A DNA stretch of 64,000 nucleotides, taken from assembly GCA_950295325.1 (NCBI GenBank), contig OX485803.1, positions 51,351,554 through 51,415,553 of the forward strand, given 5' to 3'. Under the pieces are notes generated by a model. The model saw only the letters and a list, made by a program, of their open reading frames with translations, did no database searches and was not told where the DNA came from. The stretch is from Polytrichum commune. Lineage: Eukaryota > Streptophyta > Polytrichopsida > Polytrichales > Polytrichaceae. Below are positions 1 to 64,000 of this stretch, one piece after another. The first letter of the stretch is position 1. Each line of letters starts with the position of its first letter. The translations under genes were made by a program, and so were the position numbers.

Positions 1-14
1 TAAACCACAACACT

Positions 15-824
15 ATGCTATTAACACAACACTATACCCGAAAACAACACCAACATTTTACTAACATCCTCAATACAAACTTCAACCACGAACAAATGAG
101 AGACACCAGATATATCCTCCCACCACAAACCATACCCTTATGCCACATACACATCAACGAATGTAACCCAGAGGACGATATTGCAAGCACAGAGTATACT
201 ATCCAAACCCAACATGACACTGCACACATCTACGACAACACCGGACGCCACTTAATTACCATCCCGAAAACAAGATTAAACTGGCAGTGGGACCAATATC
301 ACTCAGCACTAAACACACCATACAACCTAGAACCACCCACTCAATCATTCGAAACAAAAGTAACATGGCTATACCAAAGGTATAAATACAAAACCCCCAA
401 AAATGACCCTCTTAAATTCTCCCAATACACACTCCCAAATGCCATCCTTGAAAACTTCATAAACACATTCGAAATAACACACTCATATTTCTCGTCACCA
501 GTAACATGCCCCACTACACTCAGACAATTCCACTCCCCATTTCCTAGGGATGCAATATTTGGATCAACTGGAAAGGCATTCCAACATAAATGGCATGGAA
601 ATGGCTATGCACATCCACACACGAATACCGAAACTCAACAAGCCCTCCACTGGGCCCGCCTCGCAGCCGAAAATGATTCCAACTCTGTCACAATACTAGT
701 AATGCCAGACGAAAATTGGTATCACAATCCTAACCCCCATAATGGACCCTTCCCAAACTCACATATCATAACTCACTTCAAAGCCGACACCATCACATAC
801 GAAGAACCAACAATTCCCCCATAA
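15..824 (+). pseudogene. LINE polyprotein segment with methyltransferase-like region
   Basis: An open stretch of 269 codons, part of the LINE polyprotein; the first ATG is probably internal. Residues about 165-240 resemble the core of Dam/PCIF1-type adenine methyltransferases. There is a run with PFPRDAIFGSTGKAF, then W-H-G-N-G-Y-A-H-P-H where such enzymes carry an NPPF/NPPY motif, then a helix rich in A/L (QQALHWARLAAEND), a hydrophobic strand (VTILVMPD) and NWYH. The catalytic Asn-Pro-Pro is replaced by Ala-His-Pro-His, so if the fold is right the domain may be inactive or may bind a different substrate. The domain call is inference from motif spacing only. The stop at 822-824 looks secondary, because a similar reading frame continues behind it (LRTES, then HAIQIICIHH). 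Confidence 0.5.
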
Positions 825-1286
825 CTACGTACAGAATCTAGAACAGAAACCCACGCTATACAAATAATATGCATACATCACAAAAACACACCCATAGGAA
901 CAGATACCTTTACCCAACAAATGAATGATACTGCCAACACACTACAGATCCCTGAAATGGTATGTCAAATTGCTCCACCAACACCACCATACACACCAGT
1001 AAACCGCAATAAAAAAATGGGCCAAACTCACCTATCCACCTCCACCTACCCCGCCAACCACACAAATACCAACCAACCTATGGAACATCAACCCGATACA
1101 ATGCCTACCGCTTAAATACCCGCCTCAATTCTGCTATTACATGGACGGGTCATTCAAAAACAACCAAAACAAATAAACAATGGACAATGGAGACGGGAAA
1201 AAACTGGCTACGGCATTTACAACCCTTTCAAAAATCTAAAAATTACAGAAAGGCTACCAGGACTACAAAATATTCTCCGAGCAGAA
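825..1286 (+). pseudogene. LINE polyprotein, linker and start of RNase H (frameshifted)
   Basis: This stretch joins the methyltransferase-like segment to RNase H. The first half continues in the frame of the upstream segment. A frameshift in the A-run near 1010 moves the frame to a proline-rich linker (KLTYPPPPTPPTT) and then to YYMDGSF at 1135-1152, which holds the first RNase H aspartate (codon 1144-1146). A second shift near 1166-1180 leads to GYGIYNPF and LRAE, whose Glu (1284-1286) is the second catalytic acid of RNase H. The frames are read by eye, and the exact shift points could differ by several bases. Confidence 0.65.
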
Positions 1287-2144
1287 ATGATGGCCATACA
1301 TCACACTCTACAACTCCTCACCACAACATACCGAAATGAGCCAGCATACATATTCACAGATTGCCTAAACATACTATATCTCTTAAACACACAAATCAAA
1401 CACCCCACCAGCCATAACAATCACCCAAACAAAATAATCCTAGAAAGCATGCTTAGAATGTTAACATCCCGAACACAAATAACCACACTACATAAAATCA
1501 AGGCTCACACAAACATAGGAGGAAATGACCAAGCAAATATACTAGCCAAACAAGGATGTGAACTAGACCACAAAGATGCTACACTCCCATATGAACACGC
1601 ACACCCCACACCATACTACCTACAAAAAGACTGGTGGCACTCCATGCAAGAAACACCTAACAAAGGCCCCATTAGACACCTCAGCAAACATATCCTCAAA
1701 CAAGACAATGAACATAACTTAGCTACAATAGTAAATCAAACGCATCAATTACACAAATGGCTGGACAATGATGACATAGATAAAACATTATCAAATGACT
1801 TTTGGACGAATCCTAACGTCACAGATAAACAAAAAACATGCTTAGTAAAATTCAGAACCGGTCAATATATGGGCCATGCTCGAAAACAACTCTTTTTTGG
1901 AAGAGAAGCCTTCCCATCAAGAACATGCCCCATATGCAATTCGACAAATGCCGATACATGGCTACATGTACTACTTAAATGCAAGCAACAACATATCCAT
2001 GCACTAATCACTAAAAGGCATAATAAAGCGGTATGGGAAATACGTAAACTCATCGTCTCAAACCGTACATCAAGGCACTACACATTAATGAATGCAGGAA
2101 TACATAATGACCAACCGCAAGAAAATACAGTCCCATCATGGCTA
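1287..2144 (+). pseudogene. LINE RNase H domain and CCHC zinc knuckle
   Basis: This segment degrades RNA in RNA:DNA hybrids in intact LINEs. It continues the RNase H fold after the catalytic Glu just upstream: FTDC supplies the third acid (Asp25 counted from 1287), KAHTNIGGND supplies the conserved His74 and the last Asp81. About 130 residues later comes a knuckle of the form C-x2-C-x9-H-x4-C (Cys214, Cys217, His227, Cys232), as found just before the restriction-like endonuclease in R2-like elements. The frame runs until a DNA transposon interrupts it after the Leu codon at 2142-2144. The last residues of the open frame beyond 2144 are encoded by the transposon's terminal repeat, not by the LINE. 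Confidence 0.75.
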
Positions 2145-3296
2145 CCGTACGTTAAGGGCAGCTTCGGCACAAATTAATTCTAAAAATAGATGCCAAAAAT
2201 TTTGGAAAATTATTGACATTTTTTGCCGAATATAAAATTAATTAATTTTCAAAATTGCCGAAAAGTAAGAAATTTTAACTTCTCACTAGAATTTTACTTA
2301 CACTGGAAGCATATATGAATTTTGAAGGAGAGAAGCTGCTCCTTTTGTAATCAAGCTCACTTACATTAGTCCACAAAGAATATGGGTTAAGAAAGACTCT
2401 AAGTGAGGCTTTTCAAATGTGTTGTACACAATTTTTTGGAGTCCAATTGAGCATAGAAGATGAAGTTTTATAGAATTTTGTCCAACTAACAAAAGTTGAG
2501 AAATCAAGTAATCTTCCACCTCCAACAAGTTTTGTGTCAAAATAAGTCTTTATGCGAAAGATATGGACAAAACATTCCAGCCGTGTAAAGATCAAAACAT
2601 TAAAATGCGTTCATAACAGTTTTTCAGAGCTCATTTGTGCATAGAAGATCAACATTTTTGGAATTTTGTTGCTCTAAGAAAAGTTTAGATTTCAAGTAAT
2701 CTTCCACCTCCAACAAGTTTTGTGTCAAAATAAGTCTTTATGTGAAAGATATGGACAAAACATTGCAGCCGTGTAAAGATCAAAAAATTAAAATGCGTTC
2801 ATAACAGTTTTTCGGAGCTCATTTGTGCATAGAAGATCAACTTTTTTGGAATTTTGTTTCTCTAAGAAAAGTTTAGAAATCAAGTAATCTTTCACCTCCA
2901 ACAAATTTTATGTCATTTGAAGACTCTATGCAAAAGTTATGCGTGTTATAAAAATGAAGTCTAACTAGGTGCTTCACCTCAAACTTTACATATCCCATAT
3001 GCATTGTTGAACACAACTCCACTCTACTTGTATAAAGCACAGAGCATTCTCAACTCTTCACAAAGTTGTGAAAGATTTATATCTTTTGTAAAACTCTTCA
3101 CACAAATTGTGAAATCGTGAATGAACATCCTTGTTTACTGTTAGATAATAACTTCTTGGATGTATGCCGAAATTGCATTATTAAACTATTTAAAATGCCG
3201 AAATTTTTAGTAATTTTTTTTTTGCCGCCGAACACTGTTTTTTTACTTTTAATAATTATTCGGCAAGAGAGCGCCGAAGCTGCCCTTAACGTACGG
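2145..3296 (+). mobile_element. DNA transposon, TA target duplication, inserted in the LINE
   Basis: A 1,152-bp element bounded by near-perfect terminal inverted repeats of about 24 bp that begin CCGTACGTTAAGGGCAGC. TA is duplicated at 2143-2144 and 3297-3298. Removing the element plus one TA restores the LINE frame (Trp-Leu then Leu-Pro-Cys-Thr-Cys), which independently fixes the boundaries. Both subterminal regions carry repeated TGCCGAA or its complement, as expected for transposase binding sites. No transposase frame is visible, so it is non-autonomous. A TA duplication fits Tc1/mariner-like or some other TA-targeting families; I do not assign the superfamily. Confidence 0.8.
2434..2958. 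repeat. 188-bp tandem repeat, about 2.8 copies
   Basis: Inside the DNA transposon a unit of about 188 bp is repeated. The landmark CAAGTAATCTTYCACCTCCAA occurs at 2505, 2693 and 2881. The first two units share long identical stretches, while the third diverges after the landmark. It is not coding. Confidence 0.85.
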
Positions 3297-3298
3297 TA

Positions 3299-3757
3299 CT
3301 CCCATGTACATGTAACTCCCAAAGATGTCACTGCAACGCTCGGCTCAAACCCGACATACTATGCATCTTAGGCCACCCATATGACCACCCACCCCCATAA
3401 ACCCCCACACCCGATATCACCATACAGTTCATAGAATTCACATACTGCAACGACATATTCGCCACTGAAACCTTAGACAAAAAAATTATGAAATACCAAC
3501 CACTCATAAACAACATCACCACAAAAGGTTGGAAGGTGGCCCCACTCATGGTACTAGCTGCGGGAGCAAGAGGCACAACATATATCCCCTCAATGAAAAA
3601 CTTGGAATCAACATTTACACTCCCTATCACGAAAATCAAAAACACGTTTAAACAAATTAATATAATTGCTACACAATATGCGCACTCCATACTTATACAT
3701 GAACGAAGGCTAGAAAACCGACAAACTATTAATGATCTCCAAGACCCCCATAATTAA
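3299..3757 (+). pseudogene. LINE restriction-like endonuclease domain (RLE)
   Basis: This is the C-terminal nuclease that nicks the target DNA in R2-like LINEs. After the inserted transposon the frame resumes at 3299 with C-T-C, C-H-C, then ARLKPDIL (the PD motif), FIEFTYCND (acid plus hydrophobic strand) and later K-x2-K-Y. GWKVAPLMVLAAGARG and a helical tail follow, ending in a stop at 3755-3757. The order PD ... E ... K-x2-(K/R)-Y, followed by P-x-x-x-x-x-GARG, is the pattern of the LINE restriction-like endonuclease. A TAA at 3399-3401 interrupts the frame without changing it. The second copy at 22.5 kb has the same block, which supports its being coding in origin. Confidence 0.75.
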
Positions 3758-4002
3758 ACTTCCCCACCTAAAGCAAATTCCCCCCCCCCCCCCTCTCCCA
3801 CCAAAAATCCCAAACAAGAACCACATATAACTCACTAGCTACCGAAAGTCAACATTGATTACTAAATATAGTGTCTACGTCTTGAAAGGGGCGAAGTAGT
3901 TTTACATCTAAAGCTAATGTTGTAAGGCTTGGCCTAGGATGTTCTACGAACATACACTTTATTCACTCCGGCCTCCTCCGGAGGCCGGAGTTCTTCTTCT
4001 TG
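3758..4002 (+). other. LINE 3' UTR with terminal hairpin and TTC tail
   Basis: The 3' UTR follows the stop codon and contains a C-tract near 3781. It ends in a perfect GC hairpin (arm CTCCGGCCTCC at 3966-3976, 3-base loop, complementary arm 3980-3990) and then a short TTC repeat. A GC-rich 3' end with a microsatellite tail is typical of LINE termini that are recognised by the element's own reverse transcriptase. The copy at 22.5 kb ends with a related GGCCGGAG and a TATC tail. Confidence 0.65.
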
Positions 4003-5500
4003 ATTTGAAGCCAATATCCTAGGTTTTATGCACACTTGTCCATGATTATTGTCCAATCTCATACATGTTGCTTGGAAATTACATTATTTCATGCTTTCAG
4101 TTTGTCAATGCGAGGTCAATATAACTAAGATTACTATAATAAGTAGGCAAGCATACTAAGGCTATTGAGTTCAATGGGATTGTAGACTCCATGACCTCGC
4201 TACAATTGGGTTCAAAATGTGTAGAGGTTTTGCTTTACACTTTTATGGAACTTGGTCTCAATAGATAATGCTATTTGGGTTCCAACATCGAGGCAACGAC
4301 GGTTTAGGGTGGGATTGAGGTTGTTGCTAGGGGGAGTAGTATGTGATTAGTGGAGGTAGGGGCAATAAAATTAGGAGTCAACATGCAACATATTAGGTGA
4401 CATACAAACAACATGTAGTTATGAAGGAGGCATTTGTTGCTAGTAGGATGAAGCCTAGACATCTATGAATGCCAATATTGCTCAATGGTTAACTGAACAT
4501 TATATTCAACAAATCATGACCTATTTCTAATGAATGATGCATGCCAATGTGTGTCATGGTCAGCCCATTGAATATGTACGAGCCCCTCTATGCAACATTC
4601 TACAACCCATATAGGAAGTCACACTTAACCATTTTAAATAGGCACTTATACATACTATTTATAGAACTCAAATGGTGGGGTTTGTATGTCATTTGCAGAT
4701 GTCTTTGATTTTTTTCCCATCATTTTGCAATTGGATCTTGAACCTCAAGTTGAAATATCTAGGGCCCACTTTATAAAATCCACATAAGTTACCTTAAGGT
4801 AAATGTGCCTAAAAATAATGCCATCATTTTGGTAACGCCTATTTTAAAGCATGAAACCATCAACAAGTGAGTGCGACTGTGCATTAAGTATGTTAACTTG
4901 AGAGCAACTAATTATATGCGGCATTAATTACAATACTATGCAACTTTGACCAATCATAATGGCTAATTATGTTCATTGAGGTAATGTAAGAAGTGTTCCA
5001 CAAAAATAAATAATACCCTCATCTAATAAAAGACTTCTATTTGCATAGGGGTTGATTTTGTGGTGATTCTCACTTTAAAATCCAACAACATTGGACCTCC
5101 TAGTGGATAGTAAAAGACTCATGTCTTGAAACGACTTTGCAATTTTTTGTAGATTGGATATCATCTTATTATTATTTTGATGTTTTCTTTATATATAATT
5201 ATAGTAGACTCACTCTTCACATTTTTCTAGATCTATGAAGATTTATTTTTTTCCTCTAAAATATATGAACTTTGTAACTTAATTGAAAGTGAAAAATTGC
5301 TAGACATGTCACTTTTAGGCACACTTACCTTATGTATGGATTTTAGATGACGTGGGGTTCATATTTCGACACATAACCGATCGCTCATCCAAGAGCAAAA
5401 GGGTCATCGAAACTCATTGAATTTTTTCATCCATGAAGATACATTATTATCCATAATCCTCATATCATGTTCATGAACATATTGTTTTATGGCTTTCCAA
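4003..5500. other. Non-coding, with an imperfect inverted repeat at 4749-5372
   Basis: No gene is seen. About 65 bp around 4753-4820 (GAAATATC ... AAAATCCACATAAG ... GTGCCTAAAA) recurs in inverted form at about 5290-5372, so the 620 bp between may be an old foldback or MITE; I could not find a target duplication. The stretch 4818-4930 is also related to 36695-36830, which shows a dispersed repeat. Confidence 0.4.
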
Positions 5501-7141
5501 CTAGCTTCAAGTAAGTGGACGACACTACTCCCGTGGCTCGTCATCCACTCTCCTCTCGTTGGTTATCTAGTCCAAAGTACGCAATCCGGTATGAAACCAT
5601 CATCCACCTACGTACCCCTCAAAGTTGGATGACCACCATCACTTATTCATCCAGGTGGATGGTTCACATCCATCCTCTGTCCTTTTTGCTGTGGCCATCC
5701 CTCTGCCATGCTGCTGCTGCTGCTGGAGCACTTGTTGCCATCGCCGTTGTCGTCGGAGCTAGCCTTAGCTTTAGCTATTGTGCCGTTCCTCTTTTCCTCT
5801 TCGGTCCCTTCGCGCGCAACAGCCATCTGGAGCCTTCACATCGGAGGTGTGTTCAACTGCCTCTTGTCAATTTTGTCTCACACTTTTCCATGCACTGACT
5901 CCGATCGTCTAGTTACGAAGCTCATTGCAAAGGTGAAGTTATTACCTCCTTGTGCACTTCTGCTGTTGTTTGATCGAAGGGCCTAATTGGAGGTTTTTCT
6001 TTGCTTTTGGCACATGCGGTGAGATTGGGTTGGTGCTGTCTTTTGTCGTCGTCGTGTGTTGTTTGCTTGCTGGAGTGCAGTTTGAGCTCCTTTTGGACGA
6101 ATGGTGGAGCTTCGGGGTTTGTGTATGTTTTGCAATATTGTGAGGGTATGTGCACGTCATGAAGGAGAGTAGTGAATGTTGTATGGAGATGCGTAAATGA
6201 GGAGTTTAGGGGTTTTGCAACGAAGGATTCGTTAATTGTGGATGTAGTGTTGTGATTTTGTTGAATTGCGGTTTGGAGTGGGAGGGCCTTCAATGCTTTC
6301 TGTGGCTCGTTAGTATGGGAAACCAAACTTGAATACACTCATGTGATGTGAAACTACGCTGAGGTGATGGTGAGTGTGTGTGTGTGTGTATGTTTGATGG
6401 ATCTCGATCAGGATGTATGTATGATCTTGGTTATTGCATTTGTGTAAATGTACCTACAGGCAATGCTCCCTTGTTCTTTCTCCTCTTCTTTAATTTCAAA
6501 CTTGAGGTGAAACCTACAACGCCTGCCCTACCTAAGGAGCATCACAGTAGGGGATTTCAATGAAGGATTTGTTAATTGCATAGACTTTCTCTGCGTACTG
6601 TGACGTCGATTTGCAGTTTGGAGGGGCTTTAATGCTCTGGCTCCTTATTATGGGAAACCAAACTTGAATGCACTCATGTGAAACTACCCTGAGGTAATCG
6701 TGTGTGTATGTGTTTGATGTGTCTCGACCAGAATATGTGTATGATCTTGGTGATTGCATTTGTGTTTGTGTAAACTCAACTATAGGTCATGCTCTCTTTT
6801 TCTTTCTCCTTGTCTTTAATTTTCAAACTTGAGGTGAAATCTGCAATGCCTGCTAGTGGATCTCCACTTGGGCATTGCTGAGCAAACCTAACTTGTAGTT
6901 TTCCTGTGTTTGTGATCGATTGAAGTTGACATTATCATTGTCTATTGAGTATTGAGCACTTTTCGACAATGCCAGTAACCTCAGTTATTTATGGAGCATA
7001 ATGAACAGTGGTGTGGATGAAGATCCCCTCCTTTTTGTGAATAGTAAATAATTGGATCGCTTTAGGCTGACAGCAATAGAAGTTATGGTACAATCTCTCA
7101 CCTGCAGAGTTTTTGGAGCTGCAGATTCTCCATTTATAGCA
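5501..7141. other. Upstream region of GSNOR, possible promoter and 5' leader
   Basis: This stretch is richer in GC around 5640-6130 than its surroundings, and several short frames are open there, but none resembles a known protein. Promoter and leader of the GSNOR gene would be expected here. A pyrimidine-rich stretch with CACCTGCAG near 7100 and GAGCTGCAG near 7120 could be a 3' splice site of a 5'-UTR intron just before the ATG. I cannot place the transcription start. Confidence 0.3.
6212..6865 (+). repeat. Imperfect tandem duplication upstream of GSNOR
   Basis: Two copies of roughly 320-340 bp lie head to tail (about 6212-6530 and 6552-6865). Shared landmarks are GAAGGATTYGTTAATTG (6222 and 6562), ATGATCTTGG (6421 and 6741) and CTTGAGGTGAAA (6501 and 6828). 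Small indels make the period drift from 340 to 320. Confidence 0.75.
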
Positions 7142-10704
<3,563 letters not shown>

Positions 10705-11918
10705 AATCATACTCGAGGTGAATTGTCTCTTCTGGAGCTTCTTGCATGATGCAAGAGTTCTGGAAGATCACTCTGACACATCCTTGGTGGATTCCATCTT
10801 TGTGAGCCTTTAATTCACGCGCATTGATCATGAGTAAGTTCTCTGTATAGGTTCTGAGTCTCACTATTACTAAAGACTTCTGCAAGAGTGTTGAGTACAG
10901 AAGTTACTTCTGGAAATCACCACAGTGATGGGAACATTGTATGTTGAACTTAACAGCTTTGGAGTGTGTAATGAGGTTTGCTCTTGATTGTTACTTCAAT
11001 CGAGACTTTTACTTTTTTGCAGATTTCTTACATATCCTTGATGCTCTCTTATACGGTCTGTTATCACAGTCTGCTTATCAATTGCTAAGATGATTTAAGA
11101 TTCAAGTTGCAGGTCATTAGACCTTAGAGAACTTGCGTGTTTGTGAGAAGTGACATGATATTATTTTCAATGCTTTAAATGTCCAAATGTCTTTTGCCTT
11201 GCTTTTTGCAAAATTACTAAGAGATCCATATGATTGAAACTCACATATATCTTTGTTATGTCACAATATATACTATGTATTATTGAAGGCCAATCACTCC
11301 AAGATTAGATTCCAACTGCCATAACTGGCTATAAAGATCAGTAGAATCAACTGTATTCTCAACATTGGTGCAGTTCTGTTGTGATGCATGGCCTTAGTGA
11401 AAGGTCGATGGTACAGTAAGCTCAAGCAGTGTTGGACACTGGTTGAACAAATGTTTCCAATGTAGTTCTTTTATGCAAGTTATGTTAGAATTGTCAACTT
11501 CTGTCTTTGTAGACACACCGTATCAATGAATTTCTTCTCATTTGATTGAGGGAAACAACTACACCACTCCTTTCAGCTAGTGTGTACCGCATTTTCAATG
11601 CTGGTGTGGTTTAGGCTAGGTAATTTAAAGTTAATGTCAATTCTTATACTATTATAGTCAATGTAAGTTCATGTCCACCACATATGTTTTTGCTAGAATC
11701 GTATGTACACTTTTTTAGTGCAGACATCATGTTAATATTATTTTCCTAGAATAGGGAGCACTTGGTGGTAAGAGGGAAGTTCCAATTTTATGTAGTGTGA
11801 CTTAGAGGTTTTGAGTTGGCAATGGTAGCCATATCTACCTACTAACTTGAGGGTGATGAGTCTTTGATGCTAACTCTGTCTTGTGAGAAGTGTTTGGAGT
11901 ATTTGGTACACCTCATAC
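10705..11918 (+). other. GSNOR 3' UTR and downstream sequence
   Basis: After the TAG at 10702-10704 the sequence stays non-coding. The 3' UTR should lie in the first few hundred bases. I see no unambiguous AATAAA close to the stop, so the poly(A) site is not placed. No repeat or gene is recognised up to 11.9 kb. Confidence 0.4.
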
Positions 11919-12241
11919 TTAAATAACTCTCAAATTCGTGTGGACTATCTTAATTGTTGTAGGTGCTAATTGAATTTTCCACATTAAAGATCCCATAGGA
12001 ATTTTGACGTTAAGTTCCTGAAGCTGGAGTAGCATTTGGGTGAACTGGATATTTTCAACCAACCATGTGGTAAACCCATGGCGTGCCCTTGGATGAGATA
12101 GGCTTGTCCGTCCATGTTCAAGGTGTCCAAAGCTTTGAAACATGGCTGTACTTTTTGAGGTCTCTTTACTGATGTTCTTTTTGGGTTCACATATACTGTA
12201 GAATTAGACCAACTTGAAGATGAACCAACACCATAATTCAA
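11919..12241 (-). pseudogene. Unrecognised minus-strand reading frames (possible decayed gene)
   Basis: Two overlapping minus-strand frames (12241-11984 and 12143-11919) could be one protein joined by a frameshift: the first runs through FKALDTLNMDGQAYLIQGHA and the second continues WLVENIQFTQMLLQLQELNV. I do not recognise the family. It could be a transposon remnant or chance, as no motif or start context supports it. Confidence 0.2.
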
Positions 12242-12853
12242 ACTGGTAGCAACATTGAAGTCATCTCATTTATTTTCTTTCCACACAAAGTTTGTTTGAT
12301 GGATTAACCCCTAAATGTACTTGGACAATGCAGGGTGACAATTTGTGAGGTCAGTGATGTGGGTTTAGGAATGCTTTGAAAGTAGACGTTCACCATATGG
12401 ATGTGAGTTGTTTGTAGTTCATAAAATCCACAATTTGTTTTGGCTGCCCAGATATCAGCCTTAGGTGGATTATTATGTTTTCATAGGTCATATGAACATA
12501 CATGAAAAGTGGCAACTTTCATGTCATATGAGTGAATTTGGAAAAGCTTTGGGAGATCCCTCCATTATCTCACTACCAATGCATGCCCAATTTTCTTTCT
12601 TTAAATGACTTTGATGTGATTTTTTCAGATGCTCTCAATGACCTAAATATTGCCTCCAATGAGTACAAAACTTAAGGTGAATAAATTGCTGAACACTTTT
12701 ACAAAAATTGAAATTGGAAAATCCTATAGTGAATGTCTGAAAGTGCCAATTCATATCCATGCAAAATATTAGCCCAATCGACTAAGTTCTAACGGGTGCA
12801 GAAACACAACCCCTATTGACATCACTTACAACAACAATTCTAAATCTTTTCTT

Positions 12854-13002
12854 CATAACATTGTTTAGATTCATAACAATGTTCTGTGGAACTGATAGTA
12901 TTCCACAAAATATTCTCCCTCATATTCAGTTTGAGTGTGAGAATATTCTGTGAAATATTGTCAGTCCCACATAACATTGTTATGAATCTGAACAATGTTA
13001 TG
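12854..13002. repeat. 149-bp hairpin MITE-like palindrome
   Basis: Both ends read CATAACATTGTT(T/C)AGATTC when the right end is reverse-complemented. The arms of about 67 bp match at roughly nine of ten positions around a short AT-rich loop. It ends some 60 bp before the foldback element at 13062. No clear target duplication was found. Confidence 0.7.
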
Positions 13003-13061
13003 TTTGGTGCTTCATGTTGCCTTATGCAACAATACTAGTGTGTTTTTGTGGAAGCAAACAT

Positions 13062-14284
13062 GGCAGATGTTAAACCTCCCCCTACAAGCTTTTCGAGGGA
13101 GGTAGATATGGGCATGGGCAGCCCCCCAAAAAGAAATTGACATTTTTTGGATCGGACCAAAAAATTTTGCTCGCCCTGTCCAACTATTGTCTAGTCCAAT
13201 ATGTATGTTCACTTTCATCGAGTAAATAAGCAATTGACTGGGGTTTCCTTTTCAAAGTGAAACCGTCAATAAAGCATGTAATTAACTTGGAAATCAAATA
13301 CATTACAAGCCCTCATTAACACTTAGGTTATAATTTTTATGACTTACCATTGAAAGGGTCTTTGTCATTCTAAAATGGAACTAAAATTATTGTTTTATTT
13401 TAGTATGTTTATTTTATAATAGTTTAGTTCATACCCTCTACTTTCACAAAGTATTCATACACATCCAAACTAATAAGGTGTGACTAAATGTAATTAAGTG
13501 TAAATAACCATAATAGAAGGTAATTGAGCGCAAGGCCTAGGTTTGTACAAGTATTCATACACATTCGAACTAATTAAGCCCAATTAAGTGCAAGTAAGTG
13601 CATTTAGCCTAATTAAGCATAATGAAACCTAAACAAGTGTAATTAAGCACATCATTCCTCATATCTGAATGAAATCATGATTAATTCCAGTAAGTGCATT
13701 TTATGATTAATTAGGCTTAATTAATTTGGTAAGCATACTTTTTGATTTAATTGGGCTTAATGAGGATTAATTTATCCTATTTACACTTAATTATATTTAA
13801 TCAAAATTAATTATTTTGAATGTGTACGAATACTTTGTGAAAGTAGAAGGTATTAACTAAAATATTATAAAAATATATACTCAAATAAATGATTTTAGTT
13901 CCATTTTAGAATGACAAGGGCCCTTCCAATGGTAACTCACAAAATTATAACCTCAATGCTAATAAGGGTTTTGTACTTCCAAGTGAATTGCATGCTGTAT
14001 TGACAGCTTCACTTCGAAAATGAAGTCTCAATCAATTTCTTATTTACTCAATGAAAGTGATTATATATATTGGATTTTGGACCTTGAAGGTGAAGTGCAC
14101 TCAATATGGGATTTGTGGATAAGTGGCCTTCAAGAATGCAAGGGCAATGGTTTTTTCAAAGTCGGGCAGGGCGGGCAGAAGTTTTCAATCAAGTCCAGAA
14201 AATGTCGATTTCTTTTTGGGGGGGCTGCCCCTACCCATATCCACCTCCCCCGAAAAGCTCGCAGGGGAATGTTTAACGTCCACC
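13062..14284. mobile_element. Foldback (Mutator-like) element, copy A
   Basis: The left tip GGCAGATGTTAAACC and the right tip (reverse complement GGTGGACGTTAAACA) match the copy at 19730-20862. Inverted arms of several hundred bases share the poly-C segment, the GGGCAGCC segment, and the AGTATTCRTAC and AATTAAG-rich centre. The left arm lacks about 100 bp that is present in the right arm, so it has suffered a deletion. The flanking 9-mers (AGCAAACAT and AATCATAAA) do not match, so the target duplication is lost or an end was rearranged. Open frames inside follow the arms and are not genes. Confidence 0.75.
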
Positions 14285-15206
14285 AATCATAAATGCATGA
14301 CAACAAGATCTACCATGGTAGATATTTGTGGAAGATATTGTGCCTCGATATCTTCCACAAGATTGGAATATTGAGGAAAACCTTAGCAAGTCCAAGTTAC
14401 ACTATGAACATAATCCTTGGATCGTGTTTGATCGTGGGAATCATATATGCTATTGTGTGCAATCGCTCTATACATCTAGAAAATGTAAAGTATACGTGCT
14501 TATTTTGCTTAATGATCTTAATTGGACAACTCTATTTTGAATGATATGTGAGCTAGTTGAAAAATGGAACCATTCAAGACCCATCTACGTTAACGTGTCT
14601 CTTGGTAAGTTCGTCTTCTTTAATGCCGAACTATAAATATTCACGTGGGATTTGGATGGGTCCCATGCAATGTGGGATGCCATGTGGCAACAATTCAAGA
14701 GCAAATAGTTTGAAGTCAAAGCACCTACAAGTGACCGCTTAGCGGAATTGACGTGCCATGGTCTATGATAATTAATGGGAAAAAGAATTTCTAATAGGGT
14801 CTATTCTTCCTTTGGGTGAATTCATTGATAATGGAATTGGAAACAACATAATAGTGTATTCATTTGGATGTCATTCGGTGTCACTTAGAGACTCGGTGAA
14901 AAGTCGAGGTGTCTACTTTCATAGCAAACACTACTGCAGGTGATAAGCATGTTCAACACAAGTTAATCCAAAATTCGAGCAAATTGTCATGTGTCACTTT
15001 TGTTTTAGTCAAAACTTCTATGAGATTGTATTGTGTAATCCTCAAGAAATAAACATTTCAGCACCAAAGTGTCAAACTTGCTTATCACCTATGGTATTCA
15101 TAATCTATTAAGGTCTTCAGAGTTTGGGTGCAAATAGGCATTCATGTTGGAAACAATTTACATAATATGAGTGACTCGTTGCCACGATCGGCGGTCTTTG
15201 AGAAAG
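14285..15206. other. Non-coding or decayed sequence
   Basis: Frames around 14328-14540 and 14640-14740 are open for 60-80 codons (for example LDGSHAMWDAMWQQFKSK then a stop), which hints at a decayed retroelement gag-like region. I see no diagnostic motif and make no family call. Confidence 0.25.
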
Positions 15207-15209
15207 TTA

Positions 15210-15713
15210 GGGCCACTTCACACACGAGACTGAGAGCCCGTGACCAATACACTTCAAGCACTCTCATTGGTGGAAAAGGTGGAGCCAGTCCAAGTTCACT
15301 TCACACCATGCTTGAGGGACCAACGGAATCTGTGAATGCAAGATGGATGTAAAGTTTGTCTACATGTGTTCCTACATGGCATTGAATGGATCATGTTTCA
15401 TGATCACTTGAACTATTTTCAAAAACCATTTCTTGGAGGTAGGCCTAACACAAAATTAGGAGACCATGGCACTCCGAACACTCACAACCGTTGATTTATT
15501 TTATTTTATCATGTGTGAGGGCCCGCACGAATAGAAATTCATTGAAATAGCATTTGGTTGAGGGCCCAGTCACATATGACTTCGCATTACACTTGAGGAT
15601 CCATGACCACACTACATGATTTTGGGAGGTGTGTTGGGACGGCCTTTGGACACTTTCTTTTGGGCTCTCACAATTTCATGGTCACGGCTCTTGGCTCGTG
15701 TGTGAAGTGGCCC
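15210..15713. mobile_element. PIF/Harbinger-type MITE with TTA target duplication
   Basis: 504 bp bounded by GGGCCACTTCACACACGAG and its counterpart CTCGTGTGTGAAGTGGCCC, with TTA on both sides (15207-15209 and 15714-15716). The inverted arms extend past GAGCCCGTGACC / GGTCACGGCTC. A GGGCC-type terminus with a TTA duplication is characteristic of PIF/Harbinger. No transposase is present. Confidence 0.88.
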
Positions 15714-15869
15714 TTACATATGTAGAAAGTTCCCACATGCTTGGACAACATAGGAGATGTCTATTGCTAGCGAAGGTAATGTCTCATAGAATTCCTCAAA
15801 TAGCCAAGGACCTTGGTTTCCTCAAAGGAATCCTGTCTATTGCCTCATATATATCCACAACTCGGCTCC

Positions 15870-16095
15870 AGTGCCCGGAGAGATTTTTGGGGTATTATAC
15901 TGATCAAAATCCTAGTGTGTCCAAGTCCAACTCGTTACATGTTGTGATCTTTCAATTCTTCCCTATTAATTTGAGACATATTTCATAGATTCTTCTAAAA
16001 TGATGGGTACTTTTTTCAAAGTCTTGAATTCCAACTGATCATTTCTCAAACTCAACCAATTCATTTGTAACTAGTGGTGGGTTCCAGTGTGTATG
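15870..16095 (+). repeat. Dispersed repeat, single arm of the foldback family at 37.2 kb
   Basis: GGAGAGATTTTTGGG, CCTAGTGTGTCCAAGTCCAA, TTTCTCAAACTCAACC and CATTTGTAACTAGTGG appear in the same order as in the arm at about 37185-37350. Other copies lie at 37020-37160 and 47290-47490. Here only one arm is present. Confidence 0.6.
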
Positions 16096-16264
16096 TTTGA
16101 CAAATTTCATTTGACGTTCAACTTCAAATCCAAAGTGTCACGTGACGTTTTCAAAAAAAAATGAATGTCAATTGACATATACATTTTATCCTAAAATGTG
16201 ACCTCAATTTGGGTTACACAATATGTAACCAAAAAAAAAACTATTAATCGAGCGTAAGTATCCT

Positions 16265-16504
16265 TTAGTCTCGCATGTTTCTCCAAATGTTGAAGATGGT
16301 AGCCCAATCCATTGCATCCACTTCAAGCCCACAAAGAGAGGCCCACATAAGAGCATCATGGGTCTTCAAGTTCGACCTATTGCCAAAGTGGCTTTTGATT
16401 GCATTTTGTTTGGAAAATCCTCTCTTACAAATAGCTAAACTTGATGGAATGAGTGTAACGTTTTGCCAGACTTCTGGTGTTTGTGGACATTGATAGGATT
16501 CCAC
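16265..16504 (-). pseudogene. hAT transposase C-terminal (dimerisation) remnant
   Basis: The minus-strand frame of 79 residues contains CKRGFSKQNAIKSHFGNRSN followed by DALMWASLCG, then DWATIFNIWRN. This is the arrangement of the C-terminal dimerisation region of hAT transposases with a DUF4371-type core (xRGFSxQNxIKxxxRNR, then LxxLMxxSxxGP). The catalytic core upstream on the minus strand (16505 onward) is not recognisable, so the gene is a fragment. No terminal repeats of its own could be assigned. Confidence 0.6.
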
Positions 16505-17289
16505 TCACAAACTCACCAACACTATTGATTCCAATCTAATGTCAATTCAAGCATTGTATATTAAACTCAATTGAAGGGGATCTTTGCCCTATGCAAGTCC
16601 TCAAAAGTCGAATCATTATGAGTTGAGATGGCTACTTTTCCCAATATTTAATCAAACAAAGCACTCTAGATCTCCTCCCACTTTTAAAACATCAAATCAA
16701 GTGACTTAGGAATTGATCATACAAAAGCATCTATCACAGATGTAGGCGGTGCCATTGGTGAGAGTGGATTATCTACCACTGGCTTAGAGTACGTGACGAA
16801 CTTTAGGGACTTGTTAACACTTATGGCTTTCAAATCACAGACCCAACAACACTACTGCTTCCAATTTAGCTTCAATTTGGGCATTGTGAATTGTACATTG
16901 TACATTAAACTCAATTTGGAGAGGATCTTTGCATTATGCAAAGTCTACCTCAAATCATCCCAATGTCAAGCTGAAACGCCTAAGAATCAACCCAATATTT
17001 AAGCAGCCAAAGCATCATTCTTCGAGATCTGTTGGGGCAAATTATTCACCCACAAACCCACGCAGAATAGTTGTGGAAATACATCCGCAAGAGACCAAGA
17101 ACAATGGTCTTGTCGACCTTGTACTTATCCTCCACCACCTCTCTGATCATCGTCTCAGCTATAGAGCCTTCCCAGTTACAAAGGAAATGACAAGAACAAG
17201 GCTGAACTTAAGTATGTAAATGAGTGTAGGAAGTTCTCTTATTGTTATGGGTTATGTTTTCAGGATACTTGAGCTACAATTTATAATAC
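16505..17289. other. Decayed sequence with a diverged internal duplication
   Basis: About 100 bp at 16545-16640 (AATCTAATGTCAATTCAAGC, AAACTCAATT, GGATCTTTGCCCTATGCAA) resembles 16860-16965 in the same orientation, a diverged direct duplication. It lies upstream of the hAT remnant on the minus strand and may be part of the same dead element. Confidence 0.4.
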
Positions 17290-18190
17290 TTAAGTTGCCT
17301 AGTAATACATGTCATTTCAATTTCTAGTGTCAATTGAAGTGCATTTTTTTTTGTGCGAGTTTTTGCGTTGTATATTTAGTGTAGCACATTAAAGTACTTG
17401 AGGTGATCATATTATGTTTCAGTTGCAAGAGGACAATATTATTGAGCATACTAATGCCAAGTGTCATGTGTTTACAATCTAGTATGCAAGAAAAAGATAG
17501 TATTGACCATATTAGTAATAGCAAATATCATGCTAAGTGTCATTTGTTTACACTTAAGCTCAACTTGTTGAACATTGTATAACCTAAGATAGACCTCATA
17601 ATTTTATTAAGCATATAAATACCAAGAGACACATGGTCACACTAATGATCAAGTTGTTGGTCATTAGTGTCATCTACACATAGACTTCATAACATAATAA
17701 GTGACACTAGTAGTGGGTGCACTCAGTGCAGAGATTCAAAATAATGCGAATGGGATTTAGTGCTACTACCCCCCCCCCCCTTCCCAACAAACCACCACCA
17801 CATTTTACAATGGTCAATTTTAGAATAATTACTTTTGGATATTATCTCATTACTTGCAATTCTTTCATTTGAAAAAAAAAAAGACCAAACATAAAGAAAT
17901 TGACCCTCCAAAACTTGCGTAAAAGTTTGAACTGAATTATCTTATTTCTCTCTAAAGAATCTATAGAAGAAGAGTGACAACATAACATATATAGTTTTCT
18001 ACCACATGCACATAATTTTTCATGGTTTTTCATATCAATAGTACATGTCAATAAGAAGGGGGGGGGGGGGGGGAGGCTTCAAAAGTACCCACTCACCTCA
18101 TTTTGGTTCTCTACCATCAATGAGTGCACCCCCGTATACTAAATACCATGAACAATGTAGAATGGTGACGCTAAATGTTGGTTTGGTCAA
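17290..18190. repeat. Dispersed repeat (related to 57.5-57.8 kb) with an inserted TIR element
   Basis: Segments such as CAAGTGTCATTTG, CACTAATGATCAAGTTGT, CATTAGTGTCATCTAC and AATAAGTGACA recur in order at 57560-57790. The two copies differ in that this one is interrupted after about 17714 and resumes near 18132 (ACTAAATACCATGAACAATGTAG, compared with TAAATACCATAAATAATGTAG at 57.79 kb). Confidence 0.55.
17715..18131. mobile_element. Small inverted-repeat element with C- and G-tracts
   Basis: About 417 bp from GGGTGCACTCAGTG to CATTGAGTGCACCC reversed (TGAGTGCACCC at 18121-18131). A C-tract near 17768 is mirrored by a G-tract near 18058, as expected from inverted arms. It interrupts the dispersed repeat listed around it. 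I could not define a target duplication. Confidence 0.5.
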
Positions 18191-18622
18191 GCCTATATAA
18201 ATGGGAAAAGGCGTTGTTTACTTTAATCCAAATTGTCGATGCAAAGTTGGAATGCCCACCAAATTCTAGTGGGAATAAGGACAAAATTGCCCAAATATAG
18301 GTGAAATATGATGGGGTAGGATTCGTATGTGTGAACTAGCTACTCTCATCTTCTTAAATCCAGGCCCACCCACTAACCTCTACCTCCATGTTAAAACTTC
18401 CTCCTCTTAAAATTGATCTCCAATCCTTCGATGACCGGCACTTGTAGATTCGTAAGTTCTTAAGTGGACGCATGGAAGTTTAACAACCCCATGTCCATGC
18501 ATGGCCTCCACAATCTAGTAGGCCACCATAATGTGGTCAGCTGGCGGTTTATGCTTATCTACATGAGAACGCCTCCAAACCACTACTATCTAGAATTTAG
18601 TGGGCAAGCAACCTACATGGAA
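18191..18622. other. Non-coding sequence
   Basis: No gene or repeat is recognised apart from short open frames without motifs. Confidence 0.3.
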
Positions 18623-19475
18623 CGGAGGACGTTAAGTTCCCCCCCCCCACCAAACTTTTCGGGGGAGGAATATTCGGGCAGGGGCAGCCGCCTGTTGGAT
18701 TTTTCTGGAGCCGACTTCGAAAAAACCATTGCCCTTGCATTTTTGAAGGCCACTTATCCACAAATCCCATATTGAGTGCACTTCATCTTCAAGGTCTCAA
18801 ATCCAATATATACGTTCACTTCCATTGAGTAAGTAAGCAATTGATTGGGATTTCATTTTCAAAGTGAAACCGCTAATTAAGCTTGTAATTAACTTAGAAG
18901 TCAAAAATATAACAAAATCCTCATTAGCACTGAGGTTATAATTTTTGTGACTTACCATTGAAAGGGACTTTGTCATTCTAAAATGGAACTAAAATTAGTG
19001 ATTTATTTTTAATATGTTAAACATTATAGTCTAGTTAATACCTTCTACTTTCACAAAGTATTCATATGCATTTGAACTAATTAAGCTTGATTGAATGTAA
19101 CTAAGTCTAATTAATTCTGATAAATCCTAATTAAGCCCAATTGAATCAGAAAATATGCTTACCAATTTAATTAAGCCTAATTAATCATAAATTATTTTTA
19201 CTGGAAGTAATTCCAATTTATCATGATTAATTCCAGTAATTACATTTTATAGTTAATTAGGCTTAATAATTAATTTGGCTAGCATGCTTTCTCATATAAT
19301 TGCGCTCAACTGGAATTAATCAGGATTAATCAGAATTTACTAGACTTAGTTGCATTCAATCACACTTAATTAGTGTAAATGCGTATGAAAACTTTGTGAT
19401 CGTAGAAGGTATTAACTAAAATATTATAAATGAATATTCCTCCACATGGAACTCACTCTCACAATAATAACCTTG
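18623..19475. mobile_element. Foldback (Mutator-like) element, copy B, truncated
   Basis: The left arm begins at about 18623 with GGAGGACGTTAAG, then the poly-C run and CTTTTCGGGGGAGG as in copies A and C. It runs through the AT-rich palindromic centre and into the start of the right arm (CTTTGTGATCGTAGAAGG). The right arm breaks near 19432, with a short remnant (CATGGAACTCAC ... AATAACCTTG) to about 19475. The distal right tip is missing. Confidence 0.75.
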
Positions 19476-19695
19476 AATATTTCACCTTTATACATGATTG
19501 ATGAGGATCTTGAATCTTGGAAAATCGACCTTAATCATTCACTTCTCTAAAAGTTGTGCTAATTAACAAGTCTTTGCCAAGTCAAAAAGCTGGCAGGTCA
19601 AGAGCTTTTGATATTCAATGTTGGCCCATTCGCGGAAGCCGCTCTTAAATATCACAAAAACGTAATTAGAGTCAATTGCCGACTCATAAATTTTA

Positions 19696-21425
19696 CACTG
19701 ACTATCCCGATTAGTGTGTGGTACTATTTGGGGGACGTTAAACTCCCCCCACCGAACTTTTCGGGGGAGGTAGATTCGGGCAGGGGCAGCTGCCCAAAGA
19801 GAAATCCAGATTTTCTGGACCCGACCGAAAACTTCTGCTCGACTTTGGACAAACCACTGCCCTTGTATTTTTGAAGGCCACTTATCCACAAATCCCATAT
19901 TGAGTGCACTTCACCTTCAACGTCCAAAATCCAATATATATGTTCACTTTCATTGAGTAAATAAGCAATTGATTGGGATTTCATTATCAAAGTGAAACTG
20001 TCAATGAAGCATGTAATTAACTTGGAAGTAAAAAATATTACAAAACCCTCACTAGCGGTGAGGTTATAATTTTTGTAACTTGCCATTGAAAGGGTCAATT
20101 GTCATTCTTAAAATGGAGTTAAATTTTATTTTTTTATTTTGAGTAAGTTAAATATTATAGTCTAGTTAATACCTTCTACTTTCACAAAGTATTCATATGC
20201 ATTTAAACTAATTGAGTGTGATTGAATGTCATTAAGTCTAATTAGTTCTGATTAATCCTAAGTAAGTCCAATTAAATCAAAAAGTATGCTTACCAAATTA
20301 ATTAAGCCTAATTAATTATCTAAACTATTATCTGGAATTAATTCCAGTAATTTAATTTTAATCATGATTAGTTCCAGTAAGTACATTATATAATTAGGCT
20401 TGATTAATCTGGTAAGCATACTTTTTTATTTAATTGGACTTAATTAGGATTAATCATAACTAATTAGACTTAATTACATTCAATCACACTCAATTAGTTT
20501 AAATGCATATGAATACTTTGTGAAAGTAGAAGGTATTAACTAGACTATAATATTTAACTTACTCAAAATAAAACAATAAAATTTAGTTCCATTTCAAGAA
20601 TGACAAAGACCCTTTCAATGGCAACTTGAAGTCACAAAAACATATATATTGGATTTTTGGACGTTGAAGGTGAAGTGCACTCAATATGGGATTTGTGGAT
20701 AAGTGGCCTACAAGAATGCAAGGGCAATAGTTTTTTCGAAGTCGGACGGGTGGACAGAAGTTTTCAGTCGGGTCCAAAAAATCTGGATTTCTCTCTGGAC
20801 AGCTGCCCCTACCCGAATCTACCTCCTTCGAAAAGTTCATGGGAGGGAGTTTAACATCCCTCGTACTATTTGAAGTTCGCAGTGCAATAACTACACTAAA
20901 TATGATATTTAGTATCACCAATTCTAATTGTCTTGCTCAATACTAATTGTAAACCGCGGTATAGTGTCACCGACACTTAATGTTAACCCAACATCATTTC
21001 TCATTCCTTGTAGATTTCTAGTTTCCGGGGGATTGTAGATTTACAGTGTTGCAATTATTGTCGCTTATCAAATGATTTTTCATCCAACGTTCAATCATCC
21101 ATGATGATATGTCATCACAAGCTGGTGACAAGAGAAGGTAGGGTTTTTGGCCAATGGATGAACTCATCCATCATCCATGCCAATATTTCCTCACGCATTC
21201 ATAAGAAGTGTCATCCAAAAAGTTACCATAGTGACCTAAAATACCACATGACACTAAATAATACTGTAGTCGATAAGAATGTAATACCAATCAAAGACAT
21301 TTACGTTTTTATCATATTCAAACAACCTATTTTCCTTTCATTTGTAAACAATCGATCTCTTGAAGGAGACGTTATTGCACTGCGTATCTCCAAATAGTAA
21401 CACGCACTAATCGGGAGATGGAGTG
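19696..21425. mobile_element. TA-flanked MITE, split by foldback element C
   Basis: Left end CACTGACTATCCCGATTAGTG; right end reversed CACTCCATCTCCCGATTAGTG; TA on both sides (19694-19695 and 21426-21427). Behind the tips both arms read ACTATTTG ... CGCAGTGCAATAAC, the right one inverted at 21370-21383. Foldback C sits within the left arm. Without it the MITE is about 590 bp. Related copies: 28594-29002 and 37728-38111. Tips starting CACT(A/G) with a TA duplication leave CACTA-like and mariner-like origins open. Confidence 0.75.
19730..20862. mobile_element. Foldback (Mutator-like) element, copy C, with 9-bp target duplication
   Basis: A 1,133-bp element built almost entirely of two inverted arms of roughly 450-500 bp around an AATTAAG-rich centre. 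Tips are GGGGGACGTTAAAC and, reversed, GAGGGATGTTAAAC. The 9-bp target GTACTATTT is duplicated exactly (19721-19729 and 20863-20871). A 9-bp duplication and long terminal inverted repeats are the hallmarks of Mutator-like elements. The full-length hairpin resembles plant foldback or long-TIR MULEs without a gene. It inserted into the arm of the TA-flanked MITE listed around it. Confidence 0.88.
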
Positions 21426-21427
21426 TA

Positions 21428-22456
21428 GTAGAAGAGTTCTCAAGTTGGGGAAGGTCAAAATAGAAACCATGGGAGTTATATTGTTTTTCTATGTGTTTTC
21501 ATTTGTCCCATCGTAACTATACTTTCTTTGGACCTTCCTTTCCTATTCTAAGTCTCCCACTCAATGCCCGCACACCATGCATTTTTTTTTTTTTGGTGTG
21601 TGTAATTGCTCTTATATATTAAACCCCTCGAGACAAGGGCCTTGTCTCCTGCTTGCCTCAAGTTAGGAGGAAGTCGGACTTCATTTCTCATTCTTTTAAA
21701 ATGCAATCTTTATGGTGGGTGTCGTGAAACTTTACGGCTACACACTATTGTTGCATGGGGGAATGGTTATAACACCTTCCAAAGGGGGACGGGAAGGTGA
21801 AAACGTTGATTTCTATATTCATGATTTTGGGGATTGCTATTTTGAATTGGATTGACCCTTATAGTGGGGCGAAAGAATCCGTTTTAATTTAGCTTAAATT
21901 GGCATGGGATTTACAAGCACCTTGTAAGGGGGCAAGTTGTTGCTATTACCCTCTCGGTAGTTGTTAGGAAACCAACCCCTTGATACAACATGAATTTTGT
22001 TCACCATGGGAAAGTATTTCCACTCTCGAAGAGTGAGATGCCTCTAGACGACCCAACGTCTTCTGTTCACCGAATGCATCACGCATGTGTGGGTAGGGTT
22101 TATTTGAAAGAGGCATGAACAAGGAGATAATTGATCTCTTTTTGGGATAGTGAAGGTGGGTGGTGAACCTTCATTTTAAGCATTGAGTATATACACTACT
22201 ACTGAATTGAAAATGTTTCATGGTTATTGTCAGCAGTTGACAAGAGATAACAACACAATTCATATTGGTCAGTGTCATTCTGGACACTTCGTGTTAGATT
22301 GGTGTGTCATGTAGACCCACCTTTCCTAGTAGTAGCTAGTTACAAATGAAACAGTTGGAGGTTAAGACTTTAGGAGCATTATTGATCATTTTAGAGGAAT
22401 CTAGTGGAATACACCTCAAATTAATAGAGAAAAACCATGTTCTCTTGTAGTATGTG
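21428..22456. other. Non-coding; part of a palindromic repeat near 22261-22335
   Basis: No gene is recognised. The segment from about 22268 (GTGTCATTCTGGACACTTCG) to 22325 (GTCATGTAGACCCACC) is one arm and the loop of the palindrome found complete at 38112-38215. Confidence 0.4.
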
Positions 22457-22464
22457 TTTGTTTG

Positions 22465-23061
22465 ATACCAATAGACAACCTCACAGTATAACTTATTGAA
22501 TTCACATACACTAATGACAATTTCTCACAAGAAACAATAAACAAAAAAACCCCAAAATACCAACCAGTAATCGACTGCCTCATCCACCAAGGGTGGAAAG
22601 TAAACCCACTCATAGTCATCACGGCTGGCGCTAGAGGAACTACACATACCCCCTCAATGAAACAACCCGAAAAAAAATAATTATTGCCCGAAACCTCCAT
22701 TAAAAACACATTCAAAACAATAAACACTCATGTCATACATTATGTTGGCTCGATCCTACTACACAAAAAAATGAATAAAAAACAACCAATCATTACCAAC
22801 AGAATAAAAACTACGCAAATCTAAAATCAATATACCTCAAAGATTGTTATTAGGGGACCAACTAATACGTAGCTATTTAAACCATTAGCTCATGTTTATT
22901 TTTACTAGCTACTAGTCACTAAAGTGTCTATTCTCGACAAAGGAGAGTAGTACTATCCCAATGGCCCTTTGCCCCATGGACATTGGGCCATTAACACTAC
23001 AAACAAACAATTTATTCACGCCAACCTTGCAAGAGGGCCGGAGTATCTATCTATCTATCTA
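22465..23061 (+). mobile_element. 5'-truncated LINE, second copy
   Basis: The last 0.6 kb of the same LINE family as at 1-4002: end of the restriction-like endonuclease, 3' UTR and a TATC-repeat tail (to about 23061). The candidate target duplication is TTTGTTTG at 22457-22464 and 23062-23069; the sequence is simple, so the match is suggestive only. 5' truncation with a microsatellite tail is the classic outcome of target-primed reverse transcription. Confidence 0.75.
22490..22822 (+). pseudogene. LINE restriction-like endonuclease, C-terminal fragment
   Basis: The reading frame gives LIEFTYTNDNF, K-x4-KYQPVID, GWKVNPLIVITAGARGT and TFKTINTH, collinear with the first copy. A TAA lies in frame after QPEKK (about 22678), and the Cys in the first copy's TYCND is Thr here. 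This is a dead fragment. It confirms that the block is a conserved protein-coding domain in the family. Confidence 0.7.
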
Positions 23062-23069
23062 TTTGTTTG

Positions 23070-25220
23070 TTCGATAAACAATTGTCGGGAAGTATGAACA
23101 TCTGATTCCTATTCAGGTCTTGGTCAAAAAGTTTTATTCCGTGGATAATGTGGAGTTCCCATATATAGCATGCTCTTTGTGTGAGGGTGTGGGGTATAAG
23201 AGCTTGGTTGATACAAAGTTCGTTGCCAATGGGACATGTATTTTTCTCAGGGAGTGCACTATTCATTAAAACCAAGCATCACGTGCGTGCATGCCCCTTA
23301 TTAAAATACCCCTGTATACATTTTATTTTTGCTGAAATCAAGCAATATACTTACAAATCTCATTGCTTCAAAATACATTTCCATACATACACAAAGGTCC
23401 AAAAACAAATACAGAAATTGTATATAACATGTGTACAAATGTTTGGAAATGCAAAAATATGGCCCTATTATATGTATAATATCAAATCATGGATTTTTAG
23501 TTATAAAGTCGTTACTTAGTGGATGAAAAAACACATGATTCTTGGTCCAGGTCTGACTTGAACGCGTAAATGCGTACTTTACATATATTTTTCTATAGCC
23601 TCATGTATATCTACTTCTTGCTTAATAGCAATATGTCTCTTGTACGTACATTTTGTACATGCTTGTTTTAAATAATACCCCTTTTGTGCACCCACGTGTA
23701 TAAATACAGTACTTGAACAGTGCACTCCCTGTGGTATTTTTAGGGTAACAATATAGTGCTAGGTGTTCAACAAGTGGTTTTGTCTCCTTGAAGCAAGCAC
23801 ATAACATATGTTTATTATATGGGCACTCCCCAAATGACTTTTGGCATCATTTAGAGACTATGGACAACTCAACAATGTTAGTGGTTATTAGTTGTAAACA
23901 TTCCAAATAACTTGGTTAAAGGGGCCTAAAAACTCATCAAAATAATCCACAAACTTTGTGGGCAGGTCCTAATTTGGTCATAGGGCATGCTCATGCTTAT
24001 GTCATAGCTTCTTTCATCCACCTTGTAGAGCTTCTTGGGCTCTTCACTCTTAGCCACTTGGGTGCAATGAGCATTCAAAGATCATATGGACTACATATCA
24101 ATTCTTGATGTTTTTTCTTTTGATTCTTGGACTTAAGGAGTGAGATCATGCTCTATGGATCCTCATTCCCACACTTTCATAAGATACCTTCCACACAACT
24201 AAAAGTGAAAAATTATGAAGGCTTGTGAACATGATTCTAATGTGGCTCGTTGTGATACTTTAGTCATTACGATCTCACATTCTTACTAGGATATACTTTA
24301 GAGAATCGTGAGGTTTAGCATAACACTCCTAAGTCTACGTCACATAGCCCCTTTTCTAAACACCGGAAACCTACGAGAACCATCAATAGGCGTGCACAAA
24401 TCAAGTAAACCAGATTACGTCAATGTCAACGCTAACTTGGACTACGATGTCAGGCCCCACATAACCGGTAGACTAAATCATTTAATACTAAACTAAAATA
24501 TATTCCAATCACTAGAGACCACATGTTCATTCATCATTGCATCAATGAATAATACTCAACATGAGTATTGTTCATCTTGCAAGCATGACCCAACATAAGT
24601 GGACAATGATCTATAATACCCGACGTTAGGGGTGCAATACTAGGGTTGTATTGAGCGATGTTACAAGAGATTGGTATGTTGTGTTAGGTTCTTGGTTGAG
24701 TGACCTTAGAGATGGGGACTCGGTCTCTTTGTTCATGGTTACTTTTTGTAAATTCTATCTTCCTTCATTTGCATCAATAGAAAACATACTTCTCTCAATT
24801 CCATCCAATAAAAATCCAAGGACCGGGATCTTCACTTCTTCCTAGCAACTAAATTGAAATGGACAAATTATGAGGCCACGAAGTTAGTTACAAAATGTCC
24901 TCGCCTGAATTTTAGATTTTCTTAGTGGCAAGAGAAAGGACAAGGTTTGATTGGCTTCTTTGGCCATAAGGATGTAGCTAAATTAATTGCGATGGGAATC
25001 GTGGTACGGTCTTGATGGGTTCGCATGCATCCCAAGAATGGTGATGCCGAAGCCTTGAGGAATTCATGCACTCTAAGCAATAGATGGTACCCAACTTATT
25101 AAAAGCCCCATAGTAACAACTAGTAGGTACTCTAACTTCAAGTACATGTGTATGTCTATCCTCGAAGCTTCAAATAGTTTTCCAAGTTACCTTACTTTCA
25201 AATATATTTTCGAGTCCAAT
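23070..25220. other. Non-coding repetitive sequence, no gene seen
   Basis: AT-rich, with only short frames lacking motifs. The palindromic-type motifs seen in flanking MITEs are not evident here. Confidence 0.3.
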
Positions 25221-25640
25221 GGTTCCGGGGGTCGACTCTTCATTGGAAACTTAAATGACGTGCCTAGTCATTATGAAATGAACGTCCCTGTACATGAGAA
25301 GTTTGTATAGAGAAACAAATGTATAAGTATTAACAACGTGTTAAAAAATGGACTCATCTATTGATATTAAGCTTTTTAGTTTAATATGATAAATGTATTC
25401 ATTGCATAATAAAAAATATATAATCATGGTTTAATAGGCCTTTATTATATATAAAATATACTCTCATTTTTCAATAAGACAATCATAGAACATTGTTTCA
25501 TCCATAGCATGTACCTCAACAATTGCGTCAAATGAATAAAGACAAAAGCATAATAACTCAACCACAATCCGGAGAGCAAAAGTTGAGGGAGCCCATGAGT
25601 GCTCCAAGAGCCTCCGCGTTTCTTCCAACCACAAATAGCA
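25221..25640 (+). repeat. Dispersed TIR-element fragment (family R)
   Basis: This copy begins GGGGGTCGACTCTTCATTGG and runs collinear with the elements at 40261-40976 (same strand) and 33373-34351 (opposite strand), including AGCATAATAACTCAACCACAAT and GCTCCAAGAGCCTCCG. The distal end is missing after about 25640. Confidence 0.6.
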
Positions 25641-26860
25641 AACTTTGAAGCACCTAATGATACCTTTGGGAGTTTTCCATAACGAAATGAAACTTTGTAA
25701 TGTCATGAAAGAAAGAATGAAGTAGGAAAAAACACAACAAAAAGTGTGAAATGCATGTTCATTGTTCGCCTTTTGTTTTCTTTTATCGAGTCCATCCAAT
25801 CATGATGGAGTTTGGTATACAAACCGATTCAATCAATCCTTTGTGGCTATGACTTAGCTTTATGTTTAGAGCCATGCCCACACTTACTGGTGGGCATAGC
25901 TAGCAAACGGCTCCCACTAGTATGGGGCATTTTTCCGCCACTTTTAGCTAGCAACTGCATGTCATGTACTCGAGTCTCAAACATTCATTGGCTAAAAGCA
26001 AACATAATAGTGCCCTAGATTAGAGGGATTGGGCCTTCTTTTTCTTGGCTACTAGTAGCCACTTTAGTTTAGTGAAGTGAACTAATTTACACACACATGT
26101 TAAAAAATTGGGACTTTTGCCTTGTAAGGTGCCACCTCCACTCTTTGAGAATGAGAGGTGGTGCCAACTAGCTTCACACAAGTGGAGTGGAGTCGCCTTG
26201 AAATTGGGACCCATCTCTAAGCTTCATTTTGGGAGTAGCCAATGAGCCCCATTGTGAGCCATGGATGGAGCCCATCCTCCATCCAAGGGCTCACGTTGCT
26301 TAGGGTTTGGTTGAGTGGTGTGAGTAATGTCACCACTTTCTCCTTCATTCTCCACCCCTATGGTCAACACCCTCTTGCTCTCTCAACTTGTACCTTGTAG
26401 CCTCTTTATTCATGTAGTGGCGATTAGTGGCGATTAGTGGCACCACCTTTTGATTGTAGTGGAGTTTAAGAATTTTGTGTACCAAATTTCAAGTATTAGA
26501 GTGGATGCATTGTTGGTGCTTGAGGGTGCCAACCTCCCTCCTTACCTATTTGCACTTGTATGTGTGGTTGTATGAATGGTCTTTTTAAGAAATGATGTTC
26601 ATTTTTGGGTGCATTCTCTTGTTTTAGTGGGTCAGTCCAATCTTTTTGGGTCTAGAAATGCATTAGGTACTTCAAGTGTAGGATGTTCCAACTGCTGCTC
26701 GCATGGAAATGCGATTATGAAGAAGAGAACTCTAAATTTTACACACTCCAGTAGCCAATGGCTCCCAACCTTCACAACACAATCTTTCTATGCCACACAA
26801 ATCTAGACCCCAACTTTGAAACCCTACTGACACCGATCCAATCCGAACAGAGAATGCGTA
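25641..26860. other. Non-coding; inverted-repeat partner at 25871-25925
   Basis: GCCATGCCCACACTTACTGG through GCTAGC at 25871-25910 recurs in inverted orientation at 27848-27888, so the 2 kb between may once have been one element. No transposase or gene is seen between them. A short direct repeat GGCGATTAGT occurs twice at about 26418-26440. Confidence 0.35.
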
Positions 26861-27170
26861 ATCGGATGACCTCTGGCGAAGAGAATCGGCAAAGAAATCG
26901 TAATTGAGAAGGTGAAGAGAGTGAGTGTCTATCTGTCTTCTCTGTCTGTCTATCTATCTATCTGCACACGCAGTGGATGAGTGGTGGCAGGAATGGAGGA
27001 GATCAGGGGAGGAGGGTTACATCGGTCAAATCCGACGGTCGAGAAAGCACAGCCAACGTGGCCTCACCAGAAGCCATAAGTTGCTTTCATCGCCCATAGA
27101 CTTCTTCTCGATGATGATCATCTTATATGTGTGCAAGTTGGCATAACATTATACAGTTGTTATCAACCGT
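26861..27170 (-). promoter_or_regulatory. Possible orphan 5'-exon or leader-like island
   Basis: This stretch is richer in GC. It contains a TCTG/TATC microsatellite at about 26928-26962 and, on the minus strand, GATTTCTTTGCCGATTCTC and TAGGGTTTC (telo-box-like, near 26817-26825). Leaders of plant genes often look like this, but no open frame with motifs follows on either strand. Treat as weak. Confidence 0.2.
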
Positions 27171-28593
27171 TCTATTCTAATAATGTCAATGAGAATGCTT
27201 CACTCAAGTTTATCATGTTGAATTTGTTGGTAAGAGAGAATAAGCAAGGTATAGTTTGGAATATTATCTGACTGATTCCCAAGCACCCAACCTACAATGA
27301 CCGTTGAATAATGTAATGGGCGGAAATTGGGTGTAAATTGATAATTAAGGGTCGGTGCAACACTTGTTGGTCTAAGATGTTGCTACGTGCTTGAAACGTA
27401 TGATATGTGCATATTGATCCTCTCATATATTTGCCAACTAGTTGACCTTGGAAGCCTCTAGAGGTTTAAGGGGCTAGTGCAATTTTTTTCTTGTGCCCAA
27501 TTTCAATACACAACCAACCACCCCCTTAGTTTGCGGTGTGTGTGGCCACTTGTAGATTGTGAATATAATTATGGGGCTACTTATTATTTTATACATGGAG
27601 CCATTGTTCACCTTCTCAAAGCATACATGTAGCCTTGGATTTCTTCCATGTACAAGTAGAAATTGCCACCCAAATTGACACATAAGTTCTATGCACACGT
27701 CACATACTTTCTTTTATACATATGATTGAAGCCACCCCAAACTCCACAAAAACCTTATGCTCACCACCTTGACTACTTGTGACCTCAACATGTAGCCAAA
27801 CCTATTACTTAAAAAAAAAAATAATAATAAGGACTGGTGGGAACCATCCGCTAGCTATACCCACCAGTAAGTGTGGGCATAGCACATGCTTATCACCTAG
27901 GTATATTGGGGTGAACCTTTCGTTGATCCTTCTACCTAAGAGTACCAAATGCAATGAAGGCTAACTTACCGGCCATTCAATGGCGGTCCTCCGCCCATGT
28001 CCGGGACGAACGAGACTCCATGATTATGCTCATAATGGTGACGAGGAAGTCATAGCCACAAACTAAACCGTGTACCAAATATTCAATACCCCTCACAACC
28101 CCGGTACTTGGTGTGACTTTGCACCTACTTCAACTAAACAATAGCATATCCATTAAACACCACTTGTTTATACCCCACCGAATATAGACAATGTGTTCAA
28201 ACTTTATGTTCAAAGTTGCATTCACTTGCAGTTTGCATATTCATGTTTTTCACACGTTCAAAAGATATTCCAAAAATCATAATCCTACAAAGTTTCATTT
28301 TCATCCATTGGTTAGATAATACATTCTAGTGTAGCAAATTCTCTCTCACTCTCTCATGCATGCTCATATATATAAATATATAAATATATAAATATATATG
28401 CTTATATTTTAGATATTTTAGATGTGATTGTGATGTCAATAATTTATTATTATTATTATTTTGGAAACATTACATGATTATCATAACCAACATTATCCAT
28501 CTCTTTGACATTTACTTTAAATGGTAAACTATGGACATTGTCCCTATAATTTATTGAGCCATTAGAGATATCCAAAAATCCTAGGTGAAGTTA
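27171..28593. other. Non-coding; includes inverted-repeat arm 27832-27888
   Basis: No gene is seen. The arm at 27832-27888 pairs with 25871-25925. An AAATATAT-type microsatellite lies at about 28369-28400. Confidence 0.35.
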
Positions 28594-29002
28594 CACTAAT
28601 TATCCAATTAGTGATGGAGGGCTAATAGTGAGCGTGGGAAATTAGTGAAGGTGATACTAAATTTCTTCATATTATGAAATTAGCGCCAACAAAGATGTAG
28701 GAAGCATTGTTTGTCCCGGCACTATTCATTGGAAATATCATTTATAGCAACACTATTCATTGAGAATATTGGCACCTAGAACTATTCGTTGACAAGCATG
28801 TGCTTTCCCATATATAAAAATCAACACTCTACAAACACTTTAAAGAATGCACTAGCTTTCTTTTAATCTATGCTAAATGAGCATGTGTTCATGAATTTAG
28901 TGTCACTTTGTAGAAACCTCAGCCCCCAATAACTATAAGATTTAACCAAATAGTGTGTGCTTTGAGAAATAATACCACCCTCACTAATCGGGATAATTAG
29001 TG
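28594..29002. mobile_element. TA-flanked MITE, 409 bp
   Basis: Ends CACTAATTATCCAATTAGTG and, reversed, CACTAATTATCCCGATTAGTG, with TA at 28592-28593 and 29003-29004. The inner arms share GAGGGTGG and the ACTATT motif with the MITEs at 19696-21425 and 37728-38111. No coding capacity. Confidence 0.85.
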
Positions 29003-29004
29003 TA

Positions 29005-30021
29005 CTTATTTGACTTTCCTAAAGCTTGAGATTGATTACTTGGAAAGTCATAGATTGTTGGTTGTAGGCTTATCGACTCATCTATTCGGGTAATTTTAAC
29101 ATGGCCTTAGCACCTACACGAGCTCAACTCCCCCGAATACTCTCCAAGTAAAAATTTCAAAAAATAATCCCCTTCAACCCTTAAATGATCATGCAACCCG
29201 AAATGGGTCGCCACCTAATATTTTGATGGGGTTTGCGCCCCACTGGGTGGCACTCTACATGGATGGAAGGTATTTACTAGTGTAGGGTGGTGTCCCCTAC
29301 CATGTGGGCCAAAAGAACACATTAAAACCTCATACTCTAAGCATGTAGGATTTTTTTTTAGGTTGACGTTGCTTTTTTGGGGAGGCAGTTTCATGCGTTT
29401 CTCAAATGTGGGAGCCAAATTTAGGAGCCAACATCTTTGACATGTGATGTCAAATTTGGGTGAGGTTTTCCACCTTAAACAAAGGTGACGGTTGTGCACG
29501 ACTTGACCGGTTGGATTTGGAAAAAAATAAGTGCACATGTTTCTTGCTCCATGAAAAAGGGGAAATGTCCCCAAGCTGACATCATGTGGTATTGTAGTTT
29601 AGATTTCGGATGTAACAAAACCCAAGAAAACACTATGGGAAGACTCAAAAAATGATCTTAATTATCGTCTAGATGTCTTACATAAGTTTTATTAGGATAA
29701 TTTTGGGTTTATTTCAAGTTATTTGAGATGTTGGTTGACAAATGACTTAAGGTCCGCCATTATTATATACAATGGCATGAATTCATCAAGTTGTTGGTTA
29801 AGTGTAAAATCCATAGCCCATTGATTTTGATTCCTCGCCATCAACCATCCTTGCGAGCAATGCACACATATATTTGTCTTATAAAGTTCATTCAAGGACG
29901 GAATCACTCAATTTCCTCAAGGATCATAGTCCGCTTCAAATTTGCTTCTTCTTATCAACAACTAAATCATGTGAAATAATACAGCTATTCTAGGGCATGC
30001 ATATGCATTAAGTTCTCTTAT
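29005..30021. other. Non-coding sequence
   Basis: No gene or defined repeat is recognised; the open frames are short and lack motifs. Confidence 0.3.
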
Positions 30022-30024
30022 TCA

Positions 30025-30650
30025 GGGCCACTTCACACATGAGCCAAGAGCCGTGACCTTGTAATGGTGAGGACCCTTGTATCTTATCCAAAGGCCGTAC
30101 TATGGGCGTTGGGAAAGCCGTTTTATGTAATCTTGGGCCCTCAAGCATAGTGTGAAGTGAGAATGGACCATGTTGCGGGACAATTGCATATTTTGTTGGC
30201 GGAAAAAGAGGAGAGGATTTGGTTAATATAATATGTCTCAAAACTCTATCAATTTGAGAGAATTACTTGGCGGTGTTTGTCTGTCATGGAATTTATCATA
30301 GAATATGTTATGGAATTTGTCCTGAAATTTGTCATGCTGGGAAAACATTTCTTAAAAATCATGGTCTCTCGGAATTTGCGTTAGGTCCAATTTGCGTCAT
30401 GTCTTTTAAAAATCATGGTTCCCACCTCTTGGGGGTGGGCCTGAGGAAAATTCAAGGAGACCATGAAACCTTATCCAAAGTCTGCCATGTAGGACTCCAT
30501 GTAGACTTTTCATCCATGAAGTCTTCTTTGGACCTTTAGGCCTTCACCTTCATGTGTGAAGTGAACTTGGACGGTCTCTGCCCTTGCGACCAATGAGAGC
30601 TCTTAGATTGCAATGGTCACGGGCCCTCAGACTTGTGTGTGAAGTGGCCC
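30025..30650. mobile_element. PIF/Harbinger-type MITE with TCA target duplication
   Basis: 626 bp bounded by GGGCCACTTCACACATGAG and, reversed, GGGCCACTTCACACACAAG, with TCA on both sides (30022-30024 and 30651-30653). Same family as 15210-15713; the inner arms share GCCGTGACC / GGTCAC and CATAGTGTGAAGTGAGAATGG. TCA is a variant of the usual TWA target. Confidence 0.85.
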
Positions 30651-30653
30651 TCA

Positions 30654-33364
30654 ATCTTACCCACCTTTCTCACGATCAATATATAGGGAAGGGAAATTTT
30701 GACCATTCCGTCCACCTTAGAGACTAATTTGCAACCTCCTCAATTGATCAAACAATCCACTTGCATTTCATTCTCATACAAGTCTTGAGGTAGACACAGA
30801 CCAAGGGCCTTGGGATTAGCACACTCTAATTGAATTCGTCACAAGTCAATAGTTTAATTCCGGTGCCGATTCTCGATGCCATACAACACGAATTCCTCAC
30901 CCAATTAGATATTGCAAACTTTAATCCAAGACATTCAACATCATTGTGAAGCACTCACCAAAGATTTATAAGGAAAGGGTTTAATTAATCGGTACAACAC
31001 CATGGTTGATCTTCAATTGGTCTAGTCAATGGACTAAGGAGTCACTTCCCAACCAATATACACAAATTATGACGGTAATTGCACACTGACAAACCATTTA
31101 ATTCTTGCAACTTCCCAAAGGATCAATCACCAACCTGATGCTAATAGAATTACTTAGGAAATGATGGAAATGGTCATGAAATGAAAAATTTCATGATTTT
31201 CTCTAGTTGCCCTTGGATGAAGGCCATGTTCGTATGTCATTCTGAACTACAAAATGTGGTCCAATTGGCTTTAAATTCTCTCATAAATAATATATGGTAG
31301 TTGAGTTCTCATTCGTATAGTTGAATTTCAAGAGAAAAAAGGTTTATATCTTTATATAACATAACTTTCAACATTGGTGTTGGAAATGCCCGAAAATGGA
31401 ATGTGAAGGCTTGAGTGATGAGCGTTTAGGATTAAGAATTAACAAGCTCGTGGAAGTTTCAACCAAAATTCCAAATTAGGCTTTGACACCAAATGCTTGA
31501 ATGAGCTCTTAATAACAAAGTCCCACAAAATGCAACCAAGGAATTGAGTTATGTTATGAAGGTGAAGTATTGTGTTGTTTGTTTTTCATTGCCAAGGTGT
31601 TTGTTGTGATATTTAAGTACAAAATATACTCTTTATATACAATGACTTCATTCTAGGTCACCTATTTACAGTTGGGATGTGTGATGTCTATGAAAAAATC
31701 CTTTTTATTTTAATAAAGATTGCATGCAATTGAGGACCAAGTCTTTCCAACTACTAGACCCCACTAATTTAGGGTTTCTCATGCTATTTATAAAGTATAA
31801 GTTTTTCTCTTCAAAATATCATAACATTTTAGATCATAGATTGATTCCACGTGTTTATGTCTTCCCAATGGATGAATTTACATAGACACCACAAATCCTT
31901 AGCCCCTTACATGCCAAAGGAGCCCAAATTGGGTTTTGCAAGTATTGTTTATTTTGGGCCGTTATTACCAACTATGACCCATTTTAGGTTATTCATTAAA
32001 CCTAGGGTACTTTTTCTAATGGCCTAAAACACATGTTGTGAGTGAAAACAAGCATTAAAAGAACAAATGCATACGAATACACGAGTGTTAGTTTACCATT
32101 TAAATGTAATATATTCGTCCCCATTGTCATGTATGATTGTATTTCTACTTGTTCTTGTGATGCGGTGTGCTAAATATAGTTTACATTTTGTTTTAAATGA
32201 ATTACATATTTTAAGCATATGAATATATCAAAGACTTCAATAATGAAAAAAATGGAACATGTGGTTTTTTGTGCACCACAAGCATATGCAACTTCCAAAT
32301 GTTAGGATGTTATCAATTGGTCATTTGTAACAATTCCTATTCATGGAGGAATGAACATAGAAATCATTAAGCCCTTCATCCTAAGCTATCTCACTTCTCC
32401 ATAAACACCTTGGTCCATTAAGGGTGAAGTCCAAATATCCTATATAAGGTTTGAAAGTCCATTGCAATTAATGATAGGATGTTTGTCCTCTTTTGATGTG
32501 CAATAAATCCAAGATAAACACTTAGCCAATTAGCATATCTTGTACACATCCAATGCTATAAGAATGAGATTTAGGTGATGAAATCTCAATTTGTGATGGA
32601 TTGTTAGAGAACATACATGCAATCTTCTTAAATGGTTATATAGGTGCACTTAAAGTGGTTAGTGTTGAGCATGTGTTGAACATTGGCATTTTGGCTATCC
32701 AACCAATGAAACGTATTAATCCTTTAAAAAAAACTTGATCCAAATGTTTTATGGTAATAGAGTTATCGCAAAATTGAAAATTGGGTAGGAAACTTGGGTT
32801 GCAAGCCCTAAGTGTCTAGTGACAATTATGTCATGGCCCCACCCAACTTAATCACTCAACTGAATAATGTTATGCTATTTGGAGTATGCTATAATTACGT
32901 GGGACATGAAGGAGCAGGGTGTAGAGGGTTGCCATTTATGATGACACTCTTGGGAAATATGGCATGTTGTGGGGGAGTATTGAACCTCTCTTCCATAGAG
33001 ATAACACTAAAACCATGCACTGGAACATTAAAGTGCCTAATGTGGGCTTAGTTAGACATGTGTAGAGTACTTACCCATTGTGGAATGTTTTGATTCCACT
33101 AGGTCCACCAAAGAGAGCCAACTAACTTTGTAACACATGTGTCTTAAAAGAACAAGAAAAAGGGTTAATGTACTTGAAGATTTGGATTCATACGAGATTC
33201 AAATACACAACATGGGTGCCCTTTGGACACTTAATATATGCATGAATGTCACATATGACTATATATTTTATTTTCTTTATGACACAAGATAAAGTTTAAG
33301 TAAATAAAAATAACATCCATTTATTCAATCTCATGTGGATAATATGACACCTTGATATAACGAT
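30654..33364. other. Non-coding repetitive sequence, no gene seen
   Basis: AT-rich. The only frame of note (32812-33051) has no recognisable motif and no homolog elsewhere in the window. Confidence 0.3.
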
Positions 33365-33372
33365 TATGACGC

Positions 33373-34351
33373 CCAAGAGGTGGACTCTTCATACCACGTA
33401 TGGACTAATGTGAGTGTAAGAAGGGGTATTATTTGAGGCATTAGCATACATAATATACATAAGGGAGATATATTATTTTTCTCTAGTGTGTACATCTAGA
33501 AAGTATATTAATTTTTTTTGAAGCAAAGGTAGATGTTCAAAAGGGGCCCCTAAAGGTTTAGAGAAAAATTTGACAATATATGTGTTAGTGTCATCTAATT
33601 GACATTTTCATCCGTTATTGTCATATGGTAACAATCCTCAATGACTACCTCGTTCATTCTTGTTAGGGTTTGCATTGTGGGTTCTAGGTGCTTACAAATT
33701 AGAGGCTCTTGGAGTGCTCATGGGCTCCCTTGAGATTTGCTCTCCATATTGTGGCCAAGTTATTGTGTTTTTGGCTCTGTTTGTTTGATACAATCGTTGG
33801 GTTGCATGCTATGGATGAACATTTGTTCAATGAATTTCTCGTTGTAAAAAGAAAGTGCATTTATATGTAATAAAGGCATATTTAATTCATGGATTTTATA
33901 ATCTTGTATATGTAGTGGAGGAATTTTATCACATTAAATTGAAAAGCTCATTGTTCATATTTAAGTATTTCCGGATTTATTCATGAAATTTGGACAATTC
34001 TAACCACCAATATGACGTACACTAGATCACAAAACTACACAAATGTGGTGGTTGGCAAACATGGAATACAAACATTTGAAGAGTGGTTGTTGTGTTGTTG
34101 TTGTTGTTGTTGTTGTTTGATGTTTTTGTCCCCATAAGTGCACATCCATTATTATTTTTGGACAAGAGGTTCATCCAAATATACTTAAATGTTAGTTTTA
34201 GTATAAATACATGAGTCCAAAAATGTTTTCCTAGCTTGCAATTAGTATGTATATAATTTTAGTTTTCTCCATAAACTTGTATATAGGGGTTTAATTTCAT
34301 AATGGCCCATGCATGTCATTTAGATTTCCAATGAAGAGTCCACCCCCTGGC
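33373..34351 (-). mobile_element. Non-autonomous TIR element, family R, hAT-like
   Basis: Termini share GGTGGACTCTTCAT (left, 33379-33392) and ATGAAGAGTCCACC (right). The flanks TATGACGC (33365-33372) and TATGCCGC (34352-34359) match at seven of eight bases, consistent with an 8-bp target duplication. It is collinear in reverse with 40261-40976. A GTT microsatellite lies at about 34090-34117. No gene inside. The hAT assignment rests only on the 8-bp duplication. Confidence 0.6.
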
Positions 34352-34359
34352 TATGCCGC

Positions 34360-35794
34360 TTGTAATACAAACAATTTTAGGCCCAATTTGTCATATAACA
34401 AAGGTAGTTAATGTGCATAAATGGTGAGACCCATAGTGCCTTGGGATTGGGGAGTTGTCCAAGTACGAAATGATTTCATATGTGGGTTAACTTAATCTAA
34501 CTCAAGAAAGTAAATTTCAACCTTTGTTCCATGACAAACATTACACTTTTGAATCTTGGAGTTTTGGGTGGAGGTTGAAGTGTTTAGGAATTGCAGTTGT
34601 TGAGATTGAGCCCTTGATTCATAATGTGGTGAGCATTGTAATTGAGTGAATCATAGGTGAGAGAGATGCAAGCTACTCATGAGTGTTGTTGCCGCCCATG
34701 CCTCCTCACAAAGTAGGGAGGAGGAAGCAAATTTTATAATTTTAAGGTTCAATGGTGCCCTAGTAGTGCAACCGGCATATTGAAAGCTGAAAGAGTTTTT
34801 AAGGATCCAAGGAAAGGCGACGTCACATGACAAAGCTATCCCATAGATGGCATATGAGAGCTATCGATAATGCATCACTTGTGAAGTTTATGTTTAACTT
34901 GGCATAACTTGACATCATTGTAATTAAGTGAATGCTTTGAGAGGTGGATGATGAGCCTCAATGCACATTATGGACAACTCTGCTACTCATTCCTTTAAGC
35001 ATGTAGGGAGTGGTGAATCATTTGGTTTTTCAACCTTATAGTACTATAATATTACTATTGCTTTCTTACCACTTAATTTTACAATATGATACAACCCTTG
35101 AATTAGGGAATAATTGCTTCATTCATAGTTCAGTATAAGAAGAAGCTCTTGGTTCTATCTTAGTTTGATTCTTTTACTACTCACCAAGACTTAAGAATAC
35201 TAATGCCTAATGCAAGGCATGCTATTGTGTGGAGCTATGAAGTGTGGAGAGAGATCAATCCCCAAATCATATGAAACAACTGGGGGATATCTAAGATTTT
35301 ACTTGCATATTGGAGTGTTGAATTTGCCATGGATGATGAACGTGAGAAATCCAAACTGAAAGAAACATCAAATGAGATGGCAACCTCATTTCATCTTCAC
35401 ATCTTGGAGGTGAAGAAATGACTATTGAGGAATATGTGTAGTTGACAAGGGAGGAAGTTGTTGATGTAGAGTATAACATGATCGAGTTGGTTGACTTGGC
35501 ATGGGGTAGAGAAAGCAATTAGGGTTTAGATTTGAATGAAAAAAGAGAGAGAACAATGTGGATGAGCACCTATCACCAATAGTTGAGCTTCCTCAAGCCC
35601 GTGAGTATGCCTGATTATTATCAAATTTTGGAGTGGAGCACTCTTCATAGTTTTCAACTATAGATGTGACGAGCATGCAATTCTTTAGGACTATATTGAA
35701 CAAGATCTCAATTTCCAACATCAACAAGCATCATTAGAAGACAATAGTTTCTCACTTTCATAGTGTGTGATATGGTGAAGACATCGACATGGGA

Positions 35795-35830
<36 letters not shown>

Positions 35831-37165
35831 TCAAACTCCATATTGTGTGACGTTGTGAGCATATTTCTTCAATACAAATGTTCTTTCATACTTATGTATC
35901 TTCAATGTGCATTCACAATGACATTTGACATTGAAATAGACCATTCTTTTGAAAACCTTGATAATATGATATTTAAGGCCAAAATGTCATATTATCAAAA
36001 GTGTGACATTTGGTTAATATGATAGTTTCTTGCATGACCAATCATGTCATAATAACCCTTGAATGCTCATGCAACCCAAAATGAGACGCCACCTTCTCTA
36101 ATGATGGGATGTAAGAACAATACAAATGTTATGTTGCTCCTAAGATTACACATTGCCCAATCCAAGATTTGAAGCCTAAAAATATACCTTCATGCCAAGA
36201 CTTTCTGTCCTTAAAGTCCTCAATAATTGTTTGATGACTTAAGTTGCTGGATCTTGCTATATATGGTTTCTTTATTAAAGCACCTTGAAGGGATTGAGAA
36301 TTTGAATGTTGTAACTTGAAGTGCTCAATGGTCATACTTTTGTAAAGGTGGTTATATACAATGTTTGCTAAAATGCATGTACAAATCATGTAAGTACACA
36401 ATAACATTGAATTTTTACAAAAAATAAATAATCATATTATGTATGAATTTTATAGTGTGTCGTAGAAATTAACAATTCTTGTATACGTGTTCATAACCCA
36501 TTTTTTGTTGATAAAGTCATTGAAGACTTTTGCATCCATTGGATTTTACTGACAACTTTTCATAACAACCCTTGAAACTCTAAGAATATGTTGAACCGCT
36601 TGCAACAACTACACACCCATGCAAATTAAAACCTACATAGGCAAACAAAATATGTGAATTCTATGAACACTCGTGAATGCTATAAGATATTGTGGCATTA
36701 AAGCGCCACCTTCATTTTGGTGACATGCTTTTAATCCTGGAGCCGTCAACAAGTGAGTACAATGGGGTCATCGAGTAAGTCATTGTTAACATCAATTAAT
36801 CATATGCGGCTTTATGTATAAAATACTCATTTCGTTTCCTTTCCTTTCATCTAATACTCACCTTTTTCCCTGTCTCATTTCTTCCCCTTCATTTCTTCCT
36901 CGACAAAGTTCTTAGTGTCCCCCTCCTAAGTGAGTTCTTCCTCTCTTTTCTAATTTTCCAACAACTTCCAACTAATACTAACTATTGGGCTGCATTTTTC
37001 TCCTTTGGAACTTGCACAAGGGGTTTCCTTCATTGAATTGAGGTATATTCCATATATTCCTCCAAAATGATGAGTAATTTTCATGCAGTCTTGAACGTTC
37101 AACAATTTATCTTTGAAAGTCAACCAATTTATATGTAACTAGCAGTCAGTTCTCCCCATTCATTG
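34360..37165. other. Non-coding; TA microsatellite and dispersed-repeat pieces
   Basis: No intact gene is seen. Features: (TA)n at about 35797-35826; similarity of 36695-36830 to 4818-4930; and a single foldback-family arm at 37020-37160. Decayed frames at 34650-35520 suggest a dead coding segment that I cannot name. Confidence 0.35.
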
Positions 37166-37169
37166 CCCT

Positions 37170-37727
37170 TGAGTCATGGGCAGTGATCGAGGAGATTTTT
37201 TAACATAATCAATTGAGATCCTAGTGTTTGCAAGTCCAACTGGTTTTCCTTTATTAATTATGGGTAATTTTATGATGGGTAATTTTCCTGCAGTCTTGAA
37301 CTTCAACCGGTTATTTCTCAAACTCAACCGGTTCATCTGTAACTAACTGCCGGTTCTCCCCGATCATAGGTCATGGGTGCCATGGGATTGGCCCTTTCCC
37401 ACTTTGAGCAACTGAAACCAAAAGCCTTAATTCCATGAGGCACTCATTGTGCCCTACTGTTTTGGCCCCCCACCCTAGGCACCCCCTTTCCAATGAACGG
37501 GGAGGACCGGCTGCTAGTTGCACATGAACCAGTTGAGTTTGAGAAATAACCGGTTCCAAAGCCAAGACTAGGAGGGAAAATTACCCATCGTTTTCCTATG
37601 AATCTATAAAATAGACCTTCAACAAGTGAAGGAAAATGAAAAGGTGTCAAACATGTTACCGGTTGGACTTGGAAACACTAGGATGTTGACCGATTATGCC
37701 CAAAAATCTCTGCAGACACTCACCATA
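37170..37727. mobile_element. Foldback element, second family
   Basis: The left arm (about 37170-37355: CATAATCAATTGAGATCCTAG, CAAGTCCAACTGG, TTTCTCAAACTCAACCGG, CTGCCGGTTCTCC) recurs inverted at about 37500-37727. A loop of roughly 140 bp with GGGTGCCATGGG separates the arms. Single arms of the family occur at 15870-16095, 37020-37160 and 47290-47490. The right tip is cut by the MITE starting at 37728. No clean target duplication. Confidence 0.65.
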
Positions 37728-38111
37728 CTGGTTATATCCCAATTGGTGAGGGTGGTACTAATTCCCAAAGCACACACTATTTAGTTAAGTCTCGAAGTTA
37801 TTGAGGGTTGAAAGTTTTACCGAGTGACACTATAGTCATAAATATATTTTCATTTACCATAGGTTTCAAGAAAATCAGTGTGTGCTTACGATTAGTGCGT
37901 GCCACGTGCGTGTCACCGAATAGTGCTAAGTGTCGACTTTCAATGGGTAGTGTTGCTATGCATAGTATTTTTAGTGAATAATGTTGGGATGAGCAATGCT
38001 TCCTAAATCTTTTGGTGACACTGATTTTATAGCGTAAAAAAGTTTAGTATCACCTTCACTAATTTCCCACAGTCATTATTGGTCCACCCTCAGTAATTGG
38101 GATAATTAGTG
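37728..38111. mobile_element. TA-flanked MITE, degraded left tip
   Basis: The right end reversed reads CACTAATTATCCCAATTACTG; the left end is the worn CTGGTTATATCCCAATTGGTG. TA flanks at 37726-37727 and 38112-38113. The interior (GAGGGTGGTACTA, AAGCACACACTATTT) is collinear in reverse with 28594-29002. Confidence 0.7.
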
Positions 38112-38215
38112 TAGTAGGAATGGTGGGTCTACATGACATGCCAATCTAATAGCCGATGTCATTGTGGACACTTTGTGTTAGATTGGCATGTCATGTAGAC
38201 CCACCGTTCCTACTA
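38112..38215. repeat. Near-perfect palindrome with 37-bp arms
   Basis: The arm TAGTAGGAATGGTGGGTCTA and onward to CCAATCTA at 38148 pairs with 38179-38215 with a single mismatch; the loop is 30 bases. It begins at the TA that closes the MITE to its left, so it may be a tiny TA-flanked element (38114-38213). A partial copy lies at 22268-22335. Confidence 0.8.
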
Positions 38216-38894
38216 TGGTAGAGGGTGCTAAAACCAACACCCTACCCAAAACCAACACCTATAAAATGCCTCCCAATTGCCAACACTTTATTACCTTGAA
38301 CCGTTCCCCATTGTGTAGGAACGCCCGGGCCCATGGAGTGGCGGTTTTCAGGTGTCATTAGCGGTGACATCTCATACTGGTCTCCACGACCTCCATATAG
38401 GATAGGTAACGGGCTCCACTTTATCTATCCGCAACATTTGGGGGGGGGGGGGGGGGGACGGTTCTAGCCATCCTATTCACAAAGCGAAGGAGGTAGGCCC
38501 ACAAAGCACATAGCGGGTCAGTTCTAGGCATAAAAGGGGTCACTACCCACGATGCAAGGTAATGGTTTTGCGACCGAACCGGGTGGGATCATGGAGGTGA
38601 CCATGTGGCTTTGCGCATTGTTACCAGTTGGGCTTTCATCTAGCTTGGGTCTAATACCTAGTACCTATATTTTGTTGGTTCTAGACAATGAAGGTAGGGG
38701 ACCTCATCATATACAATGTCTTCATACCCGGGGCTTTGGGGATTGGTTTAAGGAAGCTAATCATTTTGACTTTAATAGTCATCAAATATTCAATTGAGGC
38801 TAAAAATGTTTTTATTTCTATATACCTATATTTAGCCGGCGTTATTATTATATTTATACACACACACATATATATACACATATATATACACATA

Positions 38895-38961
<67 letters not shown>

Positions 38962-39013
38962 TTTATATCAATCACAAAGCCATATGTATGTGCAGTAGCT
39001 GAAACTGTTGACC
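38216..39013. repeat. Non-coding with G-tract and CA/TA microsatellites
   Basis: A G-run of about 17 lies at 38441-38458. Compound CA / TA / GT microsatellites run from about 38858 to 38961. No gene is seen; frames over the microsatellite are artefacts of the repeat. Confidence 0.6.
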
Positions 39014-39016
39014 TAA

Positions 39017-39443
39017 GGGCGTCCCCAGCAGCCTCGCCATGGGGCATGCCAACGCCAAAAATGGGGCATCCCGGGTTCTTAGGTGGCGGTACCGGCATAA
39101 ATTGAGCCCCACCAATGTCCGGTCCGGCATAATTTAGAACCGGCCCGGGTATAGTAAAGGCCTTCCAACGCCATAAATGGTTCATATGGCGGCCCTCCTC
39201 CGGCCCGCCAAGAGATTACTTTAATATCAGATACTCCGATATCCTACTTTATCCCATGTCAGATAATAGGTGTCGTTGTCTTATTGATTGCTTCCTAATT
39301 ATACCGGGGGTATGCCTAGGCTTTGGTGGGCTCTGACTCAAGATGAGCTGCCCCGCCCAAGATGGAGGGCTCCCCAAACACCCTAAACACCATATAATAC
39401 ATTATTTTTGGCGGGTTGCTTACTATCTCTCCTGGGCATGCCC
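39017..39443. mobile_element. PIF/Harbinger-type MITE with TAA target duplication
   Basis: 427 bp from GGGCGTCCCCAGCAG to, reversed, GGGCATGCCCAGGAG, with TAA on both sides (39014-39016 and 39444-39446). GC-rich interior with repeated GGGGCAT and CGCCA(A/T)AAATGG motifs near both ends. A different family from the GGGCCACTTCACAC elements. Non-coding. Confidence 0.8.
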
Positions 39444-39446
39444 TAA

Positions 39447-40252
39447 TAAGCCCCTCTACCTAAGTGACTACCCTCTCCTCTCTGAGGTGTCAGTTGTGGG
39501 AGCTCCTTTATTTATAGCCTTTACTAGCCATGTGTATTAGGGGGAATCATCTATTAGGAGAGCGAATCTAACAAAGCCCCCTCACTTGGGATATGAGGAG
39601 TGTGCTCTCTCGACTCCCCACTTTCTCTTCTTTGGTTTTTGGCTTCACTCCCTTGAATGCAAAATCTCATGGAACTTTGATTACAATAAAGTTCTTCGTA
39701 AAGTAAAGTGGATGAAATCATGGGTTTAGTCCAAAATCATTAATTTATGGGAATTAATATAAAGTTAACCAAGTTTTCATAATGCTTAAGTTATCAACCA
39801 CAAGGAGTGGCGTCGGGCTATTAAAAACCGGCTTTCTAGCTTGTTTGAGTCTGCACCTTTATTCATGATATGTTGAAGCATCCTGGTTTGAATCCAAGGT
39901 ATATGGGTATTGTTCAATTTTTTTTCATGTTCTCTAACTTTTACCGATTCGATATACATCACAAGAATTGTGTTGCATTAGCAAATCTACGATGAAGCCT
40001 TGACAAAATTTGGATTGAAAATAAGGCCTTCCCTTATTAAGTTATGGTTGTTGAAAGTGTATGTTTGTTGATTGCTTAAGTGCATACATAAGTCCTCTTA
40101 ATTATGTTCACTCTTGAATGTGGAGTAGTCAATAAACTTTGAAGATGTTGTCCAATCTCTTTTAAACATATGTCTTTATTGCATTTGTTCTTTGATCGTC
40201 ACCGAACCACAAACCGATCAAATATAAGGGTCCAATAAAGAAAAGTCACTAA
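39447..40252. repeat. Non-coding; 40000-40255 repeated at 54.5 kb
   Basis: The segment from about 40045 (GTATGTTTGTTGATTGCTT) to 40255 is similar to 54530-54720 in the same orientation, including TAAACATATGTCTTTATTG / TAAACATGTGTCTTTGTGG and CCGAACCACA / CCAAACCACA. No gene is seen. Confidence 0.5.
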
Positions 40253-40260
40253 ATAACATC

Positions 40261-40976
40261 CATGGGGGTTGGACTCTTTATTAGAAACCTCAACGACGTG
40301 TGTGGGTCACTATGAATTTAAACCCCCTATATACATGAAATTTATAGAGAAGAACAAATATATAGTATATACATTTTAATGTTAGACTAGAAAATGGATT
40401 CATGTATATATATACATAGCTTTTCAAATGATGTGTAAATGGCTCCACTGCATATACAAATCATCAATGATGAAATATATATGCCTTTATGACATACAAC
40501 TCACTTCCAATTTGCAATGAGAAAATCGCATAGGATGTAATTTAATGATTACATCACACAAACAAAGACTAGGGCATAATAACTTAGCCACAATTTGGGG
40601 AGCAAAACTCAAGGGAACCAACAAGCGCTCCAATAGCCTCCGGTTTGTTAGAATCTATAATTAAATGCAAACCCTAACAAAAAAGAATATGGTGGTTATT
40701 GAAGATTATCACCATATGATAGCAATGGATTAAAACATAAATTGGATGAAACTAAGACATTTATTGTCGATTTTTTCTCTAAACCTTTAACCCCCCCCCC
40801 TTTGTACATCTACCTTTGATTCAAAATTTTAATTGCCTTCTAAAATGTACACACTAAAGCAAAGTAATACCTCTCATTTATGTATACAATGGACGTGAAT
40901 GCCTCAAACAACACCTCTCTCTACACCCACATTAGTTCGTACGTGGTATGAAGAGTTCCCCTCCCCCCCCCCCGGG
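40261..40976 (+). mobile_element. Non-autonomous TIR element, family R, hAT-like
   Basis: Starts CATGGGGGTTGGACTCTT and ends with AAGAGTTCCCCT plus a C-tract. Flanks ATAACATC (40253-40260) and ATAACATG (40977-40984) match at seven of eight bases. Collinear with 25221-25640 and, in reverse, with 33373-34351. Confidence 0.65.
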
Positions 40977-40995
40977 ATAACATGTGCATACCTTA

Positions 40996-42029
40996 GGACC
41001 GTTGTACACACAAACCAAGAGCCATGACCATGAAAATCTAAGGGCTAGGAAATTCATGCAAAGGTTGTACCGTGGGAAATAATAATCCATATAAGCAATT
41101 AATGGGTCCTCAAGCATAGTGTAAAGTGAGAGTGGACCATATCGAGGAACTGCAACATATATTTGGGTTTGGGTCTCCATCATGGTATTATAATACTTTT
41201 AAAATCCAATGACAATTTAATTGATTGCCATGACCCCTAATTTTGCACTAAACCCGTCTCTTTTCGGTAGGCTCAATGCAACATATGCCATGCCATGAAG
41301 CATTATCCATTTGCAATGTCAGCCATCATGTAGGAATTTTTTCATCCATTGAAATCCCTTTGGTCTCTCAAGCCTTCAGAGTCTAGTGTAAAGTGAACTT
41401 GGACTGTCTTTGGCTTCTACACCAATCATATAATTTGTATATCACATGCCATGAACCCTTGAGCTCTAGTGTAAAGCAGAGCCCTACATTGGGTGCCCAT
41501 ACCCATGCCCATGCCCATGCCCACCCATGCCCATGGGTTTTGGGTGGGCATGGGTGCGATATTATTGTTCATGGGTGGGCATGGGTTTGATATTATAATG
41601 GGTGGGCATGGGTGGGCATGAGATCATTGTAGCGGTGAGCTTAGCATTGCCAATGAATCGGCATACCACTACTAAATTCAGTATTCTCTTGTGGTGGAAG
41701 CTGAAAGGGAGCCCCCACATTCCCCATCATGTCGCGCGTGGCGCGTTCAGTTTTGTGCATCCCTGCATCCAACTCCAAATCGGAGTCAAACTTCTCGGAT
41801 GCAGGGAATACGCTAACCAATAAGCGCTCCGGGCTGAAGCCAACGATAGTGAACGACCTTTTATTTGTCCGATCCAACCAAGACTTGGTGTAGGCGGGTA
41901 ATACACATTACACAATTTTTGAATACATGGGCGCAATTTGAATAGCATGGGTGGGCATAGGTCGTTGCTGATGGGCATGGTCTGGGTGCAATTTAAAAGG
42001 AAAATGTTGGGCTCTGGTGTAAAGTGGCC
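40996..42029. mobile_element. PIF/Harbinger-type MITE, interrupted by a hAT MITE
   Basis: Left end GGACCGTTGTACACACAAAC is a worn version of the GGGCCACTTCACAC tip, and the right end is GTAAAGTGGCC. TTA at 40993-40995 and 42030-42032. Removing the nested 540-bp hAT element and one 8-bp copy leaves about 486 bp collinear with the MITEs at 15.2 and 30.0 kb (CATAGTGTAAAGTGAGAGTGG, GTGTAAAGTGAACTTGGAC). Confidence 0.8.
41477..42016. mobile_element. hAT-type MITE with 8-bp target duplication, nested
   Basis: Terminal inverted repeat CAGAGCCCTACATT / CAGAGCCCAACATT, with GTGTAAAG duplicated exactly at 41469-41476 and 42017-42024. Tips beginning CAG and an 8-bp duplication are typical of hAT. Both subterminal regions carry multiple copies of CCCATG or CATGGG (notably 41502-41630 and 41945-41985), likely transposase binding motifs. 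The GC-richer interior has frames on both strands (41641-41877 minus, 41602-41823 plus) without recognisable domains; it may have captured a host fragment. Confidence 0.88.
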
Positions 42030-42032
42030 TTA

Positions 42033-43949
42033 AGTAAGATGACTTGAGGACGTGACCTCTTCTTGATTTGAGGTTGATCAAACATAATTTCTTTCATAAT
42101 TAAAATAAAATGGATACTACCTCATAACTCTTAAGTCCCAAAGAACAAACTCCAAATATTTGCTCCTTAACTCCATCCAACATTGGTTATAAGCTAATCT
42201 CATCCCTTCTTATCCTCATATATATCCATAATGATTGAACGCCTCTTCCTTTTCACTTACCCAAAAAGAAAACGAGCAACTTATCTACTACACCATGTGT
42301 TGATCACAACAAACTTGGCTCTATCATATCCTTAAAATTATCAACATAATATTACTCAAAATCTTCTCTCTATATTCTTTCTATTTATGAGTAGTGTATT
42401 GCAAGGAAATTCAAATTCAATATGGTTAGTTATAGATTTTGGCATTCCAATTGTTTATACCCAAATCTTTTGTGGCAATTTGCTGGCCCCATGAAATAGT
42501 TGAGAGACCATGAGTAATGCTATGGATCGAACCTTTCACCCCTTCCCTAAATCTTTAACCACTAAATAACGGTAATCTTCTTCCCTTCGTAAACCCTTCG
42601 AAACATATGAGACGAGGCACCATCCACCTCAAGCTCCAACACAAGCACCATGCACCATCACCTTGAAATGTGGGCGGTAGGCTATTTTATAAGCTAGGGT
42701 GGAGTATTGAGGCTTAGTTGAGCCCACCAACACACCCCAATGAGGTCAATTGTTATCCTGAAATGGATTGTCAACGTTAAGCACACCACACTTTTGTAGT
42801 GTAAGGAGAGTGTAGCCGTTTACAAGAGATATTGACACAAATGACTGGTTTTGACACATATGATGGTTTTTTTCCTTGTAACTTTTCCTAAAATGCTACT
42901 CTTATGTGTAGCGAAATTGTGATCAAAATTTGTATTAAATAAGGTTCAAATTAAATTTATGGGAAATTTAAAGATGATAAACCTTTTATAAATGTCCAAA
43001 TAAATATTGATGGGTCCCCCACCTTTGAGTTTAGTCTCTTCCCTTTGCCATGACTCCTCTCTGCACCGTGGGTTTGATGGCCCCATTTGCAAAGTTTTTG
43101 AGGTGGGGATGAGAACTAGTTGAAGGCCAACAACCACCACAAGAGACTTTGGGTATTTCAATAAGGCACTAAGGTAAAAACATGTGTTGATCTAGAGGGA
43201 ACCGTATAGGAAAATATACTAATCTATGCTACTCTTTGTGGACATTATGGCAAGAGAGAAGCAAATGTTGTTGTAAGTAATGTTTCACCTTTCATAATAC
43301 TCAATGAACATGTCAACCATGAAGGTTAAGATACCATGGTTGTAAAAGAAAAATGACCTCATTGCATTTACATAGTCCCACTACTTCAACTATAACATAC
43401 TTACCTCATTAACTTGTGGATTCAAACTGGAGACCTCCCAAGTGAAAGCCCGTCGTCTCCACATATTCTATACCAACCTCACACCCACACATGATTGTGC
43501 ACATGCATGGATTTCTTAAAAAAACTTCATCCACTTTCTAGGCATACCATAATATGTTATTCATATCGTGGTATAGTATTCATATGTTTTATATAAAGTT
43601 ATGTTATTTTAATGTCTAGAATACACATGTAGAGATCTTGCAAATGTGGTGTTGCCACCTCACTCCTTAAAATTGGAACCAACAATGTCAAGAGTGTCAA
43701 TCACACTAGATATAACAACCAAGGCACAAATAACATAGCCAAACAATGTTTCATGAACCAATCAATACATCCTACATAAATGTAGCTCATTTTCCTACAC
43801 TTAATCTTAGAACACACCACAGAATCTTACATTGATTTTTATTTTTTCTGGGGCGGTACGTTCTATAACGACTTGTTGAAACCCCCACCACTTCTTGTAG
43901 TGGGTTTGAAGGGGGGGGGGGGGGGGCGGGAGGGTTGCTTGCAATGGGA
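42033..43949. other. Non-coding; G-tract near 43911
   Basis: No gene is recognised; only short motif-free frames. A G-run of about 17 lies at 43911-43926. The only structured segment is the tRNA-like stretch at 43415-43500. Confidence 0.35.
43415..43500 (-). repeat. Possible SINE, tRNA-like B-box
   Basis: On the minus strand GGTCTCCAGTTTGAATCC (43418-43435) resembles a polymerase III B-box with tRNA T-loop context, preceded by GACGGGCTTTCACTTGGG. I could not fold a complete tRNA, so a degraded tRNA-derived SINE is more likely than a tRNA gene. Confidence 0.3.
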
Positions 43950-44450
43950 GCCACATGTAGTGGTACATGCTCATGCGTACATGGGAATGGGTGAAGATGT
44001 GAAGTATTGAAGTGTGGTGACGTGAGGTTGAGGATGAGGTGAAGGATGGACTCGTGTGTAGGGCCGGTGGGGGTGTGATGGGAGCGGCATGCATTGATTC
44101 ATATCTATCCGGACACGATATTGGGAAGGAGATGTGAAGGGTTGGAGTGTGGGGAGGTGAGGGATGGAGTCTCGTCGAGGGCCGGTGGGGGTGTGATGGG
44201 AGCCAACATGCATTGATTCATGTTCATGCGTACATGATATTTTGGGAGGAGATGTGAAGGGTTGAGGTGTGGTGATGTGAGGTTGAGGATGGGGATGAGG
44301 TGAGGGATGGAGTCTCGTCGAGGGCCGGCGGGGGTGTGATGAGAGCCGCATGCATTGGTGCATGTCTATACGTACATGATATTGGCACGAGATGGAGGTG
44401 TTCAATTGTGGTGAGGTGAGGTGAGGTGAGGGTAACCCTTGAAGGAGTCA
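43950..44450. repeat. Minisatellite, units of about 118-153 bp
   Basis: GGGCCGGYGGGGGTGTGATG recurs at 44061, 44179 and 44332. Each is followed by GCATGCATTG and GTACATGATATT-like segments and then GAGATG(T/G)GAAGGG. Units vary in length by insertion of GGTTGAGGATG. Proline/histidine-rich minus-strand frames across it are products of the repeat. Confidence 0.8.
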
Positions 44451-45149
44451 AGTCCAATGCACGATCATGTACACAATTTCTACAAGCCACACCAAGTTTA
44501 AGAATAATGTGCTCTTTATACCTTGGGTTTTTGTTCTTTGTTTTATACATCAGATTATGTGAAGGAGAAAATCATGTGTGGCATTGATGACCAGAACACT
44601 AGGTTTGTGTCTCCACTAAGATGTGTAACCAGTTTGAAAATTGCCATAGAATATTTGGTTGGTAATAGATAAGGTCACTTTTGACATAATTGACTTCAAA
44701 TGAAAATTTGTAGTTTGATTTCGTGTTTTTGGTATGTAAAGGCCCCAACTGAGTCTATTAGGCGTTGAATTAGAACTTTAACATATACAATGGTTAGTGA
44801 ACTCTTATGAGATACATGATACATGCATGATGGCATGCAAAACACTCAACCCATGAAAGGACTCATGAGGTGTTGTTCCAAATAAAAACCAAAATAATTT
44901 GATGAGAGTTGCCAACTACGCTACTGATTAACCCCAAACCATATTATAATATGAGGAGTTAAAGAGTTATCTTCTCTAGAGTTATTTAAAACATTGTGCA
45001 ATTCCAATTGGCAATTTACAATGACTAATGTGAATGATAAAGTTTGAGAATTGTTGCCCCATTCATTTTCACCAATATGCTAACTAGTGGTATTCATAGT
45101 CTTAAAGTCACATAATTTCAAAATCACGGTACTGAATCATCACATTGTA
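44451..45149. other. Non-coding sequence
   Basis: No gene or repeat is recognised. Confidence 0.3.
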
Positions 45150-45830
45150 ATACGCGCGAGAGAGAGACCTCGTTAATACGACACTCGTTAATATGACACC
45201 CTCGATATTACAACACATGTTTGTGCGACTAAACTTTTTAGTCCAAAACTCCCTCTTTTATACGACTACAACACTCAATAATGCGACATTTAGAATCTCC
45301 TTTTTGTCATAATAAAGAGGTAGTTAATGCTTAAATTCCTTTCATCTATGTCATGTACATCTATTATACATCCATTCTCACTTGGGAACTACTTGGGAAC
45401 TTCACTTACCATTGGGAACTTAATGAGAATTAGGGTTGCTAGTGCAAAATGGACATGGTTAGGGTTAGAGTGGCCTTCTGCCTAGTATGTTGCTAAACCT
45501 CACACATCATTGTTGTCTAGTTTCTTATTAGAGAACTCTTTATATTTTGATGTTAATGAAATTATTAATTTCCAAAAGTTAGTAGGGAATTTAGATAAGA
45601 TAATAGTTGCTAACTTGGGTAGGCAACACAAGAGATCTTTGGACTCCTATTTCAAGAGTTCTTGAGAATATTTGTACTTGTTTGGAGGTTATAAGTTATT
45701 ATTTCATACCATCTATATTGCTTAAACTCGTTGTATATATATAACTTATGTTTTCGTATTCCCTCAATAATACGACAACTTTACGCCATTTGTCATGTTA
45801 ATGAGAAGACGACACCTTGATAATACGACT
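45150..45830. repeat. Dispersed direct repeats of CTCRWTAATACGAC
   Basis: At least six related words lie in the same orientation: CTCGTTAATACGACAC, CTCGTTAATATGACAC, CTCGATATTACAACAC and CTCAATAATGCGACAT (45168-45290), then CTCAATAATACGACAA and CTTGATAATACGACTT (45761-45835). They bracket about 450 bp of ordinary AT-rich sequence. Clusters of such words at both ends could be transposase binding sites of a pogo-like element; this is an inference. Confidence 0.45.
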
Positions 45831-45835
45831 TTTTG

Positions 45836-47289
45836 TGTGTTTCCCAAAAGTCTCATACTAAAAAGGGAGAACAATACTCCAAGGGGCCACATCCAAGCCA
45901 CCTATCAAGGTAAATCATGCACCCTTCATTTACAAAATGTAAGATAGAAGCGCCTATCGCAGACACATATGCCCTCCCAAAGTTCATCGTTGATACTTTG
46001 ACTCCTTCAACCAATTAACTGCATTCTTAGGTTTTAGAATGACGTAATTAGTGTTCATGTTGAAGTACATAGTCGTCCACTTTGGCGGGGAATAGGTGTT
46101 GGAATAGGGATCACTTACAAAATTGAACGTTTCTACCTCAAGTTGACTTGGGATGAATAAAAATGGAGATATCTTGAAGCATGCCATTTGAATGGGTCAA
46201 TTAGAGAGGGGAAGAAAGTAAATGGCATGTTATGCATGTGTTAATTGGTCTTGAACATGCTATCTATGAATATTGAAAAATTAACGTGGACATGAATATG
46301 TGTTATAGTAATTAATTTGTAACCTTTCAATTTTTATTTATATTATCATATCACTGAAATATTAGTTTGACTGCTAGTAAATTCAATTGACTCATTATGA
46401 GTTCAAGATTACTGTGACCCGCTTGGCATGGTAAGTACTAGTAATTCTTTCCCCACTCTCCAAAATGAGATGGTAGTATTCAATATATTATCTAAGGAGA
46501 GGGAATTAGCGTGTACGAGTGTACTTCTCATTCATCCAACTTAAAAGTTATGAAATAATATATAGCATGAAAGTTGTTTTTTTATGTTGATTTGAAACCG
46601 GAATTAATTTTTAAAATCCCGCATTAGTCTACTTGAGGTCATTTGAGATGAATCGATAACAAACTTATAGGGAGTCAAGTTTTTTATGTTGGATGGATGA
46701 GAGGTACTCTCGTATACGATGATGGTTCTCTCTCTCTCTCATCCGAAAGGCTCTCCAATATATAATTCATGGTGTGCCTTTAAATTTGATGCCCTAGCAA
46801 ATTTATAGGCATCATTGAATTATCTACAACAACCTATTGATCTATACCTTAAAAATTGCCAGGTCTTTGCCAAACGAATAGACCCTCTTCAATTTTATCC
46901 CTCTCATGATTAAGGATGGCACCTATATTGGATTGGAATATAGGTGAATGCATGGTAACAACAACCAACATTATTAAATGGTATCAAAGAACCTACCCAT
47001 CAATATCAAAATTGTAATACTAATCAACTATTGATATTTGGTAGGTATTTTAAGGTGAGAAAATATTTGAACACCTAAGTTACTATTTTGGTCAATACTG
47101 ATGACTAGTCTAAACCATATTGATAGTAGGGCAATTTGACTTGGGTATCAAGGTTCTCGCACGGCATAAGGACCCAAATAATATGGAAAAAACCCTCAAA
47201 TACTCATATCCTACTGCTACTAATTTTTTTATTAAAAACTTGATATAGATACCCCAATGGTATAACATAATTCAATGTCAATCCAACAC
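45836..47289. other. Non-coding sequence
   Basis: No gene is recognised; short frames such as 45984-46187 have no motif. A short CT microsatellite lies at about 46727-46740. Confidence 0.3.
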
Positions 47290-47490
47290 TTTATGGCAAT
47301 GTCCGAGAAGATCTTTGGCATAATTTGTCGAGATCCGAGTGTTTCCAAGTCCAACTAGTTGCATGTTGACATCTTTCAATTTTTCTTTATTAAAGTGGGG
47401 TTTATTTATAAATTCCTCTAAAACAATTGAACTTCAATTGGCTCATCTGTAAGTAGCAGCCAATTCTCCCCGTTCATTGCTTGACGGTAC
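47290..47490 (+). repeat. Single arm of the second foldback family
   Basis: GAAGATCTTTGGCATAAT, GAGTGTTTCCAAGTCCAAC, AACTTCAATTGGCTCATCTG and GCAGCCAATTCTCCCC match the arm of 37170-37355 in order. Confidence 0.6.
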
Positions 47491-47901
47491 CTTCTCTCTT
47501 CTATTCTCTCTAGCCCTAATGTAGAAAAAGGAGAAAATGAGCCGATTTGGCCAAAAAGTGTGCCTTGGTATTTGTTTGATATTTTAAGAGATGGGGTAGA
47601 GGAAGTGATTGGGAATGCAAGTTAATTTGTAAAATTATTCCCTACAAATAATTGGCTATATTTTCTCAAAGAAGCAAGTAAGTCAAATTCCCTACTTGTA
47701 TAGCAGAGTTTCTCTAATTTGAACAACGAGAAATCCTACTCTACGTACGAATGCAGACAAAACAGTTAACTTAATGGCACCCAAAGGTGATCCTAAGTGA
47801 TGTGAAACATAACTAGTGCAGTCAATTATTGCATGCGGCCTATCACTACATCCTTTTTGAGCCAACACTTTTACAATTAATCGCCTAAAATTCTTTGATC
47901 A
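47491..47901. other. Non-coding sequence
   Basis: No gene or repeat is recognised before the hAT element. Confidence 0.3.
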
Positions 47902-47909
47902 AAATTCTC

Positions 47910-48902
47910 CAGACCTTGGACAACTGCCAAAATAACTAAAGTTAACTAGATTTTTTTCAAGGCATTTTAGGGAACAACTATAGTTAACTAAAAAAATTTC
48001 AAACCCATTTGAAAAACAACTAAAGTTAACTGGAATTTTTTTTAACAACTATAACTATGTATCTAACTATAGTTAACTAAAAAAAAACTTCAATAAAAAC
48101 TTTAGTCAATTGTAGTTATGAAATATAAACATCAAGCCTTATATTCTTCATCTGCCTCAATGTTGTCCTTATCTTCATCGTTGGTGTCGTATTCCAACAT
48201 AACTGGTGGCTTAGGAATAAAATTCTCCCATTGCGAGTCAAGCTTGACTACCTCAGATTCGTCAGAACAAAGTAAATGCTTGTTCATCTTTAGGAACATG
48301 TTGACTTCAATTAAACCTGCTCGCAAAGAAGATCGCTTTGGAGCAATGACATCATTCATACCACCAAGATCGCATTCCAACCCGCCAGCTGATCTCACTG
48401 TGTTGAGTTCCTCCAAGCTTGAGCATTCAAGTAAAGATCTATTGCACTTTAACAAGTAACAAAAGATCCTAACAATGCACATTATGCGAACACAAGAGTT
48501 TGAAGCCTAATCCACCACCACATCGATGACTTGAGTTAGTTGACACAATTTAGCATAGATACCTTGCTTGCTCCAGATTGTCGAGTGTGCTCTCAAGAGG
48601 CTCCAGACCAAAAGGAGGAGAAGCTTCAGACCAAGAGGAGGAGAAGCTTCAAGATATAATTATTATTTTGAAAACCATTAGCCTCTAGCCCCTCATTCCT
48701 CGTCATCCTACCATAATTTAAGGCTGCACTTAATGTTAGTTAACTAGATATAACTATAGTTAACTATATTTTTTGGTAGTTTGAATTCAAAACAACTATA
48801 GTTAACTGGATTTTTTGACCGGTCAAATCGTGAACAACTGTAGTTACGAAGGGCAACTAGTTAACTACTAGTTGATTTAGTTGGTTAGTTGTCCAAGGTC
48901 TG
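47910..48902 (-). mobile_element. hAT derivative with 8-bp target duplication and transposase remnant
   Basis: 993 bp with inverted tips CAGACCTTGGACAACT (left) and the same sequence reversed at the right end. AAATTCTC is duplicated exactly at 47902-47909 and 48903-48910. Both subterminal regions carry many copies of ACTATAGTTAACT or near variants (47938-48120 and 48738-48870), in keeping with transposase binding sites. The middle holds a minus-strand fragment of a hAT transposase. It is a deletion derivative of an autonomous element. Confidence 0.9.
48132..48482 (-). pseudogene. hAT transposase C-terminal exon fragment
   Basis: The minus-strand frame ends with an acidic tail and contains SAGGLECDLGG, then IAPKRSSLRAGLIEVNMFL and NKHLL. 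This is the pattern of the hAT C-terminal dimerisation domain (FSxAGx ... KRxxLxxxxxEVxxFLxxN). Residues before about 30 of the frame look intronic or decayed, and the real exon border is probably near 48440-48470. The DDE core is absent, so it cannot be active. Its position between hAT termini supports the assignment. Confidence 0.65.
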
Positions 48903-48910
48903 AAATTCTC

Positions 48911-49329
48911 CCCATGCCCCCTCGCCAATGCCCCTCTATATAGTGTATTATATAATCAAATTTGGTCAATGACATGATTGATGTTTGTTTCCTTAGGAAG
49001 CTAACATTGTGCTTGATGATTTTATTCATTGATTGTAAAAGGACCAAGTATATGCAAAATGTAGTTAGTTTTTTCATCCAGGGTTCCAGCTCAAAAAAAA
49101 CACCCAGGGAAGACTAAATGAGTGTCAGATGTATCTTTAGTTTGTCACGATAAGGTCGATTGATAGTTCAAAAGGGTGATGGATTGAGTTTGACACTTAA
49201 TTATCACAATTAATCCATTCTCATGTGACTTGACTTGTCACATACTTACCATAAATAAATTTATTCATTACTCAAACAATAACACATTTCTATACTTGTA
49301 AAAATTAGGACTTAGGGAATTTTGATAAA
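48911..49329. other. Non-coding sequence
   Basis: No gene or repeat is recognised. Confidence 0.3.
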
Positions 49330-51440
49330 AGTCTAGTTACAAGTGACAGAAACCACGAACCGGGAACGAAGAGAGAAGCGTCTAAAGCGGACCGCGTCAG
49401 AACAGTAACAGCCTAGTACCCAGTTCCAAGTAAGCGTCTAATCACAAGTATCCAGAGAAACGTCTAGTAACCAGTGCCAAGTAACTAGTAACCAGTAATC
49501 GTCTTAGAGTATCAGAGAAACGTCTAGTCACATTAGCCTCACTGGAGGAATAGGTTTTATACTTACCTCTGCAAGCTATCCCAATCGGTATGGGATAACT
49601 GGGCGCCTGGCTTCTCTTCAGCAGCTTCTTCGCCCACTTCCAGCTTTCACCTCTTCTCTGCAATCCTTCAATCTTCTTCACTGTATCGTTGGGAATCGGC
49701 CAAGGAAAGATCATTCAGTGTGAGCATCACAACGTCTTCCTTCTTCTTCACAGAATTTCACAGGATCGCACTCGCTGACCACATCTGGGGAAAAGTCTTC
49801 CTGTGTAGACTCTGTCCGATTATGTTGAAGATGCCCCGACAAAATAAGACCTCCTACTCGGCAGGTTCAATCACTTCTCTCCTTTTATTATCTTCGAGAG
49901 TTCTACTTTGCTCAGAATTCAATTCACATTCTCATAGGGTCGCACCCGGAGTAAGCACCTAGTGTGTTTCCATCTCCGCATTAATGCAGGGATAATAACC
50001 ATTCAAGAATCCAGGAGCACCCGCCTCCGACTTGATAAAATTTTCACAGACAAATACTTTCCCTTCTGTACTCGGCTCCTGCGACTGAGGAAAGGAGGAT
50101 TCAGGTGATTTAGCCAAGATTGAATTTAGAGCCCTCCGTCCCAATATTATTATCAAAGCTCTGGTGTATCACGTTCACGAGAAGAATGTGAATCATGTTT
50201 CTCTATGACACTCCGTCGAGATACGGCATCAGAGAATTCTTTGGTGAAATTATCGATGCGACAGAAAATGTGTTTTAAAACTACTTCAATGAAGAAACAG
50301 TTTATAGAAGAATGTCAGAGCTTAGCTTGGTTACTCCAAGGTTCTCTCTCTTATATGCAATTAAACTCTGAGAAGGACTTAGACAGTTGACACTCGTACT
50401 CCTCTTGTAAGTTGAAAGATTCGTCTCTTCCAGTTTCTAATGCTCATAAAGTAGAACTCTTCACGAGTTCACTTCGCACACTCTTCTCACCAGTCAGTCA
50501 TCTTATGACTCTTTAGCTGTTTGAAAGGATTTGACTCAGTGTGGGTGAATCACGCACTTCCCTTGCACAAGAGTTTCACACTCAGGGAAGAAAATTAATA
50601 AGAAACCAGATTATCCCTTTCTCCCACGTATTGTAATGCACTGCTCAAATTTCAAGTATGTAATATTCTCAGACAAAGAAATTTAAGTGTGAGGGGAAAT
50701 ATGAGGGTCTGGATTGTAATCAGATAGACCTGTATCACAATAAACTTCTTGGACTTCCCGTCCGGACACTTCTAATTACCAAGAAATTACTCTTCGGTAG
50801 TTGAAACCTTAAGATACTGTCCAAGCAATTCTTCACTCAAACTGACTTTGACACCGACACAATTCTCACAATCTTTCACCCAGGAGTATCACACTCCCAA
50901 ATTGTTTTCAGATTAATTAACAAGACTCGCCACTTCCACACACACCATAATACACTTGACAAGAGATGGAAATTGGAAAGATAACTTGCTATGTTTCCAA
51001 ATAGTATTCACAAGAAAACACTGGGTTTCACACCCATGTATATCTGATAATTACAAGAGTTTGTCTTACAAAAGTTGAAAACATTCACTCTCTTCTCGAG
51101 AGGATATTCAGAAAATTGGATTCACTCCCCTTTTTTCTTCTTCCTTCCTCTATTTACCCTTCCTAAGAGTCACATCTGTTAAGAACTGGGATACCAAGAG
51201 TGCATCACTAATTGTCACATGTTCATTACATGACTTCTGATATCTTCTGTACTACGGGTAGCGAGGAAATTTCTATCTTACTTGCATGTTTCCCTTTCAA
51301 AGTAACTAATCGCCTAATTCCTCACTATCTCAACAGTCTTGAGTGAAATTTGTCTTTCGTCTACCCTTCAAGACTAGAAATTACACATTCTGCCCAAAAA
51401 TTGGTATCACACAAACCCTCTATGACAAGGAGGGTTATGG
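49330..51440 (-). other. Unassigned block with minus-strand reading frames
   Basis: Composition and word use differ from the flanks: less AT-rich and full of TTCTTC, CACTCTTC and GTCTAG(T/A). CGTCTAGT and CCAGT words repeat at 49430-49530. Minus-strand frames of 90 (49714-49442) and 65 codons (50156-49959) have no motif I recognise. The former is followed by a perfect splice-donor sequence, GCAGAG then GTAAGTAT, at about 49561-49575. A retroelement leader plus gag, or the 5' part of a host gene, would both fit. I cannot choose. Confidence 0.3.
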
Positions 51441-53063
51441 ATGAAAGCAAACAATAGATGTTCAATGCAAATTATTGTAAACTATATTTATTGCGGATAT
51501 TACTGTAAAATCTATATCACTACATTTATATATGATTAGCAATTATTTGGAATGAAAATAATGTTGGAGGTATCAAGAAATCATCCACACTCAAACTTCC
51601 ATACTCAACGGTAAAACTCACTTTCCTTAAACCCAAATCTTACCTTTTGACATTTTTAGGGTGATTCTTGATTGAACAGTAGTAAACCTCAATTTTTTCA
51701 ATTGTCTGATCACACTCCGTTATATTTTCGATTCCACATGTAGTGCCTTGTATATATTTAATAAGATAGTCATATATCCTCATATTCAAAGCAAATTGAA
51801 GTCCATGCCAATTATTGTTTAGTATTTTTGGAAATTTGAAAATCTCTCATTCACATGAATAATTTGATGTTCGATATTATACTCATATCACAAATAATAA
51901 ACTTTGAGAAGCACGCAACTAAAGACTAGAAATTTGCATGCCAACAAATGGCATGTTCACGTAAATTTTTGTCAACATACTGCATTTGTGGAAAATTCAA
52001 TTTTCCCTTCTAATTTGTAAATCGACTAGGTCTTAAGTACATCTTGACTTAAGCATAAGTTATGAACATATTGAAATTATTTACAAGCATTCTTATCAGT
52101 GGACTCTATGATATAAATGAGAAACACTTATTTCAAATATGAATTGCATCTTTTGTAGATACGTTTTAGTTGCATGCACACGGTGTTGTTTGTGAAATAC
52201 ACATCTAAAGTATTTATATGAACATATCGCTTCTCAAAAGTATGCATAATGAGGTTTTCCATCATATTCTTCTAGACAATTTCTATAAATAGTTTGTTAT
52301 GCATTCTCCAGATCTTGACAACACAAAATAATTATAAAATGCATTATATACTCTGGGCAAGGATTTTGTCCATATTAACTTAAGATTTTGTTATTTACAT
52401 GTAGCAACTTCGTACAAAAGTTGTGAATTTTGCTTCGCTTGTAAATTCCAAAGACCAATTATTTGACAACAAGAGGCTTATGATCTTGTCTCACATATTA
52501 AATACAAAATTCCAATACTATAAGACCATGACCTGCTTAGGTTTCCATATTTGTTCCAACATTCAATTTTTTTGGAAAATGAAGCAATTGTGGAATAAAA
52601 TGCAACTCAAAATTCTTGCCAAGTTGGATCATATGTGTTTTATGCATACTTGGGATATGCTTATAAGCATATGATAATAGTTTGCCAAATATAAATAAAC
52701 ATTGAATTCCAAATAAAAGCAAGAGAAAGAATATTCCACCCTTCCTCATTACAAACCCTAACCTCCAATTTCCGTAGTAAATGAAACCTTACATCAAAAT
52801 TGAACATAAAAGTGCATTATATCATTCATATCAATTTATTTAATTGTCAAATTATTGATTAATGATTCATAATCGTCTGATCCCCACATCCCACACACCA
52901 CACCTAAAAACAGCAAAGACCAATTATGTTCATTGGTAATGTGAGGGTCCATAGCTCTCCTTTATCCAAAAGAGGCCACCTCTGACATGAGGTATTAGGC
53001 CGTATCTCTCTACCACGCTCGTGAACTGGCCTTGGGTTTATATTTCAGTTTGCAACTCTAATC

Positions 53064-53104
<41 letters not shown>

Positions 53105-55529
53105 CATGTGATTCAATTCTTCTTTTGATAACATATTTATGAATCCAATAGGAAGAGTGTAGTCTCCTCATGTCATAACATCGTTAACTACATTGATATG
53201 TGCAATTGGTTGCCCCACACTACTTTATCAACATTATCCATTATCTTGAACATTTATTACCACAATAACAAAATGCATGATAATTTGTTTTATTTTTTAT
53301 TCGACTATGGTTGGTCCATGGATGAGTTAAGGATTTTATAAGCTTTTGTGATTTTGTTTTCACCCAAGGTAATTCATATGGCTCAAAATGCAGCCTATTC
53401 GTGAAGGCAACCTATCAATGTAGAGGACGTATGTTTCCAAAATACAACACGCATGGCAAAGATGGTGTTGACAAAAGAAGATGGAAGTTCTCTTATGGAA
53501 TAAAACATGAATATCTTGCCTTATCAACCCCCCCCTCCCAATCCTATGTTAAAAAAAACTTCAAAAATTCTTACACAATATTTGATGTTGGAATCAAAAT
53601 GCCTTCAATTCTTTGCCCTCCATAACAAAGACATGAAACTTAATAATGTTACGATGCTAACTTGGTTTTAGCTATTTGTCAAGTTTTGAAAAGGCCATCT
53701 ACAATGATAAGTGCAATTAGGTTGCCTTCGCAAATCGCAAATAAGTTACATTTTTACCCATGTAAATCAACTTGGGTCATAACCATATTACAAAAAGTAA
53801 ATAAAATTTATACATACATCTATGTACATCTGCATATACACATACGTATGTATATCCATATCCATATACATATACACACATGTGTGTATGTATATTTTGA
53901 TTCATCCATGTAACAACCACAATAAAGTACAATTATGTTATTTATGTATGTTCATGTTACAATCTACATTTAAAATAATGTGGAATGTCAATATATTAGC
54001 GTAGGCAAGCTAATTGCACATGTCAGTGTAGAACAATAACAAGTAATTCAAGAATGCACTTATGTGCCAGATGATAAGCTCAGGTCCTCGAGCCTTTTAG
54101 GAGTCATTCGAACTCAAAACATAATATAATAATTTGTCAGCTACGCATTACACATTGTCAAGCACATGTCAAAGTACCAAACACAACCTAGGGCAAAGCA
54201 ATCAATAATACTCATACCCATGAAATTATGGCCGCATCATTTCAAACATGCACACATCATCATAGGCACCTCACCTCGCTTCCCTCCCAAATCCTCCTTG
54301 TTGCTATTTGTGGACTTTTATTGCATGTGTTGTCATATGATACTAGAATAATAGACACTAAGGTATGTGGGTGTTATTTGGTTTTTTTTCTTTGTTTTTT
54401 ATTTTAAATTTATGTTATGCAACTTCTACCAATTGGATCTACACAACAAATTGGTGTAGCAATTTCAAAACTATAATGAAAACTAGATCTAAAATCATAT
54501 CTCCCCTTATGTAATTATATTTATCATAAGTGCATGTTTGTTGATTCCTTGACTGGATACATAGGTCCTCCCAATTGTGTTCATTATTGAGTGTAGAGCA
54601 ACTATAATATTTGAAGACGTAGTTCAATCTTTTTAAACATGTGTCTTTGTGGTTTGTTGTTTGATCCTTACCAAACCACATCATACCAATCGAATGTAGG
54701 GTTCATTTAAGAAAACAAGCCACTTAGAACCCATCTACCTTACTCCCACTAAGAATGGCAAGTCTATTTCAAGTCTGCCATTTGCAGTACTTATATATTA
54801 TGCAAAATCATGAGAGCTATATATTTATCATAAAAATGTAACTTTTGGTAATATGGATGGAGGACTGTGAGGAATACTACGTTTCTTTATATTTATATGA
54901 AAATTGCTACTAGTTTTGAAGTGGTAAAGCTTAGGGACCACAAAATCAATCTATAGGTTAAGCCATAATCACTCATCAAAACGCTAATTATTGGCTATGA
55001 CAATTATCAAAAATCTTATGAGGATTACCAGTCACAAGCCCCCACCACATAAACCTTAACTCCATTTGCATAAAAAGTATACATCTCATCCATGTCGGCA
55101 TTATATGTACCCTAATGAGCGGTTAAATAAACCCGGTCAACCATGGATGCCTCTTTCTTTCTTTTTTTCTTTTTTTTTGGCACAAATTAAAAAAATCAAT
55201 TGCAAGAATGGATCTTTCAATCTTAGAAGGAGAAATATTTTTATTTTTATTTCTTATGTTTGGGGTGTTGCCCATTGCAAGGATAAGCCAACTTTAGTTG
55301 CGTGGGTAACCTCACATCCAATTAGCTGGGAATGACCTAAGATAAGAAAGGCAATGCTCCAATCTATGCCATACATCACATGTTCGTCAGAAACAGACAT
55401 TAAGAACTCAGGAATGTCATTACCGTCTGTTCCAATTTGCAATTGTCATATCCAAATACAAATGCTTGTCACAATACTTAGCACCTTTGAACTTTGAATT
55501 TGCTTTAACTGTGATCAAAAGAGACTCAC
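51441..55529. other. Non-coding; CT and ATAC microsatellites
   Basis: No gene is seen. (TC)n lies at about 53065-53100, a TATATACACA-type repeat at 53825-53892, and a repeat related to 40.0-40.25 kb at 54530-54720. Confidence 0.35.
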
Positions 55530-55607
55530 GAATTCAAGGTTGTCACTGCTTGGAATCAATAGCTTCGCCTTCTCTATATCCCGCACCCCAGCTCGCACCT
55601 CAAAGCC
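55530..55607 (-). CDS. Isolated exon of an NAD(P)-binding (Ycf39/At2g34460-like) protein
   Basis: Minus-strand exon of 78 nt coding GFEVRAGVRDIEKAKLLIPS and six more residues. It is preceded by an acceptor (TTGGACAG) and followed by a donor (GTGAGTCT). The segment matches the second beta-strand and loop of plant atypical short-chain dehydrogenases of the Ycf39/Tic62/At2g34460 group (GFxVxAGVRDxxKAK). The glycine-rich GATGxTG motif, expected in the exon before, and the following exons were not found nearby. It is either a gene with very large introns or a stray exon carried by a transposon. Confidence 0.55.
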
Positions 55608-57430
55608 CTGTCCAAGCATCCGTGCAGAACTTTTAGGAAGTTGAGATACACAGAGAATTTTTACACCTTTACACGCATAGCTGATCTGAGCCCTAAGTGT
55701 TAGATATAACAAAGAGATTGAATTTGAGGAACACATACCTAGTTCAACCTCTCATCATGTGTCATAACTATGAAAGCAAATCCAGAACTAGCTGGCCATT
55801 GGTAAATTATGTGATGAGCAACCTCACAAAACACTGAACTCCAGCCTCCTTACATGTCCTGCAGGCTGAGGGTGGGAATATCTTCGAGTAATGGACAACA
55901 ACCAACAAAATCCACAAAGAGGGAGATGTCATGTTGTGTACATATAATCTAATGTAAGCAAATTTGAGGAATAGCAACTTAGATTGTCACCTTGTCTGAA
56001 GTGGGATTGTGTTCTTGATAACTCATTGCTAATGTGAAATTTGAGTGAAATGGCAGCTGCCACAAACTGTTCTCCAAGCACTTCACATGTGTGCGCGTAG
56101 AGTACCGAAGTTTGCAATCACGAATTAAGCGTACCTTGATTCAAGCTGCCATGATCTCCTTCAACAACTGAGCAACTATCCAGGTGAGTTTAGGGTGTAG
56201 AGTTTTGGGTTTTGAGTTTTAGGGTAAGCTGCACCGAACAATGAGATGATGAACGAACAGATGAACAATATGCACCGAACAGTGAGATGATGAACAATAC
56301 TTGAAGGGCACTATTTATCCAGCACTTCAAGTGACGGGAGCACTTAGACATGAGGATTATGTTTTGAAGGGTTGTTTTCCTTGAGGTATTTTTTGAAGTC
56401 CCAAAACCCATTTGAAGGGCACTGAAGACTTCAATTTTGAGCACTGGCGTGGGCAACAACCTGAATAAAAAATGGCATTCAAGTTTATTGGTAGAGACAC
56501 TTATCATTTGGTCAATGAACTTTGACCACATGTAAAATAGGCATATGAACTCCTCACAAATGGATGTTCTAAACATATATAATCTGTTACATTTTGACCC
56601 TCCTTGTCATCATATCAGCTACATTTCAAAAAATAAAAAATAAAAAATGAACTAGCTACCCCAACTTGGAAAGTTTAACTTTGTGATTATTGGATTTTCT
56701 CAAGTTTTGTTAAAACAAAGTAAAATTTTCTCTCCCAAATCTTCATAATGGAGTTGGTTCTCACGTACATATGGCTCACCATAAATTAAATTGGTGATAA
56801 TGGGTTGAATTTCCCTCAACATCATGGGTGGTATGAAAGTTTCAAGTACATTGAAATACACCATTTGACAATATACGGTTAAGGTGTCATCGTTGGCGTC
56901 CTCACAAGCTGTCACAACCTTTCATGAATTGTTGTCATCACAAGCCATCACAAACCAATGCGATCCTAATTTGTGAGGATCATGCATGCTATCAAAAAAA
57001 ATCCTAGACAATGGTCAAAGAATTTCATGAGGCACGAGAAGACAAAAGTTGTATGTATGCAACAACAATTTTTTTTTCTCTATTTTTAAATATTGGCAAT
57101 GCAACAATTTTTTTGATAAAAGTCAAAATAATTTCATGGATCCACTCAGAATTTTGCCAAATCCCCCCCCCCCCAAAAAAATACCCTTTGATTCATACTC
57201 AAATCCTTTAAAACATTTCTTCAAATTTGCCTTCCTAATAAAACATTTGATTGTTTGCAAGTACATAGCTATGTGGAGTATGCCCATAACAAGGTCACAA
57301 AGGTAGACTAGGATGTAATTGACTATACCATAGTATATTACCCATAAAAACATGTATCTTCGAAACCCACACGGCTTACCCAACGTCGTATTCATACAAC
57401 ACATAATGATTTTTACTCATGTGTCACGTT
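55608..57430. other. Non-coding or intronic sequence around the isolated exon
   Basis: No further exon is recognised on the minus strand. GCACCGAACARTGAGATGATGAAC is repeated at about 56231 and 56271. A C-tract lies at about 57164-57174. Confidence 0.3.
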
Positions 57431-57439
57431 CTCTAATTG

Positions 57440-57850
57440 CCAATATGGTACTATTCATTAGCATTAGTAACTTTTTAAAGTGACAATTTGTTACATTATG
57501 GATACATGAGATATTAGTTTTGTGCTTTAGTATTCAAGCATAAGATATTGTTGAGCTTTAATAATGCCAAGTGTCATTTGCGTATACTTTAGTCAACTTG
57601 TAGACCATTGTGTAACATAGGCATACACTTCATAACGCAATTGAACATACTCATGCCAAGATATTAGTAAGCGCTCTTGAATACCAAGTGTCATAAGGTG
57701 ACACTAATGGTCAAGTTGTCAATCATTAGTGTAACCTAGCATACGCATTAAAATAAAGTAAGTGACAATATTACGCATGTGACATTAAATACCATAAATA
57801 ATGTAGTGTCACCTATCTTGTGCTGAAACTTATGTATGGTTTATATTAAT
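57440..57850. repeat. Dispersed repeat, second copy of the 17.3-18.2 kb family
   Basis: Collinear with 17290-17714 and 18132-18190 (CCAAGTGTCATTTG, CACTAATGGTCAAGTTGT, AAGTAAGTGACA, TAAATACCATAAATAATGTAG) but without the inserted element found in that copy, so it serves as an empty-site reference. Confidence 0.55.
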
Positions 57851-58536
57851 TGCCAATACCCTTTTCAAGTAACACTAAGTTAATGTGGAGTTGGAGAATT
57901 GCATTGGTAAAACCATTGATATACAACCAATATGACTATAGAACCCTTCATATAATATGGTTGCATTTACAATTAGCATATGTGCACGTGGAGGTCACTT
58001 AGTGCATTTTAAAAACGACGTGCGGCATAATATAGGGAGGATTAAAATCATTTGACATAAAAATTATAAAAGAATTCCAAATAATGAAGGGTCCATTAAA
58101 AGTACATAAGCCCATTACAAGTAAAATAGATAGGTATAAAATATGGGCCATTCCCTTTTAGTAAAAATAATATAGGGGCTGAAAATAAGGATCTTAGGAT
58201 GTATGTTTAGTAGAATCAATTTCGTACGCATGCCTCACGAGGGATGGATGAAAAATTACTCATCATTCACCCAAAAATGGATGAAATTGGAAGCCTAACT
58301 CTATGCCCGACTTCTCTTGGTGGTTTTTCTCCCCTTCCCTTTTGAAACTCTTCAACCCGATTGTAGGGCGCCCGTTTGTGCACAACATTTGAGCCTCACC
58401 GTTGTGTTTAGGGTTTAGGATTGCTTGTCGTCATCCTCTTCTCCAATCTTGTGTAGAGTTTTTAAGCCAAGCTGCGTGATATGATGCGGAAACCTTGAAG
58501 AGCAGGTCTGAAACGATCCACAAAGATTAGTGATCA
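57851..58536. other. Non-coding; possible 5' region of the 58.5-kb reading frame
   Basis: From about 58360 the sequence becomes less AT-rich. TTGCTTGTCGTCATCCTCTT with CTCCAATCTTGTG at 58422-58456 recurs in similar form at 58632-58664, a small direct duplication. No promoter is identified. Confidence 0.3.
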
Positions 58537-59163
58537 TTGAGTGTTGTGGTTATTCTGATTGTTAGTCAGTTTCTGCTCCTGAGCTTTGTAGGAACTAAGC
58601 ATAGCGCAGGCAGAGAGTACCAATATCACGTTGCTTGTTGTCCTCCTATTCTCCAATCTTGTGGATCAAGTTTGTTATCTATAGGATCTGATTGTGGGGT
58701 GCATTTTGTCCAACGGAGCACAACAATGCTATTGTCAACTGTAAAATCCGCTGCCAAACGAAAAAGGGGACGTTCAATGACTGATGTTAAAGCTGGAAAT
58801 GCTACTAACATATTGAACGGAGTAGATTCCAGTTCATGGTGGGTGGGTAAGGTGCAGGCTATGCGGCGGCGCAATGGGAAACAATTTGGAGTACTTAGGC
58901 AAGTGGTTGACCTCCTTGCTCGAACGGAGGAATCAGGGAGGAGAAATCCTAATAATCCCCACATCGAAGTAATGTTGCAATATTATAGAAAATATCCAGG
59001 CCGTAACAAATTTAAGTATGATCACACGGATAGCAAATGGATTGATGTAGATTGCATTATATCTACGGTAACCATGAGCTACAATTCTACAAATGAGGTG
59101 TACACTCTTGATAGGAATGATTTAGAGCAACTGTCCAAGTTTGTGACAGAACGAACTATATAA
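58537..59163 (+). CDS. Unrecognised open reading frame, about 145-208 codons
   Basis: I do not recognise the family. The likeliest start is the ATG at 58726-58728 rather than 58537, since the upstream part duplicates nearby non-coding sequence. The protein opens with a basic, nuclear-signal-like stretch (SAAKRKRGRSMTD). It then has WWVGKVQAMRRRNGKQFGVL, VVDLLARTEE, NPHIEVMLQYYRKYPGRN and a well-formed C-terminal part, FKYDHTDSKWIDVDCIISTV, ending YTLDRNDLEQLSKFV. Alternating aromatic/hydrophobic strands and balanced codon use suggest real or recently real coding sequence. A chromatin-reader-like beta domain or a transposon-encoded accessory protein are guesses. It may be the last exon of a longer gene. 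Confidence 0.5.
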   Translation: MSVVVILIVSQFLLLSFVGTKHSAGREYQYHVACCPPILQSCGSSLLSIGSDCGVHFVQRSTTMLLSTVKSAAKRKRGRSMTDVKAGNATNILNGVDSSSWWVGKVQAMRRRNGKQFGVLRQVVDLLARTEESGRRNPNNPHIEVMLQYYRKYPGRNKFKYDHTDSKWIDVDCIISTVTMSYNSTNEVYTLDRNDLEQLSKFVTERTI

Positions 59164-62100
59164 GATTCATGACCAAGCTTAAAGTGTTTCACACTATATG
59201 GTTTTGGTCTTCACTAGCATGTAAAGTAATTTTGAATAAAGGATTTTTATGGAGCGGGTGTTGTGTTTGTAAACACACACTCAATCATGTTGTGTTCCAT
59301 CCTAAGTCTTCTTTTTGTATTTTCACTTTAAGTTTTTGTACTTGGTTTTTGCAATGGTACGTAATTTTTATATTTTTTTGTTGCCATGCTTTTCCCATCA
59401 CTTTTGCATTGCATACATTCTTAAATTCAGTTTTTTAATTAAAAGGAATATAGACTACAAAAAATTTCAATGACATGGGCATTATAAGTAATGGTAGGGT
59501 ACAAAAAAATAGGCCATTTTAGAATATTCTATAATTATAGGGAGCTTTTAATTCGTGCCTTGGAGGTAAATAGCCCCTAAACAAATACCCCTCCGCCGCA
59601 CGTGGTACACAAAAATCCTACTGAGTGACCTCCCCGTGCATATGTGACAGTAGTTGAATCCTTTGAGAAAGTTTGTTGTTCACATTAATAACATAAATAT
59701 TGTTCAGTCTCAAGTGAATCAATCTAGACTAATTTGGAGTCCCTATTGCAACAATGCCAATTTTGTAGTCAATCTCGCTTTAAAAATGCAAGTTGTAACA
59801 TAATTGATTGCATTTTCACCTTGAGTAATTGTAATGGCATGGTCCAATTGGTTCAAATCAAGTAACTTTGACAAAGTTGTTTGAATGTGTTGTTCTCTTA
59901 TATTGACTTCATAATGTAAAAATATATATTTGGTTGGTTCTTGTTGTTTGGATGTAGGTCTATAAATTGCGTTTTACAATATTCACTTGTATGATGAATC
60001 CAATGCATGTCTTTAAAAACTATCTTTTAGGTAAATTTGGACTTATTCATGAGTATTGGGAAAAATGAAAATCTACATGTGCACTTCTATCAGTGGACCC
60101 TATGATAGAAAATGAGTTACGACATCAACTATTCCTATACATGGATTGCTGCTCTTTGTTGTGGCACATGTTAGTTGAATGCACATTATGTTATTTGTTA
60201 GAATGAATATTTGATCATATTGCTTCTCAATGTATGCATAATTGAATATTCATCATATTCTTCAAGTTTATGCCTTCAAATAATTTGTTGTGCTATGTGC
60301 ATGTCCCAATTGTGCACAAGTAAATATAAATAAGTAAATAAATAAAAGAAGAAAACTCATATGCATCATTAATTTTGGACAAGTCTTTTGTCCATATTTA
60401 CTTCAATCTTGGTTCAAACAACATTGCATTGTAACAATGAAACCTATTTTTTTATTGGGATATAAGGCTAGAATCATTGTAGAGAGAAAGACCCCTTTGG
60501 GGATAAAGGGACCTATGAAGGCTTATGAGTGATACATGGGTCATACATCAAGATAATGATATTTAAATATACTCTCAATAAACGTGATGCACATTAAAAT
60601 TAATTTTCAATCTTGGTATAAGGATATACATAATATATGGAACAGGTGGGGGGGGGGTTGTGGGGGGTTTCATTAAGGGGTCCAACTCACTGTAGTGCAC
60701 ATTTATGATACGTTTTGATGTGAGAATGATACATGTTCCATGAAATAGTGATGGGAGCTTGTAAGGGAGCAACAATTTTGTATTATGTAACAAAATTGAA
60801 ATAACCACTTCAATCAAAGACCACACCATTCAATACTTATCCTTGGAATCACGCATTGCTAAAAATGTCTACCAACTATATCATTTGTTATCCATATGTA
60901 ACTTAAATAAATAGCATGCACATCAAAGAACATGATATAACTTACTTGGTAAAAAATGATACTCTTCGTGACAACTATAGCAACGTGTAATTTCAATGGT
61001 AAACTATAGGAATACATATGAATGGTGTAGTTAACAAATTATGTCCATTATCGATGTGAGTCAATGGTTCAAATTTTCGTACATATTTTGCAAATTTGTG
61101 AATGAAAATAAATTTCAATCATTCAAGATTTGCAGAGTTGTAATTGTTCAAATGAAAATATGAGATGATATAATCGTTAAATGTGAAAGGGTGTAATGCT
61201 TCAAGTGAATATATGAGAGGATATGACTAGTCAAGTAGGGATATGAAGGGGTGTGTTTATTCAATATGCGTATGTGTGATCATTCAATATTGAGATATAA
61301 TCTAGATGACTCTTAATAAGCTCATTCATTATGTTAATGGACATTATGGCACTCCTAAAATGTAAATCAATGTTTCAAAATATGATTTGGATTAGAAGAT
61401 CTATCATTTGTATTTTATATACTATGATCAATGCAAATTGGTGTGTTCATTTACACCAATTTGTATTGAGGCTCCATTCTTTTTTGCATTCATATCAACT
61501 AGTAACACTTGGGCTTGGGCTTTGTGGAGTCTAGGTGAACTCGTTCATCGTAAACTTTAGTACAAACAAACCCTATGTAATACTCGTTTGGAAGCCCATT
61601 GTTTTAAGAATGATAGTTTCCAAGCAATAAAACATGTATTCGCTTTATTGGTTCCTTCAATGGTTAAGTTTAGGCCTAGACACCACTGAATTACCTTATC
61701 TATCCATGTAAAAAAATCTCCCACCCCCACCCCCACCCCCTTTAATATTTACAGGTATTTTATTTCAAGTCTTTCTTATTGCAATATATAAGATCTCCGA
61801 AGCCAATTCTGATCATACCAAAAAAAAAAAAAAAAAAAAAAAACCTCCAATCCACACATTATTGAACCCAAAATGTCTTTGTTGGACGAATAAAAAACAC
61901 TTTGCTCTTATGCACTAATTCCCAAACGATAATAAGGCTTGACCCATGTATATTCACAGTCAAGTCATATTCACTGCAGTAATTCAAGGTCTCTAAAGCC
62001 AATTCCAATGCCAAAACATCTTAAAAACACCGACTGTTTTATTTTTAAAATAAATAAATAAATTGAACGAATGAGAGATACGCTCATATGCAATGATTCC

Positions 62101-62553
62101 CGAACAACAACAACAACAACAACAACGTTCAATCACCGTTCCTTGAGTGTTAAGAGAGGGATTTGGTTTCCCATGACCTACCACAAAGGGTGCAGTAAAA
62201 CCATGACCCCTACATGGTTGTTGCTTATCTATGTTAATTCAATCTCAATGGACTAATTTGGGGTCTTTGATATGAATTCACTGGAGAAAACTAACGATCC
62301 TAGCTGTACATAGCAACCAACATTTTCAGTCACCCCATTGAGGTTGGGGATGTCTTTAAATATTTGTCTCCACAATTAGGTAAATAAAAAGACCTCATTA
62401 ACGTAGGAGGATTGGTATGAACCGGTCCTCAACCCGGAGGGGTACTTGTTTTTACTACAACTCCAACCTCGACAAATGGCTGGATTTTCATAGTGCCATG
62501 AACCCCAAGACTTCTCGGTTGGGGCGAAATAACCCGTACACTAGTTCCTTGAA
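59164..62553. other. Non-coding; poly-A, G-tract and AAC microsatellite
   Basis: The first few hundred bases may be the 3' UTR of the frame before it. No other gene is seen. A G-run lies at about 60647-60656, a CCCCCA repeat at 61723-61740, poly-A at about 61821-61843, and (AAC)n at about 62105-62126. Confidence 0.35.
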
Positions 62554-63030
62554 GCATCCAACAAAGATTAGAGACAAGGGTTTAGGGCCGGTTCACACTA
62601 TGGCCAAACTTTGAGAGGAGAAGCGTTTCAACCAATGAAAATGCATAAATGTTCAAAGTCCGTCCTCTCGGCCTTCACACTAGAGGCCGAAGTCCAAAGG
62701 ACGTCACCTCCAAAAGAGCCTAGGTGGCGGCACTTTTAGGAAGATATGGCGCCAAGAGTTCGGCCTCTCGAGCCAAGTTTGGGTCGAGCAAAATGCTCGA
62801 CCCAAACTTCCGTCGAGAGGCTGAACATTTTTAGCCGTGGATTATTTTAATATACTTTTTCAACCCAAAGGCTTCTCCTCTCGACATAGTTTGGTCTAGA
62901 AAAGTGACGCTTCTCCTCTCGACTTGGGCATAGTGTGAACCGGCCCTTAGACATTCAACAAGGATTGGAGACAAGGATTTAACCATCCAACAAAGATTGG
63001 AGGCAAGGGTGTAGACATCCAACAAGGAAG
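62554..63030 (+). repeat. Minisatellite of about 30 bp, interrupted by a MITE
   Basis: CATCCAACAAAGATTAGAGA with CAAGGGTTTA occurs at 62555-62584. Related units continue at about 62951, 62984 and 63018 (CATTCAACAAGGATTGGAGA and variants). The MITE at 62585-62946 separates the first unit from the rest. Confidence 0.7.
62585..62946. mobile_element. PIF/Harbinger-type MITE with TTA target duplication
   Basis: 362 bp from GGGCCGGTTCACACTATGG to, reversed, GGGCCGGTTCACACTATGC, with TTA at 62582-62584 and 62947-62949. Subterminal arms share GAGAGGAGAAGCGT. A perfect palindrome (16-base arms, 3-base loop) sits at 62775-62809 in the centre (AAGTTTGGGTCGAGCA and its complement). No coding capacity. 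Confidence 0.9.
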
Positions 63031-63182
63031 GAGCGTATGGGTTGGGTCGCCCAAATCAAGGCTTCCCTAGCCCATGGATAGGAAAGTCAAGCAATGAGGT
63101 AAAATGTAGGGTACAAAGTAAGGTAAAATATATGCAGGGTAGAAAGTAAGGGAAAAAGAGAAGCAGGAGGGGGAGGGAGGGG
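63031..63182. other. Region upstream of the TATA box
   Basis: Contains repeated GTAGGGTA(C/G)AAAGTAAGG and GGTAAAATATATGCAGGG words around 63096-63155 and a purine-rich stretch just before the TATA box. Likely proximal promoter of the gene starting to the right. Confidence 0.35.
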
Positions 63183-63191
63183 CTATAAAAG
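63183..63191 (+). promoter_or_regulatory. TATA box
   Basis: CTATAAAAG is an excellent match to the plant TATA consensus, followed by GC-richer CT-rich leader-like sequence; transcription would start roughly at 63215-63225. Confidence 0.6.
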
Positions 63192-63214
63192 GGCAGCAGC
63201 TCGCCTTCCTCAGC

Positions 63215-64000
63215 CTCCTCCGTTGCAGTGGACCACTGCAGCTCCGTCACCATCGCCACCGCCACCTTCCATCTTCGCCACTTTCAACACCTGCAACCTC
63301 CTCCTTGCTGGCCCCTCTCACACTGCCTCCGGCCCTTCTCATTCCCTTCTGCTTTCTGGGATGCCCAACTGATTTCTCTCTACAAGGCTCAGTGTTACTA
63401 GTTCCCGGTTTCCTGTTGCCGTTACAGTTGTTGTTGGAGGTCGAGGTGTGGCTTGGGCATGACGGCACTTAGTTGGCTTGATCGACCGGTTTGCTCGTGT
63501 GTGTTTGTGTGTGGTGTGTGATGGTCTTTGGCTGTGGTCATTGGCTGTGGTTATGTGTCGTCGGTAAGGTGGTTGTGGGGATGTCAGAGTTCCTAGTTTT
63601 GTCTCCCCTTTGTGCTTTGAGAGGGTTTGGTAGAGCTTCAAGAGAGCTTTGGTATTGAGGATTCAGCATGTGTAGGGTTTGGTCGGTGGGAGAAGTTGTG
63701 GAGGTTCAAGGTAGATTGGAGTGAGTTGGTTCTTATCAAGAAGTTATTATCTGTTCTGTTCTTTTCTTTCTTACCAAAGGGTAAGTAACGTGAGTGGCTT
63801 GCACTCGTGTGACCGGCCTTTCCATTCCAATTTGAATGGAAAGTGGTGGAGGCTCATCAGGACTCATTCCAGAGGTTTTGCGAAGTTGCCTAGTGTATGT
63901 TGCTTATGTGTTCTGCTAAGTGGTACCATGATTGCAGGTGCTGTGAGATGAGTGCAGAGTAGGTCAAGGCCCGTGGGATGTGTGTAAGCCATATTTGTCC
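63215..64000 (+). other. 5' end of a gene running off the window (leader, splice donor)
   Basis: Downstream of the TATA box the sequence is GC-richer and CT-rich (CACCATCGCCACCGCCACC), as in plant leaders. A strong splice donor, AAAGG then GTAAGTAACG, lies at 63776-63790. No long open frame starts before it, so the first exon may be mostly untranslated. The frame 63721-63951 has no recognisable motif. Product unknown. Confidence 0.4.

Follow-up and report, generated by a model that had tools for sequence, protein, structure and literature searches.

Extent and layout of the element

The question raised by this locus of Polytrichum commune is what a methyltransferase-like block is doing inside a plant LINE, and whether it could still act as an enzyme with its catalytic motif altered. 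An earlier note on the window (the whole stretch of 64,000 nucleotides that was analyzed) had placed at positions 1–3757 a LINE carrying such a block, an RNase H, a CCHC knuckle, and a restriction-like endonuclease (RLE). The first three parts were recovered by Pfam and motif evidence, and the RLE at the motif level only. The proposed boundaries did not hold: positions 1–4001 (+ strand, 2143–3298 excluded) are the 3′ part of a decayed LINE with a Dualen-like layout, which begins upstream of the window and is interrupted by a foreign element. The latter (2143–3298) is an insertion of 1156 bp with perfect 26-bp terminal inverted repeats, listed at 34 other places, and the insertion-free site was found in the relatives L010, L012, and L014. 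Indeed, five relatives match the LINE at 95–98% identity (1–2145) and at 95–97% identity (3297–3757), aligning without the inserted segment.

The upstream DNA (locus L009, G000:C1) holds the 5′ parts and most of the reverse transcriptase (RT), with about 100 residues missing. The 3′ end, at about 4001, was placed by aligning the 3′ ends of copies, and the 3′ UTR (3758–4001, +) terminates in a hairpin (CTCCGGCCTCC..GGAGGCCGGAG) and TTC repeats; Rfam searches of five related loci gave no family at the gathering threshold. The window copy has stops at 822–824, 1113–1115, and 3398–3400, and its frame is broken at a point between about 1010 and 1160, lesions that also fall in domains other than the methyltransferase-like one. 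The composition is extreme and A/C-rich, with third-position G at 5–7%. An ADH-like gene is also present in the window.

Near-intact copies occur elsewhere in the genome, with open frames of 2846 and 2857 amino acids (L035 and L036), in the order 2A-like peptide, apurinic-type endonuclease (APE), RT, PCIF1-like domain, RNase H, CCHC knuckle, and RLE-like tail. Furthermore, 28 of 8759 bases separate L036, on contig C4, from L037, on contig C1, and this identity of 99.7% implies that the family moved recently.

The RT that had been expected upstream of the RNase H was found upstream of the block by both Pfam and PDB searches; it is of the non-LTR type (RVT_1, E 3.7e-27; best PDB match an R2 protein, E 7.4e-33), with a YADD motif in the near-intact open frames. 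Farther upstream lies the APE, for which Exo_endo_phos scored 25.5 bits in L035 (cut-off 24.5) and fell below cut-off in L011 (17.7), while it was absent from the Pfam list of L036 up to E=1; the motifs QETK, CGDFN, and SDH are present in both L035 and L036. The RNase H domain is decayed in the window copy (1194–1559, +; Pfam RNase_H E 1.9e-10, with 41.5 bits against a cut-off of 25.8 for 1116–2177), and lies downstream of the RT in the open frames of L035 and L036 (E 1.4e-14 and 3.4e-12). It is followed by a CCHC knuckle of the form C-x2-C-x9-H-x4-C (CPICNSTNADTWLHVLLKC; 1926–1982, +), the same in L035 and L036.

After the insertion, a Cys cluster and an RLE-like tail of PD-(D/E)xK type (3308–3757, +) contain the last of the in-frame stops. 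Its motifs begin with TCNSQRCHCNARLKPDILC at 3308 and continue through IEFTY, K, KY, and GW as far as 3757. The residues E, K, KY, and GW are invariant in all five aligned tails, and PD is present in 4/4 tails covering that site, two of these four being near-identical copies. A search of the tail profile against PDB returned no R2 chain and one irrelevant match (E=2), the tail had no Pfam match, and phmmer with the L035 tail found none; at the level of motifs, the tail is a candidate RLE. Dualen/RandI LINEs are described as combining an APE with a PD-(D/E)XK-type endonuclease (PMC3636483; PMC4640811), and here too APE, RT, RNase H, and an RLE-like tail stand on one element. The difference lies between RT and RNase H, where this element has a PCIF1-type domain, whereas no methyltransferase is mentioned for Dualen/RandI in the excerpts of those papers.

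Identity of the methyltransferase-like block

The block occupies 3–821 (+), between RT and RNase H, with the Pfam match over 330–707. PF12237 (PCIF1_WW) matched window positions 3–824 with 41 bits (E 1.9e-10; gathering cut-off 31.1), and it was also above cut-off in L035 (47 bits) and L036 (41.7 bits), with E-values from 1.9e-10 to 2.8e-12 over the three copies. Across the genome, all 150 scored matches (out of 697 first-look candidates) were above this cut-off, and none of 14 control genomes matched in the family search. Moreover, phmmer and profile searches of PDB sequences ranked PCIF1 first (E 0.0014 and 1.2e-4), and when a structure model of L012, from the same subfamily, was compared with PDB by Foldseek, all six matches at E<=0.001 were PCIF1. 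This model is of medium confidence (pLDDT 63.9), with TM scores to PCIF1 of 0.34–0.39 and an rmsd of about 7 Å; a previous model, built on a shallower alignment, was of poor quality (pLDDT 45). The Dam/PCIF1-type reading that had been proposed for the block is in keeping with both kinds of search, and the structure prediction, suggested as a check on the methyltransferase fold, leaned toward it at that level of confidence.

The extreme composition of the element could be taken to mean that the resemblance to PCIF1 arose by chance. This is scarcely credible, and we rejected it, given the Pfam scores, the clean control genomes, and the selection of the same family by the structure-based search. 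Taken together, sequence evidence supports the block as a PCIF1-type domain that a LINE acquired within its ORF2.

The claim of a DNA-methyltransferase-like domain fared less well, and the DNA-methyltransferase reading was set aside: the PDB results do not support it because the nearest solved relative, PCIF1, is an RNA-cap adenosine methyltransferase. Among viral models, proteins named PCIF1 from Tetraselmis virus 1 and Hokovirus ranked first and third, although phage DNA N6-adenine methyltransferases came fourth and sixth. A PHROGs search with the block gave one family of unknown function (E 0.16), the other domains leading to RNase H and RT families; NCBIfam searched with L035 gave only matches below cut-off, and PADLOC found nothing. 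Searches of IMG/VR for relatives, run with the single domain as well as with alignments of the domain and of the RT, found none; likewise, none was found among GTDB genomes or phage records.

Replacement of the catalytic motif

The LINE domain shares with PCIF1/CAPAM (PF12237; PDB 6IRV, 6IRW, 6IRX, 6IRY, 6IRZ, and 6IS0) the sequence family, the best fold match, the FASP..C stretch, FGS.G, and the order of conserved blocks. By alignment, the stretch FSSPVTCPTTLRQFHSPFP (489–545, +) stands at the place of FASPLNC..QFCSAFP in PCIF1, and its F, S, S, T, and C are invariant in 30 of 30 alignment rows; we infer that the PCIF1 stretch corresponds to the active-site loop numbered F479–P494 (PMC10544176), which would make FSSPVTCPTTLRQFHSPFP a putative counterpart of that loop. 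In addition, FGSTG (558–572, +) stands in the alignment at the place of FGSRG.

In contrast to PCIF1, the LINE domain has HP[HP] for NPPF, lacks a detected WW domain, and sits inside a polyprotein. At the place of E-A-N-P-P(F) the window copy reads Y-A-H-P-H (606–620, +). The earlier note, which had NPPF changed to AHPH, was right about the alteration and one residue off in register: the alignment pairs A-N-P-P-F with A-H-P-H-T, and hence NPPF became HPHT. Across the family, NPPF is replaced by HPH(T/N). Among 47 copies the motif is AHPH in 45 and AHPP in two, that is, HP[HP], with NPPF in none; Y-A-H-P is present in all 47, the histidine being encoded by CAC in 24 and by CAT in 23. Of the genomic sites that share the surrounding signature, 404/414 carry His in place of the Asn, and a single one has Asn/Asp (Asn, in a stop-ridden copy). 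The replacement of NPPF by HP[HP] is near-fixed in the family.

Conservation between subfamilies

The PCIF1-type domain is open in the near-intact copies, and subfamilies are 56–58% identical over it. Since synonymous sites (dS) are saturated, pN/pS was used. Between L035 and L036 this ratio was 0.28 for the domain core and 0.34 for the whole domain; elsewhere in the frame, RNase H gave 0.29, the CCHC-RLE tail 0.28, RT 0.17, and the N-terminal stretch 0.75. Core values against L011 and L012 were 0.33–0.34, slightly higher than with L036. By these figures the core appears to be conserved about like RNase H, and the best reading is that the PCIF1 fold has been kept by selection.

Several copies, the window copy included, carry stops and frame breaks, as would be expected of a domain captured once and now decaying as a neutral relic. 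Against this, near-intact copies keep the domain open, the core is about as conserved between subfamilies as RNase H, and the motif codons of the 47 copies vary only synonymously; on these grounds, a neutral relic is very improbable and was rejected.

Proposed function

Because the N and F needed by PCIF1 are gone, canonical N6-adenine methylation has, by analogy, presumably been lost, and the jumping gene probably puts the domain to a use different from ordinary adenine methylation. Human PCIF1 mutants at N553 and F556 serve as inactive enzyme (PMC10544176). In Drosophila PCIF1, an F to H change in NPPF accompanies the reported absence of m6Am (PMC9479742). As an analogy for lost activity, the fly protein is nevertheless weak, since m6Am was also undetected in bees, whose F to Y change is only mild (PMC9479742).

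The strongly kept HPH could mean altered rather than absent catalysis. An active enzyme with a non-canonical motif would use the HPH loop to methylate either the cDNA of the element or, in its own RNA, the adenosine next to the cap, marking or protecting the element. The largely retained FSSPVTC-type stretch and FGS.G, the constancy of YAHP despite synonymous codon change, and the RNase H-like conservation of the core are consistent with this, and retrotransposon methyltransferases are known, among them cytosine DNMTs and the Dam-like enzymes of DIRS elements (PMC5890265). Such activity is nonetheless unlikely, as both positions reported to be necessary in PCIF1 are changed here (PMC10544176) and the fly substitution goes along with missing m6Am (PMC9479742).

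The preferred reading, to which we assign as a whole a probability of about 50%, is that of a PCIF1-type domain in LINE ORF2 that no longer carries out canonical N6-adenine methylation and that, with less certainty and judging from the parent family, may persist as a module binding cap or RNA. Such a module would keep the element's own RNA in the ORF2 complex by its capped 5′ end or its cap-proximal adenosine, which would favor the element's own full-length, capped template, as well as completion of the cDNA at the 5′ end during target-primed reverse transcription. We tentatively propose that the captured domain with its new HPH motif is either a cap or 5′-end reader, by which the element's full-length RNA is chosen and positioned for target-primed reverse transcription, or a methyltransferase of new specificity.

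A pseudo-enzyme could instead act on the host, competing with cap-modifying enzymes or sequestering a partner, so that the RNA or cDNA of the element evades silencing. Drosophila is reported to offer a precedent, a catalytically dead PCIF1 with a function (a work cited in PMC10544176). However, Pfam listed no WW family up to E=1 in the L035 and L036 open frames, which makes docking on the phosphorylated polymerase tail unlikely. A search for an EANPPF-type host PCIF1, with a pattern that would miss intron-split or varied motifs, gave nine sites, compared with three in the reversed control, and no site had a PCIF1-like context. A role of this kind is quite improbable.

Relation to captured methyltransferases and significance

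Retrotransposons with a captured methyltransferase have been described, namely SymbioLINE-Dnmt, SymbioDIRS-Dnmt3, Dam-like DIRS, and KnitGypsy-Dnmt3, and in the DNMT-bearing ones the captured enzyme is reported to be under purifying selection (PMC5890265). As reported there, those elements carry cytosine DNMTs (in the LINE mostly in the upstream ORF) or Dam-like enzymes, whereas the present LINE has, within ORF2, a PCIF1-type domain whose motif is altered. Drosophila PCIF1 is likewise a PCIF1 relative with a histidine in the catalytic loop that has been kept in evolution; it is a host gene in which only the F position is reported to be changed (PMC9479742), while the LINE domain also has N to H. 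Among the literature matches listed, the titles and opening lines of abstracts contained no link between PCIF1 and retroelements and no methyltransferase on such LINEs; a prior mention is possible, for instance in a 2016 review of eukaryotic adenine methylation.

In brief, our data extend the enzyme families captured by retrotransposons to one that modifies RNA, and provide, within one genome, more than 400 naturally occurring copies in which the catalytic loop is altered. How LINE proteins single out full-length RNA of their own, and how a new copy is completed at its 5′ end, are open problems; with a domain from a family acting on the mRNA cap and first nucleotide placed between RT and RNase H, they can be tested directly.

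The PCIF1-type block

The block between reverse transcriptase (RT) and RNase H (window 3-821), described in an earlier note as a methyltransferase-like segment of Dam/PCIF1 type, could be assigned to PCIF1, which ranked first among PDB sequences and in Foldseek. Window 3-824 matched Pfam PF12237 at 41 bits (E 1.9e-10; residues 110-235), above the cut-off of 31.1 bits. Despite its Pfam name, PF12237 represents the PCIF1 catalytic core, in agreement with the phmmer match of the block to the catalytic region of PCIF1 chains. Against the PDB, with E up to 5, phmmer retrieved two sequences, both PCIF1 (6irx, E 0.0014, or 0.021 for the best stretch alone; 6irv, E 0.044), placing FSSPVTC..QFHSPFPRDAIFGSTG of the block opposite FASPLNC..QFCSAFPDIDGFFGSRG, and GNGYAHPHTNTET opposite GSFEANPPFCEEL. 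Profiles built from 25 and 30 copies also had PCIF1 as top PDB match (E 0.0017 and 1.2e-4, respectively), the remaining matches being to prefoldin (E 0.019-0.038). In the viral, prokaryote and phage collections searched, no relatives were found.

Structure prediction likewise pointed to PCIF1. An initial AlphaFold2 model had a poor pLDDT of 45.2; one built for copy L012 from a more diverse 30-sequence alignment improved to pLDDT 63.9 (pTM 0.49). In Foldseek with the latter, all six PDB matches at E<=0.001 were PCIF1 (best 3.4e-7), followed by the rRNA adenine methyltransferase RlmJ (E 0.019). Since TM-scores against PCIF1 were low (0.34-0.39) and the rmsd was about 7 Å, this model supports the family and not the detailed geometry. 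Five viral models fell below E 0.001; those from Tetraselmis virus 1 (rank 1) and Hokovirus (rank 3) are named PCIF1, rank 4 is a phage DNA N6-adenine methyltransferase, and two are unnamed.

Architecture of the element

The window, which corresponds to contig C1 51351554-51415553, holds the 3' part of the LINE (1-4001), which starts upstream, its 5' part including most of the RT being located in L009. The earlier note had the LINE span 1-3757; LINE sequence is indeed present, but 2143-3298 is a separate element and the LINE runs to about 4001, where a GC-rich hairpin is followed by TTC repeats. Both flanks matched the same five relatives (1-2145, 95-98% identity; 3297-3757, 95-97%), and an insertion-free site was seen in three of them (L010, L012, L014), whereas the search string did not match the site in L011 and L013. 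The inserted element (1156 bp; target TA or TAC) has 26-bp perfect terminal inverted repeats, three copies of an internal 188-bp unit (the second and third 85% and 69% identical to the first) and itself lacks any long open frame. At least 34 further genomic copies share 97-100% identity, a lower bound from 40 of 1942 candidates scored, and the element seems to belong to a young family of non-autonomous DNA transposons. Further along the window, 8099-8524 and 8905-9384 look like exons of a gene for alcohol dehydrogenase: the first matches ADH_N (E 4.6e-9), and the second is weak and below cut-off.

Near-intact copies elsewhere in the genome carry open frames of 2846 (L035), 2857 (L036) and 2663 aa (L037). 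The RT does precede the RNase H: L035 encodes, in order, Exo_endo_phos (25.5 bits; cut-off 24.5), RVT_1 (E 3.7e-27), PCIF1_WW (E 2.8e-12) and RNase_H (E 1.4e-14). The last three were also matched in L036, where Exo_endo_phos was absent from Pfam matches up to E=1. The RT was closest in the PDB to R2 proteins (E 7.4e-33). Among the motifs read, QETK, CGDFN and SDH mark the apurinic-type endonuclease (APE), YADD the RT and YYTDGSF the RNase H. A C-x2-C-x9-H-x4-C knuckle and a second Cys cluster were also read, and the C-terminal tail, with [KR]PD, IEFTY and KY, reads like a restriction-like endonuclease, a confirming profile match not being found with Pfam, phmmer or the tail profile against the PDB. 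Of the domains named in the earlier note, RNase H stands by Pfam, the CCHC knuckle by motif, and the endonuclease at motif level.

Upstream of the APE domain, a 2A-like peptide is canonical in L035 (GDIETNPGP, residue 505) and degenerate elsewhere (GDIEPHPGP in L010, L011 and L012; GDIKPNPGP in L036). The 5' part also contains a 395-aa upstream open frame (L010, reverse strand, 54-1238; also L009, L011 and L012), for which no Pfam family above cut-off was found. The LINE sense strand (L035:1-8538; L036:2-8572) is A- and C-rich and very G-poor, with 5.2% and 6.8% G at third codon positions, respectively, against 18.9% G overall in the window beyond 6000. Subfamilies share a 3' UTR block, AGTGTCTA..CCT..GAAAGGGG..AGTAGT, plus terminal hairpin (window 3758-4001; 3' ends of L010-L014, L035 and L036), possibly the signal in the RNA that the RT recognises, and end in different simple repeats (TTC, or TCTA in L036).

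Mobility and conservation

In the 408-Mb assembly, PF12237 gave 697 first-look candidates, and all 150 that were scored exceeded the cut-off. Thirty aligned domain copies formed four groups at 70% identity and six at 75%. Of 8759 aligned bases, 28 differ between L036 on contig C4 and L037 on contig C1; therefore, the family moved recently.

Between L035 and L036, pN and pS were 0.210 and 0.744 for the domain core, 0.258 and 0.752 for the whole domain, 0.198 and 0.676 for RNase H, 0.198 and 0.705 for the CCHC-endonuclease tail, 0.123 and 0.742 for RT, and 0.529 and 0.709 for the N-terminal stretch. Core pN/pS was 0.33 against L011 and 0.34 against L012 (RNase H, 0.32 against L011). Judging from pN/pS of core, RNase H and RT, the domain is under purifying selection, close to that on RNase H and weaker than that on RT.

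The domain retains the FSSPVTC stretch and FGS.G, while both N and F of the catalytic NPPF are altered. An in-frame expression (S-x-x-[VI]TC stretch plus Ala before the motif) matched 47 of 48 distinct copies, duplicates dropped and L005 lacking a match; 42 came from PF12237 and five, window copy included, from DNA similarity to the window. They read AHPH (45) or AHPP (2), with His codons CAC (24) and CAT (23). The DNA pattern K-W-x-G-x-G-Y-A-any-P, free only at the Asn and x places, had 414 exact genomic sites (reversed control, 0): 404 carried His at the Asn place, one Asn, in a stop-ridden copy reading ANPH and not NPPF, and nine neither, two of them Tyr among the matches listed. Because of these 404 sites and the CAC/CAT mix, we conclude that NPPF has been replaced by HP[HP] almost throughout and kept while codons drift. 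This altered yet conserved catalytic loop is the most surprising feature of the element.

Probable function and novelty

In PCIF1, the catalytic loop spans N553-C557, N553 and F556 mutants are inactive, and F479-P494 forms the active-site loop (PMC10544176). An F to H change in NPPF of fly PCIF1 is reported to accompany m6Am absence, but bees, also devoid of m6Am, change only F to Y (PMC9479742). By analogy, canonical N6-adenine methylation has likeliest been lost or strongly changed, with the pocket retained for binding; the domain may instead possess altered catalysis rather than binding alone. The substrate of the parent family is the cap-proximal adenosine of mRNA. The domain's place in ORF2, after the RT and before RNase H, would fit a module by which the element holds its own RNA at the 5' end, a role to which, from parent family and position, we give about even odds at best.

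The layout resembles that of Dualen, where an APE is combined with a PD-(D/E)XK-type nuclease, but adds the PCIF1-type block between RT and RNase H; no methyltransferase appears in the available portions of Dualen descriptions (PMC3636483 and PMC4640811 among them). Cytosine methyltransferases and Dam-like enzymes have already been described on retrotransposons, among them a LINE whose upstream ORF carries a DNMT (PMC5890265). Among the literature matches listed, none linked PCIF1 to a retroelement, an earlier mention in a review being possible. In brief, retrotransposon-borne methyltransferases as such are known, and what appears to be new here is a PCIF1-type domain on a retroelement.
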